Source of the DNA: Mycobacterium barrassiae
Lineage (GTDB): Bacteria > Actinomycetota > Actinomycetes > Mycobacteriales > Mycobacteriaceae
Direction of reading: 5' to 3'
Length of the DNA stretch: 64,000 nt
Assembly (NCBI RefSeq): GCF_025822765.1
Contig: NZ_JACKUK010000039.1
Location: 1 to 64,000, forward strand
The notes beneath the pieces are model-generated. The model was not told where the DNA came from, ran no database searches, and worked only from the letters and a program-made list of their open reading frames with translations. A program made the position numbers and the translations under genes. This document shows, one piece after another, positions 1 to 64,000 of the stretch (its first letter is position 1; every line of letters begins with the position of its first letter).

Positions 1-1
1 C

Positions 2-94
2 ATCCTCCACGGCTGCCTGCGCCACCGCACCGCATACGACGAGCAGACAGCATGGTCGCACCGCCAAAACATCCCCACCGCAAAGGCCGCTTGA
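2..94 (+). mobile_element. C-terminal tail of an IS110-family transposase (cut by window edge)
   Basis: The first readable frame encodes about 30 residues, ILHGCLRHRTAYDEQTAWSH and a short tail, ending at TGA. This resembles the extreme C-terminus of IS110/IS1111-type transposases, which typically end with an ILHGCL..TxYDExxAW motif after the transposase_20 domain. Everything upstream lies outside the window, so it cannot be said whether the element is intact. The following 200 bases are non-coding and structured, and the next gene begins at about 304, so this marks a mobile-element junction. The call rests on a short segment only. Confidence 0.5.
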
Positions 95-103
95 CAACTT
101 GCG

Positions 104-303
104 CACTTGGGATGTCTAACCGGGGTGGTCGGAGGAGACCACCTTTCTGGTTGCACCGCAGCCCCTCCGAGCCTTCGGGGGCGCGGCTCATCGGGGCATT
201 GGTGTAACACGGCAAACGTAAGTCCGCCGGTTGAGAGCGAGCTAAACGAAACCTGGGAAGTTGATATGTAAACCCTGGTGGAAGGTGTCGAAGGAATCAG
301 GCA
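104..303 (+). other. Structured non-coding stretch, possible mobile-element or group II intron remnant
   Basis: No coding frame is convincing here. The stretch forms clear hairpins: bases 124-130 pair with 137-143 (GGTGGTC/GACCACC), and 161-165 pair with 178-182 (GCCCC/GGGGC). It continues with an A-rich, purine-rich segment (GTAAGTCCGCC, GAGCGAGCTAAACGAAACC, GGAAGGTGTCGAAGG) whose texture resembles domain I of bacterial group II introns. The segment lies directly downstream of an IS110 transposase end and runs into the 3' end of the next, oppositely oriented gene. The intron assignment is a guess from texture; non-coding end sequence of the IS element is the alternative. Confidence 0.3.
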
Positions 304-888
304 CTACTGGTTGAGGTGAACCGGATGTCCCTCGATGTACGTGATGGGTTGCAGAGCGTCAGCGTCTTCTGACCGCACAGCAGTCTCATCGGACTCGCCC
401 CGTGGGTGATCCGTCGGTAGATCGTGGGCGGTTTTCGCACCGCGCGTCGCGATGGCCAGCAGCTTTTCGGGGGTCGATACGTCGTCGGGGTCGGCCGCGG
501 CCATCACCGCGGCGCGCGCAGCGGCCGGGTCGGTGTCCGGGGGAACCACAAGCAATACAAGGGTTCCGAACTTCTTCCCGCTGACGCTCAGCGTGTTCGG
601 CGAGGTACTGCTGGGCTCGAGGATCACGCTGTGTCCGCGAAACTCCATCCGCAATGATGCTGAGGCCCAAGCGTTCTCATCGTAGATAACCCGCTCGATG
701 ATCCCTGATCCCGACGTCAGAGCCGGCAGCAGGTCGAGCAGTTCGAGGTACAGCTGGTCGGTTCGTGGCCACCAGCCGCCCTGCACAACGCCCGCGGCGC
801 CGCGTTCGGGCTTCAGCTGCAGTCGGGGATGTGCGATCGTCCATCGGCGAACTTGGGAGATGTCGAAGGATAAGGGTGGTGCGGACAT
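304..888 (-). CDS. DUF5994 family protein
   Basis: This 194-residue protein matches the mycobacterial DUF5994 family, whose members are usually 150-190 residues and often sit beside stress genes such as Rv1733c homologues. The conserved part spans roughly residues 15-125, including GGWWPRTDQLYLELLDLLPAL, the RVIYDENAW segment and a short hydrophobic strand GTLVLLVVPP. No signal peptide or membrane helix is visible, so it is probably cytoplasmic. Its function is not known. The last 35 or so residues are low in conserved features and are encoded right at the junction with the structured mobile-element-like stretch, so the native C-terminus may have been altered there. It is read in the same direction as the Rv1733c-like gene that ends 53 bases upstream. 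Confidence 0.75.
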   Translation of the reverse strand: MSAPPLSFDISQVRRWTIAHPRLQLKPERGAAGVVQGGWWPRTDQLYLELLDLLPALTSGSGIIERVIYDENAWASASLRMEFRGHSVILEPSSTSPNTLSVSGKKFGTLVLLVVPPDTDPAAARAAVMAAADPDDVSTPEKLLAIATRGAKTAHDLPTDHPRGESDETAVRSEDADALQPITYIEGHPVHLNQ

Positions 889-941
889 GATTCTGCTCTT
901 CTGTAGACGGGAATTTGGGGTTCGTGCGGTGCGGTGGCCTG

Positions 942-1595
942 TTAGGGCTCGCTGGGTTTACGTCCGCTACCCCCGATCAGGGTGTCAAGGGCGCGTTGCC
1001 ATCTGATGGCGCGGACGCGGTCACACACCACCTGGACAACTGCCACCAGCAGCGCCATGGCGGCGGTGACGCCTGCCCACATGAACAGCGCGGCCGTGAC
1101 CGCATCCACCCCTGCGCGGCTGGTCGGAGTCGGTTCATCGGTCAGCGCCCCGCTGTCGTCGACCCAGATCGTGACGTGATTGCCGGGCTTGCTCGCCGGC
1201 TGCGCCTCGACCGCGCCGGTGTTCTCGGATCCGGCAGCCGTCCACCGGGCCATCATGGTGGCAGTCTCTGTTTGCGAAATATCCTGGGCGGCTGCGTCGT
1301 CGGTGATCGTCGCGCTGACGAGGTGCCGAGTCTGGTGCTGCTGGGCGTAGATGTCGCGGCGTGAGTCGTAAACGGCGGTGCCGATTGCGGCGGCGACCGG
1401 GAAGGTCACGAGCGACACCACGACGGCCACAGCCAGGACCAGCGCCTGGATCCGATCGCTGGCGCGTAGCAGCGGATTACGGCGAAACAGCGCAAGGACG
1501 GGCCACTCTGGCAACCGCACCGTGAAGGTCTCCAGGGCTTCCTCAGCCGTCGTGTGGTCGCTGATCAATCGATCATGCGGACGCGGGGCAGTCAT
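942..1595 (-). CDS. Rv1733c-like membrane protein
   Basis: The protein (217 residues from the ATG at 1595, preceded by GAGAGG) has the layout of the mycobacterial Rv1733c family: a short cytoplasmic N-terminus with FRRNPLLRASDR, a first membrane helix at about 49-75, a periplasmic stretch of about 90 residues containing YDSRRDIYAQQHQTRH, and a second helix at about 166-192 followed by a basic tail. In M. tuberculosis Rv1733c is a latency antigen of the DosR regulon; I did not find a convincing DosR box in the 480 bases upstream. The role is unknown. The longer open frame that starts at 1856 is rejected because its first 87 residues look non-coding and the ATG at 1595 has a good ribosome site. 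Confidence 0.85.
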   Translation of the reverse strand: MTAPRPHDRLISDHTTAEEALETFTVRLPEWPVLALFRRNPLLRASDRIQALVLAVAVVVSLVTFPVAAAIGTAVYDSRRDIYAQQHQTRHLVSATITDDAAAQDISQTETATMMARWTAAGSENTGAVEAQPASKPGNHVTIWVDDSGALTDEPTPTSRAGVDAVTAALFMWAGVTAAMALLVAVVQVVCDRVRAIRWQRALDTLIGGSGRKPSEP

Positions 1596-2081
1596 TGAAA
1601 TCCTCTCGTGGCGAGCAGCTTTGCATGGCATGGGGTGAGTAGGTGTCGGCTTGCACCGCCCAGCACGCCTCGACCTCTCACACCGTCTGGGTTCACATCC
1701 ATCGTGGCGGGGATGGCGGGCCCTGGCTTGCCCGTGCCGAACAACGTTACGGCTGGGCTTTGTCGCGATGTGACAGCACAGCCCCGTGAGGCAGTGCCGC
1801 GGCCGGATTGTCGTCGTGCGATAACCAGCCACCTCATGGTTGTCCTGACAGCGCAACGGCTGGAGCGCCCCGCGCGAGCATCATGGAGCTAGTAAGCAGA
1901 CTAGATCGCACACCTGACCGCCAGATAGTGACCGGGGTTGGTGCGCAACGCCGTTGCGAGCCGCGATCGACGCTGCTGCTCCAGCCGCCCGCCTCGGCGG
2001 GCAACCCGGTCGCCAAGGGCGGGCGTCCGCCGTTGCGCTCTGCCCTTGGCGACACCATTGTCAAAGCGAGAAGTGAATACC
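1596..2081. promoter_or_regulatory. Intergenic region with two strong hairpins before the Gre-like gene
   Basis: No gene is supported here. Two consecutive hairpins lie in the last 100 bases, on the leader side of the Gre-like gene: 1987-1993 pairs with 1996-2002 (GCCCGCC/GGCGGGC), and 2011-2020 pairs perfectly with 2042-2051 (CGCCAAGGGC/GCCCTTGGCG). The second hairpin ends 30 bases before the start codon. The other half must hold the promoter for the Rv1733c-like gene on the minus strand. No T-run follows either hairpin, so they are more likely leader structures than an intrinsic terminator. Confidence 0.45.
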
Positions 2082-2624
2082 ATGAATATGACTAGTGCCC
2101 ATGATGTTCCGCTGACCCGCCAGGACCGCATTCGGCTGACCAATGAATTGACGTCACTTCGTAGGCGGCCCTGCGTCGAGGTGCCCGACGACTACATCGA
2201 GACCCCCGAAAGCCGTTCCCGCTACCTGGCACGCCGGGCGCGCATCCGCCACATCGAAGATGTGCTCGCGCAGGCGCGCGTTGATGACGACTTGACCGAC
2301 GATGACGTCGCCAAGCCGGGCATGGTCCTGACCGTTCGTTACGACGACAGCGGCGGCACAGTGACATTCATCCTCGGTGGCCACGGCGCCGGTGACGAAG
2401 ACAACAACATCTACCCGTTGCGGTCGCCGATTGGGCGCGCCATCGCCGGCGCCCGCCCAGGGGAGAAGCGCACGTTGCGCCTGCTCACCAGCCCGGCAAT
2501 CGCGGTGACATTGCTCAGCGTCCGGCCTGCCGTGTCCAGGGGTGCGAGGAGATGCCGCTCTCGGCGCCACGGTCGCGCCGACAGCGCCTCTAGTGCCAGA
2601 TCGAGCCGGTCAGACGTGGCGTGA
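2082..2624 (+). CDS. GreA/GreB-family elongation-factor-like protein
   Basis: The product (180 residues from ATG 2082) has a charged helical N-terminal half (about residues 10-65, LTRQDRIRLTNELTSLRRRP and ARRARIRHIEDVLAQARVDD), as expected for a Gre coiled coil, followed by a C-terminal GreA/B-type domain at about 75-150 with the hallmark SPIGRAIAGARPGE (Gre consensus SPLGRALLGKxxGD). Gre factors bind the RNA polymerase secondary channel; diverged members (Rnk-like, Rv3788-like) can inhibit rather than rescue transcription. The N-terminal arm is short and lacks an obvious acidic tip pair, so cleavage activity is doubtful. The 30-residue Arg/Ser-rich tail after 150 is unusual. The open frame extends upstream to 1938 but that part is compositionally unlike protein. 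Confidence 0.7.
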   Translation: MNMTSAHDVPLTRQDRIRLTNELTSLRRRPCVEVPDDYIETPESRSRYLARRARIRHIEDVLAQARVDDDLTDDDVAKPGMVLTVRYDDSGGTVTFILGGHGAGDEDNNIYPLRSPIGRAIAGARPGEKRTLRLLTSPAIAVTLLSVRPAVSRGARRCRSRRHGRADSASSARSSRSDVA

Positions 2625-2909
2625 TCCTGCTCGCAGGGCTAACGCACAGAGTTGCAACAGCTTTGGCGCTGATCTGAGCTTGCCCGCTGGCGACAACAAG
2701 ACTGTCTAGCCTTGTCGAGATCGGATAGCGCAAGCGCGGCGGTTGTCGTATTGAATGGAATCAGCCCTGGTCGAACGCGCCGCTGCGCGGACGCCGGCAG
2801 CCAACTACTGCAACAACATTCAGTCTCGACACACAGTTTGTCGGGCCTGCTTGGTGTGCCGGCGTGACCTAGAGGGCAGCGAAATAGACACGTAGAGAGG
2901 GAGATTGAG

Positions 2910-3233
2910 ATGAAGAATATCGCCGCAACAGTGGGAACGATTGTCGCAACCGCCGCGCTCGGCCTGAGCGCCGCCGGCGCCGCCAGCGCCGCGCCCAGCG
3001 GCGCCGACACAGCCGATCAGACCATCAGCCAACTTCAATCCGAGGGATACAACGTGATCGTCAGCCGAACCGGTACCGGCTCAACCGATCAGTGCGCGGT
3101 GGTCGCAGTCCGCCCGGGCCAGACATACTCGCGCACCGACTCCGGCGTGCCTGGACACATGCTCGGTACGCCTGGGCCCAACATCGCCACGACTGTGATG
3201 AACAAGACGGCGTACGTGACGCTCAGCTGTTGA
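2910..3233 (+). CDS. Small exported protein with terminal cysteine
   Basis: This 107-residue protein begins with a clear Sec signal peptide (residues 1 to about 28, KN then a hydrophobic core and ASAAP). The mature part of about 80 residues holds two cysteines, Cys62 in STDQCAVVAV and the C-terminal Cys107, suggesting a disulfide that ties the end of the chain back to the middle strand. This pattern is common in short mycobacterial secreted proteins of unknown function. The ribosome site AGAGAGGGAG precedes the ATG. It is followed by a strong intrinsic terminator, so it is a single-gene transcription unit. Confidence 0.75.
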   Translation: MKNIAATVGTIVATAALGLSAAGAASAAPSGADTADQTISQLQSEGYNVIVSRTGTGSTDQCAVVAVRPGQTYSRTDSGVPGHMLGTPGPNIATTVMNKTAYVTLSC

Positions 3234-3256
3234 TGATCGCAGCTGCGACCGGACGG

Positions 3257-3285
3257 CAGGCCCCTTTGAACAAGGGGCCTGTTTC
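3257..3285 (+). terminator. Intrinsic terminator of the small exported protein gene
   Basis: A perfect 10-bp stem, CAGGCCCCTT (3257-3266) with AAGGGGCCTG (3272-3281), has a 5-base loop and is followed by TTTCC. It lies 24 bases after the stop codon. Confidence 0.85.
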
Positions 3286-3339
3286 CGTTCGCCGGCTCGC
3301 ACGAGATGGAGTCACAAGCACTTCGTAATTGTTCATGAT

Positions 3340-3395
3340 TACCGAACGGTATATCAGGCAAAATCACGTGGACGTGAACGGTACCGGTCCCGTTC
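3340..3395. promoter_or_regulatory. Two palindromic candidate operator sites upstream of the EamA gene
   Basis: Site one is TACCGAACGGTA (3340-3351). Site two is GAACGGTACCGGTCCCGTTC (3376-3395), a 20-base near-perfect palindrome. Both contain GAACGGTA and both lie in the 70 bases before the transporter start, the expected place for a repressor. No regulator gene is adjacent. Confidence 0.5.
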
Positions 3396-3404
3396 AATGC
3401 AGGA

Positions 3405-4277
3405 GTGACCACGAACCAGGCGCGCACCGGAGCCTTCATGGCGATGGGCTCGATGCTCTGCGTTCAGCTCGGCCTCGCGATCGCGGTCACCTTGATCGAC
3501 CGGATCGGCGTCGAGGGCGCGGCATGGCTGCGCCTGGCGTGGGCCGGGGTTCTGCTGCTGCTGATCGTCCGGCCCAAGCGTGCCGCATTCACGCGCTCCA
3601 GCTTCGGGATGTGCGTCGTGCTCGGTGTGGTCACCGCGGCCATCACGCTTCTGTTCATGGCAGCCCTCGACCGGATCCCGCTGGGAACGGCGAGCGCGTT
3701 GGAGTTCCTCGGCCCACTCGGCGTCGCGGTGGCGCACGGCAAGGGCAGGCAGCGGTTCGTCTGGCCGGGCCTGGCAGGGCTCGGTGTCGTGCTGCTGACC
3801 CAGCCGTGGGCCGGCGTCATCGATCCCGTCGGCGTCATGTTCGCCTTGGGCGCGGCCGTGTGCTGGGCGACCTACATCCTGCTGACCCAGCGCGTCGGTG
3901 ACCAGGTGGCCGGCATCAGCGGTCTCGCGGTGTCCATGCCTGTCGCCGCACTGGTGGCCACTGTCACGGTCGGGCCTGCCGTGTTGCCGCGGATGACGCC
4001 CGACATCCTGCTGATCGGTATCGGCCTGGCGATCCTGCTACCCGTCGTGCCGTTCGCCCTCGAGCTACTGGCGCTGCGGCGATTGACCGCTGCCGCTTTC
4101 GGGACGCTGATGGCGCTCGAACCCGCATTCGCGATGATCATCGGGCTCATCGTGTTGCATCAAATGCCGGGCGCCGCTGGGGTCGTCGGGATCGGCTTCG
4201 TGGTCGCCGCGGGGATCGGGGCCGCGCGTAGCGGTGCGCGTACGCAGGCGCCTGTCCCCGCCGGAGTCAATTCCTAA
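3405..4277 (+). CDS. EamA/RhtA-type drug/metabolite exporter
   Basis: The protein (290 residues) shows about ten hydrophobic helices arranged as two EamA repeats, the layout of the DMT superfamily and in particular of RhtA-like threonine/homoserine exporters. Features include the first-helix GSMLCVQLG segment, [17 protein letters not shown] after the fourth helix, and [25 protein letters not shown] in the second repeat. It should sit in the inner membrane and export a small amino-acid-like solute; the substrate cannot be read from sequence. The GTG at 3405 gives the longest frame, but the ATG at 3438 with CGGAG five bases before it is an attractive alternative start. The gene lies behind two palindromes and 14 bases before the Ddn-like gene, so the two may be cotranscribed. 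Confidence 0.85.
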
Positions 4278-4291
4278 CTACGCTCGGATCC

Positions 4292-4642
4292 ATGGCCAGT
4301 GGATTCTTCAGTTCTCCCTTCATCGGACCCATGAACAAGATGTTCGGCGCGCTGATCAACGCGCCGGTCCTCGGATCGCTGGTACGGCGCACCATGATCA
4401 ACATCCGCTACGTCGGACGCCGCTCCGGCAAAACCATCGAGACCCCCATCGGTTACCGGCGCACCGCCGACGGGATACTCATCAACGTCATGTCGCCCGA
4501 CAACAAGACGTGGTGGCGCAACTTCCTCGGTGACGGTGCCCCGATCACCCTGGTGAAGTTCGACGGCGGCCAGGACCGCACCGGCCACGCCGTCGCCCAC
4601 CGTGACGCCGCCGGCCGGGTGTCGGTGGCGGTCACGCTGTAG
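4292..4642 (+). CDS. Ddn-like deazaflavin (F420)-dependent nitroreductase family protein
   Basis: This 116-residue protein belongs to the Ddn/FDOR-B-like family: NIRYVGRRSGKTIETPIGYRR near residues 34-54, followed by the strand-rich split-barrel core with NKTWWRNFLGDG and a final VTL. Family members use reduced coenzyme F420 to reduce quinones or nitroaromatics and are abundant in mycobacteria. The length is somewhat shorter than the 150 residues of Ddn, mainly at the N-terminus. It lies immediately downstream of the EamA transporter and is convergent with the polyamine operon; its stop codon directly abuts the last codon of potC, leaving no intergenic space. Confidence 0.8.
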   Translation: MASGFFSSPFIGPMNKMFGALINAPVLGSLVRRTMINIRYVGRRSGKTIETPIGYRRTADGILINVMSPDNKTWWRNFLGDGAPITLVKFDGGQDRTGHAVAHRDAAGRVSVAVTL

Positions 4643-5488
4643 TCAGCCCTCGAACCTCTTGCGTCGCAGCAGGGTTCCGGCGGCGAGCAGGATCAGGCTG
4701 ACCACCAGGATCGCGGTGGCCAACACGTTGATCTGTGGCGGCACCGCGGCCTTTACGGCGGCGTTCACGTACAGCGGGTACGTCACCGTCGATCCGCTGA
4801 CGAAATACGTGATGATGAAGTCGTCGAGCGAGAGTGCGAACGACAGCATCGCGGCCGCCACGATCCCCGGAATGATCAGCGGCAGTGTCACTTTGAAGAA
4901 CGTGCGCAGCGGACTTGCGCCGAGGTCCAGCGACGCGTCCTCCAACGTCCAGTCGAAGCCACGTACCCGGGCGCGCACCGTCATCGCGATGAAGCTGACC
5001 TCGAAGGCGATGTGTGCGATGAGGATCGTCGTATATCCCGCGGCCCACCCGAAGTCGAGAAACAGCGTCAACAGCGCCGCACCCATCACGACTTCTGGCG
5101 CGGTGAGCGGAAGGATGAGGAAGGTGTCGACGGCTCTCTGACCCCGCCAGCGTTGCCGCACCAGGGCGATGGCCACCAACGTGCCCAGCACCAGCGCGAT
5201 CGCGGTCGACACCGCCGCGACGTTCAGGCTCAGCTTGAGCGCCTCGGTCAGAGCGGGGTACTTGAACGGGTTCGCCCAGTTATCCAGCGTGAAGCCCTGC
5301 CACGTGTAGTTGAACTTGCCCGCCGGCTTGTTGAACGAGAACAGAATGATGACGAATATCGGCAGGAACAGGTAGAGCAACACCAACCCGGCGACGATCC
5401 GCATCAGCAGGTCGCCCCACCGCGGACTACCCTTGACCTTTTTCGCGGGCGCGGGGCTGGTGGCGGCCTCCATGGCAGCGAGTGTCAT
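4643..5488 (-). CDS. potC: Polyamine-type ABC transporter permease (PotC-like)
   Basis: The product (281 residues) is an inner-membrane permease of the spermidine/putrescine type. Six hydrophobic helices are visible, and the cytoplasmic EAA loop that contacts the ATPase is seen in EDASLDLGASPLRTFFKVTL. It starts with ATG at 5488, overlapping the stop of potB by four bases (ATGA), which implies translational coupling. It is the last gene of a four-gene operon potA-potD-potB-potC on the minus strand, so it forms the heterodimeric channel with PotB. Polyamine or a related cationic substrate is inferred from family resemblance; such systems can also carry other small molecules. Confidence 0.88.
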   Translation of the reverse strand: MTLAAMEAATSPAPAKKVKGSPRWGDLLMRIVAGLVLLYLFLPIFVIILFSFNKPAGKFNYTWQGFTLDNWANPFKYPALTEALKLSLNVAAVSTAIALVLGTLVAIALVRQRWRGQRAVDTFLILPLTAPEVVMGAALLTLFLDFGWAAGYTTILIAHIAFEVSFIAMTVRARVRGFDWTLEDASLDLGASPLRTFFKVTLPLIIPGIVAAAMLSFALSLDDFIITYFVSGSTVTYPLYVNAAVKAAVPPQINVLATAILVVSLILLAAGTLLRRKRFEG

Positions 5489-6360
5489 ACGAGATCCTCC
5501 GTGCCCAGCGCGCGGGTGTAGAGCAAGACGCCAACCAAGATGATGAGCATCAACACCAGGCTCAGCGCCGCCGCGGCGGGGTAGTCCTTGACCACGAGGA
5601 ACTGTTTCTGGATGACGTTTCCGATCATCGTGGTCTGCGTACTGCCCAGATAGTCGGCGTTGATGAAGTCACCCACGGCAGGGATGAAGACGAGCATGCT
5701 GCCTGCCAGCACACCGGGCATCGACAGCGGCAGAATGACTTTCGTGAAGCTGCGCACGTTCGACGAGTACAGATCCTTGGACGCCTCGATCAGCCGCGGG
5801 TCGATCTTCTCGAGGCTGACGTACAGCGGCAGGATCATGAAGATGATCCAGTTGTAGGTGAGCCCGCCGATCACCGCCCAACTCGTGGACAGCAGCCTGC
5901 CCTCCTCGGGAAGCAGACCGATGGTGCCCAACGCGCTCACCAACCAGCCCTCGTCCGCCAGGATCGTCTTCCACGCGATGGTGCGGATCAGGAACGTCAC
6001 GAAGAACGGCAGGATCACCAGCCCGAGGATCAGGTTCTTGTAGCGACCCGCCTTGAACGCGATGACGTAGGCGAGCGGGAACGCCAACACCAGACACAAC
6101 ACCGTTGCCGCCAGGGCGTAGGTGAACGACCGGACGATCTGGTCCTGGTAATGGCTGAACGCGTCCAGGTAGTTCGCGAAGTCCCACGAGAACGTCAGCG
6201 TCGGCAGATACACCGACCCACCGGATGTCGACAGCGACGTCCTCGCCAGGGTGAAAAACGGGACCACGAAAAAGATTCCGAGGTACACGAGCGCCGGCAG
6301 GACCATCAAATACGGGGCGATTTTGCTCCGCTGCCGACTGCTGGTGGCGACACCTGCCAT
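5485..6360 (-). CDS. potB: Polyamine-type ABC transporter permease (PotB-like)
   Basis: This 291-residue protein is the partner permease. After a basic N-terminus it has about six membrane helices, a periplasmic loop with LSTSGGSVYLPTLTFSWDFANY and the EAA loop EASKDLYSSNVRSFTKVILP. Its stop overlaps the start of potC by four bases and its start lies three bases after the stop of potD, so the genes are tightly coupled. With PotC it would form the membrane channel for the solute delivered by PotD and powered by PotA. Confidence 0.88.
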   Translation of the reverse strand: MAGVATSSRQRSKIAPYLMVLPALVYLGIFFVVPFFTLARTSLSTSGGSVYLPTLTFSWDFANYLDAFSHYQDQIVRSFTYALAATVLCLVLAFPLAYVIAFKAGRYKNLILGLVILPFFVTFLIRTIAWKTILADEGWLVSALGTIGLLPEEGRLLSTSWAVIGGLTYNWIIFMILPLYVSLEKIDPRLIEASKDLYSSNVRSFTKVILPLSMPGVLAGSMLVFIPAVGDFINADYLGSTQTTMIGNVIQKQFLVVKDYPAAAALSLVLMLIILVGVLLYTRALGTEDLV

Positions 6361-6363
6361 CGA

Positions 6364-7551
6364 TCAGGCGCCGGTGACTGCTGCGTACAGCGTGTTGAAC
6401 TCCTGGGTCTGCTCATCGGTGAGCGCGGGCCACGACTTCACGTTGTCCAGGGTCGACTGCGGCGGGTTGATCAACGGATTGTCCGCCGCCGCGGGGTCCA
6501 CCTTGCGGAGTTCCTCGGTCATATCCGAGAGCACCGGAACGAACTGGGTGAACGCGACCAGCTTGGCGTAGTTGGCCCGGTCGTAGATGTAGTTGATCCA
6601 GGCCTCGGCGGCAGGCTGGTTCTTCGTGGTGTACGGAATCACCATGGTGTCGATGAACGTAGTGCCGCCCGACTCCGGAACGATGAACTCCAGATCGGGA
6701 TTGTCGGCCTGCAGCTGCACCACGTCACCCGAATACGCCTGGGCGATGGCCACATTGCCGGAGGCGAGGTCGTCGGCGTAGTCGTTGCCGGTGAAGCGTC
6801 GGATCTGGCCCCTGTCCTTCTGCTCCCGGATCAGGTCGATGGCCTTCTGCACCGTCTCGGTGCTCGGATCTTCGGGAGAGTTGCCCTGGGAGAGCATGAT
6901 CATGCCAAGGCCGTCCTGCGTGTCGGAGAACAGGCTGACCCGGCCCTTGAACGCCGGATCCCAGAGGTCCTCGATCTTAGTGATTTCGCGGCCGGTCGCG
7001 GCCTTGTTGTAGGCGATGCCGACGAGGCCGGACATGTAGGGCGCGAGGTACTTTCGGCCGGGGTCGACCTTGGAGTCGAGCAAATCCTTACGCAAATTCT
7101 TGCGGTTGGGCACGCCGGCGTCGCTGATCTCGTTGAGCCAACCCAGACCGTGCACGCGTGCAGCCATGAACTCGGTGGGCACCGCGAGGTCGGCACCGAT
7201 GTCCTGCTTACGCGAGAGTGGCTCCTTGACCTTGGCGAACCACTGCTCGTTGTCGTTGAAGTCTTCCTTGTAGTCCACGGTGACGCCGGTCGCAGTCTGG
7301 AAGGCTGCGACGAATCCGTCGGCCATGTACAGCGGCCAGTTCGAGACCCGCAGGGTTCCGGTGGCGGGGCCGCCGGTCTGTGCTGCGGTCTCGCCGGATT
7401 CACCGCCGTTCGAACCGCACGCGGCGAGGAAGGACGGACCAAGCGCGAGCGCCGCAGCGGCCGCGGCGCCACCGCCGATGAAGCGGCGGCGCGAGGTCCT
7501 GTTGGCGGCGAGCCGGGCGGCGAGTTCGAGGTCGATGTTCTTGGAGGACAT
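6364..7551 (-). CDS. potD: Polyamine-binding lipoprotein (PotD-like), Tat-type signal
   Basis: The protein (395 residues from ATG 7551) is a periplasmic solute-binding protein of the PotD/PotF group. It carries a twin-arginine motif (RRRFIGG at about 21-27), a hydrophobic stretch and a lipobox LAAC with Cys45, so it should be exported by Tat and lipid-anchored outside the membrane. The mature domain begins with LRVSNWPLYM, typical of this family, and has DYKEDFNDNEQWFAKVKEPL and PSTETVQKAIDLIREQKDRG. The open frame extends upstream to 7752, but that part overlaps potA and is rejected. It sits between potA (59 bases upstream) and potB (3 bases downstream). Confidence 0.9.
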   Translation of the reverse strand: MSSKNIDLELAARLAANRTSRRRFIGGGAAAAAALALGPSFLAACGSNGGESGETAAQTGGPATGTLRVSNWPLYMADGFVAAFQTATGVTVDYKEDFNDNEQWFAKVKEPLSRKQDIGADLAVPTEFMAARVHGLGWLNEISDAGVPNRKNLRKDLLDSKVDPGRKYLAPYMSGLVGIAYNKAATGREITKIEDLWDPAFKGRVSLFSDTQDGLGMIMLSQGNSPEDPSTETVQKAIDLIREQKDRGQIRRFTGNDYADDLASGNVAIAQAYSGDVVQLQADNPDLEFIVPESGGTTFIDTMVIPYTTKNQPAAEAWINYIYDRANYAKLVAFTQFVPVLSDMTEELRKVDPAAADNPLINPPQSTLDNVKSWPALTDEQTQEFNTLYAAVTGA

Positions 7552-7609
7552 GGCGACTGTGCCTTTCGTCGATGTGAAAAAGGGAGGCGGGTCGAGGCGA
7601 TCGGGTCGA

Positions 7610-8806
7610 TCAGGAGTCGTCGAGCATCTCTTCGAGGTCTTCGGCGGTGGGGATATCGGCGGCGGGAAGGACCAGCGAGGCATCGGGCGCCCAAGCCACG
7701 TGCACCGAATCACCGGGACGCAGCATCGGCAGATCCTGCTCGGGGCCGACATGGGCGATGACCGTCGAATCGTCGGGTGCCGCGAGCAGCAGGCGCACCA
7801 CCGGGCCTTGGAATGTCAGATCCTTGACCGTCGCGCTCACGGTCGCGACATCGCCGGTCGGGGCGTCGACCGACACCCGGACACGTTCGGGTCGCACCAT
7901 CAGCGTCGCGTGCCCACCCGGTTCGATCGTGGTGTCACCCGGGCGAGCCTTCAGCGTCGTTCCGAGCACCTCGACCTCGACGAAGTCGCGGTTGGTGCGC
8001 CCGGTCTGGCGGCCGGCCCACAGGTTGGCCTGTCCGATGAAGTTCGCGACGAACACCGTCGCCGGGCGGTCGTAGATCTCCGTCGGCGAGCCGATCTGGT
8101 CGACGTTGCCGGCGTTCATGACCGCGATCCGGTCGCTCATCGTCAGCGCTTCCTCCTGATCGTGCGTCACGTAGATGAACGTGATCCCGACCTCGCGCTG
8201 GATGCGCTTGAGCTCGAACTGCATGGCATGCCGCAGTTTGAGGTCGAGCGCGCCGAGCGGTTCGTCGAGCAGCAGGGCACTCGGGTAGTTGACCAGCGCA
8301 CGCGCCAGGGCGACGCGCTGCTGCTGGCCACCCGACAGCTGGGCGGGCTTGCGCTCGGCGAAGTCGGTAAGCCGGACGACCTCCAGCAGCTCGTCGACCC
8401 GCTTGCGGACCTCACCCTTGTCCATCTTGCGGCTCCGCGGCCCGTACGCGACGTTGTCCCACACCGACATGTGCGGGAACAGCGCATAGTGCTGGAACAC
8501 CGTGTTGACGTTGCGTTTGTGCGGGGGCACGCGGGAGACGTCGACCCCTTCGAGGCGGATGGCCCCTTCGGTCGGGCTCTCGAAGCCCGCGATCATCCGC
8601 AACGTAGTCGTCTTCCCACAGCCGGACGGACCGAGCAGCGAGAAGAACTCGCCCGAGGCGATGGAGAAATCCGCGTCGGCTACCGCGACATAGTCGCTGA
8701 ACCGCTTGGTGACGTGGTCGATCTCGATGACCGGACCGCCCTTGACGCGGTCAGTCCCGTCCTTTCCCGTCGATTGATCTACGGCGGTGGTGTGTGAGCC
8801 GGTCAG
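7610..8806 (-). CDS. potA: Polyamine-type ABC transporter ATPase (PotA-like), apparent CTG start
   Basis: This is the ATP-binding subunit, 398 residues if started at CTG 8806. Walker [10 protein letters not shown] is at 59-67, the Q-loop and signature LSGGQQQR and Walker [12 protein letters not shown] follow, and a C-terminal TOBE domain is present ([11 protein letters not shown]). No ATG, GTG or TTG lies in frame between the upstream stop (within the TGAGGAGG that also supplies the ribosome site) and a TTG inside the sequence just after Walker A, which would remove the P-loop. The perfect GAGGAGG lies seven bases before CTG, so CTG is the most likely initiator. It is the first gene of the operon. 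Confidence 0.85.
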
Positions 8807-9105
8807 AACGGATCCTCCTCAGAACAACCCCCCAAAGCTGTGGATAAACAATCGCCGATCAAGCCGACCTCCGCAAGTGATTCCGCAACGAATTTACATA
8901 TCGACAATGGAATCCTTCGTCACACACGCAGAAAACCGCATGAATCCGCTGAAGGGCGCGTAAACGCCCACCGCCGGGCCCGTCGGTGGCCGGCTGCGGG
9001 AGAGGACACGATGCTCGCTCGTCCAGTTTCGCAGCCGTTCGCTGTCCGATCGGCGAAATCCAATCACTCGTTTACCGCCGGCGCACGTCGGGGTAGTGGA
9101 CAGGC
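8807..9105. promoter_or_regulatory. Divergent promoter region between potA and the SRPBCC gene
   Basis: About 300 bases separate two divergent genes. The part next to potA is A/T-richer than its surroundings (around 8870-8930), fitting a promoter for the polyamine operon. I see no clear palindrome, riboswitch or small gene here. Confidence 0.4.
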
Positions 9106-9579
9106 ATGGCCACGGTGGATGTCTCGGTGTCGTCTGATCTCACCCCGGAGGAAGCGTGGAAGCTCGCGTCGGACCTGAGCCGGTTCGACGAATGGCTGAC
9201 CATCTTCGGCGGATGGCGCAGTCCGGTTCCCACCGAGGTCGAGGTCGGCACGACCGTGTCGTCGGCGATCAAGGTAAAGGGCTTTCGGAACGTCATCCAT
9301 TGGCGGGTCACCCGCTACGACGAGCCCAAAGCGATCGAGATGGTCGGCCGCGGGAAACCGGCCGTCTGCATCGCGCTGCGGCTGTGCGTGAAAGAGGTGC
9401 CGGGGTCCTCGCCCGACTCCGAATCCGGCTCCTCGGCCAATGTCGCCTCCGGCTCCGTCTTCCAGGTCGTCGCCGAACTCACCGGTGGGCTGCTCAACAC
9501 CCGCATCGGAAACCTGGTCGCCAAGGTCCTCGAGTCCGATGTCCGTCGGTCGGTGTCGAATCTGGCGGCGCTGCGCTGA
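9106..9579 (+). CDS. SRPBCC (START-like) family protein
   Basis: The 157-residue product begins MATVDVSVSSDLTPEEAWKL, the usual first strand and helix of SRPBCC/polyketide-cyclase-like proteins, followed by DLSRFDEWLTIFGGWRSPVP and a final long helix ending at residue 157. Such proteins form a hydrophobic cavity that binds lipids or polyketides; many in mycobacteria have no known ligand. A central insertion of about 20 residues rich in Ser and Glu (about 103-122) is unusual. It is a single gene, divergent from the polyamine operon and convergent with the MFS exporter. Confidence 0.75.
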   Translation: MATVDVSVSSDLTPEEAWKLASDLSRFDEWLTIFGGWRSPVPTEVEVGTTVSSAIKVKGFRNVIHWRVTRYDEPKAIEMVGRGKPAVCIALRLCVKEVPGSSPDSESGSSANVASGSVFQVVAELTGGLLNTRIGNLVAKVLESDVRRSVSNLAALR

Positions 9580-9586
9580 CGTACGG

Positions 9587-11101
9587 TCAGCCCCATTCGT
9601 GGTTCATCGCACGGGATTCGTAGCGCGCCTCGACGGATTCCGGCGGGGGAGCAGTGGTGCGTGAGAACGCGATGAGCACCATCGCCAGGACTGCCGTTGC
9701 AGCGCCGCCGATGAAGATGACGAAAAAACTGCTTTCCAGCGGCAGGTCGGTACCGGCGATGAAGCGGCTGAGGAGCACGGCGACCAGGGCTGCGGCCGTC
9801 GAGCTGCCGATCGTGCGGGCGATCGCGTTCATGCTCGTGGCGACGCCTGTCTCGTTGCCGTCGACCTCGCTGACCACCAGGGCGGGTAGTGCACCGTAGC
9901 CGAGGCTGATGTACGCGTTGGTCAGCACGCCCGCGACCATCACCTGCCAGGTCTGCGAGTGGGCGAAGGCGATGAACAGGAACCCGGCGATACCGGCCAG
10001 GGCCGCGATGACGAGGACGGGGCGGGCGCCGTAGCGGTCGATGACCCGACCGCTGAACAAGGCGACCAGGAACCCCGTCACCACACCGGGCAGCAGGAAC
10101 ACGACACTGGCCTCCAGGACCGTCGCGCCGAAGCCGTAACCCGCTGCCTCCCTGGGTATCTGGACGAACTGGGTGAGTCCGAGGAACGCGAAGTACAGAC
10201 CCATGCCGACGAACACGGTGGCGAGGTTGGTGAGCAGGATCGGGCGGCGCTTCAGCATCGCGGTCGAGACCAGCGGCTGCTTGGCCCGTCGTTCCCACAT
10301 CCACCAGGCGACGAGCACCACCACGCCTCCGCACGCGCACGCAAGAGTCGCCGGTGACGTCCAGCCCCACGCCTGTCCCTGCGTAAGTGCCAGCAGGACC
10401 GCCGACAGTCCGACGGCGATTCCGAGCGCACCGAGCCAGTCGATCGTGCCGGTGCTGCTGCGCGGTCTGCGGGGGACGACGACGGCCGCGATCACGAGGA
10501 CGACGGCGGTGAACGCGGTCGTCAGCCAGAACACCCGGTGGTAGCCGGCGTCACCCTGCATCAGCAGGCCCACCACCACGAGCCCGGTGCCACCGCCGAA
10601 CCCCAGCGTCCCCGACAACACCGCCATCGCCGACATCAGCTCGCTTTCGGACAACTCGTCCCGAAGGATCGCGATGCCGACCGGATACAGGGCGTAGGAG
10701 GCCGCCTGGAGTACGCGACCGACGATGAGCAGCGGCAGTGAGGTGGTGGTGGCCGCGAGCAACGAACCGACCAGGACGACGGCCAGGACGATCAGCAGGA
10801 CCGGCTTCTTGCTGTACAGGTCGGCCAGTCTGCCGATCAACGGCGTCGCGGCGATTGCGGCCAACAGGTTGGCGGTGACGGCCCAACTCACGCCGACGTC
10901 GGACGCGTGAAGCTGGTCGGCGATGACGCCCAGCACAGGGACGACGGCGGTCTGCAGGACCGCGACCGTCAACACCACGACGCTCAAACCCGCGACCAGC
11001 AACCTCGACCGGGTGCTCTTGGCGCTGGACTCGGTCGACCGGTTCGCATCGGTCTCGACCACCCGCGCTCCGATCGTTAGCTCATCTTTGGTTCCGCACA
11101 T
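9587..11101 (-). CDS. MFS drug exporter, EmrB/QacA-like (about 14 helices)
   Basis: The 504-residue protein has the layout of DHA2 drug:H+ antiporters: about 14 hydrophobic helices, motif A in the loop after helix 2 (GRLADLYSKKPVLL) and motif C-like residues in helix 5 (GTLGFGGGTGLVVVG). It should sit in the inner membrane and export hydrophobic compounds. The first 28 residues are hydrophilic and the exact start is not certain; the ATG at 11101 is used, and a GTG 14 codons later is an alternative. It is divergent from the NCS1 permease gene with only five bases between the starts, so the promoters must overlap the coding ends. Confidence 0.85.
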   Translation of the reverse strand: MCGTKDELTIGARVVETDANRSTESSAKSTRSRLLVAGLSVVVLTVAVLQTAVVPVLGVIADQLHASDVGVSWAVTANLLAAIAATPLIGRLADLYSKKPVLLIVLAVVLVGSLLAATTTSLPLLIVGRVLQAASYALYPVGIAILRDELSESELMSAMAVLSGTLGFGGGTGLVVVGLLMQGDAGYHRVFWLTTAFTAVVLVIAAVVVPRRPRSSTGTIDWLGALGIAVGLSAVLLALTQGQAWGWTSPATLACACGGVVVLVAWWMWERRAKQPLVSTAMLKRRPILLTNLATVFVGMGLYFAFLGLTQFVQIPREAAGYGFGATVLEASVVFLLPGVVTGFLVALFSGRVIDRYGARPVLVIAALAGIAGFLFIAFAHSQTWQVMVAGVLTNAYISLGYGALPALVVSEVDGNETGVATSMNAIARTIGSSTAAALVAVLLSRFIAGTDLPLESSFFVIFIGGAATAVLAMVLIAFSRTTAPPPESVEARYESRAMNHEWG

Positions 11102-11160
11102 CGATTATGTTCCCCGGCATCGGCGGGCTGATGACCGGGCGTCATGATCGAATGAACCCC

Positions 11161-12555
11161 ATGCCGAAGGAGGGCGCCAGGAGTGCGCTGACGGAGTCCA
11201 CATTCAGCGGTCATCGTCCCATGCGGGCCGGGGATCTGTCGGTCGAGACGCACGGCATCGCACCCATCGGTGAGGACCAGCGGTACGGCACACCGGGCCG
11301 GCTTTTCACGGTGTGGTTTGCGCCGCAGGTGAACGTCGCCGGTGTCTTCAGCGGCACGCTGGCGATCGTGCTCGGGCTGGGGTTCTGGCTCGGCCTGCTG
11401 GCGATGGTGATCGGCACGGTGCTCGGATCGGTCATCGTCGGTTACCTGTCCACATGGGGGCCGCGCACCGGCACCGGGCAACTTCCGAACTCACGAATGG
11501 CGTTCGGGGGAGCAGTGGTGTTTCCCGGTGTGCTGCAATGGTTCTCGTCGATTGCGTGGACGGCACTGGTCGCGCTGTTCGGCGGGGAGGCGGTTGCGGG
11601 GCTGCTCGGTGTGCCGTTCTGGGCCGCGGTGCTGATGGTGCTCGGGGTGCAGGGCGCGGTCGGGTTCTTCGGCTACGAGCTCATTCACCGCGTGCAGGCG
11701 GTGCTCACCGTGGTGCTGTTCGTGACGTTCGTGGTGTTCGCGGTGAAACTCGTTGGCGGACACGAGATCGTCACACCGGCGCTGGTATCGGGCGCCGACC
11801 TCGTCGGCGCCTTCATACTCGAGGTCACGATCGCCTTCAGCCTTGCCGTCTCCTGGGCGAGCTACGCCGCCGACTTCAGCCGCTACCTACCGGCCGACTC
11901 GTCGAGAGCCCGGGTGTTCGGCTTCACCGTTGCCGGACTTGTGTTGTCCTACACGTTCATTCAAGGCATCGGTATCGCGGCCGCCGATGCGATCGGTGAA
12001 CACACCGCCGAGGGCATGCGGGCGGTGATGGGCGGTGGTGCGCTCGGGGCATTCGCACTGGTGATCATCGCCGTGGCGTCGATCGCGTCGGGTGTCATGA
12101 ACGACTACAGCGGGTCGCTCGCACTGCAGACCATCGGGGTCAGAGTGATCCGGCCGGTGTCAGCGGTGGTCGTCACTGCACTGGCATTCGCGTTGATCCT
12201 CTGGCTGCACGCCGCCGACACCGCGACACGTTTCCTCGACGTCCTGCTGCTCGTCAGTTACTGGATTCCCGCGTTCGTCTCGATCGTCGTGATCGACTGG
12301 GCGCTGCGCATCCGAGGCCGGGCCAGCCTCAATCCCGCACTGGAACGGACCGACGGCCGCGACGCCGCCGTCGCGGTCGTCGTATTCGTCGTGTCCTATG
12401 CGGCGGCCGTCCCGTTCATGAACACCTCGCTGTTCCAAGGACCCGTCGCCGCTGCGTGGCACGGCGCCGACATCGCGTACTTCGTCAACCTGATCGTCTC
12501 CGCGGTGCTGTACGGCGGCTACCGCTATGCGCGCAGCCGTCACGCGGCCGGCTGA
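11161..12555 (+). CDS. NCS1-family purine/cytosine/allantoin-type permease
   Basis: This membrane protein (464 residues from ATG 11161; the frame is open from 11107) has about 12 helices and NCS1 signatures: NVAGVFSGTLAIVLGLGFW in helix 1, RTGTGQLPNSRMAFGGAVVF before helix 3, and SWASYAADFSRYLP in helix 6. NCS1 members import nucleobases, hydantoins or vitamins with a cation. The N-terminal segment SVETHGIAPI is typical of cytosine-permease-like members. The ATG at 11161 is preferred because the residues before it have no family resemblance, but neither start has a strong ribosome site. The following TIGR02206-like gene overlaps its stop. Confidence 0.8.
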   Translation: MPKEGARSALTESTFSGHRPMRAGDLSVETHGIAPIGEDQRYGTPGRLFTVWFAPQVNVAGVFSGTLAIVLGLGFWLGLLAMVIGTVLGSVIVGYLSTWGPRTGTGQLPNSRMAFGGAVVFPGVLQWFSSIAWTALVALFGGEAVAGLLGVPFWAAVLMVLGVQGAVGFFGYELIHRVQAVLTVVLFVTFVVFAVKLVGGHEIVTPALVSGADLVGAFILEVTIAFSLAVSWASYAADFSRYLPADSSRARVFGFTVAGLVLSYTFIQGIGIAAADAIGEHTAEGMRAVMGGGALGAFALVIIAVASIASGVMNDYSGSLALQTIGVRVIRPVSAVVVTALAFALILWLHAADTATRFLDVLLLVSYWIPAFVSIVVIDWALRIRGRASLNPALERTDGRDAAVAVVVFVVSYAAAVPFMNTSLFQGPVAAAWHGADIAYFVNLIVSAVLYGGYRYARSRHAAG

Positions 12556-13301
12556 GTGAGGATGGTGGCATCGGCACCGCAGGCGAATTCTCGACGTACG
12601 GCCCGTCGCACTGGGCCGTACTGGCCGTCTTCGTCGTGGGCGCCCTGTTTCTGGTGTGGCTCGGCCGCAGGCAGACCGAACGTCAGGCGCGCCGCTTCGG
12701 CCGCATCGTCGGTGCGCTCACCGCGGCGATCTACGCCGCCGCATTCGTCGACGCGCTGATTCCGCCCGATGTGCGGTGGTCGGTGCCGCTGCACCTGACC
12801 GATCTGGCCACGGTCGTCACCGCCTACGCGATGTGGTCGCAGCGGCAGTGGGCCTACGTGCTGACCTACTACTGGGGGCTGGTGCTCAGCGTGCAGGCGC
12901 TGGTCTCGCCGGTGTTGAGAGGTCCGGATTTCCCGAACTACCAGTTCCTGGGGTTCTGGGCGATTCACCTGCTGGTAGTCTGGGCGGCGATCTATCTCAC
13001 CTGGGGCCGCGGTATGCGGCCGAGTTGGCGCAGCTATCGGTTCGTCGTGGCGGTGACGGTGACGTGGGTGGTGGTCACGATGACGTTCAACAGCATCGCC
13101 GGAAGCAACTACGGCTTCCTCAATGGCAAACCGGCGACCGCATCCCTCCTGGATGTCATGGGGCCGTGGCCGTGGTACGTGGTGGTCGGGGCCGTGGCCG
13201 TCGCGGCCGTGTGGTCCGCCATGACCTGGCCGTGGGAGCGACTGCGCCGGGGTCAGGCGCCGGAGGGCGGGGCCGGGCCGTCGTATTCGCGGGCCAGCTG
13301 A
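12552..13301 (+). CDS. TIGR02206 (YwaF-like) integral membrane protein, start unresolved
   Basis: The frame encodes a polytopic protein of about 250 residues: FSTYGPSHWAVLAVFVVGAL, a conserved LHLTDLATVVTAYAMW segment, TYYWGLVLSVQALVSPVL and a final KPATASLLDVMGPWPWY, the hallmark of TIGR02206. There are about seven membrane helices. No ATG, GTG or TTG lies where the family should begin; the nearest upstream canonical start (GTG 12456) would overlap the permease by 100 bases and add 32 Arg-rich residues. A CTG at 12552 overlaps the permease stop as CTGA and is the most economical start. The next in-frame GTG lies inside the first helix. Its C-terminus overlaps the MerR gene by 49 bases. Confidence 0.7.
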   Translation: MSEDGGIGTAGEFSTYGPSHWAVLAVFVVGALFLVWLGRRQTERQARRFGRIVGALTAAIYAAAFVDALIPPDVRWSVPLHLTDLATVVTAYAMWSQRQWAYVLTYYWGLVLSVQALVSPVLRGPDFPNYQFLGFWAIHLLVVWAAIYLTWGRGMRPSWRSYRFVVAVTVTWVVVTMTFNSIAGSNYGFLNGKPATASLLDVMGPWPWYVVVGAVAVAAVWSAMTWPWERLRRGQAPEGGAGPSYSRAS

Positions 13302-13708
13302 ACGAGGGTCATGCCCTCGACCATCCGATCGAGGGCACTCGTCATCGTGGGGCACTCACTCGCGGGATGCTCCGTCGGACATTGCAGTGCGTGGGTGAGA
13401 AACTGCTGCGCGCCTCTGGCCAGCGTGACGACGTCCTCGAGTTCGGAGATCTGTTCGCGAACCATCTCTCGCCACTCCGGAGCGGGCGCGTCGAGGACGG
13501 CGGCTGCGGTGTCGAGCGAGACGCCGAGCTGGTGGAAGATCTTGATAAATGCCAAGCGGCGCAAGTCATCCGGTCCATACATCCGCCTGCCGGCCCGCCG
13601 CTGCGCCGGGCGTACCAGCCCGCGGTCGTCGTAGTAGCGCAGCGCGGAGGCGGACAGTCCCAGCCGGGCAGCGGCCTCACCGATCGGAATGGGGTCCATC
13701 GTTCTCAT
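13253..13708 (-). CDS. MerR-family transcriptional regulator
   Basis: The 151-residue protein has an N-terminal winged helix typical of MerR (IGEAAARLGLSASALRYYDDRGLVRP at about 7-33, then RMYGPDDLRRLAFIKIFHQLG), a dimerisation helix at about 80-110 and a C-terminal effector region with two cysteines (Cys109 and Cys118). The spacing of these cysteines does not match classical metal sites, so the ligand is unknown. It is divergent from the methyltransferase, and the space between the two genes holds a palindrome in a 19-base promoter spacer, the usual MerR activation design. Start may be the ATG at 13708 or at 13699. Its 3' end overlaps the membrane-protein gene. Confidence 0.88.
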   Translation of the reverse strand: MRTMDPIPIGEAAARLGLSASALRYYDDRGLVRPAQRRAGRRMYGPDDLRRLAFIKIFHQLGVSLDTAAAVLDAPAPEWREMVREQISELEDVVTLARGAQQFLTHALQCPTEHPASECPTMTSALDRMVEGMTLVQLAREYDGPAPPSGA

Positions 13709-13745
13709 TTGACTTCAAGCCCACTTGAACGTGCAAGCTCGAGTC
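13709..13745 (+). promoter_or_regulatory. MerR-type promoter/operator of the methyltransferase
   Basis: A perfect inverted repeat TTCAAG-CCCA-CTTGAA lies at 13714-13729. It sits in a 19-base spacer between a -35-like TTGACT (13709-13714) and a -10-like CAAGCT (13734-13739). The -10 is only six bases before the methyltransferase ATG, so the transcript should be leaderless. An overlong spacer filled by a palindrome is the classical MerR-activated promoter. Confidence 0.65.
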
Positions 13746-14360
13746 ATGACTGCTCCAGAGGTATTACCGGTCAACCATCACGCCGACCATCCGGGCTTTT
13801 CGGGTGTGACGGGAGTGATCGTCGGACTGATGCTGCTGTGGATGGGGCGGGCCAGTGCGCGGCTGGCCGCTGAAGCCACCGACGTCTCGACCGGCGACCA
13901 CGTCGTGGACATCGGGTGCGGTCCCGGAGGGGCGGCGCGGGAAGCCGCGCGTCGGGGCGCACGCGTCACCGGAGTCGATCCGGCGCCGGTGATGTTGCGT
14001 CTGGCCCGGACCCTCAGTCGGGACGCGAACATCGAGTGGACCGAGGGCACCGCCGAGAGTGTGCCGGTGCCGGACGGATCGGCGACGGTGTGGTGGTCGC
14101 TGGCAACCGTGCACCACTGGCAGGACGTCGGCAAAGGGCTCGGCGAAGCGCGCCGGGTTCTGACCCCGGGTGGGCGCCTGCTTGCCGTTGAACGCCGGGC
14201 GCGGCCGGGTGCGACGGGTCTGGCCAGCCACGGCTGGACACAGCAGCAGGCGGAATCGTTTGCCGCGCAATGCCGCACAGCGGGATTCACCGAGGTCACG
14301 GTCGGTCGGCAAGGCGAGGGCCGCCGCGGGGTGTGGACCGTGCGGGCCGTCAGACCGTGA
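13746..14360 (+). CDS. Class I SAM-dependent methyltransferase
   Basis: The product (204 residues from ATG 13746) has a short helix at the N-terminus (GVTGVIVGLMLLWMGR) and a methyltransferase_11 domain: motif I VVDIGCGPGGAARE at about 54-67, the acidic residue in VTGVDPAP, motif with EGTAESVPVPDGS and VLTPGGRLLAVERR. It should methylate a small molecule; the substrate is not evident. The upstream frame opens at a TTG seven codons earlier, which is rejected because it lies inside the operator. Divergent pairing with the MerR gene suggests that the regulator senses the substrate of this enzyme. Confidence 0.82.
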   Translation: MTAPEVLPVNHHADHPGFSGVTGVIVGLMLLWMGRASARLAAEATDVSTGDHVVDIGCGPGGAAREAARRGARVTGVDPAPVMLRLARTLSRDANIEWTEGTAESVPVPDGSATVWWSLATVHHWQDVGKGLGEARRVLTPGGRLLAVERRARPGATGLASHGWTQQQAESFAAQCRTAGFTEVTVGRQGEGRRGVWTVRAVRP

Positions 14361-14434
14361 GGGGTTGATGGTGCTGATCGTGGGGTACCTGTATTGACGG
14401 TTAGGTAACCGGGGCGTCGATCTGGAGGTGGCGC

Positions 14435-14974
14435 ATGGCCAGGGCGACCAAACGCGGCTCCAGCGAGGAAACCGACGAGAAAGAACGTCAACGTCTTGCC
14501 GACCGGGTGCTGGGATTCCTCGAAGATGTCGTGTACTGGGCCGTCGCCGTCGTGCTCGTCATCGGTTCAATGGCGCTCCTGGTCGCGCAGTTCAACACGA
14601 TGCTGCGACTACGGAATACCCCGGCCTCGACCATCATGTTGGAGGTCCTCGACGGGCTGCTGCTCATCTTCATATTCGTGGAGCTGTTGTACGCCGTGCG
14701 GTCATGCCTTCGATCGCATGAGATCGTCGCCGAGCCGTTCCTCATCGTCGGAATCCTCGCGGGTATCAAGGAGATCGTCGTGCTCTCCGTGGAGGCGGCG
14801 ACGCTGCTCAAGGATGGCCCGCAGTTCTCCCGTGCGGTCGTCGAGATCGCGGTACTGAGTGTGGGTGTGCTGGTGCTCGCGGTGTCGGCCTTCGTGTTGC
14901 GCGAGCGCCGGCACAACGACCGCGACCCGGTCGAAGAAGATGCGCGTCAGGAGGAGAAGACCGCTTCTGGTTGA
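14435..14974 (+). CDS. PsiE-family (phosphate-starvation-inducible) membrane protein
   Basis: This 179-residue protein has a charged N-terminus of about 25 residues, then four hydrophobic helices at about 30-55, 68-90, 98-118 and 130-155, and a charged tail rich in Glu. The segments LRLRNTPASTIMLEVLDGLLLIF and EPFLIVGILAGIKEIVVLSVE match the PsiE family. PsiE-like proteins are induced by phosphate limitation in E. coli, but their biochemical role is unknown. It is a monocistronic gene 74 bases after the methyltransferase, and the ATG follows a GGAGGTGGCGC ribosome site. Confidence 0.82.
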   Translation: MARATKRGSSEETDEKERQRLADRVLGFLEDVVYWAVAVVLVIGSMALLVAQFNTMLRLRNTPASTIMLEVLDGLLLIFIFVELLYAVRSCLRSHEIVAEPFLIVGILAGIKEIVVLSVEAATLLKDGPQFSRAVVEIAVLSVGVLVLAVSAFVLRERRHNDRDPVEEDARQEEKTASG

Positions 14975-15007
14975 GGTCCGCTGACACGCCTGTGCGAGGA
15001 TGCGCGG

Positions 15008-15823
15008 ATGGCCGAACCTGCGCATTTCACGCCAACGGCGGACGGCGAGTTCGTGCCGACCCGCTTTGCGCTGAGTCATTGGGGCGACGACCATCTCAAC
15101 GGACCTGCCGTCGTGGGATTGTCGGCGCAGGTACTCGAGAACCACTTCGGCTCGCCCGACTTCCTGCCGACGCGCCTGACCGTCGATCTGTTCCGAGCGG
15201 CACGTTCGACGGCGACCAGCGTGGAGGTGCGGTCGGTACGTGACGGTCGCCGGGTGCGCAGCTCGGAATGCGATGTGATCCAAGATGGTCGGGCTGTCGC
15301 GAGAGCGACGCTGGTTCAGTACCGGCGCTCGTCGGCACCGCCCGGTCGCCAGTGGATCGCACCGATACCGCACCCGCAGCCGCCCACCCCGGACAATCAG
15401 ATGATGCCGTACGTCGGCAGCGCGGCAGGCTGGACCCGCAGCCCGGCAGAGCATCAAAACGAGTCCCGTAAGACCTTCTGCTACCGCGGCCTCACTGTCG
15501 TTGCGGGGGAGGAGCTTTCGTCGTTCGTGCGAGCGGTGATGGTCGCCGAGGCGACCAGCCTCGTCACCAACCTCGGCACAGAAGGCATCGGCTATATCAA
15601 CGGTGACCTGACCGTGGCGCTGTCCCGGCTACCGGTCGACGACTTGATCTGCATCCAAGGCGATTCGCACTGGGCCGCAGACGGGATCGCTGTGGGGACC
15701 GCAACACTGTTCGACCACCAGGGGCCGTTCGGAACGGGAATGACGACCGCGGTAGCCAATCCGGCCGCGCAGATCGACTTCACGACAAGGACGTTCGCCA
15801 CCGAAGGACTCAACTACGAGTAG
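15008..15823 (+). CDS. Double hot-dog acyl-CoA thioesterase-like protein
   Basis: The protein (271 residues) resembles TesB-like thioesterase-superfamily proteins of actinobacteria: HFTPTADGEFVPTRFALSHW at 6-25, GDDHLNGPAVVGLSAQVLEN, PTRLTVDLFRAARSTATSVE in the first hot-dog and a second hot-dog from about 150 with FVRAVMVAEATSLVTNLGTEG and a DHQGPFGTGMTTA end. Such enzymes hydrolyse acyl-CoA or merely bind it. The substrate is not predictable. It ends with a 10-base tail-to-tail overlap with the DHFR-like gene on the other strand. Confidence 0.78.
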   Translation: MAEPAHFTPTADGEFVPTRFALSHWGDDHLNGPAVVGLSAQVLENHFGSPDFLPTRLTVDLFRAARSTATSVEVRSVRDGRRVRSSECDVIQDGRAVARATLVQYRRSSAPPGRQWIAPIPHPQPPTPDNQMMPYVGSAAGWTRSPAEHQNESRKTFCYRGLTVVAGEELSSFVRAVMVAEATSLVTNLGTEGIGYINGDLTVALSRLPVDDLICIQGDSHWAADGIAVGTATLFDHQGPFGTGMTTAVANPAAQIDFTTRTFATEGLNYE

Positions 15824-16386
15824 GCGTGGTTCGCCGCGTAACGCAGCAACACCGTCCCACCCGGGAAGGTGCGGTTCTCCAACAGTCGCAGCGAGATCCA
15901 TGACGGCAGCGTCGGGAAGAACGGAGTGCCGCCGCCGACCGCGATGGGCGCGACCACGATCCGGTATTCGTCCACCAGTCCGGCCTGCACGATCGGTGCG
16001 GCCAGCGTCGCGCCGGCCACCTCCAGCTGGCCATCGGTTTCGGCCTTGAGCTTCGTCACCACCTCGACCGGATCGCCACGTTCCAGGCGGGAGTTCCAGT
16101 CGACGGACTCCAAGGTGTGTGAGAACACGACCTTGGGCATGTCGCGCCAGACGCGGGCGAAGTCGACGATCAAGGGGGTCGCGTCCGGGGCTTGGTCGGC
16201 GGTCGGCCAGTACGCGGACATCAGCTCGTAGAGCCGCCGCCCGTAGAGCGACAGGGTGGTGTCCCGCTCGAAGTCGTTCCAGTACTGGTGCAGTTCTTCG
16301 CTCGGGTCGGACCAGTCGATGTTGCCCTGCGCGTCCGCGATGTACCCGTCGAGCGACACGTTGAAGCCATAGATGAGTTTGCCCAC
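15814..16386 (-). CDS. Dihydrofolate-reductase-like (RibD C-terminal type) protein
   Basis: The product (190 residues from GTG 16386) begins VGKLIYGFNVSLDGYIADAQ, the standard start of the dihydrofolate reductase/RibD-C family, with GRRLYELMSAYWP and the C-terminal LEVAGATLAAPIVQAGLVDEYRIVVAPIAVGGGTPFF. These proteins bind NADPH; most actinobacterial paralogues of this type are not the housekeeping FolA and act on unknown pterin- or flavin-like substrates. The open frame extends to 16467, but the extra 27 residues overlap the promoter of the divergent AraC gene and are unlike the family. Confidence 0.82.
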   Translation of the reverse strand: MGKLIYGFNVSLDGYIADAQGNIDWSDPSEELHQYWNDFERDTTLSLYGRRLYELMSAYWPTADQAPDATPLIVDFARVWRDMPKVVFSHTLESVDWNSRLERGDPVEVVTKLKAETDGQLEVAGATLAAPIVQAGLVDEYRIVVAPIAVGGGTPFFPTLPSWISLRLLENRTFPGGTVLLRYAANHAYS

Positions 16387-16500
16387 GCAGATCAGACTGC
16401 ACCGGAGGGTCAAACTCATCGCGGTGCCACACGGGCTATTCTCAACATCGACCGGCGCCAGAGGCATTCAGTGATCTGGTGCGTGACCAGCGGGGGGCCG

Positions 16501-16935
16501 GTGGAAGACCAACGCCTGAGGGACTTGCGGCTGCTGCGGCAGGTGCGCGACCGGATGGACCGCGAGTACGCACAGCCGCTGGACGTCGCGGCGCTGGCGT
16601 TCGGGGTGAACATGTCGGCCGGGCACCTGTCGCGCCAGTTCAAGGAGGCCTACGGCGAGTCGCCGTACTCCTATCTGATGACCCGTCGGATCGAGCGGGC
16701 GATGGCGCTGTTGCGGCGGGGCGACATGTCGGTCACCGAGGTGTGCTTCGCGGTCGGCTGTTCCTCCCTGGGCACATTCAGCACCCGTTTCACCGAATTG
16801 GTCGGGATGCCGCCGAGCACCTACCGGCGGCAGGCCGCGCACGACGTGAACGAGCTGCCGTCGTGCATCGTCAAACAAGTCACCAGACCCATCAGGAATC
16901 GAGAAGCGTCTGTTGCCGCGTCCGAATTACCGTGA
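16501..16935 (+). CDS. AraC-family transcriptional regulator
   Basis: The product is essentially one AraC DNA-binding domain (about 144 residues). Two helix-turn-helix units are visible: [33 protein letters not shown] and the second with [35 protein letters not shown]. There is no separate effector domain, as in small regulators such as MarA/SoxS. GTG starts are possible at 16471, 16486 and 16501; the last gives the family-like [17 protein letters not shown] beginning. The VOC gene starts five bases after its stop, so the two form an operon, which in relatives continues with a UvrA-like ABC protein. Confidence 0.82.
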
Positions 16936-16939
16936 CCTC

Positions 16940-17350
16940 ATGGACATCAGCATCAACTACAGCTACCTCCCACACACCGATCCTGAGGCGTCGCTCGCGT
17001 TCTACCGCGACGCGCTCGGCTTCGAGGTGCGCAAAGACGTCGGCCGCGGGGACATGCGCTGGATCACCGTCGGACCGGTCGGCAGACCCGAGATGAACAT
17101 CGTCCTGACGCCGCCTGCCGCGGACCCGGCGATCACCGATGATGAGCGCCGGGTCATCGCCGAGATGATGGCCAAGGGGACCTACGCCGGCATCATGCTG
17201 GCCACGCCCGATGTCGACGCCGTCTTCGAGCGAGTGCAGGCCACCGGGGCCGAGGTGATGAGTGAACCCACCGACCAGCCGTGGGGGATGCGCGACTGCG
17301 CGTTCCGCGACCCCGCGGGCAACACCGTCCGCATTCAGGAGGTGGCCTGA
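16940..17350 (+). CDS. VOC/glyoxalase-fold protein
   Basis: This 136-residue protein is a vicinal-oxygen-chelate domain: [20 protein letters not shown] at the start, [42 protein letters not shown] and a final [13 protein letters not shown]. One domain of this length forms half of a metal-binding cleft and functions as a dimer. Candidates are a drug-binding resistance protein or an isomerase/dioxygenase. The ATG at 16940 is preferred over a TTG at 16913. It lies in an operon with the AraC regulator and directly before the remnant of a UvrA-like resistance ATPase, which fits a xenobiotic-response role. Confidence 0.82.
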
Positions 17351-17581
17351 CGGTGGCGACGGCGGCTGCTCGCGCTGTTGGACCGCCTCGTCGACTCGGG
17401 TAAGTCCGTCGTCGTCATCGAGCACCATCAGGCCGTGATGGCGCACGCCGACTGGCTCATCGACCTCGGGCCCGGCGCCGGTCACGACGGTGGCCGGGTG
17501 GTCTTCGAGGGCACGCCGGCCGACCTGGTGTCCAAGCGATCCACCGTGACGGGGCAACACCTCACCGAATACGTCGGCTAG
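17351..17581 (+). pseudogene. Remnant of a UvrA-like ABC ATPase (C-terminal end only)
   Basis: The 70-odd codons after the VOC stop encode [40 protein letters not shown] and [14 protein letters not shown]. This is the C-terminal end of UvrA-like proteins, after Walker B: the D-loop, the switch His and the DLGPxxGxxGGxVVxxGTP motif. The rest of the protein (normally 700-900 residues with two ATPase cassettes and zinc fingers) is missing, and the tail is joined within a few bases of the VOC stop. This is best explained by an in-place deletion of most of the gene in an AraC-VOC-UvrA-like operon. The first in-frame start within it would be TTG 17378, giving an implausible 67-residue product. Confidence 0.8.
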
Positions 17582-17598
17582 GTCCCGCCTGTTCCCAG

Positions 17599-17667
17599 TT
17601 GCCGCGAAATCGAATTCCGGCAGCGAAAGTGCGAGTAACCCCCTGCGAGGATTCAGTTTCGCGGCAA
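17599..17667. repeat. Long inverted repeat upstream of the first monooxygenase
   Basis: TTGCCGCGAAA-tc-GAAT (17599-17616) is mirrored by ATTC-ag-TTTCGCGGCAA (17651-17667), about 15 paired bases around a 34-base middle. The right arm ends one base before the ATG at 17669, so either it controls translation of the monooxygenase or that gene starts later (ATG 17690). The shape is like the other long intergenic palindromes in this window. Confidence 0.6.
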
Positions 17668-17668
17668 G

Positions 17669-19456
17669 ATGCCGGGCGTGGTGTTCGACATGGATGCACT
17701 GCGCGCGAAGTATGCCTTCGAGCGGGAGCGTCGATTGCGCCCCGACGGGATCGCGCAGTACGTCGAGATCGCGGGCCCGTTCGCCGACTTCGCGAGGGAC
17801 CCGTGGTGTGACCAGAATTTCGTCCGTCAGCCGCTGGCGGATGAGGTCGATGTCGCAATCATCGGCGCTGGATTCGGCGGCCTGCTGACCGGTGCCCGGC
17901 TTCGCGAACTGGGCGTGCAGAGCATCCGGCTGATCGACAAGGCCGCCGACGTGGGCGGCACCTGGTACTGGAATCGCTATCCGGGTATCGCCTGCGATGT
18001 CGAGTCCTACGTGTACATGCCGCTGCTCGAGGAGCTGGGCTACATCCCGACCGAGAAGTACGCGAAGGGCCCCGAGATCCTCGCGCACTGCAAGAACATC
18101 GCCTCGCATTACGACCTGTACCGCGACATCTGCCTGCAAACCGAGGTCCACGAAATCCGTTGGGACCCCGAACTGCTGCGCTGGATCATCGCCACCAATC
18201 ACGGCGATGCGATGCGCGCCCGCTTCGTGGCGATGGCCAACGGCTATCTGCAGAAGCCGAAACTCCCCGGCATCGACGGGATCATGGCCTTCCAGGGGCA
18301 CACCTTCCACACCAGCCGATGGGACTACGCCTACACGGGATCCGATCTGGCCAACCTGGCGGACAAGCGGGTCGGGATCGTTGGCACGGGGGCCACCGCC
18401 ATCCAGTGCGTACCGCATCTCGCCAGGGCGGCCCGGCGACTGCTGGTGTTTCAGCGCACGCCGTCGACCGTCGATGTGCGTGGTAACCGTCCGACCGATC
18501 CGGCGTGGTCGGGGTCGCTGCAGGAGGGTTGGCAACGTCGCCGCATCGAGAACTTCCAGCTGCTGACGGCCGGCGGTGAGGCCGACGAGGATCTTGTCGA
18601 CGACGCGTGGACGAGCATCGTCAAGAAACTGTTCGTGATGCGCCAGACCGCGGTCGCCGGGATGTCCGACGAAGAGCGGTTGCGCACAGTCGAATTGGCC
18701 GACTTCGCCAAGATGGAGGACATCCGGGCTCGCGTGGACGCGATCGTCGCCGATCCCGCGACCGCCGAAGCACTCAAGCCCTGGTACGGCTACTTCTGCA
18801 AACGTCCTTGTTTTCACGACGAGTACTTGCAGACCTTCAACCGCGACAACGTGACCCTCGTCGACACCAAGGGCCAGGGTGTCGAGCGCATCACCCGCGA
18901 CGGCGTTGCGGTCAACGGCGTCGAGCACAAGCTCGACTGTCTGATCTTCGCTACAGGTTTCGAGGTGGGCACCGACTACTCACGGCGGACCGGCTTCGAA
19001 GTGATCGGCCGCGGGGGCATGACACTCACGGATGCGTGGCGAGACGGCGTACGGACGCTGCACGGGCTCACTGTCAACGGATTCCCGAACTGCTTCATTC
19101 TGTCCATCGCACAATCCGGCTTCACCGTGAACTTTCCGTATCTGCTCGACGTGCAGGCGCAACACGCCGCGGAGGTGATCGCGTGGGGGTTGCGCCACGG
19201 GGTCACCGAGCTGGAGCCGTCGGCTGACGCCGAATCGGCGTGGGTAGACACCGTGATCGGCCGCTCCACGGCGAGCGCTGGCCGCGCCAAGTCCTGCACA
19301 CCGGGGTACTACAACCGAGAAGGCCAGGCGAACGCCAAGACTCGTCAGGGCAGCTTCTTCTACGGCACCCCAACCGAATACGCCGAGATTCTCCTGGCGT
19401 CCCGCAGGAACGGCGCCCCGGAGGGTTTCGAGATCCGCACAGGTAGCCGTCGATGA
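17669..19456 (+). CDS. Flavin-containing Baeyer-Villiger-type monooxygenase
   Basis: The 595-residue protein is a type I Baeyer-Villiger monooxygenase: FAD-binding GAGFGG at 66-71, [19 protein letters not shown], the BVMO fingerprint FxGxxxHxxxWD at 208-219 and the NADPH-binding GTGATAIQ. It would insert oxygen into a ketone using NADPH and O2. Length and the extra N-terminal 55 residues match cyclohexanone- and steroid-monooxygenase-like members. Start could be 17669 or 17690. Its stop overlaps the start of the second monooxygenase by four bases (ATGA), so both are made together; a joint ketone-degradation role is inferred. Confidence 0.9.
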
Positions 19457-20946
19457 TTTCGCGCGGCCGATACCTGTCCGGTCGTCTTCGCGCACTGACT
19501 CGCCGCGGAACCCCACCGCGGGTGGTGATCATCGGGGCCGGTTTCGGCGGCATCGCCGCAGCGGTCGCATTGCGCCGCAGAGGTATTGACGATGTGACGA
19601 TCGTCGAGCGATCAGACGGCGTCGGCGGCACCTGGCGGCAGAACACCTATCCCGGTGCGGCGTGCGACATCCAAAGCCATCTGTATTCGTTCTCGTTCGC
19701 ACCGAACCGCCACTGGACCCGCACCTACGCCTATCAACCCGAGATTCTGGCCTACCTCGAGTCGGTGGCTGATCGCTTCGACCTGCGCCGCCATCTGATG
19801 CTTGGCACCAGCGTGCGCAGACTGGTCTGGAATGAACCGCACTGGGATGTCGAGCTCAGCGACGGGCGAACGCTCGTCGCGGATGTTGTCGTCAGCGCAG
19901 TCGGATTATTCGGGGCGCCAAGGTATCCCGACATCGAGGGCATCGCGGAGTTCGCCGGCGACCTGATGCACACCTCGCGGTGGGATCCGGGTATCGACCT
20001 GGCGGGCAAGCGAGTGGCGGTCGTCGGCACCGGCGCCAGTGGTGTGCAGGTCGTCCCCGAACTCGCCGACACGGTGGCACAGCTGACAGTCTTTCAGCGC
20101 ACCCCGCCGTGGATGGTGCCGAAAGAGGATCGGCCGTACACCGGCGAGGAGCTCACCCGATTCCGTCGGGTCCCGTGGGCTGCAGCGCGTGAACGGTGGA
20201 GGCTGTGGAAGCTGCAGCACGACAACACGGCATTGACTCCCGACCATCCGAAAATTGCTGTGGTTCAGGAGTTGTCGGAGAACTTTCTGCGACGCCACGT
20301 CGGTGACGATTCCTTGCGTGACGCGTTGACGCCGCGCTATCCATTCCGGTGCAAGCGCGTGCTGCTCGGCGAGAAGTACTACCTGGCGCTGCGGCGCCCA
20401 CACGTAGAACTCGTGACGGATCCGATCGCGCGGGTCACCGAGTCGGGCGTCATCACCGCAGGAGGCCGTGCGGTCGACGTCGACGTGATCGTGCTGGCGA
20501 CGGGCTTCGAGACCAGCAGCTATCTGTCGGGCCTCGAGGTCATCGGCGTCAGCGGCGAACGCCTGCACGACCGTTGGGGCGAGGATCCGCGGGCGTATCT
20601 CGGCGTCGCGGTGAGTGGGTTTCCGAACTTCTTCATGCTGTACGGCCCCAACACCAACCAGGGCGCGAACTCGATCATCTACATCCTGGAGGCCGGCGCC
20701 CGGCTGATGGCCAGTGCCGTCACTCGACTGGCCAGACACGGCGGCCATCTCGATGTACGACCGGAGGTCGAAGCACGCTTCAACGCGCAGATCGCCGCCG
20801 ATCTGGAGCAGACGATCTGGACCCAGTGCGACAGCTACTACCGATCGCCGACCGGACGGATCGTCACGCAATGGCCCCACTCGGAACTCGACTACGCGCG
20901 GGCGACCTGGCGGGTGCGCCGACGCGACTGGGTGCACGCGACGTGA
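19453..20946 (+). CDS. Second flavin-containing Baeyer-Villiger-type monooxygenase
   Basis: This 497-residue protein is a shorter paralogue: FAD motif GAGFGG at 28-33, GVGGTWRQNTYPGAACDIQSH, the fingerprint FAGDLMHTSRW at 167-177 (FxGxxxHxxxW) and NADPH motif GTGASGVQ. It lacks the N-terminal extension of the upstream enzyme and resembles the phenylacetone/4-hydroxyacetophenone-like and EthA-like branch. The two genes are unlikely to be simple recent duplicates because their lengths and termini differ. The ATG overlaps the upstream stop. Substrate is unknown; some mycobacterial members activate thioamide prodrugs. Confidence 0.88.
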   Translation: MISRGRYLSGRLRALTRRGTPPRVVIIGAGFGGIAAAVALRRRGIDDVTIVERSDGVGGTWRQNTYPGAACDIQSHLYSFSFAPNRHWTRTYAYQPEILAYLESVADRFDLRRHLMLGTSVRRLVWNEPHWDVELSDGRTLVADVVVSAVGLFGAPRYPDIEGIAEFAGDLMHTSRWDPGIDLAGKRVAVVGTGASGVQVVPELADTVAQLTVFQRTPPWMVPKEDRPYTGEELTRFRRVPWAAARERWRLWKLQHDNTALTPDHPKIAVVQELSENFLRRHVGDDSLRDALTPRYPFRCKRVLLGEKYYLALRRPHVELVTDPIARVTESGVITAGGRAVDVDVIVLATGFETSSYLSGLEVIGVSGERLHDRWGEDPRAYLGVAVSGFPNFFMLYGPNTNQGANSIIYILEAGARLMASAVTRLARHGGHLDVRPEVEARFNAQIAADLEQTIWTQCDSYYRSPTGRIVTQWPHSELDYARATWRVRRRDWVHAT

Positions 20947-20954
20947 ACTGCGCC

Positions 20955-21404
20955 CTACTTCGTTTTCTTCGGTGCCGCCTTGCTCCGCGACGTCCTCTTG
21001 GTCGCAGCGGCGGTACCTCGATTGGCCAGTCGCCCTAGCGTGGCGACACCGGGGAGGGACGAAATCGCGCCGTAGACCTCGTTACCGGTGGCGACGAGCG
21101 CCTCGAGTTGAGGCAGGATCGCGTCCATCGTGCGGATCATCGGGTCGGCCAGTGCGAGATACCGCTCGGCGCGGTCGATCGCCTGGTTGAGTCGCTCGGT
21201 AGCCGTCGCCAGATTCTCGATCAGGTCGGGCAGCTGAGTTGCCAGCTGTATCGACGCAGGTGGGATACGCAACGCAGTGCCCGCAACGGCCTGCGCGGCG
21301 TCCGCCGCCGCCTGTGCGGCCGCTTGCGCAGAGTCGGCCGCTGCCTGCGCCGCTGCCTTGATGTCCTTGGGTTTGGGGGGCTTGGGAACCTTGGGGCTCG
21401 TCAT
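20955..21404 (-). CDS. Alanine-rich helical protein with lysine-rich tail
   Basis: From ATG 21404 the product is 149 residues. It begins TSPKVPKPPKPKDIKAAAQA, continues with an almost pure Ala/Gln/Asp helix (about 18-50), a segment PDLIENLATATERLNQAIDRAERYLALADP that looks amphipathic, and ends with a basic tail RTSRSKAAPKKTK. This pattern resembles small mycobacterial phasin-like or nucleoid-associated proteins; function is not recognised. The open frame to 21890 is rejected, as the upstream part is antisense to the antiporter and contains the long palindrome. It is divergent from the antiporter and convergent with the second monooxygenase. Confidence 0.7.
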   Translation of the reverse strand: MTSPKVPKPPKPKDIKAAAQAAADSAQAAAQAAADAAQAVAGTALRIPPASIQLATQLPDLIENLATATERLNQAIDRAERYLALADPMIRTMDAILPQLEALVATGNEVYGAISSLPGVATLGRLANRGTAAATKRTSRSKAAPKKTK

Positions 21405-21495
21405 CTTCCAACTGTCCCGCACGGCGAATGCACTGTCTGTCCCTTTGGCCCAATCGGCAGGGTCGCAGGCTGGACGCGGGGTGTGAGAGTCCCCC

Positions 21496-21555
21496 GCGAG
21501 CAGACGTGAAGCCCCCCTTTTTTCGCGGAAATAGGGGGAGTTCACGTCTGCTCGC
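21496..21555. repeat. 60-base mycobacterial-type palindrome in a divergent region
   Basis: GCGAGCAGACGTGAA (21496-21510) is perfectly mirrored by TTCACGTCTGCTCGC (21541-21555). Inside, a C-run (512-517 region) can pair with a G-run (21534-21538) around a T-run and TTTTTTCGCGGAAAT. It lies between the Ala-rich gene and the antiporter, which are read outward, so it is not a terminator of either. Palindromes ending in GCGAGCAGACG are a repeated intergenic motif in mycobacteria as far as I recall; a search would confirm. Confidence 0.8.
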
Positions 21556-21641
21556 GTGCACCGTCTCGAGAAGAATCCGATGCTTGCCGGGATACTTGGA
21601 GAACTTCGCCATCGTCGACAGCTTGGAACAAGGGGCCGCGC

Positions 21642-23264
21642 GTGACAGTAGTCGCCATATATCTCGTCATCACCTTCGGCCTCGGCGGCCTCGCCATGGC
21701 GTTCCGGCTGCCTCCGCTGGTTGGGTTCCTGGCGGCAGGGTTCGTCATCAACGCCCTCGACGTGGAGGACGTGCCGCAGCTGGAAGTGCTGGCAGATCTG
21801 GGCGTCACGCTGTTGCTCTTCGCGATCGGCCTCAAGCTCAACCCGCGGATCCTGCTGCGCCGCGAGGTCTGGTTGACCACGTCCGTGCACATGCTGGTCA
21901 GCGTCGTTCTCGGCAGTATCGCCTTGTGGCTGGCCGCGGTGGCCGGGGTGGCCATGCTCGCCGGCCAGAGCGTGCAGACCATCGCCCTGCTCGCCTTCGC
22001 GCTGTCGTTCTCGAGCACGGTCTTCGTGGTCAAGGTCCTCGAGGAGCGCGGCGAATCACACGCCCTCTACGGCCGGGTCGCCATCGGCATCCTGGTCATG
22101 CAGGACATCGTCGCGGTGGTCTTTCTGACGGCTACCAGCGGTCATCTCCCAAGCCCGTGGGCGCTGACACTGGTGCTGCTGTGGCCGTTCACCCGGTTCG
22201 TGCGCAGGATCTGGAGCAGGCTGGGTCACGGCGAGATGCAGTCCCTGTTCGGCATCGTGATGGCGCTGGTGCCCGGGTACGCGTTGTTCTCGGCGGTCGG
22301 ATTGAAGGGCGACCTCGGCGCATTGATCATCGGTGTGCTGTTGGCGTCGCACTCAGCATCATCTGAGCTGTCGCGTTCGTTGTTCCACATCAAGGAACTG
22401 CTGCTCGTCGGATTCTTCGTCTCCATCGGTCTCACCGGACTGCCAGACCTGCCGACCATCGGCGTCGCGCTGCTGATGATGCTGCTGCTGCCGTTCAAGG
22501 CGGGCTGGTACGTCCTGCTGCTGTCGCGGATGAAGCTCCGATACCGCACCGCGTTGCTCGCCGGGCTCAGCCTGATGAACTACTCCGAATTCGGTCTGAT
22601 CGTCGTGTCGGTCGGAGTCTCGGCGGGGCTGCTGGCGCCGGCCTGGCTCGTCGAGATGTCGATCGCGGTGGCGTTCAGCTTCGTTCTTTCGGCCCTGGTG
22701 AACGGGCGCGGACATCTGATGGTGGAGAAGATCGCCGCACGGCTGCCACCACAGGATGAGACCACGCTGCATCCCGAGGAACGGCCCGCAGACGCCGGCG
22801 ACGCCGAGGTCGTGGTGATCGGCATGGGCCGAGTCGGATACGCCGCCTATCAACGACTGACCGATCATTATGGGTTGCGCGCCGTCGGTGTCGACTACGA
22901 CGGACCGCGAGTCCAACGCCTCCGGGAAGACGGCATGAATGTCATCGAAGGCGATGCCACCGACCTCGACTTCTGGCACCAACTACGACATTCCGAGTCG
23001 GTGCGCATCGCCGTGCTCGCCATGCCGCGTCACGGCGCCAACGTCACCGCGCTGGCGTGTCTACGGGAGTCGGGGTTCAGTGGAAGGGTCGCCGCGGTCG
23101 CCAGATACGACGACGAGGTGGAGTGGGCCAAGGAGCACGGCGTCGACATCGCCTTCAATGTGTATGCGGGTGCCGGGCTCGAGTTGGCTGATCAGGTGGG
23201 CGCCGAAGGGCCCCGCGATGCCGTTCAAGCCGCCGAGGAAGAGCCAAGCGGTGGCGCTCAATGA
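21642..23264 (+). CDS. CPA2-type cation/proton antiporter with RCK (TrkA-N) domain
   Basis: The 540-residue protein combines a Na+/H+-exchanger-type membrane part (about 11-12 helices, residues 1-365; LLLFAIGLKLNPRILLRREVW, SFSSTVFVVKVLEERGE, MQDIVAVVF) with a cytoplasmic TrkA-N/RCK nucleotide-binding domain at about 385-500 (VVVIGMGRVGYAAYQRL, GDATDLDFW). This is the KefB/KefC layout: potassium or sodium efflux in exchange for protons, gated by a nucleotide or metabolite. The ATD..D pattern in helix 5 (VMQD) is present. GTG 21642 is the start. It is preceded by the long palindrome. Confidence 0.88.
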   Translation: MTVVAIYLVITFGLGGLAMAFRLPPLVGFLAAGFVINALDVEDVPQLEVLADLGVTLLLFAIGLKLNPRILLRREVWLTTSVHMLVSVVLGSIALWLAAVAGVAMLAGQSVQTIALLAFALSFSSTVFVVKVLEERGESHALYGRVAIGILVMQDIVAVVFLTATSGHLPSPWALTLVLLWPFTRFVRRIWSRLGHGEMQSLFGIVMALVPGYALFSAVGLKGDLGALIIGVLLASHSASSELSRSLFHIKELLLVGFFVSIGLTGLPDLPTIGVALLMMLLLPFKAGWYVLLLSRMKLRYRTALLAGLSLMNYSEFGLIVVSVGVSAGLLAPAWLVEMSIAVAFSFVLSALVNGRGHLMVEKIAARLPPQDETTLHPEERPADAGDAEVVVIGMGRVGYAAYQRLTDHYGLRAVGVDYDGPRVQRLREDGMNVIEGDATDLDFWHQLRHSESVRIAVLAMPRHGANVTALACLRESGFSGRVAAVARYDDEVEWAKEHGVDIAFNVYAGAGLELADQVGAEGPRDAVQAAEEEPSGGAQ

Positions 23265-23286
23265 CGTTGCACACCAACATAATTCA

Positions 23287-23314
23287 TCACAGTGACGAAA
23301 TGTGATGGTATAGG
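23287..23314 (+). promoter_or_regulatory. Palindrome TCACAGTGA with downstream GGTATAGG (copy 1)
   Basis: TCACAGTGA (23287-23295) is followed 18 bases after its centre by a -10-like TATAGG (23309-23314), upstream of the DUF1330 gene. A second unit with nearly the same spacing lies at 24751-24778. Confidence 0.5.
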
Positions 23315-23356
23315 CCCCGAGGAAGGGGAGTGGCGGATTAATTCCAGTGAAGGTGG

Positions 23357-23742
23357 GTGTTCGGCAAGATGATGGGTGCGATGCGGCCAGACAGTGTGCC
23401 CGGGCTGCAGAATTTCGACCCGAAAGCGCCCGTGTACATGGTGAACCTACTGAAGTTCAAGACACCCAACGGAGTTGCGAGTTATCTCGAATACGGCGCT
23501 GGCGTAGCGCCGATGCTCGAAGCGGCGGGTGCGTCGGTGTGCTTTACCGGCTCCCGGCCTCATGGTGCCGCCGATGAAAGCGACTCCGCATGTGGGATGT
23601 CATCATCGTCGTGAAATACCCGACGCCAAGCGCGTTCTTGGACATGGTGACGAGCGAGGGCTACCAGCAGATTGCCAAGCACCGGGATCACGCACTCGAG
23701 CGTGGCGACCTGATCGCCACCGCCGATTGGGATTTCACCTGA
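23357..23742 (+). pseudogene. DUF1330 family protein, frameshifted
   Basis: The first frame (from GTG 23357) encodes FDPKAPVYMVNLLKFKTPNG and then YGAGVAPMLEAAGASVCFTGSRPHG, the N-terminal half of a DUF1330 dimeric ferredoxin-like protein. It then goes out of frame into ADESDSACGMSSSS and stop. The other half is found in the frame shifted by one base from 23590 on: WDVIIVVKYPTPSAFLDMVT, SEGYQQIAKHRDHALERGDL and IATADWDFT, ending at 23742. The two halves match one protein of about 128 residues. A single-base indel close to 23585-23590 explains it. It could be a real pseudogene or an assembly error. Confidence 0.75.
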
Positions 23743-23800
23743 CCGGGATACGTCAACGCATCACGTTGCGTACTAAACGGAGCCGCCTCCAACCCTAACG

Positions 23801-23813
23801 CGTCACAGTGACG
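23801..23813. promoter_or_regulatory. Perfect palindrome CGTCACAGTGACG (copy 2)
   Basis: This 13-base palindrome lies between the convergent ends of the DUF1330 gene and the GH114-like gene. The same sequence recurs at 24751. Confidence 0.55.
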
Positions 23814-23833
23814 CTATTGGCAAGAGGGGGAAG

Positions 23834-24658
23834 TTACGGACAGGGCAGCCGGAAGGCGTCGAGGTCGACGTTCTTGATGAGCGTCGACAGACCGAGCGGC
23901 TTCGTCACGGCGCATACCTCGGGAAGCCGGTTGCTCTCGAGGTACTCCGCGTGGAAGACGGCCTTGTTCACGGCGAGGAAGTTGTCCCGGTACAGCGCAC
24001 ACTCGTCGAAGGTGAAGCATTCCTCGTTGAGCGCCCAATCGAAGTCGGGCTCGAGCTCGGCGAGTTGGTCGATGTCGTTCTTGAGTCCGACCGAGAGCCC
24101 GCGCGCGTGCGCTTCGGCGGCGATGAAGCGGTTGTAGTCGAGTTGGTCGGCTGCTGCCAGTTCGAAACCGGTGTCGTTGCCGTAGCCGTCGACGTTGTCG
24201 GGCTCGACCGCGTCGCAGCCGCGCGACACCGCGAGGTCGAGTCGTCGCTGCATGAGTGTGCGAACGTCGGCGTTGCGGGTGTCGAGCCACAGTTCGTCCT
24301 GAAAGGGAGGGTCGAGCGGGTTTCCTTTGGCCACGTCCGGGAAGTCGGATGCGTCGGGGCGGAAGTCCTCCCAACTGCCGGCGCTGAAGTAGCAGATGAC
24401 CTTGCGGCCGTTGACTTTCAGTGTCACCAGTTCGTCGTCGGTGGTGGTGAGTAGATCGACGTCGTAGACGGCGACGTCCAGCGACGTGTCAACGGGTAAG
24501 CCCGACAGCTGCCACTGCCAGGTGGTGCCGACCGGTGGTTGCCAAAGCGCTTCGTCGCTGGCGGCAGTATTCGACTCGCCACCGGAGTCACGGCCGCCGC
24601 ACGCAGTCAAAGTCGCGAGAGCGATGGCGCCGTAAAGAACGCGTGGCGCGATGCGCAT
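23834..24658 (-). CDS. GH114-like (endo-alpha-1,4-polygalactosaminidase family) lipoprotein
   Basis: The product (274 residues from ATG 24658) has a lipoprotein signal with lipobox LTAC and Cys20, a Ser/Gly-rich linker, and a TIM-barrel domain of the glycoside hydrolase 114 type: WQWQLSGLPVDTSLDVAVYD, KVICYFSAGSWEDFRPDASD, GCDAVEPDNVDGYGNDTGFE with the acidic EPDN motif, and LSVGLKNDIDQL. Family members act on galactosaminogalactan-like amino sugars; bacterial lipoprotein versions have unknown targets. It should be anchored outside the cell membrane. The longer frame to 24880 is rejected because the residues before the signal peptide are non-coding. Confidence 0.82.
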   Translation of the reverse strand: MRIAPRVLYGAIALATLTACGGRDSGGESNTAASDEALWQPPVGTTWQWQLSGLPVDTSLDVAVYDVDLLTTTDDELVTLKVNGRKVICYFSAGSWEDFRPDASDFPDVAKGNPLDPPFQDELWLDTRNADVRTLMQRRLDLAVSRGCDAVEPDNVDGYGNDTGFELAAADQLDYNRFIAAEAHARGLSVGLKNDIDQLAELEPDFDWALNEECFTFDECALYRDNFLAVNKAVFHAEYLESNRLPEVCAVTKPLGLSTLIKNVDLDAFRLPCP

Positions 24659-25453
24659 GCGTCCACTCTGGCATTGGTCGTATGGTTCGTGGAGCGATTC
24701 ACGATTGATCGCCACGGAGCACTCTGGGCGAGGGTATCCCAACCCCATAGCGTCACAGTGACGTTTTGAGGGTATAGGGTTAATCGCTTTCATATCAGGG
24801 CATTTCGCCAGTCGAGCAACGATGATGCTACAAAAGTGAGGGGAGTGCCGCCCCGGGGGTAAGCGCCCGGCACCATCCAATGCGTTGGCCCACGTTCTGC
24901 TGTCACACGGTCGGTGAAGGTGTCAATTGTCGATGTCGACGACGATGCCGTACGCAGTCAGCATCGACAATCGCGCCCGCATGCTCGACCAATCATGAGG
25001 AGGCGCCCGCTTCATCGACGCAATACGTCACAGTGACAGAACGGTAGTCGCCGCTCGGGATTATCACGACACCAGAAGGGGTCGGCCCCCGAACACACAG
25101 TCCGCGCTACACATCGATTAGCGTGACCGGCCACTGTCATCCAGCGATCCCCGACACGCGGCGGGACGACACCACTAACGGGTTGATTGCATGCACCCAG
25201 GTGAGGGCGATCACCCCGTGGAGCACCTGACCCGGCAGACTCAGTCGCGCAGAAAGACCCTTCCGGGCCAGGTCGCAGGTCACCAAAAGTGCCGATAAGC
25301 CACATTATGTCAAGTAGTAGTTTCGACACCCACCCCTGGGCCTAGCCGGACACCCCCGTCCAGTCTGCGGCCGACTCGACCAACACCGGCACCGAGTATC
25401 CCGCGTTTCCGGTGCTCGCTCAGACCGGTCGGGTGCACCGTAGGCTGCACGGC
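24659..25453. other. Long intergenic region with palindromes and a possible unannotated transcript
   Basis: About 800 bases hold no convincing gene. They contain CGTCACAGTGACG at 24751-24763, followed by a -10-like TATAGG (24773-24778), and CGTCACAGTGAC at 25025-25036. After the promoter-like unit there is a hairpin GTGCCG/CGGCAC (24845-24850 with 24868-24873) and a perfect 10-bp inverted repeat ATTGTCGATG/CATCGACAAT (24926-24935 with 24962-24971). A structured RNA transcribed rightward from about 24785 is possible. Minus-strand frames in this region lack codon bias and family resemblance. Confidence 0.45.
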
Positions 25454-25663
25454 ATGCACGACGCAGTTCTGGCCAGCGCCGCGTCGACGGCGGCGTTGAC
25501 GTTGGGACTGGCCGCCTATGCGGCGTTGATCCTCGTCGGCATCGCGGTGGCGATTGACGGCGCCCGTCGGCACCGACGACGCCGGGCGATCGTCGCCGCG
25601 GCGATGGTCGGGGTACTCACTCTGGTCGGTCTGGTTATTGCGATTGTCAGCAGCGTCGCGTGA
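25454..25663 (+). CDS. Small two-helix membrane protein
   Basis: The ATG at 25454 opens a 69-residue protein with an N-terminal hydrophobic helix (about 6-32, LASAASTAALTLGLAAYAALILVGIAVAI), a strongly basic turn DGARRHRRRRA and a second helix (about 43-68). It is most probably an integral membrane protein with the basic loop in the cytoplasm. No family was recognised. Codon use is normal for the window. Readthrough of its stop would enter another short coding-like stretch. Confidence 0.55.
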   Translation: MHDAVLASAASTAALTLGLAAYAALILVGIAVAIDGARRHRRRRAIVAAAMVGVLTLVGLVIAIVSSVA

Positions 25664-25704
25664 TCACGAACCGCGTTTGAAGAGTCACCGGTAACACTGC
25701 TGAC

Positions 25705-25798
25705 GACCCTCAAGCGCCTCGCCGTTCAGGTGTCCCCTTTCATCACCTCCGTGCTCCACCGCGAGTCCGCCCGGGAGAAACTGCTGGCGATGCGCTGA
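25705..25798 (+). pseudogene. Short coding-like fragment
   Basis: The frame in phase with the preceding small membrane gene encodes LTTLKRLAVQVSPFITSVLH and ESAREKLLAMR before TGA at 25796. Third codon positions are nearly all G/C, as in real genes here. No good start or family is evident, so it may be the tail of a decayed gene or chance. Confidence 0.25.
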
Positions 25799-25943
25799 CG
25801 CCTTGGCGCTCAAGGGTCCTCGAGCAGCTCCCTTCTCGCCCACCCACTTCCCGCGAGGCAACCAGACTTTAATCTGCAGGAAACCCATCGCCGGTTTCCT
25901 CACGGCAGACTCCGTTTCATCCTGAGAGTCTCCTGGAGGTTGC

Positions 25944-26318
25944 ATGACAGCTGTTTCGGTTCCCCCGTTCTTGGTCACTTCGGACTTCTGGCAGAACCTT
26001 CCGCAGATGCCGCTGGAAAAGTATCCGGGCACCAAGGGCTATATCGACGATGTCTACGCAAACCCCTATGGCGTACCGATGTGCTCCGGCTATTTCGAAC
26101 TCGAGAAGACCGACGCGCCGCTGGACTACTACTACGACTACGACGAGATGAAGATCGTGCTCGAGGGTGAGTTCCGGTTGGAGAACGTCGACACCGGTCA
26201 GGTCGAGATCGCCCGCGCCAAGGACGCCATCTTCTTCCCGAAGGGCTCCCGGATCCTGTTCTCCACGCCCGACCGCGCGCTGGCGTTCTTCGTCGGATAC
26301 CGGTCGTTCGCGCCGTAA
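25944..26318 (+). CDS. Cupin-domain protein, first gene of the Tmm/Tdm-like operon
   Basis: This 124-residue protein has a cupin/EutQ-like barrel: DYYYDYDEMKIVLEGEFRLE at about 68-87, DTGQVEIARAKDAIFFPKGS and SRILFSTPDRALAFFVGYRS. The usual second His of the first cupin motif is absent, so metal binding would be unusual; the strands around EMKIVLEGE match EutQ-like cupins. The start follows TCCTGGAGG. Its TAA stop shares one base with the ATG of the Tdm-like gene, so it is the lead gene of an operon and likely assists or regulates the same amine pathway. Its exact role is unknown. Confidence 0.8.
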   Translation: MTAVSVPPFLVTSDFWQNLPQMPLEKYPGTKGYIDDVYANPYGVPMCSGYFELEKTDAPLDYYYDYDEMKIVLEGEFRLENVDTGQVEIARAKDAIFFPKGSRILFSTPDRALAFFVGYRSFAP

Positions 26319-28630
26319 TGCTGTTGCGGGCCAACGCCGAACGCTATCGGGTTCGGTCCGGCGGAGTCACCGCGATCAAGGTGTTCGGCGGTGACCGTTT
26401 CGACGTCGTCGACCTCTTCGGCCGCCAGTCCGCCGAGATCACGGTGCTGTCTGCCGATCCCCGGGCCGTGGCCGACGCGGCGCCCAACTCGCCGGCCACC
26501 GTGCTGCGACGCCTCGTCGGCGACGAAGACACCGAGGAGGGCTACGCCGCCTCGATCATCCTGGCGATGTTGTCCGAACACGGCCTCGACCAGTCGGAGG
26601 CGACGGCAGCCCGCCTGTTCGGGGACGACTCCCCCGCCGGTGCGCGGGAGAGTTTCGCCGTCGACTCCGACGCCGTCGTCCTGGTCGCCGCGCCCGCATA
26701 CCCGATGCACGTCGACAGCGCGCAGCAGAACCCGCCGTCGGATCTGTTTGTCGAGGTGATGCGGGCGGCCACGTCTCCGCGCGACGAATATTCCGAACTG
26801 CCCACTCCCCTCGCAGAACCTCTGTGGGAGAGCAGGATTGATGCTGCCACCGCTACGGCGTACGAAGTGCGGGCGGGTCAGTTCATCCAGATCATCGACG
26901 TGGCGGGACGGCAGTGCTCCGACCTGCTGGCGTTCGACGCCCGCGCGCTGGGCGACGGTTACGAGTATGGTCTCGACGCCACCATGACCCGCACCCTGCT
27001 GGGCGCGGCGTATCCGACACCGGGCCTGTCGGGCAAGTTGTTCGACGGCCGCGGCCGCCCCCTGTTGGAGGTGGTGCGCGACACCGTCGGGCGCCACGAC
27101 ACCTTCGCGTTGGCTTGCACCGCCAAGTACTACGCCGACATGGGCTATCCGGGACACGTCAACTGCACCGACAACTTCAACGCCCAACTCTCGCCGTACG
27201 GCGTGGCGGCCCGCGCCGGCTGGCCCGCGCTGAATCTCTTCTACAACACGACCTTTGACGCCGATCTCCAGCTTGTCTCCGAGGAACCGTGGTCCAGGCC
27301 CGGCGACTATGTCCTGTTCCGCGCGGCCGCCGACTTGGTGTGCGCGTCGTCGGCGTGCCCAGACGACATCGATCCCGCCAACGGCTGGCAACCCACCGAC
27401 ATCCATGTCCGCGTGTACGACTCGACGAGGAGGTTCTCTGTGGCGGTCGGACACCGACTCACGCCCGACGCCGAGCCCGTGCTGACCAAACGCACCGGCT
27501 TCGCCGACCGCACCGAAGCCTTGACCCGCCGCTTCGTCGACTACCAGGGCTACTGGCTGCCCGAGAGCTTCGACAACTTCGGCCCCCACCACGAGTACTG
27601 GGCCTGCCGCGAACGTGTGGCGGTGATGGACCTGTCGGCGCTGCGGAAGTTCGAGGTGCTGGGTCCCGACGCCGAGACGCTGCTGCAGGCCACTGTCACC
27701 CGCGACATCCGCCGCCTGTCCCGTGGGCAAGTGGTGTACTCGGCGATGTGTACGGAAGCCGGCGGTGTGGTCGACGACTGCACGGTGTTTCGGCTGAGCG
27801 ACAACAACTTCCGATTCGTCGGCGGTGATCCACACGACGGGCAGTGGCTGCGCCTGCAGGCCCAGCGGCTGGGCCTGGAGAAGGTGTGGATCAAGGACTC
27901 GTCAGACCAACTGCACAACATCGCGGTGCAGGGTCCGTCCAGTCGCGCCCTGCTCGATGAGCTGATCTGGTCGCCGCCCACCCAGCCGCAGCTGCGGGAC
28001 CTGGGTTGGTTCCGTTTCTTGATCGGGCGCCTCGGCGGCCCCGACGGTCTGCCCCTGTTGGTGTCGCGCACCGGGTACTCCGGTGAGCTGGGCTACGAGG
28101 TGTGGGTGCACCCGTCCGACGGCCCCGCGCTATGGGATGCGGTGTGGGCCGCCGGCGAGTCCCACGGCTTGGCGCCACTGGGCCTGGAAGCTCTTGAGAT
28201 GTTGCGCGTGGAGGCCGGATTGGTCGCGGCCGGCCACGAATTCGACGACCAGACCGACCCGTTCGAGGCCGGCATCGGTTTCACGGTGCCGCTGAAGACC
28301 AAACCCGACGACTTCGTCGGCCGCGACGCGCTCATCGAACGCAAGGCGCACCCGCAGCGCGTCCTGGTGGGGCTGCGCCTCGACGGCAACGATGTGGCGG
28401 CGCACGGCGACTGCGTGCACATCGGCCGCACCCAGGTGGGTGTGGTGACCAGCGGTGTCCGCTCCCCCATCCTGCGGGCCAGCATCGCGTTGTGCCGCAT
28501 CGCAGTTCAGCACAGCGCAGCCGGAACCGCCGTTGAGGTCGGCAAGCTCGACGGCCACCGGAAGCGGTTGCCCGCCAACGTCGTTCCCATTCCTTTCTAC
28601 GACCCCGAGAAGACCCGCCCGCGTTCCTGA
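26318..28630 (+). CDS. tdm: DUF1989-GcvT fusion resembling trimethylamine N-oxide demethylase (Tdm)
   Basis: The 770-residue product fuses a DUF1989 (urea-carboxylase-associated) region at about 1-380 to a GcvT-like aminomethyltransferase, folate-binding domain at about 385-760. Candidate zinc ligands in DUF1989 are Cys200 (VAGRQCSDLLAF), Cys267 (LACTAKYYADMGYPGH) and Cys283 (VNCTDNFN). The C-terminal part shows DLSALRKFEVLGPDAETLLQ, SRTGYSGELGYEVWV, EALEMLRVEAGL and DPFEAGIGFTV, all GcvT landmarks. This exact architecture is that of Tdm, which converts TMAO to dimethylamine and formaldehyde, with the folate domain able to capture the formaldehyde. The next gene is a Tmm-like monooxygenase that would make TMAO. 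Other N-methyl substrates remain possible. Confidence 0.7.
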   Translation: MLLRANAERYRVRSGGVTAIKVFGGDRFDVVDLFGRQSAEITVLSADPRAVADAAPNSPATVLRRLVGDEDTEEGYAASIILAMLSEHGLDQSEATAARLFGDDSPAGARESFAVDSDAVVLVAAPAYPMHVDSAQQNPPSDLFVEVMRAATSPRDEYSELPTPLAEPLWESRIDAATATAYEVRAGQFIQIIDVAGRQCSDLLAFDARALGDGYEYGLDATMTRTLLGAAYPTPGLSGKLFDGRGRPLLEVVRDTVGRHDTFALACTAKYYADMGYPGHVNCTDNFNAQLSPYGVAARAGWPALNLFYNTTFDADLQLVSEEPWSRPGDYVLFRAAADLVCASSACPDDIDPANGWQPTDIHVRVYDSTRRFSVAVGHRLTPDAEPVLTKRTGFADRTEALTRRFVDYQGYWLPESFDNFGPHHEYWACRERVAVMDLSALRKFEVLGPDAETLLQATVTRDIRRLSRGQVVYSAMCTEAGGVVDDCTVFRLSDNNFRFVGGDPHDGQWLRLQAQRLGLEKVWIKDSSDQLHNIAVQGPSSRALLDELIWSPPTQPQLRDLGWFRFLIGRLGGPDGLPLLVSRTGYSGELGYEVWVHPSDGPALWDAVWAAGESHGLAPLGLEALEMLRVEAGLVAAGHEFDDQTDPFEAGIGFTVPLKTKPDDFVGRDALIERKAHPQRVLVGLRLDGNDVAAHGDCVHIGRTQVGVVTSGVRSPILRASIALCRIAVQHSAAGTAVEVGKLDGHRKRLPANVVPIPFYDPEKTRPRS

Positions 28631-28640
28631 GGAGGATTGC

Positions 28641-29978
28641 ATGACACGAACCGCCATCATCGGCACCGGCCCGTGCGGACTGGCGCTCCTGCACGCCTTC
28701 GAGAAGGCCCGCTCCGACGGGGCCGACATCGGTGAGGTCGTGTGCTTCGAGAAGCAGTCCGACTGGGGCGGGCTGTGGAACTACACGTGGCGCACGGGCC
28801 TCGACGAAAACGGAGATCCCGTGCACGGCAGCATGTACCGATACCTGTGGTCCAACGGCCCCAAGGAGTGTCTGGAGTTCGCCGACTACTCCTTCGACGA
28901 GCACTTCGGCTCCCCCATCCCGTCGTTCCCGCCGCGTGAGGTGCTCTACGACTACATCGTCGGACGGGCCAAGAAGAGCAATGTCCGCGAGGCCATCCGC
29001 TTCGACACCGCGGTGCGCGGTGTCAGCTTCGACGCCGACACCCAGACCTTCTCCGTCACCTCCGAATCGTTCGCCGACCGGGCGCTGACCACCGAGTCGT
29101 TCGACTACGTCGTGGTCGCCACGGGCCACTTCTCAGTGCCCAACGTGCCGGAATACCCAGGCTTCGAGTCGTTTCCGGGTCGGATCCTGCACTCGCACGA
29201 CTTCCGCGACGCCGCCGAGTTCACCGGCAAGAATCTACTGATCCTCGGCAGCAGCTACTCCGCCGAGGACATTGCACTGCAGACGTTCAAGTACGGCGCC
29301 AAGTCGGTGACCATCGCCTACCGCAATGCGCCCATGGGATTCGGTTGGCCCGAGGGGATCACCGAGGTACCCGCGTTGCAGCGCATCGACGGGCGCGCCG
29401 CGACGTTCGCCGACGACACCACCCGCGACGTCGACGCAGTGATCCTGTGCACCGGCTATCTGCACCACTTCCCGTTCATCGACCCTGAGCTGCGACTGAC
29501 CACCGTCAACACGCTGTATCCGGGCGGGCTCTACAAGGGTGTGGTGTGGGCCGCCAATCCCAAGCTGCTGTACCTCGGTATGCAGGATCAGTACTACACG
29601 TTCAACATGTTCGACGCGCAGGCGTTCTATGCGCGCGACGTCATTCTGGGCCGGGCGCAGCTGCCCGACGCCGAGACCATGGCCGCCGACATCGACCACT
29701 GGCTGACGAAACTCGAGGGCGTGTCCGGCTGCATGGAGCAGATCGACTTCCAGACCGACTATGTGCGTGATCTTCTCGCGCTGTCGGACTACACCGCCTT
29801 CGACCTGGAATTGGTGCGCGAGCACTTCATCACGTGGGAGCACGACAAGGACGAGAGCATCACCGGCTACCGGAACAAGTCGTTCTCGTCACCCTGCACC
29901 GGCACGGTCGGACCGGCGCCGCACACGCCGTGGTGGGATGAGATGGACGACAGCCTGGCAAAGTTCCTGCAGAAGTAG
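28641..29978 (+). CDS. tmm: Trimethylamine monooxygenase-like FMO (Tmm)
   Basis: The product (445 residues) is a bacterial flavin-containing monooxygenase: FAD site GTGPCG at 8-13, CFEKQSDWGGLWNYTWRTGL at 35-54, FMO fingerprint FPGRILHSHDF at 178-188 and NADPH site LGSSYSAED at 202-210. Segments such as YRYLWSNGPKECLEFADYSF and YLGMQDQYYTFNMFDAQAFY agree closely with trimethylamine monooxygenases, which oxidise trimethylamine to its N-oxide with NADPH and O2; length matches too. A strong GAGGAGG precedes the ATG, ten bases after the Tdm-like stop. Function is inferred from resemblance plus operon context; related FMOs oxidise other amines or sulfides. Confidence 0.78.
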   Translation: MTRTAIIGTGPCGLALLHAFEKARSDGADIGEVVCFEKQSDWGGLWNYTWRTGLDENGDPVHGSMYRYLWSNGPKECLEFADYSFDEHFGSPIPSFPPREVLYDYIVGRAKKSNVREAIRFDTAVRGVSFDADTQTFSVTSESFADRALTTESFDYVVVATGHFSVPNVPEYPGFESFPGRILHSHDFRDAAEFTGKNLLILGSSYSAEDIALQTFKYGAKSVTIAYRNAPMGFGWPEGITEVPALQRIDGRAATFADDTTRDVDAVILCTGYLHHFPFIDPELRLTTVNTLYPGGLYKGVVWAANPKLLYLGMQDQYYTFNMFDAQAFYARDVILGRAQLPDAETMAADIDHWLTKLEGVSGCMEQIDFQTDYVRDLLALSDYTAFDLELVREHFITWEHDKDESITGYRNKSFSSPCTGTVGPAPHTPWWDEMDDSLAKFLQK

Positions 29979-30180
29979 TGACGCCCCAAAGCGTCAGCAG
30001 GACCTATGTTGTGACCTTCTCCATCGGAGCACCGCAGCAGATCTCGGCATGTGTGCACTGTTCCGAGCACGAACACGTCACCGCGCGCAGCGGATCGGCG
30101 ATCTTCTCCTAGGCACTGACTGGACTCTTGTATGCCATAGCGGTTTCCGTTCTACTCGGCGGCGTCGCGAGACGTCCGCA

Positions 30181-30972
30181 TCAGTGACCGACGAACTGTG
30201 CCGGCTGGCGGGTCAAGAAGGATTCCAGGCCGATGCGCGAATCCTCGGTGCCGAAGAGCTTGACAACGGTTGGGACGAGTTCGGCTGCGGCAGCTGCCTC
30301 ACCCTCCCGCTGGGCCAACCGGGCGCTATGGAGAGTGGCCTGGACTCCCAGCGGCGCTTGCGCGGCGATCACCTGCGCGAGCTGAACCGCGCGTGCGAGG
30401 TGTGCGTCGTCGGCCACCACCTCCTGGACGATACCGATACGATGTGCCTCCGCGCTGTCGAACTCCTCCGCCGTCAGCATCCAGCGCATTGCGTTGCCCC
30501 ACCCGGCGGCACGCGGAAAGCGCACGGTCGCACCACCGAACGGATATATCCCCCTGGCGATCTCGAGCTGCGCGAAAGTTGCACTTTCTGCCGCCACGAC
30601 GATGTCGCAAGCCAGCAGCAACTCGATCCCCAGCGTGAGGCACTTGCCGTGCACGGCGGCGACGAGCGGTTTCGTCAATCGCCGACCATCCACCTGCCAG
30701 GGGTTGATGCCCCCTTCGGGTACCTGCAGTGAACCGTCCTGCAGGCTGGGGACAACGTCGGGCAGGTCGAGACCGGACGTGAACCCCTTCCCTTCGCCGT
30801 AGAGGACCCCGACTCGCAGACCGTCATCGGTGTCGAGCTTGCCCAGTGCCTCGGCCAGCTCGTTGATCATCGCCCTGTTGAATGCGTTCCGCTTGTCGGG
30901 TCTGTTGAGACCAATGACGAGGACATTGCCGTCGCGCGTCACAGTCAGGGTTTCGTAATTGTCCATACTCAT
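30181..30972 (-). CDS. Enoyl-CoA hydratase/isomerase family protein
   Basis: The 263-residue protein is a crotonase: YETLTVTRDGNVLVIGLNRPDKRNAF at the N-terminus, GEGKGFTSGLDLPDV at the first oxyanion-hole segment, and KPLVAAVHGKCLTLGIELLLACDIVVA followed by FAQLEIARGIYPFGGATVRF. The Glu/Asp positions expected in classical hydratases are partly replaced (EIARGIYPFGG), so isomerase or another crotonase activity is possible. It is divergent from the TetR gene, and the shared region has repeated TAGACTA motifs, so it is probably the target of that repressor. Starts at 30972 (ATG) or two codons later. Confidence 0.85.
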   Translation of the reverse strand: MSMDNYETLTVTRDGNVLVIGLNRPDKRNAFNRAMINELAEALGKLDTDDGLRVGVLYGEGKGFTSGLDLPDVVPSLQDGSLQVPEGGINPWQVDGRRLTKPLVAAVHGKCLTLGIELLLACDIVVAAESATFAQLEIARGIYPFGGATVRFPRAAGWGNAMRWMLTAEEFDSAEAHRIGIVQEVVADDAHLARAVQLAQVIAAQAPLGVQATLHSARLAQREGEAAAAAELVPTVVKLFGTEDSRIGLESFLTRQPAQFVGH

Positions 30973-31013
30973 CCGATGGATCTCCTTTAGGCCGCGGGAA
31001 CCGAGGCGGTTTC

Positions 31014-31052
31014 GTCTACTGACTCTGTAGACTAAATCGTCTAGACTAGATC
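31014..31052. promoter_or_regulatory. TetR-type operator cluster between crotonase and TetR genes
   Basis: The region holds an inverted repeat GTCTAC-7-GTAGAC (31014-31032), a palindrome GTCTAGAC (31039-31046), and a direct repeat TAGACTAAATC / TAGACTAGATC (31028-31038 and 31042-31052). The dense repeats lie in the space between two divergent genes. Confidence 0.6.
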
Positions 31053-31136
31053 ATCAAGAAGGCGATCGGCGGGACGCTCCCGACGGACGTCGCCCTATAC
31101 TCGGGAACCACATGGATCGCGTTGAGAGGCGGGGAA

Positions 31137-31739
31137 ATGACCAGTCCACGGAAGGCTGCTCTCCCCCACAAGGAAGCTCTCCTGCGTAGCGGAACGAAGC
31201 TGTTCTACGACTACGGCTTTCACGGCACGACAGTCGACGCGGTACTCGCCGACGCTGGCGTACCGAAAGGCTCGTTCTATCACCACTTCGGCTCCAAAGA
31301 CGTGTTCGGCCAAGCCGTAGTCGAGCGTTACATGGAGTTCCAACGCAATCTGTTCGGCAAGTGGTCGTCAAAGAAGGATCTCTCGACGTCCGACAAGCTG
31401 GTTGGCTACGCGAAAGAGATGTCGCAGATGTGCGTCAAGTCCGGATATCAACGCGGGTGCTTGGCCGGCAAGCTTTCAACCGAGGTGGCCCCCGCTTCCG
31501 ACGTGTTCCGCCGGCAGCTGGGCTCTCACATCGAAACGTGGACCACCGACCTCGCGACACTGCTCGCAACCGGACAGGAGCAGGGCGACGTTCGAACCGA
31601 CCGTTCGGCGCGGGAGATCGCCGAGGCGGTGCTGTCGCTCATTCAGGGAACTTTCGTGTTGGCGCTATCCACTCGCGACAAGCACACTCTCGCGTCGCTT
31701 GTGACAACTCTGCGACTGCTCGTCGAACCACCCGCTTGA
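31137..31739 (+). CDS. TetR-family transcriptional regulator
   Basis: The product (200 residues from ATG 31137, with GAGGCGGGG before it) has a TetR DNA-binding domain at about 10-56: KEALLRSGTKLFYDYGFHGT, TTVDAVLADAGVPKGSFYHHFGSKD. The C-terminal half resembles the LmrA/YxaF or TetR_C_16-like branch (MCVKSGYQRGCLAGKLSTEV). It contains two or three cysteines that could be redox-sensing but are not clustered. It is read away from the crotonase gene and probably represses itself and that gene. Confidence 0.85.
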   Translation: MTSPRKAALPHKEALLRSGTKLFYDYGFHGTTVDAVLADAGVPKGSFYHHFGSKDVFGQAVVERYMEFQRNLFGKWSSKKDLSTSDKLVGYAKEMSQMCVKSGYQRGCLAGKLSTEVAPASDVFRRQLGSHIETWTTDLATLLATGQEQGDVRTDRSAREIAEAVLSLIQGTFVLALSTRDKHTLASLVTTLRLLVEPPA

Positions 31740-31824
31740 CCGGGGCTCGCCGCCCTATAGTCATTGCACGGCTGCCGGTTTCGGACATATGCAGGAATCG
31801 GGTTTGGCGATCCGTGGTGCGTTG

Positions 31825-32607
31825 TCACAGCTTTTCGTCGCCGTCGGATCGGCGCAGAGTGTCGTCGAGCAGATCTAGCACCGCCCGCCACGCCCGTCGC
31901 GCGTGGGCGGCGTGGTGACCTACTCCGGGGACTGTGGCCGCTGGGCGGTCCGGGGTGCCACCATCGGACAGTGCATCGGCCGATGACATCGGAGCGGCCC
32001 AGAAGGCGTGTTGAGCGCCACCGTAGATGTTGACGCGCCAGTCCCGTCCAGCCCCCTGCAATACGGATGCGAACGCCATGAGCTGCTCAGGGGTGCACAG
32101 GGGGTCCTCGGAACCCGTGCACAACAGAAAGGCGGTGCCGACGTCGGTCCAGTCCTCGGCGCGAGAAGCCGGCAAGGCCGGGTGCACGACCGCGACCGCC
32201 GCGAACGGCGTTCCCGTTCGGGCAAGTTCGAGAACGATGCGGCCACCGGCGCCGTATCCGATCGCCGCGAGACGCCCCGTGTCGACGCCCGGAACGGCTA
32301 GCAGAGCGTCGAGCCCCGCACGCCCTATCGTGCGCATACGCTCGGGGTCGGCCAGTAGCGGCATGACCCGGTCCAGCATTGCCTGCGGCTGGCCGAAATA
32401 CGTTTTGCCCGCGTGGTAGTCCAACGCGAACGCGACGTATCCCCGCTCGGCGAGGATGTCGGCACGGCTGCGTTGATAATGCTCCAGACCGACTCCATCG
32501 TGGCCGATCAGCACAGCCGGCCACGGGCCCTCGCCGTCGGGGTGAGCCAGGTGGGCGATCATTGTCAGTCCGTCGACGTCGTAACTGACTTCCCGTACCA
32601 CGACCAT
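31825..32607 (-). CDS. Dienelactone-hydrolase-family protein with altered nucleophile
   Basis: The product (260 residues from ATG 32607) is an alpha/beta hydrolase of the DLH type: PAVLIGHDGVGLEHYQRSRADILAERGYVAFALDYHAG, a nucleophile-elbow equivalent IGYGAGGRIVLELA and a late LCTGSEDPLC and GGAQHAFW. In active DLH-family enzymes the elbow reads GxCxGG or GxSxGG; here the central residue (about 119) is Gly, while the downstream acidic residue and His are retained. It may therefore be a binding protein or use another chemistry. The TTG/ATG start upstream at 32631 adds eight unneeded residues. Confidence 0.75.
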   Translation of the reverse strand: MVVVREVSYDVDGLTMIAHLAHPDGEGPWPAVLIGHDGVGLEHYQRSRADILAERGYVAFALDYHAGKTYFGQPQAMLDRVMPLLADPERMRTIGRAGLDALLAVPGVDTGRLAAIGYGAGGRIVLELARTGTPFAAVAVVHPALPASRAEDWTDVGTAFLLCTGSEDPLCTPEQLMAFASVLQGAGRDWRVNIYGGAQHAFWAAPMSSADALSDGGTPDRPAATVPGVGHHAAHARRAWRAVLDLLDDTLRRSDGDEKL

Positions 32608-32768
32608 GTACTGACGGTATCGCGCGACCACCGACTTCCTTTGCGGCTTCGCGCTCGGCGAATCGCACTCTCACACCTAGCCCCCAACGTGTGTGGCGAC
32701 GGGATGCGCTTGCGGGCCTACACGCTAATTCCCGCTCCCCCTGATCGCCGTGCGGCTAAGGCTTTGGA

Positions 32769-33665
32769 CTATCCGTCGGATGCTTCGAGCTCGGTCGCCA
32801 GCGTCTGTTGGGTCGCCGCCCACGACGCCAAGAGCGCTAAATTGTCAGCCGTCGGCGTGCCAGCGGGCGCGGTGTAAACGATCAGGTGCAGGCCGGGATC
32901 GACGGGCAGTTCGAGGGACTCGACGTCCAAGTCGAGCCGGCCGACGATCGGATGCTGCAGTCGCTTGCGTCCGGACCGTTGCAACCGCACGTCCTGAGAT
33001 GCCCAGCGCCGCCGGAATAGCTCACTGCACGTTGACAGTTCGCCGACGAGTGCGATCAGCTCCTGGTCGTGCGGATTGCGGCCGGCTTCCATGCGTAGTT
33101 TCGCGGCCAAGTCGCCGGCGATTTGGTCGTAGTCGACGAAGAAATCTCTGGCCGCCTCAGGAGCGAGATAGACGAACCGGGCTGTGTTGGCGGGTCGTCG
33201 CGGGTCGGCCAGCACCGGCGAATACAGAGCGCGGGCGAATTGATTCATGGCCAGCACGTCATAACGTCCGTTACAGATCCAGGCCGGGGCACCAGAGACG
33301 GCGTCGAGCACCTGCTGCAATGTCGAACGCACCGCCGAGGCAGGCCTGCGTCGGCGTTGGCCGCTGCCCGGCCCGGATTGGCGCGCCAGATGGAACAGGT
33401 GGTCGCGCTCGGCCTCGTCGAGTTGTAAGGCAGAGGCCAAGGCGTGTAGCACGCCATCGGAAGCACCACCGAGGTTGCCACGCTCCATACGCACGTAGTA
33501 GTCGACGGACACCCCCGCCAGTAGCGCTACCTCCTCGCGGCGCAGACCCTTGACGCGACGATTGCCGCCATAAGCCGGCAAGCCCGCCTGCTCAGGGGCG
33601 ATGCGGGCGCGACGCGATCTCAGGAACTCTCGGATCTCGGTGCGCAGGTCAAGCGTGGCGGCCAT
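32769..33665 (-). CDS. XRE-family regulator with MmyB-like ligand-binding domain
   Basis: From ATG 33665 the protein has 298 residues. The N-terminal HTH_31-type domain (about 8-75: TEIREFLRSRRARIAPEQAG, RVKGLRREEVALLAGVSVDYYVRMERGN) is followed by a MmyB-type ligand-binding domain (about 105-280: VLDAVSGAPAWICNGRYDVLAMNQFARAL, ARFVYLAPEAARDFFVDYD, SELFRRRWASQDVRL). These actinobacterial regulators commonly repress an adjacent SDR or oxidoreductase gene and are thought to bind fatty-acid-like ligands. The SDR gene 55 bases upstream, read in the same direction, is the likely target. The longer frame to 33869 overlaps that SDR and is rejected. Confidence 0.88.
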   Translation of the reverse strand: MAATLDLRTEIREFLRSRRARIAPEQAGLPAYGGNRRVKGLRREEVALLAGVSVDYYVRMERGNLGGASDGVLHALASALQLDEAERDHLFHLARQSGPGSGQRRRRPASAVRSTLQQVLDAVSGAPAWICNGRYDVLAMNQFARALYSPVLADPRRPANTARFVYLAPEAARDFFVDYDQIAGDLAAKLRMEAGRNPHDQELIALVGELSTCSELFRRRWASQDVRLQRSGRKRLQHPIVGRLDLDVESLELPVDPGLHLIVYTAPAGTPTADNLALLASWAATQQTLATELEASDG

Positions 33666-33720
33666 CCATCCACCGTAAGCCCGCACCGGACACCAAGGGA
33701 GGTACGGCCAATACCCCGCA

Positions 33721-34515
33721 TCACGCGGTCGTGGCGATCCCCCCGTCGACCGGGACGACGGTGCCCGTGAGGTAGGCGCCCGCCCGGCTGGCGAGGAATA
33801 CGGCGACACCCGCCATGTCGTCGTCGCGGCCGATCCGGCGCAACGGCGCCGACGCCGCGATCGCCTCACCGAACTCGTCGAGGGTCGCAGCCATCATCGT
33901 CGACGGGAATGGTCCCGGTGCCACCGCGTTCACGGTGATGTGCTGCGGGCCCAGTTCCTTGGCGAGCACTCTGGTGAGTTGATGCAGCGCGGCCTTGCTG
34001 CTGGAGTACGAGTAGTTGGGCCGTTGAGGGATATGTATGGCGGCGATGCTGCCGATGTTGATGATCCGCGCGGGATCGTCGGCGGTCCCCGCGCTGCGAA
34101 GCGCTGGCAGCAGCTCCTGCACCAGCCAGAACGGTGACTTCAGGTTGATGTCGATGACCGTGTCCCAGCCGGCGTCCTGGAACGTTTCCAACGGCTCGTC
34201 CCACATTGCGCCGGCATTGTTGACCAGAATGTCGAGACGCCCGGAGTCGGCCGTGACGACGTGAGCGAGGCGTTCACATTCCTCGTGCCTGGACAGATCA
34301 GCAGGGATTGCTGAGACGTCGCCAAACTCGGACAGGTGCTCCTGCGCCCGAGCGCACGCTTCGGGTTTGCGTGAGCTGACGATCACATGGGCACCCGCCT
34401 GCAGAAGCCCGCGCGCAATCATCATTCCGATGCCTCCGGTGCCACCGGTGACAAGGGCGTACTTCCCACTCAGATCGAACAGCCTTGCATGACTGGTGAA
34501 TTGGTTGTTGGCCAT
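33721..34515 (-). CDS. SDR-family oxidoreductase
   Basis: The protein (264 residues) is a classical short-chain dehydrogenase: TGGTGGIG cofactor motif at about 24-31, NNAG (about 99-102) and catalytic Tyr/Lys in YSYSSSKAA, then AVAPGPFPSTMM and a C-terminal LTGTVVPVDGG typical of 3-oxoacyl-ACP-reductase-like members. The lack of a strict acidic or basic residue after beta-strand 2 makes it hard to state NAD versus NADP, though SSRK suggests NADP. It is upstream of the XRE regulator in the same direction. Confidence 0.88.
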   Translation of the reverse strand: MANNQFTSHARLFDLSGKYALVTGGTGGIGMMIARGLLQAGAHVIVSSRKPEACARAQEHLSEFGDVSAIPADLSRHEECERLAHVVTADSGRLDILVNNAGAMWDEPLETFQDAGWDTVIDINLKSPFWLVQELLPALRSAGTADDPARIINIGSIAAIHIPQRPNYSYSSSKAALHQLTRVLAKELGPQHITVNAVAPGPFPSTMMAATLDEFGEAIAASAPLRRIGRDDDMAGVAVFLASRAGAYLTGTVVPVDGGIATTA

Positions 34516-34664
34516 AGATCACAGGTTGACAGGCGTTTTGGACGTCTGGGAGTGCCGTTTATTACAGGTACTGCGAGAGCCGCCCAAGCCTGCGAGCTCA
34601 ATGTCCCGGCCACAGCACCGCGGAATGCGCTTGCAGGACGCGGCCATCACGCACACTAGGACAC

Positions 34665-36359
34665 GTGCCAGATAGGAACCCCGTGGCCGAATTCGACTAC
34701 ATTATCGTGGGTGCAGGCAGCGCGGGCTGCCTGCTCGCCAATCGGCTCAGCGCCAACCCCGACCGGCGTGTGCTGTTGATCGAGGCCGGCGGCAAGGACA
34801 ACTGGTTCTGGATCAAGATCCCGGTGGGCTATCTGTTCACCATCGCCAACCCCCGCACCGACTGGTGCTTCAACACCGAACCCGACCCAGGCCTGGCCGG
34901 GCGCAGCATCATCTACGCGCGGGGCCGTGTGATCGGCGGCTGTTCGTCGATCAACGCCATGATCCACATGCGCGGGCAGGCAAGCGATTACGAACTATGG
35001 GCGAAAGCCACCGGAGACGAGCGATGGCTATGGGGCGGCCCAGACCGTCCCGGTGAGACACTGAAGATCTACAAGGAGTTGGAGAACTACTTCGGCGGAG
35101 CCGACGAGTGGCACGGCGCCGACGGTGAGATCCGGGTCGAACGGCCCCGGGTGCGGTGGAAGATCCTGGACGCCTGGCAGGCCGCCGCTGCCGAACTGGG
35201 CATCGAGCCGATCGATGAGTTCAACCGCGGCGACAACTCCGGCAGCGCGTACTTCCATGTCAATCAACGGCGAGGCCGACGATGGTCGATGGCCGATGCG
35301 TTCCTCCACCCCGTCAGCCACCGACCCAATCTCACCGTCTACGCACAGACCCAGGCCCTACAGCTACTGATGGACGATCATGTCCGCGAGGATCACCGTC
35401 GTGGCGCCTGGACCACGGCCCAGCACCGCGTCACTGGCGTGCGACTGCCCAAAGACGGCCAGATCGTCGACGTTCGAGCCCGTCGGGAGGTGATCCTGAG
35501 CGCTGGAGCCATCGGCTCCCCTCATCTGATGCAGGTCTCGGGCCTGGGTCCGGCCGGTCTGCTCACCGAGCATCAAGTCCCGGTGGCCGTCGATCTGCCC
35601 GGAGTCGGTGAAAACCTCCAGGACCATCTACAGCTTCGGATGGTCTACCGCATCCGCGGCGCGCGAACCGTCAACACCCTCTACCGGAACTGGATCACCC
35701 GCGCGGGCATGGGAATTCAGTACCTGCTGCTGCGATCGGGTCCCATGACCATGCCGCCGTCCACACTGGGAGCCTTCGCCAAGAGCGACCGCGCGCTGGC
35801 CAGCCCCGATATGGAATGGCATGTGCAACCGTTGTCGTTGCCGAAGTTCGGTGAGCGCCTACACCCCTTCGGAGCCGTCACTCCCTCGGTCTGCAATCTG
35901 CGCCCCACCTCGCGTGGCCATGTGCGTATCACCGATGCGGACCCGCTGTCCCACCCGAAGATCCTCTGCAACTACCTGTCCACTGACGCCGATCGTGCCG
36001 TCGCGGTACGCGGCCTGCGGATGACCCGCCAGATCATGGCGGCGCCTGCCCTCGCGCGTTATTGCCCCGAAGAGATGCTCCCCGGCCCGCAACTGGTAAG
36101 CGATGAGGACCTGCAAAAGGCGGCCAGCGAGTTGGGGACCACTATCTTCCACCCGGTGGGCACCTGCGCGATGGGAGCCTTCGACTCACACGGCCTGCCG
36201 CAGTCGCCAACCACGGTGCTCGACACCGACTTTCGGGTGTTTCGCGTGGCCGGCCTTCGAGTAGTCGACGCTTCGGCAATGCCCAACATCACTTCTGGGA
36301 ACACCAACGCGCCGGTCATGCTCATCGCGGAGCGCGCAGCGCGGGCGATCCTGGAATGA
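34665..36359 (+). CDS. GMC-family FAD oxidoreductase (choline-dehydrogenase-like)
   Basis: This 564-residue protein has the FAD-binding DYIIVGAGSAGCLLANRLS at about 10-29, the GMC signature RGRVIGGCSSINAMIHMRG, and the C-terminal catalytic motifs FHPVGTCAMG (His) and ITSGNTNAPVMLIAERAA (second His replaced by Asn, as in many alcohol dehydrogenases of the family). It should oxidise a primary alcohol in the cytoplasm or at the membrane; choline or alkanols are typical substrates. The GTG at 34665 or the one at 34683 may be the start. It is adjacent to the SDR/XRE genes, read divergently. Confidence 0.87.
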   Translation: MPDRNPVAEFDYIIVGAGSAGCLLANRLSANPDRRVLLIEAGGKDNWFWIKIPVGYLFTIANPRTDWCFNTEPDPGLAGRSIIYARGRVIGGCSSINAMIHMRGQASDYELWAKATGDERWLWGGPDRPGETLKIYKELENYFGGADEWHGADGEIRVERPRVRWKILDAWQAAAAELGIEPIDEFNRGDNSGSAYFHVNQRRGRRWSMADAFLHPVSHRPNLTVYAQTQALQLLMDDHVREDHRRGAWTTAQHRVTGVRLPKDGQIVDVRARREVILSAGAIGSPHLMQVSGLGPAGLLTEHQVPVAVDLPGVGENLQDHLQLRMVYRIRGARTVNTLYRNWITRAGMGIQYLLLRSGPMTMPPSTLGAFAKSDRALASPDMEWHVQPLSLPKFGERLHPFGAVTPSVCNLRPTSRGHVRITDADPLSHPKILCNYLSTDADRAVAVRGLRMTRQIMAAPALARYCPEEMLPGPQLVSDEDLQKAASELGTTIFHPVGTCAMGAFDSHGLPQSPTTVLDTDFRVFRVAGLRVVDASAMPNITSGNTNAPVMLIAERAARAILE

Positions 36360-36372
36360 GCCGCGCCTTTAG

Positions 36373-37275
36373 TCAGGCGAAGTAGTGCCCGGCGTTCAGG
36401 TCTTCGAGGAGGGTCGCTTGCTCGGGCGTCCAACCAAGCAGTCTCCGCGTGATCGCGCTGGATGTCGGATTGTCCAACGAGGCAACCCATCCGATGAAAC
36501 CGAGCTGTTCCGTCGCTTCCTGCACGGAGACGCTCACCGCAGGAATGTCCAGCTGCTTGGCGATGGCTTCGGCAATGTCCCGGAACGGGATGCCGTCCTC
36601 GGCGGCCCCGTGCAATCGGGACCCGGCCGGCGCGGTCTCGAGGGCCAGTCGGTAAAGCCGTGCGGCATCGACGTTGTGGACCGCGGGCCAGCGGTTGGTT
36701 CCATCGCCGATATAGATGGACTGCCCCGTGTTTCGTGCGTTCTCGATGAGCGTCGGGATGAACCCGCGACGGTCGGTGGGTCCGTGGACCGTCGGCGCCA
36801 GCCGAATGACCGAAGCGCGCACGTCCTGGTCTGCCAGGGCAAGCGTGGCGTTCTCCGACGGTACGCGGGGACCGTCCGACGGCGGCACGGTCTCCTCGGT
36901 CGCCAACGCGCTCGATGAACCGGTCGCGAGGACTGCGGTGCCGGAGGTGTTGACGAACGGCTTACCCGAGCCGACCAGCGCTGCCCCGATGGCCCTTACC
37001 GCCCGAACGTCGGCTTCCGCCGCACCGGCGTAGTCGGCGAAGTCGTGTTTGAACGCCAGGTGGATGACCCCGTCGGACTCCCCTGCCGCCTTCGTCAGCA
37101 CGTCGAGATCGTCAAGCGTGCCCCGCACCACCTTGGCTCCGGCCTGCTCCACCACCTCTGCGCCTGTGTCTGAGCGGACGAGACCCGAGACCTGATGACC
37201 GTAGTCGAGCAGCTCGCGCACCACCAATGAACCGATATGGCCCGACGCGCCGGTGACGAATACATGCATCTGCAT
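36373..37275 (-). CDS. NAD-dependent epimerase/dehydratase-type SDR
   Basis: The 300-residue protein is an extended SDR: FVTGASGHIGSLVVRELLDYGHQVSGLVRS at the N-terminus, a DVRAVRAIGAAL segment, and IRLAPTVHGP after the active site. The usual YxxxK is not obvious; the position has ETVPPSDGPRVPSENATLAL, where the Tyr may be replaced, as in the SDR-a6 NmrA-like or NAD-binding atypical group. It may bind a nucleotide without being a typical epimerase. It is divergent from a TetR gene with two operators in between, so it is a likely repressor target. Confidence 0.85.
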   Translation of the reverse strand: MQMHVFVTGASGHIGSLVVRELLDYGHQVSGLVRSDTGAEVVEQAGAKVVRGTLDDLDVLTKAAGESDGVIHLAFKHDFADYAGAAEADVRAVRAIGAALVGSGKPFVNTSGTAVLATGSSSALATEETVPPSDGPRVPSENATLALADQDVRASVIRLAPTVHGPTDRRGFIPTLIENARNTGQSIYIGDGTNRWPAVHNVDAARLYRLALETAPAGSRLHGAAEDGIPFRDIAEAIAKQLDIPAVSVSVQEATEQLGFIGWVASLDNPTSSAITRRLLGWTPEQATLLEDLNAGHYFA

Positions 37276-37288
37276 ATCCTTCCGCTGG

Positions 37289-37337
37289 GATGACAGTGAC
37301 TGTCATCGGATTACACCTGATGTCAGCGACTGGCATC
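37289..37337. promoter_or_regulatory. Two tandem TetR operator copies
   Basis: GATGACAGTGACTGTCATC (37289-37307) is a perfect palindrome with 7-bp arms. GATGTCAGCGACTGGCATC (37319-37337) is a degenerate copy. The centres are 30 bases apart, about three DNA turns, so two dimers could bind on the same face. The sites lie between a divergent SDR gene and its TetR gene. Confidence 0.75.
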
Positions 37338-37354
37338 CCCGTACTATTCCCTTC

Positions 37355-37915
37355 ATGGGTCGATGGGAGCCGGACGCGAAGGGCCGTCTTGAGCGCGCAG
37401 CGCTCGAGCTCTACGCCGAACGCGGCTTCGACGACACCACGGTTGCCGAGATCGCCGAGCGGGCAGGCGTCACCGAGCGAACGTTCTTCCGTCATTTTTC
37501 CGACAAGCGCGAGGTGCTGTTCCGCGGCAACGAGCTGGCCGAACGCGTCGCCGACGCGCTGAGGGCCGCGCCCCGCGGTCTGTCCCCCCTTGATGCCGTC
37601 GTCGCGGCGTTCGAATCGACCGCCGAGTTCTTCGACGGCCGGCGAACGCATTCGAAGACACGTCAGGGCATCATCGAAGCCCATCCGGCGCTGCGAGAAC
37701 GAGAACTGATCAAGCTCGCGACGATGGCCGAATTGGTCGGCCAGGCGCTTCGCGATCGTGGAGTCTCGGAACCCGCGGCCGGCTTGGCGGCAGAGGCAGG
37801 AACTGCCGTATTCAAGATCGCGTTCGAGCGCTGGCTCGACGATCCCGCGGAGCAAAGCATCGCGGCGCATCTGCAAGAGGCGCTGGCGGAACTCAAGTCG
37901 GTGACAGGGCACTGA
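37355..37915 (+). CDS. TetR-family transcriptional regulator
   Basis: From ATG 37355 the product has 186 residues: DNA-binding domain GRLERAALELYAERGFDDTT, VAEIAERAGVTERTFFRHFSDKREVLF at about 10-56 and a helical ligand domain. The sequence of the HTH resembles the AcrR/TetR group with a MftR-like or C33-type C-terminal. The frame extends upstream to 37253 through the operators, which is rejected. Divergent layout and two matching palindromes suggest it represses the SDR and itself. Confidence 0.88.
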   Translation: MGRWEPDAKGRLERAALELYAERGFDDTTVAEIAERAGVTERTFFRHFSDKREVLFRGNELAERVADALRAAPRGLSPLDAVVAAFESTAEFFDGRRTHSKTRQGIIEAHPALRERELIKLATMAELVGQALRDRGVSEPAAGLAAEAGTAVFKIAFERWLDDPAEQSIAAHLQEALAELKSVTGH

Positions 37916-37977
37916 CGCCGCGGACTGCCGAAGCACCAACCGGATTCGGGTCTGCACACTGGCCGTAGGGGTCGGCT

Positions 37978-38899
37978 ATGACCGACCGCACGCAACTGGG
38001 TGCCGCGACCGTCACGCGGGTGGTCGAGTGGCGCCTCGACCTGCCGCTCACCATGTTTCCCGAGACGCCGCCCGCGGTGTGGCGCGAGCTGGCATCCGAA
38101 CTGAGCCCCACGTTCTGGAACTCCGACAACTGGCACGCCGGCGTGCAGATGTGGGCGATCGAGGTGGACGGACTCACGGTGCTGGTCGACACCGGCGTCG
38201 GCAACGGCCGCGACCGCCCTGCCATGCCGTTCCTGGCCGATCTCAACACCGACTTCCTCGACGCACTACGCGCCGCGGGCATCACGCCCGACTCGGTGGA
38301 CGTCGTCGTCAACACCCACATCCACACCGACCACGTTGGCTGGAACACCCGACGCGAAAACGATGAATGGGTTCCGACGTTTCCGAACGCGCGCTATCTC
38401 GTGCCTGAAGCCGACTACCGCTACTACCACCCCGGCAACGCCGACGCGCGGGGCCCCGGCCGGTCCGAGGAGCATCAGGCACGACTGGACGCGAGCCGAA
38501 TCCTGTTCGCCGACAGCATTATTCCAGTTGATGCGACGGGCCAGATCGAGCTCTGGGCCGACGACTATCAGGTGAGCGAGTCGTTGAGGTTGCGGCCCGC
38601 TCCTGGCCATACGCCGGGCTCGTCTGTCCTCTGGTTGGATGCGGGTCGACCCGCGGTGTTCGTCGGTGACCTCACCCACAGCCCCATGCAGTTGCACAGA
38701 CCGGCGGATTCGTGCGTACTCGATGAGGACTTCGTCGAGGCCGCGGTGACCCGTCGGCGAGTGCTCACCGACGCGTCCAGGCGTCGCGCCACTGTCATCC
38801 CGCCACTATCCAGGGCGCGGCGGGGCCACCGTGGTGGCGCGCGGCGACGCGTTCATGATCGACGACTGGCTCGAAATAGGCGACGTGCAGACGCGTTGA
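37978..38899 (+). pseudogene. MBL-fold metallo-hydrolase with a C-terminal frameshift
   Basis: The frame from 37978 encodes a metallo-beta-lactamase-fold protein: HAGVQMWAIEVDGLTVLVDTGVG and metal motif HIHTDH (His114, His116, Asp118, His119), then APGHTPGSS and VFVGDLTHSP. Near 38795-38805 the frame leaves the family: it continues as PPLSRARRGHRGGARRRVHD. A one-base change restores HYPGRGGATVVARGDAFMID and DWLEIGDVQTR, ending at TGA 38897-38899. The uncorrected frame runs to 38919. Without correction the last third of the fold, including a probable metal-binding His, is scrambled. Real mutation or assembly indel is not decided. Confidence 0.75.
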
Positions 38900-38994
38900 C
38901 GGCTGCGGAAGTCGCCTGAAGTGACGTTTTGCAGCAATTTGTATGATCACGACACAGTTGGCAGCAGATTCTGACACTATCTCAGCGTTTTTCA

Positions 38995-39023
38995 TTGACG
39001 GGCCCGCCCTATGGTCATACGCT
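38995..39023 (+). promoter_or_regulatory. Promoter of the P450 gene
   Basis: TTGACG (38995-39000) and TACGCT (39018-39023) are spaced by 17 bases, matching a housekeeping-type promoter (TTGAC and TAnnnT). The P450 start is 41 bases downstream. Confidence 0.4.
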
Positions 39024-39064
39024 TTCTGTAGAAATGTCCGTCACTGACGAGGGTCGAGCTACTG

Positions 39065-40318
39065 ATGACCGTGACCAGCACCGCGCCCAGCGTCTTTGAC
39101 GCTGCTCTCCCCACCTTCAGCTACGACCTTGCCGCCTCACCTCACGACATCCTCGAGGACGTACGAAGGGCACAAGCCCGTGCACCCATCGCCATCGGCC
39201 CCTTCGGCCCGGAGATCCTGTCGTACGAACTGTCCAGAGAAATGCTGCGCGACAACCGATTCCGTTTGCCGCCCGGTATCACTCTGGCATCCCAGGGCAT
39301 CACATCGGGACCGTTGTTCGACAAGATGGCGAACAGCCTCCTTGGCCTTGAGGGCGCACCACATGTCCGGTTACGGAAGCTGGTCTCCAAGGCGTTCACC
39401 CCGCGCGCGACAGCACGTCTTCAAGACACGATCCACGAGGTGGTGAACGGCCTCATCGATCAGGTGGTCGACGTCGGACGATGCGATGTCGTGACTGATA
39501 TCGCGCGCCCCTACCCCACCCCCATCATGTGCGCGCTGCTCGGCGCGCCCAGCGAAGACTGGCAGCTGTTCGCAGATTGGACAGAAGAAGTCTTCAAAGC
39601 TCTCAACTTTCAGCCAGACGTCAACTTCGATGAGTCCGCGATCATGCGGGCGTGGGGCGAACTCGACGCCTACGTCGACGACATGGTCGCCGCCCGCCGG
39701 AACCATCTGACCGATGATCTGCTCTCCGAACTCATCCGGGCTGAAAGCGACGGCGACCGGCTGAATCTCGATGAACTCCGCATGCTGGTCGCCGGTTTCC
39801 TGATGGCGGGAACGGACACGACGCGAAACCAACTGGCCGCGTCGGTGCAGGTGCTCTGCGAGCATCCGGATCAATGGACAACGCTGCGCGATCATCCCGA
39901 GTTAGCAATGCAGGCGGTCGAGGAGAGCATGCGACACTCACCGGCTGCGAGTATCGTGCCGCGCGCCGCCACCGAGAACGTCGAATTCGCCGGCTACCTG
40001 TTCCCGGCAGGAACCTTCATCCTCGTGAACACCTTCGCCGCCAACCGCGACCCGGCGATCTATCGCGATGCTGAGCGTTTCGACATCACGCGCAAAGACG
40101 TCCCGCCGATTCTGACCTTCGGCGGTGGTGCGCACTATTGTTTGGGTGCCAATCTCGCACGCCGCGAGCTGGCGGAAGCACTTGTAGTGCTCACTCGCCG
40201 TCTTGCTGCGCCACGCCGTGTCGGTGCGGCTCCGTGGAAGTCGCTGCTTGGAATGACCGGTCCTGTAACGCTTCCGATCGAATTCGCGCGCGCAGAGGTC
40301 GTGACTGCAAATGCGTAG
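39065..40318 (+). CDS. Cytochrome P450
   Basis: The 417-residue protein has all P450 landmarks: I-helix AGTDTT (248-253), ExxR (Glu287-Arg290), and the heme loop FGGGAHYCLGANLA with axial Cys359. The length and lack of a membrane anchor fit soluble bacterial class I P450s needing a ferredoxin partner, which is not next to it. The substrate cannot be stated; related mycobacterial enzymes act on terpenes, fatty acids or sterols. The downstream TetR gene overlaps its stop by eight bases, so both are transcribed together. Confidence 0.92.
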   Translation: MTVTSTAPSVFDAALPTFSYDLAASPHDILEDVRRAQARAPIAIGPFGPEILSYELSREMLRDNRFRLPPGITLASQGITSGPLFDKMANSLLGLEGAPHVRLRKLVSKAFTPRATARLQDTIHEVVNGLIDQVVDVGRCDVVTDIARPYPTPIMCALLGAPSEDWQLFADWTEEVFKALNFQPDVNFDESAIMRAWGELDAYVDDMVAARRNHLTDDLLSELIRAESDGDRLNLDELRMLVAGFLMAGTDTTRNQLAASVQVLCEHPDQWTTLRDHPELAMQAVEESMRHSPAASIVPRAATENVEFAGYLFPAGTFILVNTFAANRDPAIYRDAERFDITRKDVPPILTFGGGAHYCLGANLARRELAEALVVLTRRLAAPRRVGAAPWKSLLGMTGPVTLPIEFARAEVVTANA

Positions 40319-40934
40319 TCGCGGGTGGGCGGGCTCAACACCCGCATCAGACGAGGAGGCGATCGCCCGCATCCTGGACGCAGTGGACGACGTGGTCGCC
40401 GAACATGGCGTTTCGCTACGCCTTGCCGACGTCGCCCGCAGACTGGGTGTCACGCGCCAGACGGTCTACCGCTACTTCCCCAATGCCGATGCGCTGCTGA
40501 TCGCCAGCGGGATGCGTGCCGTCGACGGGTTCATCGACCAGGTAGTACAACACGTCGAGGGCGTCAACGACCCGGTCGGTGCACTCGTCGAATGCATTGC
40601 GTTCGCGGTTGAGAAGCTCACGGGTGACCCTCAGTTGGAGGGCCTGCTTGCCGGGCGACAGGACGGCGCGGCACCCACATCGCTGTCGTCCGACACCGCA
40701 AAGGCGTTCTGCCTGTCGTTCTTCCGACGACTCGATGTGGACTGGGAGCTACACGGCTTCGACAAGGTTGGACTAGAGGACCTTGCTGAAATAACCTTGC
40801 GCACAGTGCAGTCCATGTTGACCGATCCTGGAGTGTCGCCGCGCAGTGGTGTCGCACTGCGCCGCTTCGTTGCTCGGTGGCTGGGTCCGGCGATCGTCTA
40901 CCAACGGATGGCGTCGCTGTCGATCCACGAGTAG
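40311..40934 (+). CDS. TetR-family regulator cotranscribed with the P450
   Basis: The 207-residue protein begins in the last codons of the P450 gene (ATG 40311). Its TetR domain is at about 18-65: AIARILDAVDDVVAEHGVSL, ADVARRLGVTRQTVYRYFPNADALL. The C-terminal half is helical with no recognised ligand. Because it is translated with the P450, it probably regulates the P450 operon itself. No palindrome was clearly found upstream of the P450. Confidence 0.85.
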   Translation: MRSRGWAGSTPASDEEAIARILDAVDDVVAEHGVSLRLADVARRLGVTRQTVYRYFPNADALLIASGMRAVDGFIDQVVQHVEGVNDPVGALVECIAFAVEKLTGDPQLEGLLAGRQDGAAPTSLSSDTAKAFCLSFFRRLDVDWELHGFDKVGLEDLAEITLRTVQSMLTDPGVSPRSGVALRRFVARWLGPAIVYQRMASLSIHE

Positions 40935-41113
40935 ACGGCCTTCACCACTGGTCCTAGCGGCAGTGGAATTCCGCGACACTCTGCATCTGCCGGCCGACGA
41001 TAGGTCGATACCCCACGCCGTTTCAGGGTGTCTCTGTCCAATGGTGCGCCGGCGATGACACCAATGACATCCGATGACTAAGCCAGACTCATCGGTCGAA
41101 TAACAGTACGATA

Positions 41114-41134
41114 GGTCGAACTCTGCGACAGTTG
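41114..41134. promoter_or_regulatory. Candidate TetR operator, copy 1
   Basis: GGTCGAACTctgcGACAGTTG lies 32 bases before the following TetR start. It matches a site at 42652-42672 at 18 of 21 positions and has partial dyad symmetry (GAACT/AGTTG). Confidence 0.6.
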
Positions 41135-41165
41135 ATGCGGGGTCGAGCGGTTAGGGAAGGTACTC

Positions 41166-41795
41166 ATGGCCGAGCCTTCGAAGGCGGCACGGCGTTCGTC
41201 GAGTCGCGTCGAACGGCGCCGGGATCGACGCAAGGCTGAGATCGTCGCGACCGCTACCCAACTGCTGTCGTCTCGCGGATACCAGCGGATGAACCTCGAG
41301 GACATCGCTGAGCAGACAGATATCGCCAAAGCCACTCTCTACCACTACTTTTCGAGCAAGGACGAGCTGGTCAAAGCGGTGTTGGAAGAACTGACCACCC
41401 ACGTCAACACCCGGCTGCAGACGGCATTGGATGAGGCTGGCGACCGCGGCCACTTCGAGCAGCTGCAGACACTCATTCGCGAGCAGATCCGCATCCTGAC
41501 CGAGACCGCACCGGAGGTCGGCGCGGTTTTCGCGTGGCCCAAGTCATGGCCGGATGTTTTCGAGCCGATCATCAAGGACAGTCGTCGCCGCCACGACGCA
41601 CTGTTTCGCAAGGTGGTGCTCGCGGGCATCGCTGCGGGCGAATTCGACTGTCCCAACGCCGATGTCGCCGTGCAATGTCTCCACGGAGTCCTCAACCATT
41701 CGTCGCTGTGGATCAGGAAAGAAATGCCTGCCAGGAAGAAGGCCCAACTACGTGAGGCCGTGGTGGCGACAGCTTCGCGAATGTTCGGAAAGTAA
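41166..41795 (+). CDS. TetR-family regulator of the SDR/crotonase genes
   Basis: The product (209 residues) has a basic N-terminus (EPSKAARRSSSRVERRRDRRK) and a TetR domain with AEIVATATQLLSSRGYQRMN, LEDIAEQTDIAKATLYHYFSSKDELVKAV, followed by a TetR_C domain with HVNTRLQTALDEAGD and a helical end. Sequence agrees with the KstR2/FadR-like group of acyl-CoA-sensing repressors. Two near-identical motifs precede its own gene and the divergent SDR/crotonase pair, so a small regulon is likely. Confidence 0.85.
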   Translation: MAEPSKAARRSSSRVERRRDRRKAEIVATATQLLSSRGYQRMNLEDIAEQTDIAKATLYHYFSSKDELVKAVLEELTTHVNTRLQTALDEAGDRGHFEQLQTLIREQIRILTETAPEVGAVFAWPKSWPDVFEPIIKDSRRRHDALFRKVVLAGIAAGEFDCPNADVAVQCLHGVLNHSSLWIRKEMPARKKAQLREAVVATASRMFGK

Positions 41796-41807
41796 GCGCC
41801 TGCCGGT

Positions 41808-42545
41808 CTACCCCGCCATGGTCAAACCGCCGCTGACACTGAGCACCTGGCCGGTCACGTAATTGGCTCTGTCCGAGGCAAAGAACAGCACTGAGTCGGC
41901 GATCTCTTCCGGAGCCGCCAACCGGCGAAACGGAATCGCCCGGATGAGGCCATCTTTGACTTTGTCAGGTAGCGAGGCGAACAGCGGCGTATCGGTGGGG
42001 CCGGGGCACACACAGTTGACGTTGATCTGATACCTGGCCATCTCGCGTGCGAGCGACTTGGTAAAGGCGATCACCCCGCCTTTGGTGCCGGCGTACACGG
42101 TCTCCCCCAGGCTGCCTACCCGTCCGGCGTCACTGGCGATGTTGACGATCTTGAGGGGCGCACCCTCGGGTATGACGACGTCCAGCACAGCGCGCGTGAG
42201 CCGAACCGGACCCAGGAAGTTCACTGCGACCAGGGATTGCCACAACTCGTCGTCGTTACTCATGAACGGCTCGACCCGGTCGAATCCCGCTGCGTTGACC
42301 AAGGCGTGCGGCAGGCCGAGGTCTCTGACTATCGCGTCGCGAGCTGCGGAAATCGCAGACGCGTCGGCGAGGTCGACTTCATAGGGACGGGCGTTGCCGA
42401 TCGCCGCTACCGTCTCGGCAAGCCCGTCGGCATCACGGTCCAACGCCGCGACGACGGCGCCGGCATCGGCCATGCGGATGGCAATCGCACGGCCGATGCC
42501 TGAGGCGGCCCCCGTCACGATCGCCACCTTGTTCGCGAATTGCAT
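41808..42545 (-). CDS. SDR-family oxidoreductase, 3-hydroxyacyl-CoA-dehydrogenase-like
   Basis: From ATG 42545 (GGGAGAG before it) the protein has 245 residues: TGAASGIGRAIAIRMADAGA, DRDADGLAE (Asp after beta-2 favours NAD), DAG-like VNAAGFDRVEPF, catalytic YAGTKGG and CPGPTDTPLF. This pattern fits 2-hydroxycyclohexane-carboxyl-CoA and 3-hydroxyacyl-CoA dehydrogenases of ring degradation. It is divergent from the crotonase and shares the operator region with it, so the two enzymes probably form one beta-oxidation-like step pair. Confidence 0.86.
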   Translation of the reverse strand: MQFANKVAIVTGAASGIGRAIAIRMADAGAVVAALDRDADGLAETVAAIGNARPYEVDLADASAISAARDAIVRDLGLPHALVNAAGFDRVEPFMSNDDELWQSLVAVNFLGPVRLTRAVLDVVIPEGAPLKIVNIASDAGRVGSLGETVYAGTKGGVIAFTKSLAREMARYQINVNCVCPGPTDTPLFASLPDKVKDGLIRAIPFRRLAAPEEIADSVLFFASDRANYVTGQVLSVSGGLTMAG

Positions 42546-42651
42546 GGTCTCTCCCGTGGTGTCGCAGCGCCCTTGGGCCAAGGTTGCCTGGTTCCCTGAA
42601 TTGCGGTCCTCTGAAGGTACTCCGGCGGACAGTCAATTTAGTCAACCCAAG

Positions 42652-42672
42652 GGTCGAACTTTAGGACAGTTG
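42652..42672. promoter_or_regulatory. Candidate TetR operator, copy 2
   Basis: GGTCGAACTttagGACAGTTG lies between the divergent SDR and crotonase starts. It matches the site upstream of the nearby TetR gene. A further GACAGT/ACTGTC pair spans 42665-42686. Confidence 0.6.
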
Positions 42673-42767
42673 GTCGAGTTACTGTCGATATGGTTGTCTA
42701 CCTACACGCCGGCGACGGGTTCTCGCCGGGGGTGGCCTCAATGATGAAGCGAGCGGAGCACGCCATG

Positions 42768-43583
42768 AACTTTGACGATTACAAACAGTTGACACTGTCC
42801 CGCCGCGACAACGGCGTCCTGCTCATCACCATCGACCGGCCGGAGAAGTACAACGCCGCCGACGAGCAGATGCACACAGAACTCGCCCGGATTTGGGTCG
42901 ACGTGGCAGCCGACCCGCAGACCCGCGTCGCCGTGATCACCGGCGCCGGCAAGGCCTTCTCGGCCGGTGGTGATCTTGCGATGGTCGAGCGCATGGCCGG
43001 CGACTACGAGCGGGTTTCGCACATGCTCGACGAGATGAGTGCGCTCGTCTACAACATCATCAACTGCGACAAGCCGATCGTGTCGGCCATCAACGGAGTT
43101 GCCGTCGGAGCCGGAACCGTCGCCGCCCTGCTGGCTGATGTCGCCATTGCCGCCGAAGACGCCCGGATCGGCGACGGACACGTGAAACTCGGCGTAGCCG
43201 CCGGTGACCATGCTGCGATCATCTGGCCTCTGTTGATCGGCATGGCCAAGGCCCGCTACTACCTGCTCACCGGCGAGATGGTCACCGGTGCCGAAGCAGA
43301 ACGTATCGGTCTTGTCGCCAAAGCCCTTCCCCGCGAACAAGTTCTGGACGAAGCCCTTCGTGTCGCCGATGCGCTGGCGACCGGGTCTCAGCAGGCAATC
43401 CGCCTCACCAAACGGACCCTGAACAACTGGCTGCGCACCGCGGGGCCGACCTTCGACCAGTCCGCGGCATACGAGATGTTGACCTTCCTCGGCCCCGACG
43501 TGGTCGAGGGTTATACGGCGCTCCGCGAGAAGCGCCCACCACGGTTTCCCTCGGCGCTGGCGACATCAGACGACCAGCGCTGA
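42768..43583 (+). CDS. Enoyl-CoA hydratase/isomerase family protein
   Basis: From ATG 42768 the product has 271 residues. Crotonase landmarks are [93 protein letters not shown]. The Gly-Asp of AAGDH replaces the usual catalytic Glu region, common in isomerases and thioester hydrolases of the family. Upstream in-frame starts (42690, 42741, 42744) are less likely because the intervening residues are not family-like. It is regulated together with the SDR, as judged from the shared operator. Confidence 0.87.
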
Positions 43584-43689
43584 GAGTTACCACCTTCGAA
43601 TCACGGCGGGTTTATCGCCGGTTTCGGAATAACAGGTCCAGTACTCGGCTTGTGCTCAGGAGAGTCCAACTTTCCTGAGGAGATGACCC

Positions 43690-44505
43690 ATGTCGCGACC
43701 CCTTCGCATCGGCGTGCAGATAAGCCCCGGCGGAACACCCGACTACCGGACGTGGCGCCAGGCAGTGCTACACGCTGAGGACCTGGGTGCCGACATCGTC
43801 TTCGGTTACGACCACTTCCACGCCCCGAATTTCGCCGGCATCGTCGATGCGAAGCCGATTCTGGCCGACGACCAACCCGATGTGCCGAACTTCGAAGGGT
43901 GGACCGCGCTGGCGTCGTGGGGTGAGATCACTACCCGCGCCGAGATCGGGCTATTGGTCAGCGGCATCGGATATCGCAATCCCGATCTGCTGGCCGATAT
44001 GGCCCGCACCGTCGACCACATCAGCGGTGGCCGCCTCATTCTCGGTGTCGGGGCCGGATGGTACGAAAAGGATTACACCACATACGGTTACGACTTCGGC
44101 ACGGTGAAGTCGAGGGCCGACCTCTTCGACGAGGGCCTGGTGCGGATCGAAAGCCGGTTGAGTCAGCTCAATCCCGCGCCGCTACGCAAGATCCCGATTC
44201 TGATCGGTGGTTCGGGCCAGAAGCGCACTCTGCCCGCCGTCGCGCGGCACGCGGACATCTGGCATACGTTCCTGCCGATCGAGTTGTACCGGCAGGCCAC
44301 CGCCCGTGTGGATGATCTGGCCGCCGAGTTCGGCCGGGCCGACAGCGATATCGAGCGATCGGTCGTGTGGGAGGACGAACGCAGCGCCGATCAGTATCTC
44401 GACGCAGGTGCCACCTTGATCACCACGGAGATCCGGCCGACTGCGGAGGGGTTCGCCTTCACCGAGCTGGAGCGACTGCTCAAGTGGCGGGCTAATCGAG
44501 CCTGA
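43690..44505 (+). CDS. LLM-class F420-dependent oxidoreductase
   Basis: This 271-residue protein is a luciferase-like TIM-barrel oxidoreductase of the F420-dependent type: RIGVQISPGGTPDYRTWRQAV, ADIVFGYDHFHAPNF, EIGLLVSGIGYRNPDLLADMARTVDHISGGRLILGVGAGWYEKDY and ILIGGSGQKRTLPAVARHADIW. Mycobacteria encode dozens; substrates are often lipids, polyketides or nitro compounds. An alternate FMN enzyme is possible. The gene has a strong CCTGAGGAG before its ATG. It is convergent with none of the neighbours and precedes the exported protein on the same strand. Confidence 0.88.
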   Translation: MSRPLRIGVQISPGGTPDYRTWRQAVLHAEDLGADIVFGYDHFHAPNFAGIVDAKPILADDQPDVPNFEGWTALASWGEITTRAEIGLLVSGIGYRNPDLLADMARTVDHISGGRLILGVGAGWYEKDYTTYGYDFGTVKSRADLFDEGLVRIESRLSQLNPAPLRKIPILIGGSGQKRTLPAVARHADIWHTFLPIELYRQATARVDDLAAEFGRADSDIERSVVWEDERSADQYLDAGATLITTEIRPTAEGFAFTELERLLKWRANRA

Positions 44506-44521
44506 CCATAGCGCTAACGCG

Positions 44522-44986
44522 ATGGTCCGAACCGCCGATAACAGTGTCGTGACCGTGTTCCGTATCGCAAGCGCTGCTGCCGCCGCCCTGATCGCGCCCT
44601 TATTGTGGGCCACCCCCGCACATGCCGACGCCTTCGCCGAACTCCCGGCGGTTCCGGTGGTCGCCTCCCCCACCTGCGGTGGCACTGTGAGCGCGGAGGC
44701 CCAGGTGACGCCGGTGCAGGTCGGTGACCAAGTCGGTGATGGCGTCCGGGTGGCGATCCACTATGACGCCGGTGTGTACGACGGCTCCTGTTCGCTGACC
44801 GTGACCGCCGACTGGACCAACCTCGACACGGGGGCCTCCGGCAGTGGTGACATCACCGCCGTGTCGACGATCGATGGGCACTACGGTTTCATCGGCTACG
44901 CCAACACTACCTTCGACACGGGCGGCGGCACGATCGTCGTCACAGTCAGCTCCCATCCCGGCGCGGAAATGCGGCTCACGACTTGA
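44522..44986 (+). CDS. Exported protein, immunoglobulin-like beta fold
   Basis: The 154-residue product has a Sec signal (about 9-36: VTVFRIASAAAAALIAPLLWATPAHADA), with cleavage likely after HADA. The mature part of about 118 residues is strand-rich, with two cysteines (CGGTVSAEAQVTP and GSCSLTVTADWTN) that could form a disulfide in an Ig-like sandwich. The protein is not recognised. Start may be ATG 44522 or GTG 44549. Its end overlaps the next, oppositely oriented gene by 11 bases. Confidence 0.72.
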   Translation: MVRTADNSVVTVFRIASAAAAALIAPLLWATPAHADAFAELPAVPVVASPTCGGTVSAEAQVTPVQVGDQVGDGVRVAIHYDAGVYDGSCSLTVTADWTNLDTGASGSGDITAVSTIDGHYGFIGYANTTFDTGGGTIVVTVSSHPGAEMRLTT

Positions 44987-45830
44987 GATCTGTCTCTCCG
45001 GTCTCTGGTATCGCTGTGCCCAGGTAGTAGCCCATGCGCATCTCGTAGTCGCCGGGTTGATTGCGGCCCGCAGCCAGTGCGGCGGCGAGACGGCGTTTCG
45101 AGCCGGGCCACTGGAAGGACTGCAGGTAGATCTGCAGTGAGGACAACATGTCCTCCGGTGACGGGAGCGTGTGCCGGTTGGTCTGCTGCTTGACGGCGGC
45201 GATCGACTCTTTGTCGTAGGAGGCGATCCGCCGAGCGAGGGTGTCCACGAGTCCGTCGAGGTCGGCGTCGTCGACCGTCCGGTTGACCCATCCGTAGCGC
45301 TCGGCGAGATCGGCCGGGTAGTCGTCGCTGGAGAGCGCTACCTCGAACGCCCTGGCCCTGCCCATCAACAGCGGAAGATGCTCCAGCCCGCCGCCCCCGG
45401 GCAGATTGCCGCTTGCGGTTTCGGGCTGGCCGAAAAGTGCGCGATCGCTCGCGAAACGCATATCCATCGCCAGGGTGAGCTCGCTGCCGATTCCGCGCAC
45501 CCGGCCCCGGATCTTGGCGATGGATGCGACGGGTAGTCGCGAGAGGCGGGTGCTGGTGTCGATGGTCAGCGGATAACCGGTGACTCCGGGGTCCTTGGGC
45601 GTCTCCGCGACGCGAGACGTGTCGTAGTGGTTCAGGAAGTAGTCCGGGTTGGCCGAGTCGAACACCACGACGCGAAGTTCGGGCGCCGCCTCCATCTGGT
45701 TGATCAGCTCGGGCAGTTCCACGAGCATCTCCGGGGTCACCAGATTGATCGGCGGGTTGTCGAAGGTGACCCGCCAGAGGCGCTCGTCGTCAGCGGATAC
45801 TGAAAAGTGGGTCCAGTGCTGCGTTTTCAT
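44976..45830 (-). CDS. Enoyl-CoA hydratase/isomerase family protein
   Basis: The 284-residue protein is a diverged crotonase: WRVTFDNPPINLVTPEMLVELPEL, FDSANPDYFLNHYDTSR at the first oxyanion segment, and VASIAKIRGRVRGIGSELTLAMDMRFASDRALFGQPE with SGNLPGGGGLEHLPLLMGRARA. The latter half matches enoyl-CoA-hydratase-like proteins annotated across actinobacteria. Catalytic Glu residues are not evident. It is a single gene with tail overlap with the exported protein gene. Confidence 0.83.
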   Translation of the reverse strand: MKTQHWTHFSVSADDERLWRVTFDNPPINLVTPEMLVELPELINQMEAAPELRVVVFDSANPDYFLNHYDTSRVAETPKDPGVTGYPLTIDTSTRLSRLPVASIAKIRGRVRGIGSELTLAMDMRFASDRALFGQPETASGNLPGGGGLEHLPLLMGRARAFEVALSSDDYPADLAERYGWVNRTVDDADLDGLVDTLARRIASYDKESIAAVKQQTNRHTLPSPEDMLSSLQIYLQSFQWPGSKRRLAAALAAGRNQPGDYEMRMGYYLGTAIPETGETDLKS

Positions 45831-46029
45831 CCCCTTCTCGTTTCTCTGTCGACGACGGCCCAGTCGTCGCCGCGGCGTCTTTCCCTACTTCAACGCGGAC
45901 GACGGTGAAACTACTTCACCGAGTTGACATCGAAGGCTGACATAAATCGCTCCCGCGAACTGTTGCCGATGGCGAGCAGTTGCCGCGTCGATCTGTCTGC
46001 GGGCACATCGATCAACATGGGAGGGCGTA

Positions 46030-46989
46030 GTGAAAGCAGTAGGATTCCACCGCTTCGGCGGTCCAGAAGTGCTGGAAGTACTCGATCTGCCCGAACCGCA
46101 CCCCGGTCGCGGCGAGGTCCGCATCAAAGTGACCGCCGCCGCGGTCAATCCGTCGGACACCGTGTCCCGATCGGGCCAGGCGAAGGCGCTGATGCAGAAG
46201 GCCGACCCGAACCTGCAGTACCCACCCGGCCCCTATGTCGTGGGCTGGGATGCGGCCGGGGTCATCGATGAGACCGGCGGCGGCGCACCCGATGACCTCT
46301 CCATCGGCGACCACGTCATGGCGGTGACGCTGCCGGTCGGTGCAAGAGGTGCGTACGTGGAGTATCTGGTGGTCTCCGCGGATTCGGTCGTGCACACTCC
46401 GGTCGGGTGGGATGACGTTGCGGCCTGCACGCTGCCGCTCAACGGGCTGACGGCGCGTCGGGCCCTGGACCTGCTGGCGCTGCCGCCGGGGTCGACGGTC
46501 GCGATCACCGGGGCGGCGGGCGCGTTCGGCGGGTACGCCATCGAACTGGCGAAGGCCGACGGCCTACGCGTGATCGCCGACGCGTCCGAGGCCGACTATG
46601 GTCTCGTCACCCAGTTCGGCGCGGATGTGGTGGTGCCGCGCGGTGACGACGTCGCCAAGAATATCCGCGAGGCGGTGCCCGACGGGGTGCACGGCCTCGC
46701 CGACGGCGCAATCCTCGACGACAAAGTGACTGCTGCTGTTCGCGACGGCGGCAGGATAACCACCCTGCGTGGCTACACCCGTAGCAATGAGCGCGAAATC
46801 ACTTGGCATCCGGTCCATGTCATGGACTATCTGCGTGCTCGCCCGCAGCTGGACCAGTTGCGTCAGCAGGCCGAGGACGGGCTGCTTACCGCCCGCATTG
46901 CCGACATCCTGCCCATTGAGAATGCGAGCGAAGCACACCGACGCCTGGAAGCCGGCGGGGTGCGCGGCCGCCTCGTGCTGACGCTGTGA
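46030..46989 (+). CDS. MDR-type NADP-dependent quinone oxidoreductase/alcohol dehydrogenase
   Basis: The 319-residue product begins VKAVGFHRFGGPEVLEVLDL, the standard start of zinc-independent quinone-oxidoreductase-like MDR proteins. It has PYVVGWDAAGVIDETG, a nucleotide site VAITGAAGAFGGYAIELAKADG at about 157-178, and a C-terminal EDGLLTARIADILPIENASEAHRRLEAGGVRGRLVLTL. No structural zinc cysteines are seen. It should reduce quinones or enones with NADPH. GTG 46030 is the start. It is a monocistronic gene. Confidence 0.86.
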   Translation: MKAVGFHRFGGPEVLEVLDLPEPHPGRGEVRIKVTAAAVNPSDTVSRSGQAKALMQKADPNLQYPPGPYVVGWDAAGVIDETGGGAPDDLSIGDHVMAVTLPVGARGAYVEYLVVSADSVVHTPVGWDDVAACTLPLNGLTARRALDLLALPPGSTVAITGAAGAFGGYAIELAKADGLRVIADASEADYGLVTQFGADVVVPRGDDVAKNIREAVPDGVHGLADGAILDDKVTAAVRDGGRITTLRGYTRSNEREITWHPVHVMDYLRARPQLDQLRQQAEDGLLTARIADILPIENASEAHRRLEAGGVRGRLVLTL

Positions 46990-47082
46990 ACAAACTGACT
47001 GCCTGGAGCTCGTTGCAATCCCCTAATGGCGACGTCGGTCGCGGTACATAATTTCCCCAAAGCATTGAATTCAGGGGGAATC

Positions 47083-47415
47083 ATGTCGAAACCGTTCCAT
47101 CGCAGGGCCGCGGCCGGCTTGGTCGCGGGCGGCCTGTGTGCACTCATCGCGGGCGCACCCACGGCAGGCGCTGAGAACGAACCTGTCCCGACGCAGGACA
47201 ATGCCGTGTACGCCATCGCGGACGGCTACATCGCGAAGCAGGAGGCTTGCACTCCTGAGCTCACCCCATTTTTCGAGTCGATCACATGGGACCCGCCGGG
47301 GTTCACCCCCGAAGGCGGCACCGGCATGATTCACGACGCCAACCCGGCGCTTGGCGGGCAGTTCGCGGCGACCTGGAACGGCCAGTCCTGGGACGTCGAG
47401 TACCAGTTCTGCTGA
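47083..47415 (+). CDS. Small exported protein
   Basis: From ATG 47083 (with CAGGGGGAATC before it) the product has 110 residues with an N-terminal signal peptide of about 31 residues (HRRAAAGLVAGGLCALIAGAPTAGAE). The mature part has Cys at EACTPELTP and at its end QFC, another two-cysteine secreted peptide. The segment ITWDPPGFTPEGGTGMIHDA and WNGQSWDVEYQFC is like short mycobacterial secreted proteins of unknown function. It is followed by a hairpin and convergent with the next gene. Confidence 0.75.
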   Translation: MSKPFHRRAAAGLVAGGLCALIAGAPTAGAENEPVPTQDNAVYAIADGYIAKQEACTPELTPFFESITWDPPGFTPEGGTGMIHDANPALGGQFAATWNGQSWDVEYQFC

Positions 47416-47428
47416 GCACCGCACCTCT

Positions 47429-47447
47429 ACCCGCGCAACGCGCGGGT
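47429..47447. terminator. Hairpin between convergent exported-protein genes
   Basis: ACCCGCG (47429-47435) pairs with CGCGGGT (47441-47447), and C47436 with G47440. It lies right between the convergent stops. There is no T-run, so a bidirectional terminator is only likely. Confidence 0.5.
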
Positions 47448-47872
47448 TACCGCTGGGTGGTCAGCACGGGCGCATCGAGGACTCCACGTGATGGAACCCT
47501 CGTCGGCGGTTTGGGCTGGACCTCCACAAAAGTTCCCGAGGACAAATCGGTGCTCACGATCGGCGGAAACTTCTTCGGCGGATCCGGTTGCGTCTCGAGG
47601 ACGGCTCCTCCGCTTGGCTGCAGGAGATCATCCGGATTGATGCAGGCGCCGTTGCGCATAACGCCGCCGGCATGTTCACAGCAGTAGTCGGTCGGCATGT
47701 CGCGCTCCAGGCACGATGCGAAGTCGGCTTCTTTGTAGGTGGCATTCGCGACGGCGATAGCCCCGAAAGGTATTGCGGCGAGGGCAAGGACACCTGCGGT
47801 CAGCGTGGTGCGTGCCATCCGACGCGAAGGCGCGGAAACTGCGACGGGGCGGTTGGTGGTCGAAAGCTTCAT
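47447..47872 (-). CDS. Exported protein with cysteine-rich segment and Pro-rich tail
   Basis: From ATG 47872 (GGAGACACCACC before it) the product has 141 residues. A Sec signal spans about 1-43 (RMARTTLTAGVLALAAIPFGAIAVANA). The mature part has four cysteines in FASCLERDMPTDYCCEHAGGVMRNGACIN, suggesting two disulfides, then a low-complexity Pro-rich tail. This resembles mycobacterial exported proteins with a short CxxC-like cysteine knot. Function is unknown. Confidence 0.75.
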   Translation of the reverse strand: MKLSTTNRPVAVSAPSRRMARTTLTAGVLALAAIPFGAIAVANATYKEADFASCLERDMPTDYCCEHAGGVMRNGACINPDDLLQPSGGAVLETQPDPPKKFPPIVSTDLSSGTFVEVQPKPPTRVPSRGVLDAPVLTTQR

Positions 47873-48112
47873 GGTGGTGTCTCCCTGGGTCTCGGCGTCC
47901 GGCGGATGCCGCTTTCTTCGGTGGTGAAGCAAGTCTCCGACGGCCGGCTATCCCTCCGTAATCGCTGGGACGAGAGATTCCACTTCCGAAAGGGAAGGGT
48001 TTGCTATCCGCTGGGTAAGAGGCGCAGTCCTGCACGCGGGATAAATCGCGCCCTCGGGCGGCGTTCCACGAAACGACAGGGTCATTTCGGGCACATCGGT
48101 CAAGGAGAGAAC

Positions 48113-49024
48113 ATGAGCGTGGACAGCATTTCCCTCGGTAGCACGGGACTCGACGAGTTGGTCCCGTCGCGTTACGCGGTACAGGTGGGCGACATCGAGG
48201 TGCTGGTGATCAGCGACGGCGTCCTGCCCATCGCGGCCCGAACGATGGCGACCAACGCCGACCCGACCGAATACGGGCAATGGCTCAACGACATGTTCCT
48301 GCCGCAGGACGTGCTCGACTGGCCGCTGAACGTCGTCGTGGTCCGCAGCGGCGGCCGGACCATCCTCGTCGACGCGGGCCTGGGCGTGGAGTTCCCCGAC
48401 TTCCCGCGGGCCGGGCAGACAGTCCACCGTCTGGAGGCTGCCGGCATCGACCCCTCGGCCGTGACCGACGTCGTGCTCACCCACCTGCACATGGACCACG
48501 TCGGGGGGCTCCTGTCCCAGGGCCTCAAGGAACGGCTGCGCCCCGATCTGCGGGTCCACGTGGCCACCCGTGAAGCCGAGTTCTGGGAAGCACCCGACTT
48601 CACCCACACCGACATGCCGGCGCCGGTGCCCGACGCGCTGCGCTCGATCGCCACGCGCTTCCTCAACGAATATCGCGGCTACATAAAGACGTTTGAGACC
48701 GAGTACGAGATCGCACCGGGAGTGCTCGTCGCCCGCAACGGTGGCCACACCCCCGGACACAGCATCGTGCGCCTGGCGTCCGGCGGTGATGCACTGACGT
48801 TCGCCGGCGACTCCGTGTTCGCCCCGGGTTTCGACAACCCCGAGTGGTACAACGGCTTTGAACATGATCCTGAGGAGTCCGCCCGCGTCCGGATCGAACT
48901 GCTTCGGGAGCTGGCGGCGACCGGTGAAGCGATGGTGGCGACGCATCTGCCGTTCCCATCCGTCTGCCATGTGGCGACGGCGGGCGACGTCTTCCGGTGC
49001 GTACCGGCCATCTGGGATTACTGA
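48113..49024 (+). CDS. MBL-fold metallo-hydrolase
   Basis: From ATG 48113 (AAGGAGAGAAC before it) the protein has 303 residues and a metallo-beta-lactamase fold: VQVGDIEVLVISDG, VVVVRSGGRTILVDAGLG, metal motif HLHMDH (His124, His126, Asp128, His129), NGGHTPGHSIV and the Asp in LTFAGDSVF, with a late THLPFPSVCHVA. It is similar in layout to quorum-quenching lactonases and to the frameshifted gene at 38 kb, but the two are not close copies. The extra N-terminal frame up to 47588 overlaps the previous gene and is rejected. Confidence 0.86.
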   Translation: MSVDSISLGSTGLDELVPSRYAVQVGDIEVLVISDGVLPIAARTMATNADPTEYGQWLNDMFLPQDVLDWPLNVVVVRSGGRTILVDAGLGVEFPDFPRAGQTVHRLEAAGIDPSAVTDVVLTHLHMDHVGGLLSQGLKERLRPDLRVHVATREAEFWEAPDFTHTDMPAPVPDALRSIATRFLNEYRGYIKTFETEYEIAPGVLVARNGGHTPGHSIVRLASGGDALTFAGDSVFAPGFDNPEWYNGFEHDPEESARVRIELLRELAATGEAMVATHLPFPSVCHVATAGDVFRCVPAIWDY

Positions 49025-49101
49025 CCGGCCGACCGCCCGCTGTCTGGGCCCCGCCAGACCGGCGGGGTGCCAGAAAGTCATCGTTATGTAGCGTGGCGAC
49101 C

Positions 49102-49758
49102 GTGAATTTCTCCCGTGTGTCCTCCTCTGTTGCACTCGCTGCCGGTGCCACGTTGCTCGTGACGACGCTGGCCGCGTGTGGTTCCGACTCCGAGTCGGTT
49201 GCGTCATCGACGAGCACGTCCACGACGACCCCTGCGGACCCGTTTTCGGTCACCGAAACGCAAACGCCGACCGCAGCACCGACTCCCGCCGCGGCCACGA
49301 CGTGCCCGACGGCGGCGCCGGCTGTCGGCGGCACCCCCGAGTGGACGCTGCCCGGGGCCACCGGAAGCGTCTCTGTCACCGGTTCGACGGATACGACCGC
49401 GCCGGACATCAAGGTGGAGACACCATTCAGCGTGACCGAGACCCAGGTGCAGACGCTGCAGCCCGGCGACGGTCCGGTCGTCGCCGACACGGCAACGGTG
49501 TCGGTCTGCTATATGGGCGTCAACGGCCGCGACGGCTCTGTGTTCGACAGCAGCTACCAGCGCGGCGCTCCCGAGGAATTCCCGCTCAACGGCGTCGTGC
49601 CCGGCTTCCAGAAGGCCATCGCGGGCCAGAAGGTCGGATCGACGGTCGCGGTGGCGATGACCTCGGCCGACGGTTACGCCGACGGTCAGCCCGCCGCCGG
49701 AATCCTGCCCGGCGACACGCTCGTCTTCGCGATCAAGATCCTCGACGCGTCGAGCTGA
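49102..49758 (+). CDS. FKBP-type peptidyl-prolyl isomerase lipoprotein
   Basis: The product (218 residues from GTG 49102) has a lipoprotein signal with lipobox LAAC and Cys26, a Thr/Ser/Pro-rich linker, and a C-terminal FKBP domain (about 105-215): VSVCYMGVNGRDGSVFDSSY, PEEFPLNGVVPGFQKAIAGQ, KVGSTVAVAMTSADGYADG and LPGDTLVFAIKILD. It should be anchored outside the cytoplasmic membrane and assist folding of exported proteins. The usual catalytic aromatic pocket residues are partly kept. It precedes the receptor kinase, which also has an exported domain. Confidence 0.86.
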   Translation: MNFSRVSSSVALAAGATLLVTTLAACGSDSESVASSTSTSTTTPADPFSVTETQTPTAAPTPAAATTCPTAAPAVGGTPEWTLPGATGSVSVTGSTDTTAPDIKVETPFSVTETQVQTLQPGDGPVVADTATVSVCYMGVNGRDGSVFDSSYQRGAPEEFPLNGVVPGFQKAIAGQKVGSTVAVAMTSADGYADGQPAAGILPGDTLVFAIKILDASS

Positions 49759-49830
49759 GCCGCGGCTCAGCGCCCCGTCGCGCCGCTATCAGGTCACGAA
49801 CTGCGTGAGCGGCCGGTTATCGTGTGCCCC

Positions 49831-51744
49831 GTGGAAGGCACGCCATTCGGTCGCTACCGGCTGCTCGAATTGCTGGGTCGCGGCGGGATGGGCGAGGTCT
49901 GGCGCGCCTACGACACCGAGATCGACCGCGTCGTCGCGCTCAAGATGCTGCTCCCGCATCTGAGCGAAGACCCAGAGTTCGAGAAACGCTTTCGCCGCGA
50001 GGTCCGCGCGGCCGCCCGCCTGGATGACCGCCACGTCGTGCCTATCTACGACGTCGGCGAGATCGACGGCCGGCTGTACGTCACCATGCGGATCATCAAC
50101 GGCACCGATCTGCACACGCTGCTCGACCGCGGACCTCTGGAACCGGAACGCGCCGTGGCGATCATCGAGCAGATCGCCAACGCGTTGCAGAACGCGCATC
50201 AGACGGGGCTCGTCCACCGCGACGTGAAACCCTCGAACATCCTGCTCGAACCGAACGACTTCGCCTACCTCATCGACTTCGGTATCGCACGCACCGCCGA
50301 GGACGGGGTGACGCAGACCGGTTCAGCCATCGGCACCTGGGCGTACATGGCGCCCGAACGCTTCAGCACCGACCAGACCAACCCCAGCTCCGACATCTAC
50401 GCGCTGGCCTGTGTGCTCTACGAATGCCTCACGGGTGAACAACCCTTCCCCGGCAACACTTTCGAGAAGGTCGCCAGCGGTCACATCTTCACTCCGCCGC
50501 CGAGACCCTCTCAAGTCAGCCGCACCGTCCCGACAGCGCTGGACGAGGTCATCGCAAAGGGTCTTGCCAAGCAGCCCGCGGAACGCTACCCCTCCGCCGT
50601 CGAGATGGCCTCTGCGGCAAAGGAAGTCATCAGCCGTCCCAGTCAGCATCCGAACCCTCCGATGCCGCCGCCCCCGCAGTGGGCGCCGCCACCCGGCGGG
50701 GCCCCGCCGCCGAGCGCACCGCCGGTGTTCTCCTATCCGCCGCACAGTGTCCCGAATCTGCAGGCGCCGCCCACGATGGCGGCGCCTCCGCGCCCCGGAG
50801 GAAAGCGCGGTCTGCTCGTCGGCGCCCTGGTCTTCGTCGCGACCCTCATCCTGGTAGCCGGTGTCATCGCCGTCGTGGAGTTCACCGGACGTGACAAGTC
50901 CCCCGCCGGCCCGCCGGCGGCGAATGGTGCGCAGTTCAGCGGCACCTACACCGCCGACTACGGTCCAGGGACCGACCTCGAGGACAAGCCCGTCCCGAAT
51001 GCGCCTGCAACAACGAGCAATTGGGCTGTCCGCTCGGAATGCGGATCCGCCGGTTGTGTCGCGACCGCGGCGAACGTCAGCGGCGCGGGTATGGCCCTGC
51101 TGTCAAACCTGACGTTCGACCAGTTGGGTGGCACCTGGGTCGCGGTCGGCCTCTCGTCGGCGCAGTGCGGCGGCGACCAACCCGTCGAGCTCTGGGTGAT
51201 CTTCACGCTGCAACCGCAATCCGACGGCACCTTGACCGGCGAAACGATCAGGGCGTCCACCAACGGTGCCTGCGCCGCCAAGCGGACGGTCAAGTTCACC
51301 CGCACCGGTGACCCTGACCCGACCAAGGTTCCGGATCCTGCGGTCCTGCCGCCGCGCGCCGTCAGCCCCGCGGAGGCGCTGCACGGCAGCTACCGCCAGA
51401 CGACGACGTTCACCAACGGCAACGTCGTACCGGGAAATGTGCTGTCCGCCAACACTTACTGTCTGCGGACCGGGGACCGGTGCATGAGTCTGTTCCACTC
51501 GCCCGACGGGGTCGTCACCCTCATCTTTGCCGACGACAAGTGGACGCGTGATGAAGCGGGTACGACGTCGTGCCCGGGTGGTGGCACAGCGCAGGTGACG
51601 ATCACCGCCGAGTATCCGATGCCGAAGCAGTTGGACGACCCGATCGCGCTGCTCACCGGACGCGGGAAGCAAACCGTCGCGGCGGGAGGCGCCTGCGCCG
51701 GCGGTGGGGATTTCACCGACACATTCGAACGCACCGGCTCCTAA
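49831..51744 (+). CDS. Receptor-type Ser/Thr protein kinase (PknH-like)
   Basis: The 637-residue protein (GTG 49831; a GTG three codons earlier is possible) has a kinase domain at about 7-265: Gly-rich loop GRGGMGEVW, Lys38, catalytic HRDVKPSNIL (Asp131), DFG (Asp149), a SDIYALACVLYECLTG segment. A long Pro-rich linker (about 275-325) and one membrane helix (about 328-350) follow, then an exported domain of about 280 residues with paired cysteines (ECGSAGCVATA, SSAQCGGDQ, TSCPGGGTAQ). The exported part resembles PknH-type sensor domains. It senses an external signal and phosphorylates cytoplasmic partners. Confidence 0.92.
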   Translation: MEGTPFGRYRLLELLGRGGMGEVWRAYDTEIDRVVALKMLLPHLSEDPEFEKRFRREVRAAARLDDRHVVPIYDVGEIDGRLYVTMRIINGTDLHTLLDRGPLEPERAVAIIEQIANALQNAHQTGLVHRDVKPSNILLEPNDFAYLIDFGIARTAEDGVTQTGSAIGTWAYMAPERFSTDQTNPSSDIYALACVLYECLTGEQPFPGNTFEKVASGHIFTPPPRPSQVSRTVPTALDEVIAKGLAKQPAERYPSAVEMASAAKEVISRPSQHPNPPMPPPPQWAPPPGGAPPPSAPPVFSYPPHSVPNLQAPPTMAAPPRPGGKRGLLVGALVFVATLILVAGVIAVVEFTGRDKSPAGPPAANGAQFSGTYTADYGPGTDLEDKPVPNAPATTSNWAVRSECGSAGCVATAANVSGAGMALLSNLTFDQLGGTWVAVGLSSAQCGGDQPVELWVIFTLQPQSDGTLTGETIRASTNGACAAKRTVKFTRTGDPDPTKVPDPAVLPPRAVSPAEALHGSYRQTTTFTNGNVVPGNVLSANTYCLRTGDRCMSLFHSPDGVVTLIFADDKWTRDEAGTTSCPGGGTAQVTITAEYPMPKQLDDPIALLTGRGKQTVAAGGACAGGGDFTDTFERTGS

Positions 51745-51797
51745 GCGATTTGTGTGCGTTCTGGCGCGGTGAGCGCTCCTGAACGCACACAAATCGC
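51745..51797. terminator. Perfect 17-bp palindrome, bidirectional terminator
   Basis: GCGATTTGTGTGCGTTC (51745-51761) is perfectly mirrored by GAACGCACACAAATCGC (51781-51797). It starts directly after the kinase stop and ends five bases before the end of the convergent exported gene. Confidence 0.75.
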
Positions 51798-51802
51798 GGG
51801 GG

Positions 51803-52210
51803 TTACGGGCACGCCGTCGTCGGAATGAACAACGTCCAGCACCACCCCGGTGAGAGCGGCGGCGTGAATCCGGGCGGCGGTGGAGGCGGCGGCGGTGGCA
51901 CCTCACCCTCGAAGATGTTCGACGCGACATTGCCCTGCCCGTGGTAGACGTACCAGTACGTGTGACACACGTTGTTATCCCAAATCACCGGGTTCACACG
52001 AAGATTGCCGGTCTGCACCGGCGGGTCCCCTGGACACCAACGACATGGGCCGGACGGGTTGTCCTCCGGACAGCCGGGCCAGGACCGCAGCGGTGCCGGA
52101 TCGCCGGGGAACGCCTGAGCAGTGCCCTGGAACGGCCCCGAACCGGCGATCACAACGCCGAATGCCATCAGCCCACCGGCGATGAGTCGCCTCCGATTGT
52201 TTGTGTTCAT
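51803..52210 (-). CDS. Exported protein with cysteine-rich and Pro-rich segments
   Basis: From ATG 52210 the product has 135 residues. An N-terminal signal peptide (about 1-33, RRRLIAGGLMAFGVVIAGSG) is followed by a mature part with CPEDNPSGPCRWCPGDPP, two further cysteines around NVCHTYWYVYHGQ, then polyproline and a C-terminal WCWTLFIPTTACP. The many cysteines suggest disulfide-linked extracellular folding. The sequence PCRWCPGDPPVQTGNLRVNPVIWDNNVCHT is characteristic of a mycobacterial exported family of unknown function. The frame extending to 52348 crosses the hairpin and is not used. Confidence 0.75.
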   Translation of the reverse strand: MNTNNRRRLIAGGLMAFGVVIAGSGPFQGTAQAFPGDPAPLRSWPGCPEDNPSGPCRWCPGDPPVQTGNLRVNPVIWDNNVCHTYWYVYHGQGNVASNIFEGEVPPPPPPPPPGFTPPLSPGWCWTLFIPTTACP

Positions 52211-52232
52211 GCACAAGTACACGTCCACAGCC

Positions 52233-52271
52233 GCGCTACCGATCCCAACATGAGTTTGGGATCGGTAGCGC
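52233..52271. repeat. Perfect 16-bp inverted repeat in a divergent promoter region
   Basis: GCGCTACCGATCCCAA (52233-52248) and TTGGGATCGGTAGCGC (52256-52271) flank the loop CATGAGT. It lies between two divergent exported-protein genes, so it is an operator or leader structure rather than a terminator. Confidence 0.8.
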
Positions 52272-52337
52272 CGACGGCGATCTCTACTTGGCGCACTGGA
52301 GGCGTCGACGGCGGCGCCCCACCGAAAGGAGTACACC

Positions 52338-52613
52338 ATGATCACCACTCAACACTTTCGGCGGTTCGTCACAGCGACGCTCGGTTCGGCAGTCACCGGT
52401 GCCGCGGCGTCCGCAGTGCTGTTCTCCGGAGCCGGAGCGGCGAACGCGACCACCCTCGCCGACCTCCCACTGCTCCCCTGCGCGAGCTGCGCGGGATTCG
52501 ACCCGCAGCCGGATCCGCCCCGTCCGTCGGACCGCTTCAACCCGTCCCGCGGCCTGAACCCGCCGCCTGGGCTGAACCCACCGCCCGGACTCAAGGGCGA
52601 CGGGTCAGTGTGA
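52338..52613 (+). CDS. Small exported protein with proline repeats
   Basis: The 91-residue product (GAAAGGAG before ATG 52338) has a Sec signal of about 37 residues (TQHFRRFVTATLGSAVTGAA to ANA). The mature peptide of about 54 residues carries CASCAGFDPQPDPPRPSDRF and two NPPPGL repeats. A pair of cysteines (CASC) could bind metal or form a disulfide. The family is a mycobacterial exported Pro-rich peptide of unknown function. It is cotranscribed with none of its neighbours. Confidence 0.72.
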   Translation: MITTQHFRRFVTATLGSAVTGAAASAVLFSGAGAANATTLADLPLLPCASCAGFDPQPDPPRPSDRFNPSRGLNPPPGLNPPPGLKGDGSV

Positions 52614-52616
52614 GCC

Positions 52617-53051
52617 CTATCGCGCGTTTCGTAGATCCGCGAGCGAGTTTCGAAATCCGCCGTCCAGCCGGATCTGCACGGCAGCGACCGCGACCATCAC
52701 CGCCGCGGACACCAGATGCACCACCGCGTCGGTGATGTTGTTCGGAAACGCGAAGATGTAGGCCACCTGGTTCGAGAAGAACGCCCAGATGCCGGGCAGT
52801 GCCCCCGCCACCGCGGCGACGAGCAGGTACAGCACCGACCACGACTTGCGAATCACGAAGAACAGGCCCGGACCGAAGAGCGCGAGGCCGGCGACCGCAT
52901 GCCAGCCGTTGTAATCCATCCCCAGAATCTGGGCGGTCGGCGCGTCAGGTCCTGTCGCAAAACTCGGCTCAGCGATGAAGCCGATGACGGCCTGGACGAC
53001 GTGGAACACACAGATGATCAGCAATCCGAACTGAGCGAAACTCCACCTCAC
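52617..53051 (-). CDS. DUF4383 membrane protein
   Basis: From GTG 53051 (GGAGG seven bases before it) the product has 144 residues and four membrane helices. Landmarks of DUF4383 are the first helix FAQFGLLIICVFHVVQAVIGF, MDYNGWHAVAGLALFGPGLFF, and a final NNITDAVVHLVSAAVMVAV. The function is unknown. The frame is open to 53084, but the extra 11 residues are unlikely. It runs convergent with the Pro-rich peptide gene, with three bases between the stops. Confidence 0.82.
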   Translation of the reverse strand: MRWSFAQFGLLIICVFHVVQAVIGFIAEPSFATGPDAPTAQILGMDYNGWHAVAGLALFGPGLFFVIRKSWSVLYLLVAAVAGALPGIWAFFSNQVAYIFAFPNNITDAVVHLVSAAVMVAVAAVQIRLDGGFRNSLADLRNAR

Positions 53052-53303
53052 AAGGGTGCCTCCGTCGAAGATCGTCGGAATCACCTCGAATACTACGTCC
53101 TGTAGTAGATCGCTATCAAGAACTTCGTTCCCCTCCCTTGGCCCGCGACGATTCGGCCCAAGACCGATAGACCGTCTAAGCTGTACTTACTTAGGCAAAG
53201 ATTTCGGCGTCTCGACCTGTATGGACGCCGAGGTGCAACCCGTGATCCCGTGCACGCCTCCTCGTGAGTGCGGCGGGATCACGCGTCTATCGGAGGTGTT
53301 GAG
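53052..53303. promoter_or_regulatory. Divergent intergenic region upstream of DUF732 and DUF4383 genes
   Basis: About 250 bases contain an A/T-richer segment at about 53165-53210 (GTACTTACTTAGGCAAAG), likely promoter sequence. No gene or strong palindrome is visible. Confidence 0.35.
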
Positions 53304-53585
53304 TTGAAGTACAGGGTCGGGGTCCCTTTGTCGGTCGGTGCCGCTGCCGTCGCGTTCGCTGCACCCGCGGTGGCGAGTGAGGACGAATTCGTCGAGACGA
53401 TGCAGACCACTTACGCATTCCTCACCGAACAGCAATTGCGGTCCGAAGGTGCCAAGATCTGCAGCGCGCTCAGCGGCGGCATGCCGGCCTCGGATGGTGT
53501 CGTCATGGTGCGCAACGATCTGGGCGTCTCGATCTCTGCCGCCGGGGAAATCGTCAGCGCCGCCGTCGTGGAACTCGACTGCTGA
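53304..53585 (+). CDS. DUF732-family exported protein
   Basis: Starting at TTG 53304 (GGAGG seven bases before) the product has 93 residues with a signal peptide to about residue 25 (VPLSVGAAAVAFAAPAVAS). The mature part is typical of DUF732: EFVETMQTTYAFLTEQQLRSEGAKICSALSGG and final VELDC, with two cysteines that probably form a disulfide. These short secreted proteins are abundant in mycobacteria and have no assigned role. The ATG/GTG-less start is supported by the ribosome site. Confidence 0.8.
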   Translation: MKYRVGVPLSVGAAAVAFAAPAVASEDEFVETMQTTYAFLTEQQLRSEGAKICSALSGGMPASDGVVMVRNDLGVSISAAGEIVSAAVVELDC

Positions 53586-53756
53586 TACGTCGCGACACGT
53601 GGAATCGACTGCACAGCAGGTGATTCCCGCACGGGAAGTGACGGACTTGTCAATGCGGCTGTCTCCCAGCCTGTTCCGCGCGAACGCTAACCGGTAGCGC
53701 CCACGCCTCATGACGTGGGAAACTCATCGGGACGGTTTCAGAATCGAGGCACAGTC

Positions 53757-54170
53757 ATGAACAGACGCCCGCGCACGTCGGCTGGCTGGGCGATCGGTGT
53801 CGGCGGGTTCGCGATCGTAGCGTTGGGCGCCATCGCGGGCGCCGGTGTCGCGCCTGCGCAGCCGGTACCCGTCGACCCCGTGGTCCCGCAGATTCCGGGC
53901 GTGGTGACCGGAATCGTGGAAGCCGGTGGTCCGATGCCCGCATCTCCCCCGCCGCCGCCCGGCGCGCCGACGGTGCCCACGATACCCGCCGAGCAGCTGC
54001 AGCAGAGCGGCGAGCTCGGGTCGTTCGGCGACATCATTGGCAACTTCACCAATCCGAATGACATCGTGACCAAGCTCTTCCCCAACCCGTCGGCGCCGTA
54101 CACCCCGGTGCGGCAGATGCCGATGGGGCCACCGCCGCCGTCGGACCCGGCGTTCGCCCCTGCCGGTTAG
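53757..54170 (+). CDS. Exported Pro-rich protein
   Basis: From ATG 53757 the 137-residue protein has a signal peptide (about 1-37: RPRTSAGWAIGVGGFAIVALGAIAGAGVAPAQP). The mature part is Pro-rich with little order: VPQIPGVVTGIVEAGGP, PPPPGAPTVPTIPAEQ, and LQQSGELGSFGDIIGNFTNPNDIVTKLFPN. It is probably an extended cell-wall peptide. It belongs to the group of exported proteins between 47 and 54 kb. No function is recognised. Confidence 0.72.
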   Translation: MNRRPRTSAGWAIGVGGFAIVALGAIAGAGVAPAQPVPVDPVVPQIPGVVTGIVEAGGPMPASPPPPPGAPTVPTIPAEQLQQSGELGSFGDIIGNFTNPNDIVTKLFPNPSAPYTPVRQMPMGPPPPSDPAFAPAG

Positions 54171-54201
54171 GCCACCACGGGCGCGCCACTACCCTGTACG
54201 C

Positions 54202-54858
54202 GTGGCAAATGTGTTGTCGGTCAACCTGGCGCGTGTCCGGGCGAATCCCGATGCGCCATCACGGCAGACAGGCATCGACAAATCCGCGACCACAGGCGCC
54301 GTCATGGTCCGATCGCCCGGCCCGATGCGCGGCGGCCTCGGCAGCGGCCTCGTCGGCGACACCATCGGAAACCAGAAATTCCACGGCGGCGACGATCAAG
54401 CGGTCTACGTCTATGCGCGCGAGGATCTCGACGAGTGGGAGACGCGCCTCGAACGTCCGCTCACCCACGGCATGTTCGGGGAGAACCTCACGACCTCCGG
54501 CGTCGACGTCACGCACGCACGGATCGGTGAACGTTGGCGTATCGGCACGGGCGGCCTGGTGCTCGAGGTTTCCGCACCGCGCACTCCGTGCCGAACCTTC
54601 TCTGCGTTCCTGAACCTCAAAGGGTGGATGAAGACGTTCACCGAAGCAGGGAAACCCGGCGCGTATCTGCGGGTCGTCTCGCCGGGACCGGTGCAGGCCG
54701 GCGACACGATCTCGATAGAAGACCGCCCCGACCACGACGTGACCATCAACCTGGTCTTCCGGGCTCGAATGACCGATCCCGAATTGCTTCCGCAGTTGTT
54801 GGCCGCCGATGCACTGTCCGCAGAGCTGAAGGCGTATGTGCGCAAGCGACTGAACTAA
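54202..54858 (+). CDS. MOSC-domain protein (YiiM-like)
   Basis: The 218-residue protein (GTG 54202) has the MOSC beta-barrel layout of YiiM/YuaD-type proteins: VLSVNLARVRANPD at the N-terminus, SGLVGDTIGNQKFHGGDDQAVYVYAREDL, FGENLTTSGVD, and a conserved cysteine in RTPCRTFSAFLNL that may hold the sulfur or molybdenum ligand. Such proteins reduce N-hydroxylated compounds with a molybdenum cofactor partner. It is a single gene that ends at the long palindrome. Confidence 0.85.
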   Translation: MANVLSVNLARVRANPDAPSRQTGIDKSATTGAVMVRSPGPMRGGLGSGLVGDTIGNQKFHGGDDQAVYVYAREDLDEWETRLERPLTHGMFGENLTTSGVDVTHARIGERWRIGTGGLVLEVSAPRTPCRTFSAFLNLKGWMKTFTEAGKPGAYLRVVSPGPVQAGDTISIEDRPDHDVTINLVFRARMTDPELLPQLLAADALSAELKAYVRKRLN

Positions 54859-54860
54859 CG

Positions 54861-54917
54861 TTGCGATTTCGGCGTGCTTAGTCACGCTCAGCGTGACCTA
54901 GCACGCCGAAATCGCAA
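54861..54917. terminator. 57-base near-perfect palindrome, bidirectional terminator
   Basis: TTGCGATTTCGGCGTGCT (54861-54878) is mirrored by AGCACGCCGAAATCGCAA (54900-54917), and the inner GTCACGC/GCGTGAC extend the stem to about 27 bases with only one or two mismatches. It lies between the convergent MOSC and DUF4267-like genes. Confidence 0.8.
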
Positions 54918-54922
54918 ACCAC

Positions 54923-55312
54923 TCATTCGGGCGCAGGCGCCTTCTTCCGCCGACGCGTCGCACCCCAGAGTCCGACGCCGATGCCGACGACCGCGCCGCC
55001 GAGCCCGATGACCTGCTGTGAGCGCGACATCTCGTTGTGCACCCGCAACCCGCCCAGCAGGTCGGCCGCGTCGGCGCCGCCCGATGCCAGAAACCAGCCA
55101 CGGGTCTCCTTGCCGCGCAACGCCGCGCCGATCATCATGACGCCGATGAGCGCATCGCGATAACCCATCGAATGCAGGAGCAGCTGCGCTGTCGGGGCCG
55201 GCTTCTCGGAATCTCCCCACAGCCGGTTGGCACTCAGCGGATCGACGAGGAACGAAATACCCGACGCGAGGCGGATACCGCCCACGGCGAGTGCTGCACG
55301 GTCCAGAGGCAT
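54923..55312 (-). CDS. DUF4267-like small membrane protein
   Basis: From ATG 55312 the product has 129 residues. Hydrophobic helices at about 7-25 (ALAVGGIRLASGISFLVDP), 45-62 and 95-115 alternate with short loops: GYRDALIGVMMIGAALRGKETRGWFLASGGADAADLLGG, RSQQVIGLGGAVVGIGVGLW. The pattern fits DUF4267-type membrane proteins. A basic C-terminal tail RRRKKAPAPE ends it. The longer frame to 55825 overlaps the DJ-1 gene on the other strand and is rejected. Confidence 0.7.
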   Translation of the reverse strand: MPLDRAALAVGGIRLASGISFLVDPLSANRLWGDSEKPAPTAQLLLHSMGYRDALIGVMMIGAALRGKETRGWFLASGGADAADLLGGLRVHNEMSRSQQVIGLGGAVVGIGVGLWGATRRRKKAPAPE

Positions 55313-55346
55313 GGCGTGCAGCCTAAGGCAGGACCAGACTGAGTAG

Positions 55347-55946
55347 ATGCGAATTGAGATCGTGGCGTTCGGCGGGTTCGACGCCCTCGACGTCGTCGCC
55401 CCGTGGGAGGTGTTCGCCCGCGCCGCGACCATCGCGCCGGACCTCGAAGTCGCGCTGGTTCGCGCCGACGGACCCCCGCTGGTGTCGGCCGCCAACGGGC
55501 TGCAGCTGCATGTGGCCGACGAGTTGGGCACGCCCGACGCGTTGTTCGTGCCTGGCGGAAGCTGGGTCGACGGGCACGACACCGGCGTGCCGCACGAGAT
55601 CCGGCGTGGCACGCTCCCCCGCATCATCGCCGATCTGTCGACCTCCGTTCGGTGGACGGCGTCGGTCTGCACGGGCGCCCTGCTGCTCGGCGCGGCCGGG
55701 ATACTGCGCAATCGCAACGCCACCACCAATCCCGCTGCGCTGGATGAGCTTTCGGGATACGGCGCCACCGTAAAGCAGAACCGCGTCGTCGACGACGGCA
55801 ACGTGGTGACCGCGGGAGCCGTCACCGCCGGGATCGACGTCGCGTTGTGGTTGGTCCGCCGTGAAGTCGGCGACGACGTCGCCGAAAAGGTCGCACGCGC
55901 GATCGCCTACCCGATGCCGACCGACGTGTGGCACCGCGGCGGCTAA
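55347..55946 (+). CDS. DJ-1/PfpI-family protein
   Basis: This 199-residue protein is a class I glutamine-amidotransferase-like DJ-1/PfpI protein: EIVAFGGFDALDVVAPWEVF at the N-terminus, GTPDALFVPGGSW, and the nucleophile Cys in TASVCTGALLLGAAGIL, then AVTAGIDVALWLVRREVG. The nucleophile elbow and Glu near the N-terminus (WEVF) are present. Members can be isonitrile hydratases, glyoxalases or regulators. It overlaps the end of the next gene by four bases. Confidence 0.86.
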   Translation: MRIEIVAFGGFDALDVVAPWEVFARAATIAPDLEVALVRADGPPLVSAANGLQLHVADELGTPDALFVPGGSWVDGHDTGVPHEIRRGTLPRIIADLSTSVRWTASVCTGALLLGAAGILRNRNATTNPAALDELSGYGATVKQNRVVDDGNVVTAGAVTAGIDVALWLVRREVGDDVAEKVARAIAYPMPTDVWHRGG

Positions 55947-57146
55947 CTGCGCTGGGGTACCTTCTCGGCCGCCTTGGGATCGCGCCACGCCTCCCAGAAG
56001 AGCAGGTGCGAGCGAATTCCCGGGTGACTGACCGTGTCCAGAACCCGGATGCCTGCGTTCGCGACGGCCGGTATCCCGACCAGCTTGTGAAAGAACCTGC
56101 CGCGGCGATACTCCTTGCCCCAGGTGGCTTCCACGACTTGTTCATAGTTGGTGAAGTCGTCGGGCCCACCGTTGGCCAGGCTTGCGACCGCGCACTCGCC
56201 CGCCGCGAGCCCGGACTGTAGCGCCTTTGAGATGCCCGCCCCGGACACCGGTCTCGCTGCACCCAACGCGTCACCGGCGAACAAGATGCCGGGCCGCCAC
56301 GGTGGCCACGTCGTGAATCCCATTGGTAGCCGCCATGCCTGCAGCGCCTTGGACTCCTTCAGCTCGCTCACCGGCGGCAGTTCCCACTCCGCGGGCAACG
56401 TGCCGAGGAACTGTGTCAACAGCTTCGGTCGCGTTGATGTCGTGCCAGTGCTTGTAACTGGTGCAGTAGCCGAGACCGATGTTGGCCCTGCCGCCGCCGA
56501 GCGGGAAGACCCAGCCGTACCCCGGCAGCTGGTCGCCGTTGAACACGAGCTTCAAATGAATGTCGAGTGTGTCGGTGTCCATCCACTGCACCGGCGTCTC
56601 CGCACGAATTGCGATGGCCGAGTAGCCATTACGTTGCGACTCGAGCTTCAGCGCACGCTTGAGTGACGAATAGGCGCCGTCGGCGGCGATGACAGCTTCG
56701 GCGTTGATCCGCTCGCCGTCGGCCAGAATCACACCCACCACACGGCCGTTGTCGTCGAGCTGGGGCGCGATGACCTCGGCGGACTGGCGTACCTCCGCGC
56801 CGGCATTCCCGACGTGATCGAGCAGCACCGCATCGAGTTCGGTACGCCGGGCGACATGTCCGTGGTCGGGCATCCCCGGGCGGTTCGGAAACGACAGATT
56901 CCACTCGCTCGGGCTGAAGATCCGCGCGCCGTTGACACGATGGAAGGTGTTGACCCGCTCGGCGAGTCCCATCTTCTGGAGGTAGGACACCGCCCGCGGG
57001 GTGAGCCCGTCGCCGCAGGGTTTGTCACGCGGGAACCGCGCCTTGTCGAGCACCACCACGCGGGCGCCGGCCTGGACCGCCTGCCACGCGGCCGCAGCGC
57101 CGGCGGGACCACCACCCGAAATCGCCAGGTCAAAATGCTGCGTCAT
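55943..57146 (-). pseudogene. Geranylgeranyl-reductase-family flavoprotein, frameshifted
   Basis: The N-terminal frame (57146-56271) begins FDLAISGGGPAGAAAAWQAV and has the family motif FPRDKPCGDGLTPRAV at about 43-58 and LPGYGWVFPLGGGRANIGLGY. Near 56426 the frame breaks: INATEAVDTVPR follows. In the other frame, LLTQFLGTLPAEWELPPVSE and the second FAD motif ILFAGDALGAARPVSGAGISKALQSG continue to the stop at 55943. A single inserted C (plus strand 56426) accounts for it; restoring the frame gives about 400 residues. It would be a MenJ-like paralogue. Real or artefact is not decided. Confidence 0.82.
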
Positions 57147-57253
57147 CGGTCTCGTCTCGAGCTTCGACTGAACTCGACTCCGACGCTATCGGAGCCGGTA
57201 GCCCGCCGCGCTAAAACCGTCGCCCGGTCACAATCTCGTCATACGCTCCGCGC

Positions 57254-58438
57254 TTACAGGCCGAACTGATCCTCGATGATGCCAAGCCAGATCTGCGCCG
57301 CGTCCATCGCCACCTTCTCGCTGATGAACGCGTGCTGGGTACCGGTGTACATGTCCCGGAACGCGCGCTCGAGACGGCTGCCTTCCCGGATCGAACTCGT
57401 GCCCGCGACGAGGTGTGCCCATTCGGCACACTCCCGGGCGACATCGGTGGCGTAGACCGCGGCAACGCGCATATCGGCGCGCAGCATCGGCGTCAACGCC
57501 TCCCCCGAGGCGACGGCCGCCTCGGCGGTGCTGAACGCCTCCAACACAAGTAGCCGCGCGGCGCGCCAGGCGGCCACGTGATGCGCGAGACCCTTCTGGA
57601 ACGTCGGACGGCTGGCCAGCGAGGCCATGTCGCTCATCCGGAACTTGGTCGCGGCGAGTTCCGCAACATCGTCGAGCATGCTCTTGGCGACGCCCAACGC
57701 CCACGACGCATGACCCGCGGCCGTGACGGGCATCAGCCCCATCCGCATGGCCGGCGAGCTACCCCGCAACGGTTCTCGCGCGAACAGTTCGAAGGTCCGA
57801 TACTCAGGTACGAAGAGTTCCTGGACATTGTAGTCGTAGGACCCGGTTCCCTTGAGCCCCTGCACAAACCAGCCATCGGTGAAAGTGATCTGCTCGCGAG
57901 GAATCACCGCCACCCGCATCTCGGGTACGCCTTCGCTGACCCAGCGCATCTCGCCGTCGGCCATCGGGAAGAAACCCGCTGCGACGTATTCCGAATGACC
58001 GGTTCCCGACCCGAAACTCCACGACCCGCTCAACGTGTAACCGCCGTCGACCACATGGCCCTGCCCGTTGGGGAAGAACTGACCACCCATCGTCACGCGG
58101 TTTCGGTGTGCACCAAAAACTTCCGCGAAGCCCTCGTCGGGCAGATAGGCGGCGGCGGCGAAGGACGACGGCAGGTTCGCGATGCCGACCCATCCGAAGG
58201 AGCCGTCCTGCCAAGCCATTTCGATCCAGGTCTCGATCATCTCGGCGAATGACGGCTCGAGCCCGCCGGCCTCGACTGGGTTGAACGCCGTCATCAACCC
58301 GGTGGCCCACATCTGATCGACGATCGCCGTCGTCAACGTGCGTGCCCGCTCGGACTCCGGTGCCTGCGCCTGCACGAGTTCGCGCATCCCCCGTGCGAGC
58401 CCGACAACCCGGTCAGCCGCCTCGACTGTCGATGTCAT
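57254..58438 (-). CDS. Acyl-CoA-dehydrogenase-like flavoprotein
   Basis: The 394-residue protein has the acyl-CoA dehydrogenase fold: N-terminal helices (RTLTTAIVDQMWATGLMTAFNPVEAGG), a middle strand domain GQFFPNGQGHVVDGGYTLSGSWSFGSGTGHSEYVAAGFF and C-terminal helical domain with VARECAEWAHLVAGTSSIREGS. The GYTLSGSWSFGSG motif is like that of HsaA/two-component monooxygenases, so it may act as a flavin-dependent monooxygenase instead of a dehydrogenase. The catalytic Glu of classical enzymes is not clear. It is divergent from the acyl-CoA ligase, 87 bases apart. Confidence 0.82.
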   Translation of the reverse strand: MTSTVEAADRVVGLARGMRELVQAQAPESERARTLTTAIVDQMWATGLMTAFNPVEAGGLEPSFAEMIETWIEMAWQDGSFGWVGIANLPSSFAAAAYLPDEGFAEVFGAHRNRVTMGGQFFPNGQGHVVDGGYTLSGSWSFGSGTGHSEYVAAGFFPMADGEMRWVSEGVPEMRVAVIPREQITFTDGWFVQGLKGTGSYDYNVQELFVPEYRTFELFAREPLRGSSPAMRMGLMPVTAAGHASWALGVAKSMLDDVAELAATKFRMSDMASLASRPTFQKGLAHHVAAWRAARLLVLEAFSTAEAAVASGEALTPMLRADMRVAAVYATDVARECAEWAHLVAGTSSIREGSRLERAFRDMYTGTQHAFISEKVAMDAAQIWLGIIEDQFGL

Positions 58439-58525
58439 GCCCAGACAGTAACCGCCGGGCCTCCCCCTCGGCGGGAATTTCGATACCGATCGGATCGTAA
58501 TTTTTCGTGCTCATAGACTTCGGCC

Positions 58526-60076
58526 GTGGATCAGCCGCGACCGACCGTGCCAGCGCTCCTGCAGCGCAGTGTGCGCGAGTTCGGCGACCAGACCTACCTG
58601 GTCACGCCGACAGACCGACTCACCTATCGCGACGCCGAACAGAGGTCGGCACTGCTGGCCCGCTGGCTGCTGGCCGAAGGCGTCGGCAAGGGCACGCGCG
58701 TCGGGCTCTTTTTCGCCAACGGCGTCGACTGGGTCGTCTGGTGGCTGGCCGTGTCCCGGATCGGTGCTCTCGCGGTGCCGCTGAGCACGCTGTACGCCCC
58801 GGCCGAGATCGCCAAGGTGGCGCAGCTGGCCGATGTCGCGCTGGTGATCGCCCCTCCCCAGGTGCTCACCATCGACGTCGCCGAACGGTTCGAAGCGGCG
58901 TTTCCCGAGCTGGCAGGTCAGCCCGCCGACCGGCTCACCCTGACCGCGGCGCCCTATCTGCGACGAATCGTGCTCACCGGCGACTCCGACCGCGACTGGG
59001 CGACGCTTTACGACGACAACGCGGCGCTGGTGCCCGACGATCTCTTGGCGGCTGTCGAAGACGAAGTGTTCCCCGCAGATCTGGCCGTCATGATCCATAC
59101 GTCGGGGTCGACAGCGGACCCGAAGGGGGTGATCCACACCCACGGCACGCTGGTGCGGCAGACGTCGACATGGCCCGAGGCGATCCGCGCTGTGACGGGG
59201 TCGGGGGCGCATCCGCGGATTCTGTGTGCGATGCCGTTCTTCTGGATCGGTGGGCTCCTCGCGACGACGGGCGCGCTTCACGAGCCTGTCACACTCCTGG
59301 TCATGCCTCGGCTCGACGCCGAGACGGCGCTGGATCTCATCGAGCGCGAGCGGGCGACGGGCATCGTCGGATGGCCCGCGTTCACCCAACGTCTGCGCGA
59401 ACATCCGACCTTCGTCGACCGCGACCTGTCCAGCGCGCCGATGCTGCGCGACGGGCCACTCGACATCGCGATGACGAATGTGCCCGACGGATTCCCCGTG
59501 CACCGCACCATGTCGGAAACCGCAGGCGGCTTCGCGTACACGGACATGCGCATCGTGGACGACGACGGCAGCCCGGTCGCCGACGGCGAGGTCGGCGAGT
59601 TGCTGGTCCGCGGAATCGGCGTGATGGCCGGCTACAACAAACGCGAACGCGCCGAGACGTTCGACGAGGACGGCTGGTATCACACCGGCGACCGGGTGTA
59701 CCGCAAAGCAGGCGATCCGCGGTTGTTCTATGTCGGCCGCACCAGTGAACTCATCAAGGCGGCGGGCGCGAATGTCTCACCGCTGGAGGTCGAGTCGGTG
59801 ATCGAAGGGTTCGCCGACGTGTCGCAATGCATCGTCGTCGGTGTCGACGATCCGGTACGCGGTGAAGAGGTGTGCGCCGTCGTCGTGCCCGGCGACGGGT
59901 CACTCGACGTGCGAGAGCTCTCCGCGCGTACGCGAGATCAGCTGTCCGCCTATAAGGTTCCGACGCGATGGGTGCTCGCGACCAGCGACCAGATCCCCAC
60001 CCTCGCCAGCGGCAAGTTCAACCGTCGGGCGCTTCGAACGATGGTGATGGACGGGACGCTGACCCCAGCTCAGTAG
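58526..60076 (+). CDS. AMP-forming acyl-CoA synthetase/ligase
   Basis: The 516-residue product is a class I adenylate-forming enzyme: core motif MIHTSGSTADPKGVIHTHG (A3), DEDGWYHTGDRVYR (A7-A8), and LASGKFNRRALRTM with the catalytic Lys (A10). It activates a carboxylic acid as AMP ester then CoA thioester. Mid-length sequence GVMAGYNKRERAETFDEDG fits fatty-acid or bile/steroid side-chain ligases. GTG 58526 is the start. It is divergent from the acyl-CoA dehydrogenase-like gene and overlaps by seven bases the end of the prolyl-tRNA synthetase. Confidence 0.88.
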   Translation: MDQPRPTVPALLQRSVREFGDQTYLVTPTDRLTYRDAEQRSALLARWLLAEGVGKGTRVGLFFANGVDWVVWWLAVSRIGALAVPLSTLYAPAEIAKVAQLADVALVIAPPQVLTIDVAERFEAAFPELAGQPADRLTLTAAPYLRRIVLTGDSDRDWATLYDDNAALVPDDLLAAVEDEVFPADLAVMIHTSGSTADPKGVIHTHGTLVRQTSTWPEAIRAVTGSGAHPRILCAMPFFWIGGLLATTGALHEPVTLLVMPRLDAETALDLIERERATGIVGWPAFTQRLREHPTFVDRDLSSAPMLRDGPLDIAMTNVPDGFPVHRTMSETAGGFAYTDMRIVDDDGSPVADGEVGELLVRGIGVMAGYNKRERAETFDEDGWYHTGDRVYRKAGDPRLFYVGRTSELIKAAGANVSPLEVESVIEGFADVSQCIVVGVDDPVRGEEVCAVVVPGDGSLDVRELSARTRDQLSAYKVPTRWVLATSDQIPTLASGKFNRRALRTMVMDGTLTPAQ

Positions 60077-61476
60077 GCGCGGGCGATATACGCGAGCACC
60101 CCTGCGTCATCGTCGGATTCAGGCAGCGATCCGTCGCTGCGTTGCAGGCACCGCACCGTCAGCCCAGCTGTGGCGAGGTCCGCCTCTCCCGCGTCGCCGA
60201 CCAACTCCCACGGCACGCGAGCGACTCCGGTCTGCCCGGCCTCGCGTGCGTCGTCGAGCGTTGCGCAGTCGGCGATGACGTCATCGCGGCGCGCCGTTGC
60301 CGCCGCGAGCATTTGCGTCTGGATGTCCTTCGTCAACCGGAGCACCTCGTCTGCGACGCCGTTGAGCCCCACCGTGGCCTTGACTCGGGTGTCGCGGCGG
60401 TACAGCGTGGCGGCGTTGTCCGCGACATCGCGCGGACCGATCTCGATCCGGATCGGCACCCCCTGTAAATCCCATTCGGTGGCGCGCCAGCCGAACCCTT
60501 GAGAGACGTTGTCGTCCAGTCGCGTTCGGATCCCGGCGGCGGTGAGCTCGTCGGCGAGCACGGAGGCGGTGCGGGCGACAGCGCCGTCAGTTTCCTTCAC
60601 CATTACGACGACGGCCTGCACCGGTGCAACAGCCGGCGGCAGGACGAGACCGTGATCGTCGCCGTGACACATGATCAGGCCGCCGAGCATGCGCGTCGAC
60701 GAACCCCAGGACGTGGTCCAGCAGTGCTCGACGGTGCCGTCGGCGGTCGAGTACGTGATGTTGAAGGCGCGGCTGAATCTCTGGCCGAGTTCGTGCGACG
60801 TGCCCATCTGCAGCGCCTTGGCGTCGCGCATGATCGCTTCGCACGTCATGGTGTTCGCGGCGCCGGCGAAGCGCTCCCGGACGGTTTTGCGGCCGACGAT
60901 CACCGGGATGGCCAGGACGTTACGCATGAAGTCCTCGTAGACCTCACGCAGAATGCGGTGGGCGTACTCCCGCGCCTGAGATTGCGTGGCGTGCGCGGTG
61001 TGGCCCTCCTGCCACAGGAACTCGGTGGTGCGCAGGAAGATTCGCGGCCGCATCTCCCAACGAACCACGTTGGCCCATTGATTGAGCAGCAGCGGAAGGT
61101 CACGATAGCTGTCGATCCACTTGGCCATGTACTCGCCGAAAACGGTTTCACTCGTCGGACGGATAGCCAGTGGCTCGGACAGCTCCTTACCCCCGCCGTG
61201 GGTCACGACGGCGAGTTCGGGGCTGAACCCCTCGACGTGCTCGGCCTCGCGCTCGAAGAAGCTCATCGGGATCAGCAATGGGAAGTACGCGTTGACCGCA
61301 CCCGCCGACTTGATCCGAGCATCGATCTCGGCCTGCATGCGCTCCCACACCGCGTAGCCGCTGGGCCTGATGACGATGGTTCCGCGGGCGGGGCCGTTCT
61401 CGGCCAGTTTCGCCTTGGTCAGGACGTCCTGATACCAGCGCGGGAAGTCGTCGTGTTGAGCAGTCAGTACCGCCAT
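60070..61476 (-). CDS. proS: Prolyl-tRNA synthetase, archaeal/eukaryal type
   Basis: The 468-residue protein is a class II synthetase of the E-type ProRS: RGTIVIRPSGYAVWERMQAE, RPTSETVFGEYMAKWIDSYRDLPLLLNQW, LWQEGHTAHATQSQAREYAHRIL, TSHELGQRFSRAFN and TSWGSSTRMLGGLIMCHGDDHGLVLPPAVAPVQ. It lacks the INS domain of bacterial-type ProRS, ends with a Tyr like archaeal forms, and its C-terminal zinc domain has only scattered cysteines. Mycobacteria of the tuberculosis group have the bacterial-type enzyme; this would be an alternative or second enzyme. It attaches proline to tRNA in the cytoplasm. Confidence 0.88.
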   Translation of the reverse strand: MAVLTAQHDDFPRWYQDVLTKAKLAENGPARGTIVIRPSGYAVWERMQAEIDARIKSAGAVNAYFPLLIPMSFFEREAEHVEGFSPELAVVTHGGGKELSEPLAIRPTSETVFGEYMAKWIDSYRDLPLLLNQWANVVRWEMRPRIFLRTTEFLWQEGHTAHATQSQAREYAHRILREVYEDFMRNVLAIPVIVGRKTVRERFAGAANTMTCEAIMRDAKALQMGTSHELGQRFSRAFNITYSTADGTVEHCWTTSWGSSTRMLGGLIMCHGDDHGLVLPPAVAPVQAVVVMVKETDGAVARTASVLADELTAAGIRTRLDDNVSQGFGWRATEWDLQGVPIRIEIGPRDVADNAATLYRRDTRVKATVGLNGVADEVLRLTKDIQTQMLAAATARRDDVIADCATLDDAREAGQTGVARVPWELVGDAGEADLATAGLTVRCLQRSDGSLPESDDDAGVLAYIARAY

Positions 61477-61535
61477 GGCACGACCCTACTTTCGGCCCAC
61501 CGCCGCAGTCGCGCGGTTTATGGCCGGTGCCGACC

Positions 61536-62078
61536 TCAGGCGATGATGCGGCTCAGGTACGGCGTCATGTTGTCGGTGCGCACCGCCGACACCGCGACTC
61601 CGGCATCGGTCGTCTCGACCATCTGTCCGTTGCCGATGAAGAGGGCGACGCTCTGAGTGCCTTCCGGCCCGTAGAAGATCAGGTCACCCGGCAGTGCCTG
61701 CGCGGGCGTGACCTTCTGCCCGACCTTGTATTGCGCACCCGAGGACCGCGGCAGCTTCACGCCGACTCCGGCGAAGGCGTAGACCATGAGCCCCGACGCG
61801 TCGAATCCGACCACATCGACGGCCGGGTTGAGTCCGACGACCCTGCCCTCGGGATCGAGTCCGAGCGCGTTGGCCTGCGGACCGCTACCGCGGGTCGGCC
61901 CGTTGACGTCACCCCCGCCGTAGGAAAAGGGAACGCCGCGTTGGGAAAGCGCACGGGCGATCACGGTTTGCACCGCCTGTTGCTGGCTGGCGGAACGGGG
62001 GTAAGGCGCAGCGGTCGCTATGCCGGCCGTCGTAACCAACAGTGCCAAGCTGATCACCAGCGCGTAGATGCTTCTCAT
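61536..62078 (-). CDS. ripD: RipD-like NlpC/P60 protein lacking catalytic residues
   Basis: The product (180 residues) has a signal peptide of about 24 residues (YALVISLALLVTTAGIATAA) and one NlpC/P60 domain. Where peptidoglycan hydrolases have FDCSGL, this has GFDASGL (Ala94), and where they have H-V-x-x-x-I-G it has SVALFIGNGQM (Ser143). The rest is well conserved (AFAGVGVKLPRSSGAQYKVG). This Cys-to-Ala and His-to-Ser pattern is that of RipD (Rv1566c), a peptidoglycan-binding, non-hydrolytic protein. It lacks RipD's C-terminal extension. It is exported and should bind cell wall. Confidence 0.82.
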   Translation of the reverse strand: MRSIYALVISLALLVTTAGIATAAPYPRSASQQQAVQTVIARALSQRGVPFSYGGGDVNGPTRGSGPQANALGLDPEGRVVGLNPAVDVVGFDASGLMVYAFAGVGVKLPRSSGAQYKVGQKVTPAQALPGDLIFYGPEGTQSVALFIGNGQMVETTDAGVAVSAVRTDNMTPYLSRIIA

Positions 62079-62127
62079 CGGTCTTTCTACTCTCTCGAAA
62101 TGTCACGCGAACAGGATTGATCCACGG

Positions 62128-62233
62128 TGATCAACCGTTCGCTACTCCACTTGTACCTGCGCAATGCGCATTTGCCCAATTGCCATACGGCACATGGCCA
62201 ATGAGTTGTCGTACCGTGATCGAACGGTGATCA
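62128..62233. promoter_or_regulatory. Palindrome-rich divergent region before ripD and lhgO
   Basis: The motif CGAACGG(T)TGATCA occurs in opposite orientations at 62128-62141 and 62221-62233. TGCGCAATGCGCA (62158-62170) is a near-perfect palindrome, and ATTGCCAT...ATGGCCAAT (about 62180-62202) is another. The region lies between ripD (minus) and lhgO (plus). Confidence 0.4.
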
Positions 62234-62380
62234 GTAGCGCCAAGAAGTAGTTAGCCGAGCCTGATATCGGGCGCAGCTGATCACAACGCTCGGGAGGTCT
62301 ACGATCGAATCGATGGTGCTGACCTTGCCGTATTTCACAGTGGATGGCCTCGACATCCCCGCCTCGCAGCTGGGCGGCCG

Positions 62381-63592
62381 ATGACCGACCGGATCGCCGT
62401 CATCGGTGGGGGCATCCTCGGTGTCGCCATCGCGCGCGAACTCCTCACGCGCCGGCCGGAGGCCCAAGTGACACTGTTCGAGAAGGAAGACCGCCTCGCC
62501 GCCCACCAAACCGGGCGCAACAGCGGTGTGGTTCACGCGGGCCTGTACTACCAACCCGGCTCTAACAAGGCCGTGCTCTGCCGCCGTGGCGTCGGACTTC
62601 TCGAAGAGTTCTGCGCGCAACGAGACATCCGACGAATCCAATGCGGCAAGGTGCTCGTTGCTCTCGACGATGCCGAACGTGCCCGGCTCGATGACATACA
62701 ACAGCGTGCGCTCGCCAATGGCGTCCCGGGTGTCCGCACAATCGGCCCCGAGGAGTTGCGCGAACTCGAGCCGCATGTACGTGGCATCGCCGCGCTGCAC
62801 TCGCCGTCGACGTCGATTGTCGATTTCTCCGAAGTGACTCGGGCGCTCGCCGCAGACGCAGTGGCCGCGGGCGCGAAAATCCTTCTTGGACATGAGGTCA
62901 TCGCCCTCCGATCCACCAACAACGAGGTCGTCGCGACCGCCCGCACTGCGGGTGGTACCTATCAAGGCGTCTTCGACCAAGTCGTCGCGTGTGGCGGACT
63001 TCAGAGCGACCGTCTCGCCGAATTCGTCGGAGACGAGCCAAATCCCGTCATCATGCCGTTCCGCGGCGAGTACTACACCCTGAAGCCGGAACGCAGGGGT
63101 CTGGTCAACGGTTTGGTGTATCCGGTGCCCGACCCCCGATACCCATTTCTCGGCGTCCACATCACGCCACGGGTCGACGGTGAGGTGCTCATCGGCCCCA
63201 ACGCGGTGCTGGCGTTGGCCCGCGAGGGCTACACCTGGCGCACAGTATCGATGCGTGATCTCACTGATATCGCTCGCACACCGGCGTTCTGGCGATTCGC
63301 CCGTCGACATTGGCGCACTGGAATCCGCGAAATGCACGGCTCGCTGAGCAAGCGAAAGTTCGTCGCGGCGGCCCGCGCCTATGTTCCTGACATGAGCGAC
63401 GACGATGTCGTACCGGGACCGACGGGGGTCCGCGCCCAGGCTCTCGAGTCCGACGGCTCGTTGGTCGACGACTTCCGGATCAGCATCCGCGACCGCGTCG
63501 TCGTGCTCCGCAATGCACCGTCCCCGGCCGCGACTTCTTCGCTCGCGATAGCAGAACACGTCGTATCCACCATCTCTCAGGAGAACCACTGA
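62381..63592 (+). CDS. lhgO: L-2-hydroxyglutarate oxidase
   Basis: The 403-residue protein is a DAO-family flavoprotein: N-terminal DRIAVIGGGILGVAIARELL, the LhgO signature HQTGRNSGVVHAGLYYQPGSNKAVLCRRG at about 46-74, and PFRGEYYTLKPERRGLVNGLVYPVPDPRYPFLGVHITPRVDGEVLIGPNA. These match LhgO, which oxidises L-2-hydroxyglutarate to 2-oxoglutarate at the membrane with electrons passed to quinones. It is divergent from ripD. An SDR gene follows 12 bases downstream. Confidence 0.9.
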   Translation: MTDRIAVIGGGILGVAIARELLTRRPEAQVTLFEKEDRLAAHQTGRNSGVVHAGLYYQPGSNKAVLCRRGVGLLEEFCAQRDIRRIQCGKVLVALDDAERARLDDIQQRALANGVPGVRTIGPEELRELEPHVRGIAALHSPSTSIVDFSEVTRALAADAVAAGAKILLGHEVIALRSTNNEVVATARTAGGTYQGVFDQVVACGGLQSDRLAEFVGDEPNPVIMPFRGEYYTLKPERRGLVNGLVYPVPDPRYPFLGVHITPRVDGEVLIGPNAVLALAREGYTWRTVSMRDLTDIARTPAFWRFARRHWRTGIREMHGSLSKRKFVAAARAYVPDMSDDDVVPGPTGVRAQALESDGSLVDDFRISIRDRVVVLRNAPSPAATSSLAIAEHVVSTISQENH

Positions 63593-63604
63593 AGGAGCGC
63601 CACA

Positions 63605-64000
63605 ATGGATCTCGGCATTTCCGGACGTACCGCCCTGGTACTCGGCGCGAGCGGCGGTCTGGGCAGCGCCATCGCCGCGCGGCTTGCCGCTGAAGGGGTG
63701 AATGTCGCGGTCGCGGGTCGCTCACCCGATGCGCTCGCCGCGACCGCAGCCAAGGTGACGGCGGCTGGTGTGCGAGCGTTGCCGATCTCGTGGGATCTGG
63801 GCGACCTGGATCGCATGGAGTCGGTGATCGCCGAAATCGAAGGCACCCTCGGGCCCGTCGACATCCTGGTCAACAACACCGGCGGCCCGCCACCGACGAC
63901 GGTGACGGGTCAGGAGGCCGTCGTGTGGCGGGCCAGCTTCGACCAGATGGTCCTTTCGGTGATCATGCTGACCGATCGAGTGCTGCCCGGGATGCGCGAG
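63605..64000 (+). CDS. SDR-family oxidoreductase (partial, runs off the window)
   Basis: The first 132 residues of an SDR are present from ATG 63605 (GAAGGAGCGCCACA before it). Visible are the cofactor site VLGASGGLGSAIAARLAAEGVNVAVAGRS (TGxxxGxG type) and VDILVNNTGGPPPTT, which replaces NNAG by NNTGG, a variant typical of FabG-like proteins of the 3-oxoacyl-reductase VdtF/BdhA type. The catalytic Tyr/Lys would lie beyond 64000. It follows lhgO by 12 bases, so it is probably in the same operon. Confidence 0.85.
   Translation, partial: MDLGISGRTALVLGASGGLGSAIAARLAAEGVNVAVAGRSPDALAATAAKVTAAGVRALPISWDLGDLDRMESVIAEIEGTLGPVDILVNNTGGPPPTTVTGQEAVVWRASFDQMVLSVIMLTDRVLPGMRE

Follow-up and report, generated by a model that had tools for sequence, protein, structure and literature searches.

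The window analyzed here, a 64,000-nucleotide stretch of Mycobacterium barrassiae DNA, was confirmed at the sequence level to encode, at 25944-29978, a EutQ-like cupin, a trimethylamine N-oxide (TMAO) demethylase (Tdm), and a trimethylamine (TMA) monooxygenase (Tmm). The explanation that we favor as a whole, and consider probable, is that this operon represents the upper half of a methylated-amine pathway that would mainly yield nitrogen. Tmm would convert TMA to TMAO with NADPH and O2, and the Zn/Fe site in the DUF1989 domain of Tdm would split TMAO into dimethylamine and formaldehyde. An unlinked DmmABC monooxygenase would then handle the dimethylamine, and GmaS and the Mgs/sarcosine-oxidase-like enzymes also encoded in this genome would handle monomethylamine, leading to glutamate. 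Nitrogen-status control may be exerted by GlnR, or by a regulator with a GlnR-like site, at a shared 30-bp element, and the cupin may be a metal-free accessory that accommodates a methylated ammonium compound in a pocket of Tyr62/Tyr64/Tyr66 and Asp67/Glu68, holding the substrate or passing it on to Tmm and DmmABC. The enzyme families, catalytic residues, co-occurrence, gene order, and shared element were read from sequence, and from these we infer the reactions, the GlnR control, and the role of the cupin.

The tdm and tmm genes and the probable remainder of the pathway

The first-pass annotation described three genes with a TAATG junction and a 10-base gap, and the ORF coordinates bear this out (Table 1): the last A of the cupin TAA stop is the first A of the tdm ATG, and AGGAGG lies within the 10 bases that separate the end of tdm from the tmm start codon. 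The start of tmm was set at the ATG at 28641; the ORF list prints an upstream GTG at 28455. By tblastn, the order cupin-tdm-tmm was found in 13 of the 66 genome_contigs loci retrieved with the cupin, and one further locus of these 66 ran cupin-tdm up to the contig end. Because the same order recurs in 13 loci, the gene order is conserved and not a matter of chance.

Table 1. Features of the operon and its leader (nucleotide positions in the window, except for the Tdm domains, which are in residues)
Feature	Position	Strand	Basis
Conserved upstream element KTNAY-N6-GAAAC-N9-GTTTC	25869-25898	+	Leader comparison; GlnR consensus of PMC3087709 and PMC3662644
Cupin ORF (124 aa)	25944-26318	+	ORF listing
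tdm ORF (770 aa), trimethylamine N-oxide demethylase	26318-28630	+	ORF listing, NCBI equivalog
Tdm domains	DUF1989 173-341; GcvT 397-655; GcvT C-terminal barrel 681-762	+	Pfam
tmm ORF (445 aa), trimethylamine monooxygenase (FAD/NADPH)	28641-29978	+	ORF listing, NCBI equivalog

The HMM search for DUF1989, GcvT, and FMO-type Tmm found the domains and placed both enzymes above their equivalog cut-offs. Tdm scored 1132.4 bits against the NF053776 cut-off of 1100, and its closest solved structure was the TMAO demethylase 9q59 (E 6e-264), so that the reading of the DUF1989-GcvT fusion as Tdm-like holds on its domains, the cut-off, and the structure match. The Zn ligands reported for M. silvestris Tdm, C263/C279/C343 (PMC12560246), align with C267/C283/C347 of the window Tdm, and M. 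silvestris H276, D198, and D346 align with H280, D202, and D350. C267, C283, C347, H280, and D202 were invariant in all 22-23 aligned places, which take in one duplicate genome and the stretch of the own genome. Thus, among the candidate zinc cysteines named earlier, Cys267 and Cys283 are retained by homology and Cys200 is not; it is conserved, yet the cysteine with which it aligns is not one of the published ligands, and the third ligand corresponds to C347. Capture of formaldehyde by the folate-binding domain, which had also been suggested, is doubtful. F491 and L623 correspond in the alignment to F487 and L618 of M. silvestris Tdm, which PMC12560246 reads as lost folate coordination; added folate is nonetheless described there as lowering the formaldehyde released.

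Tmm scored 793.3 bits against the NF058570 cut-off of 675, with the FMOs 8b2d and 6hns as the closest solved structures, and was the single Tmm above the cut-off in its own genome. W70, N72, D316, and R411 were identical in 26/26 aligned places, the own copy counted; D316 and R411 correspond, by numbering matched on motifs, to Asp314 and Arg409 of Tmm7211, which are among the residues to which PMC8498191 assigns FAD/NADPH roles. The close agreement with trimethylamine monooxygenases noted at the outset was therefore upheld by the cut-off and the retained residues. It may be supposed that Tmm serves mainly another substrate, such as dimethyl sulfide (DMS), and Tdm another N-oxide, since the Tmm enzymes characterized in PMC8498191 also oxidize DMS, dimethylamine (DMA), and methimazole. 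However, TMA gave the best kcat/KM in both Tmm enzymes tabulated there, the adjacent Tdm passes the TMAO demethylase cut-off, and all 20 tdm genomes in the survey described below also carry dmm, and we consider this alternative very unlikely. Elsewhere in the window, two overlapping ORFs on the forward strand (17669-19456 and 19453-20946) resemble flavin monooxygenases, of the Baeyer-Villiger type by eye, and the latter showed a weak match of 33 bits to the Tmm model.

The own genome also contains candidates for the lower half of the pathway. Contig C26 carries one HODM-type dmmC with dmmA and dmmB adjoining, and contig C44 carries an ammonium transporter gene (amt) together with genes of the gmaS type (type III glutamine synthetase), the mgsA type (glutamine amidotransferase), and the mgsC type (FMN glutamate-synthase-like protein), and a sarcosine-oxidase-like gene, the labels GmaS and Mgs following PMC5023230 and a Rhizobium cluster by analogy; the gene finder made no call for mgsB on this genome. 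Furthermore, dmmC was present in all 20 genomes with tdm among 198 mycobacterial genomes. Taken together, these assignments make it very probable that the enzymes would act in the order Tmm, Tdm, DmmABC, and GmaS/Mgs.

The descent of the genes was examined in a midpoint-rooted Tmm tree of 23 rows, taking in the window itself and all but one of the 13 other complete cassettes. The window clade, the four mycobacterial tmm genes without tdm, and one further mycobacterial genome (G193) formed three separate groups, with G193 joining Rhizobium (support 97/95) and the FMOs 8b2d and 6hns grouping with Acinetobacter among Proteobacteria. The Tdm tree had long Acinetobacter and Paracoccus branches and was used for the G193-Rhizobium and cassette groupings only. 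G193 (locus L096; genome of 3.2 Mb) has a proteobacterial-like dmmD-dmmABC-tmm arrangement with tdm on the opposite strand, and this set, close to that of Rhizobium, was likely acquired by transfer. Signs of decay were also observed, namely a broken tdm in M. pyrenivorans (L029), two in-frame stops in the tdm of M. xanthum (L004), and a tmm split over two frames in G086 near 5.2 Mb (L092). Two M. neoaurum-type loci, L015 (5947-6372) and that of G177 (L095), retain an intact cupin (81% identical) with tdm and tmm gone; the flanks of L015 resemble those of L011-L013, and G177 retains dmm.

The cupin and its distribution

Metal-dependent cupins are marked by HxH(x)3E together with a histidine in the second motif. 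In an alignment of 39 cupins chosen from those at hand, the window cupin has Y62 and Y64 at both metal-histidine positions and retains E68, all invariant in 39/39, with I or V at the position of the second-motif histidine. The whole motif Y62-x-Y64-x-Y66-D-E-M-K was likewise invariant in the 39 sequences. A metal-dependent enzyme of the DddK type is thus disfavored, the metal histidines being absent, and DddK was merely one of many cupins among the structural fold matches. The Pfam matches of the protein were to EutQ/Cupin_2 models only (PF06249 at 47 bits against a gathering score of 21), and it has no GcvT domain. It shares the cupin fold and PF06249 with EutQ of ethanolamine microcompartments (2pyt, 4axo) at 25-26% identity in structural alignment and differs from EutQ in its invariant tyrosine motif. 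The cupin could be an adaptor or a EutQ-type acetate kinase module recruited into amine operons, but it lacks the N-terminal linker region of EutQ (residues 1-99), being 124 aa against 229 aa, and it scored 40.5 bits against the NCBIfam EutQ equivalog cut-off of 193, with a match confined to profile positions 147-226 of 233. We also know of no acetyl-phosphate step in the methylated-amine pathway, and this possibility appears quite unlikely.

The distribution of the cupin was examined in the genus by searching the same 198 mycobacterial genomes each time, in which Tdm and Tmm above their cut-offs were found in 20 and 24 genomes and dmmC in 55. At E 1e-10, the cupin was present in 28 genomes as 32 copies, and it occurred in 23 of the 24 tmm genomes against 5 of the 174 others (Fisher p 3e-24, a descriptive value as the genomes are related). 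Nineteen copies stand before tdm-tmm, four before tmm without tdm, one beside the split tmm, seven at the head of dmmABC, and one alone (G177), so that 31 of the 32 adjoin tmm or dmm; the 19 cupin-tdm pairs were assigned by the coordinates of the Tdm and cupin hits, and the other 13 copies in a separate step. The cupin lies immediately before tdm in 19 of the 20 tdm genomes, the exception being G193, which has tmm, tdm, and dmm and no cupin, and dmmC is present in 27 of the 28 cupin genomes, the exception being G041 (89% complete). Conversely, the cupin is absent from 28 of the 55 dmm genomes in this sample, and the dmm operon of the own genome has no adjacent cupin.

In genome_contigs, where gene families were checked on representatives, tdm was located downstream of the cupin in 14 of the 66 cupin loci (L001-L014), apart from the broken copy in L029, and dmm genes accompanied the cupin in 47, from Rhodococcus, Nocardia, Gordonia, Nocardioides, Williamsia, others, and some mycobacteria; one of these 47 (L066) holds the cupin end only. 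Neither tdm nor dmm was found in L015, L019, L040, and L065, three of which are contig-cut or have a partial cupin. A survey of the family covered 301 genomes, 71 of them with dmmC, at one locus each with about 6 kb per side where the contig allows (the locus list has 74 entries, of which 3 are from outside the family). The cupin, counted at 90 or more matched residues, was present at 54 of these 71 loci, a fragment only at 3, and neither at 14, and all 57 cupins and fragments lie within 318 bp upstream of the next dmm gene. The three fragments (L156, L162, and L166; 25-45 matched residues) stand directly before an intact-looking dmmA, and the cupin there seems to be decaying. Among 72,556 plasmid records, the cupin was found in one (E 1e-12), that of Ca. 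Mycobacterium methanotrophicum, at the head of dmmABC. Thus, within the genomes and plasmids searched, the cupin is an actinobacterial feature.

These distributions rule out the cupin as a dedicated partner of Tdm, because it precedes tmm without tdm in four genomes and dmm in seven copies, and as an obligatory partner of Dmm. With half of the dmm genomes free of the cupin and three family loci holding a fragment, DmmABC needs no cupin in general. A different role was considered in relation to DmmD, a GcvT-like protein that is tied to dmmABC in R. pomeroyi and M. silvestris (PMC5520151) and that lies directly before dmmA in the Rhizobium plasmid examined, as the cupin does in Actinobacteria; the two belong to unrelated families and are alike in place only. 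The cupin might be a formaldehyde-handling stand-in for DmmD that protects the cell or its enzymes from the formaldehyde of Dmm and Tdm. The position of the intact cupin at the 54 family loci is consistent with this, and DmmD was detected at 0 of the 71 family dmm loci and in none of the 47 genome_contigs loci with cupin (one partial) and dmm genes. The same test was positive in the G193, Rhizobium, and Acinetobacter loci, which have no cupin. On the other hand, neither protein is present at the 14 cupin-free family loci, the Acinetobacter DmmD follows dmmC, so that the shared place is not universal, and the cupin shows no obvious catalytic residue or metal site suited to formaldehyde chemistry. 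Moreover, the cupin precedes tmm without tdm in four genomes, and Tmm alone liberates no formaldehyde. A stand-in for DmmD is accordingly unlikely. As the cupin stands both before tmm without tdm and before dmmABC without tmm, and Tmm alone releases no formaldehyde, the common factor is the amine. That the cupin itself binds the amine is a tentative suggestion drawn from its tyrosine-lined motif and its partner operons.

The element shared with dmm operons

The leader of the window operon contains a GlnR-like box, TTAAT-N6-GAAAC, extended by a GTTTC arm, the palindrome GAAAC-N9-GTTTC lying at 25880-25898. A search for an RNA element in this leader gave no Rfam match up to E 1, and this reading was set aside. 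Neither this shared sequence nor the connection with dmmABC figured in the first-pass annotation. In 10 aligned mycobacterial cupin leaders, the palindrome was exact in 8 and had one mismatch in 2, and it was also present in the leader of L078. With at most one mismatch, it was found in 50 of 71 leaders compared with 6 of 1420 dinucleotide shuffles, this set comprising 63 cupin leaders (the window and L001-L064, with L029 and L040 left out) and 8 dmm leaders from the 14 family loci that have no cupin. Among 112 non-duplicate cupin leaders, 59 had at most one mismatch, 36 had two, and 17 had three or four, and simple shuffles gave at most one mismatch in 18 of 2240. For 21 non-duplicate dmm leaders without cupin, which include proteobacterial, G193, contig-cut, and cupin-fragment loci, 5 had at most one mismatch and 15 had three or four. 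The leader of the own dmm operon carries the palindrome with one mismatch. At this threshold, the palindrome was absent from the leaders of the four loci with tmm only, G193, and five mycobacterial cupin-dmm loci (L087, L093, L094, L098, and L099), and it was not found before the own amt-gmaS (three mismatches).

Upstream of the palindrome and in phase with it is GTnA(C/T)-N6, so that the left half agrees both with gTnAc-N6-GaAAc, the GlnR consensus given in PMC3087709, and with the M. smegmatis core AC/T-N9-AC of PMC3662644, which counts 53 GlnR sites in that species. The first half of the box is weak in the window (TTAAT for GTnAC), and many relatives have GTAAT or GTCAC. The full pattern (Table 1) matched 36 times in the 198 whole genomes, compared with 0 for the reversed pattern. 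Twelve matches are located 45-47 bp before the cupin and 18 at 1.46-1.57 kb before dmmC, that is, in front of dmmA, so that 30 of the 36 precede cupin or dmm operons; one of the 6 others overlaps a dmm site on the opposite strand. Placement was compared with 20 of the 32 cupin copies and 41 of the 59 dmmC rows, and because the pattern was drawn after cupin and some dmm leaders had been viewed, its informative part is its scarcity elsewhere. The exact 30-bp pattern precedes just 12 of the 32 cupin copies and occurs before dmm in 18 of the 55 dmm genomes. The sole other exact GAAAC-N9-GTTTC site in the own genome is at G000:C42:137974-137992.

The element may instead be bound by a repressor or activator dedicated to amines rather than by GlnR. 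The GTTTC arm, at its fixed spacing of 9 bases, lies outside the GlnR consensus as given in PMC3087709 and PMC3662644, and the concentration of 30 of 36 matches at these operons differs from the 53 GlnR sites of M. smegmatis, but the left half fits the GlnR consensus in phase, and we regard a dedicated regulator as rather doubtful. A PuuR-like HTH regulator gene was observed after the ammonium transporter gene in some Nocardia/Williamsia cupin-dmm clusters (L016 10430-11101 and similar), and its product is a candidate regulator of the element. Regulation of cupin-tdm-tmm and dmm in common through the 30-bp element, which is GlnR-like by its letters, is reasonably likely. A wider interpretation would be that in Actinobacteria a tyrosine-lined, metal-free EutQ-type cupin heads both dmmABC and tmm-tdm in the place of DmmD, that these form one regulon through a 30-bp GlnR-plus-GTTTC operator that is nearly absent from the rest of mycobacterial genomes, and that the cupin represents a new methylammonium-binding class; this we consider somewhat unlikely.

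Relation to known systems

The Tmm-Tdm modules of Methylocella, Roseobacters, Rhizobium, and Acinetobacter use the same two enzyme families as the window, and DmmABC lies alongside in the Rhizobium and Acinetobacter plasmid examples, together with GmaS/NMG-type enzymes in the former. In the window, cupin, tdm, and tmm follow one another on a single strand, DmmD is missing, and dmm lies elsewhere, whereas tdm is on the strand opposite tmm and dmm, with DmmD present, in one Rhizobium and one Acinetobacter plasmid, and one Paracoccus plasmid has the order tmm-tdm. The difference from Proteobacteria noted at the outset, in the order of tdm and tmm and in the leading cupin, is seen in the plasmids examined. 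The first-pass annotation had also placed the pathway mainly in marine and methylotrophic Proteobacteria; the module is not confined to these, as shown by the 139 plasmid records with Tmm (95 Rhizobium and 22 Acinetobacter; tblastn, E 1e-100; 72,556 records) and by the mycobacterial Tmm already on record in 2015 (PMC5023230). The 22 Acinetobacter records include some from clinical A. baumannii, and on an A. indicus plasmid (L102), the tdm, tmm, and dmm genes adjoin a PAS/response-regulator system.

In the same 2015 study, EutQ-like cupins are described in the vicinity of Tmo and Mao for Arthrobacter and Mycobacterium sp. 141/155 and proposed as methylated-amine genes. These are of the same small EutQ-like kind beside tmm as that of the window, but the authors of PMC5023230 found no tdm near tmo, whereas the window has tdm. 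The view of the cupin as a partner not previously assigned is thus correct with respect to a shown function and not with respect to its proposed association. Compared with the window, the mycobacterial loci with tmm and no tdm have 54-56% identity in Tmm and about 50% in the cupin. PMC5023230 further puts forward a ferredoxin/flavodoxin NAD(P) protein, Tmd, as the candidate TMAO demethylase of Gram-positives. Among the five genomes that have Tmd in its Table 2, four show the gene one gene away from EutQ, which fits the place of DmmB in cupin-dmmA-dmmB-dmmC; the gene numbers given there thus suggest that Tmd is DmmB of dimethylamine monooxygenase.

No report of a mycobacterial tmm-tdm operon, or of GlnR with dimethylamine, was found in the open-licence PMC literature searched. 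As far as this search reaches, novelty lies in the cupin-tdm-tmm operon, in the scale of the cupin-dmm link, in the lack of DmmD, in the tyrosines that replace the metal histidines, and in the 30-bp element common to both operons. The present analysis assigns a likely complete trimethylamine route to free-living mycobacteria and adds a terrestrial actinobacterial branch to TMA/TMAO turnover. It also opens the question raised in 2015 on EutQ-like cupins in amine operons to direct testing, because specific residues, partner operons, and a control sequence can now be named.
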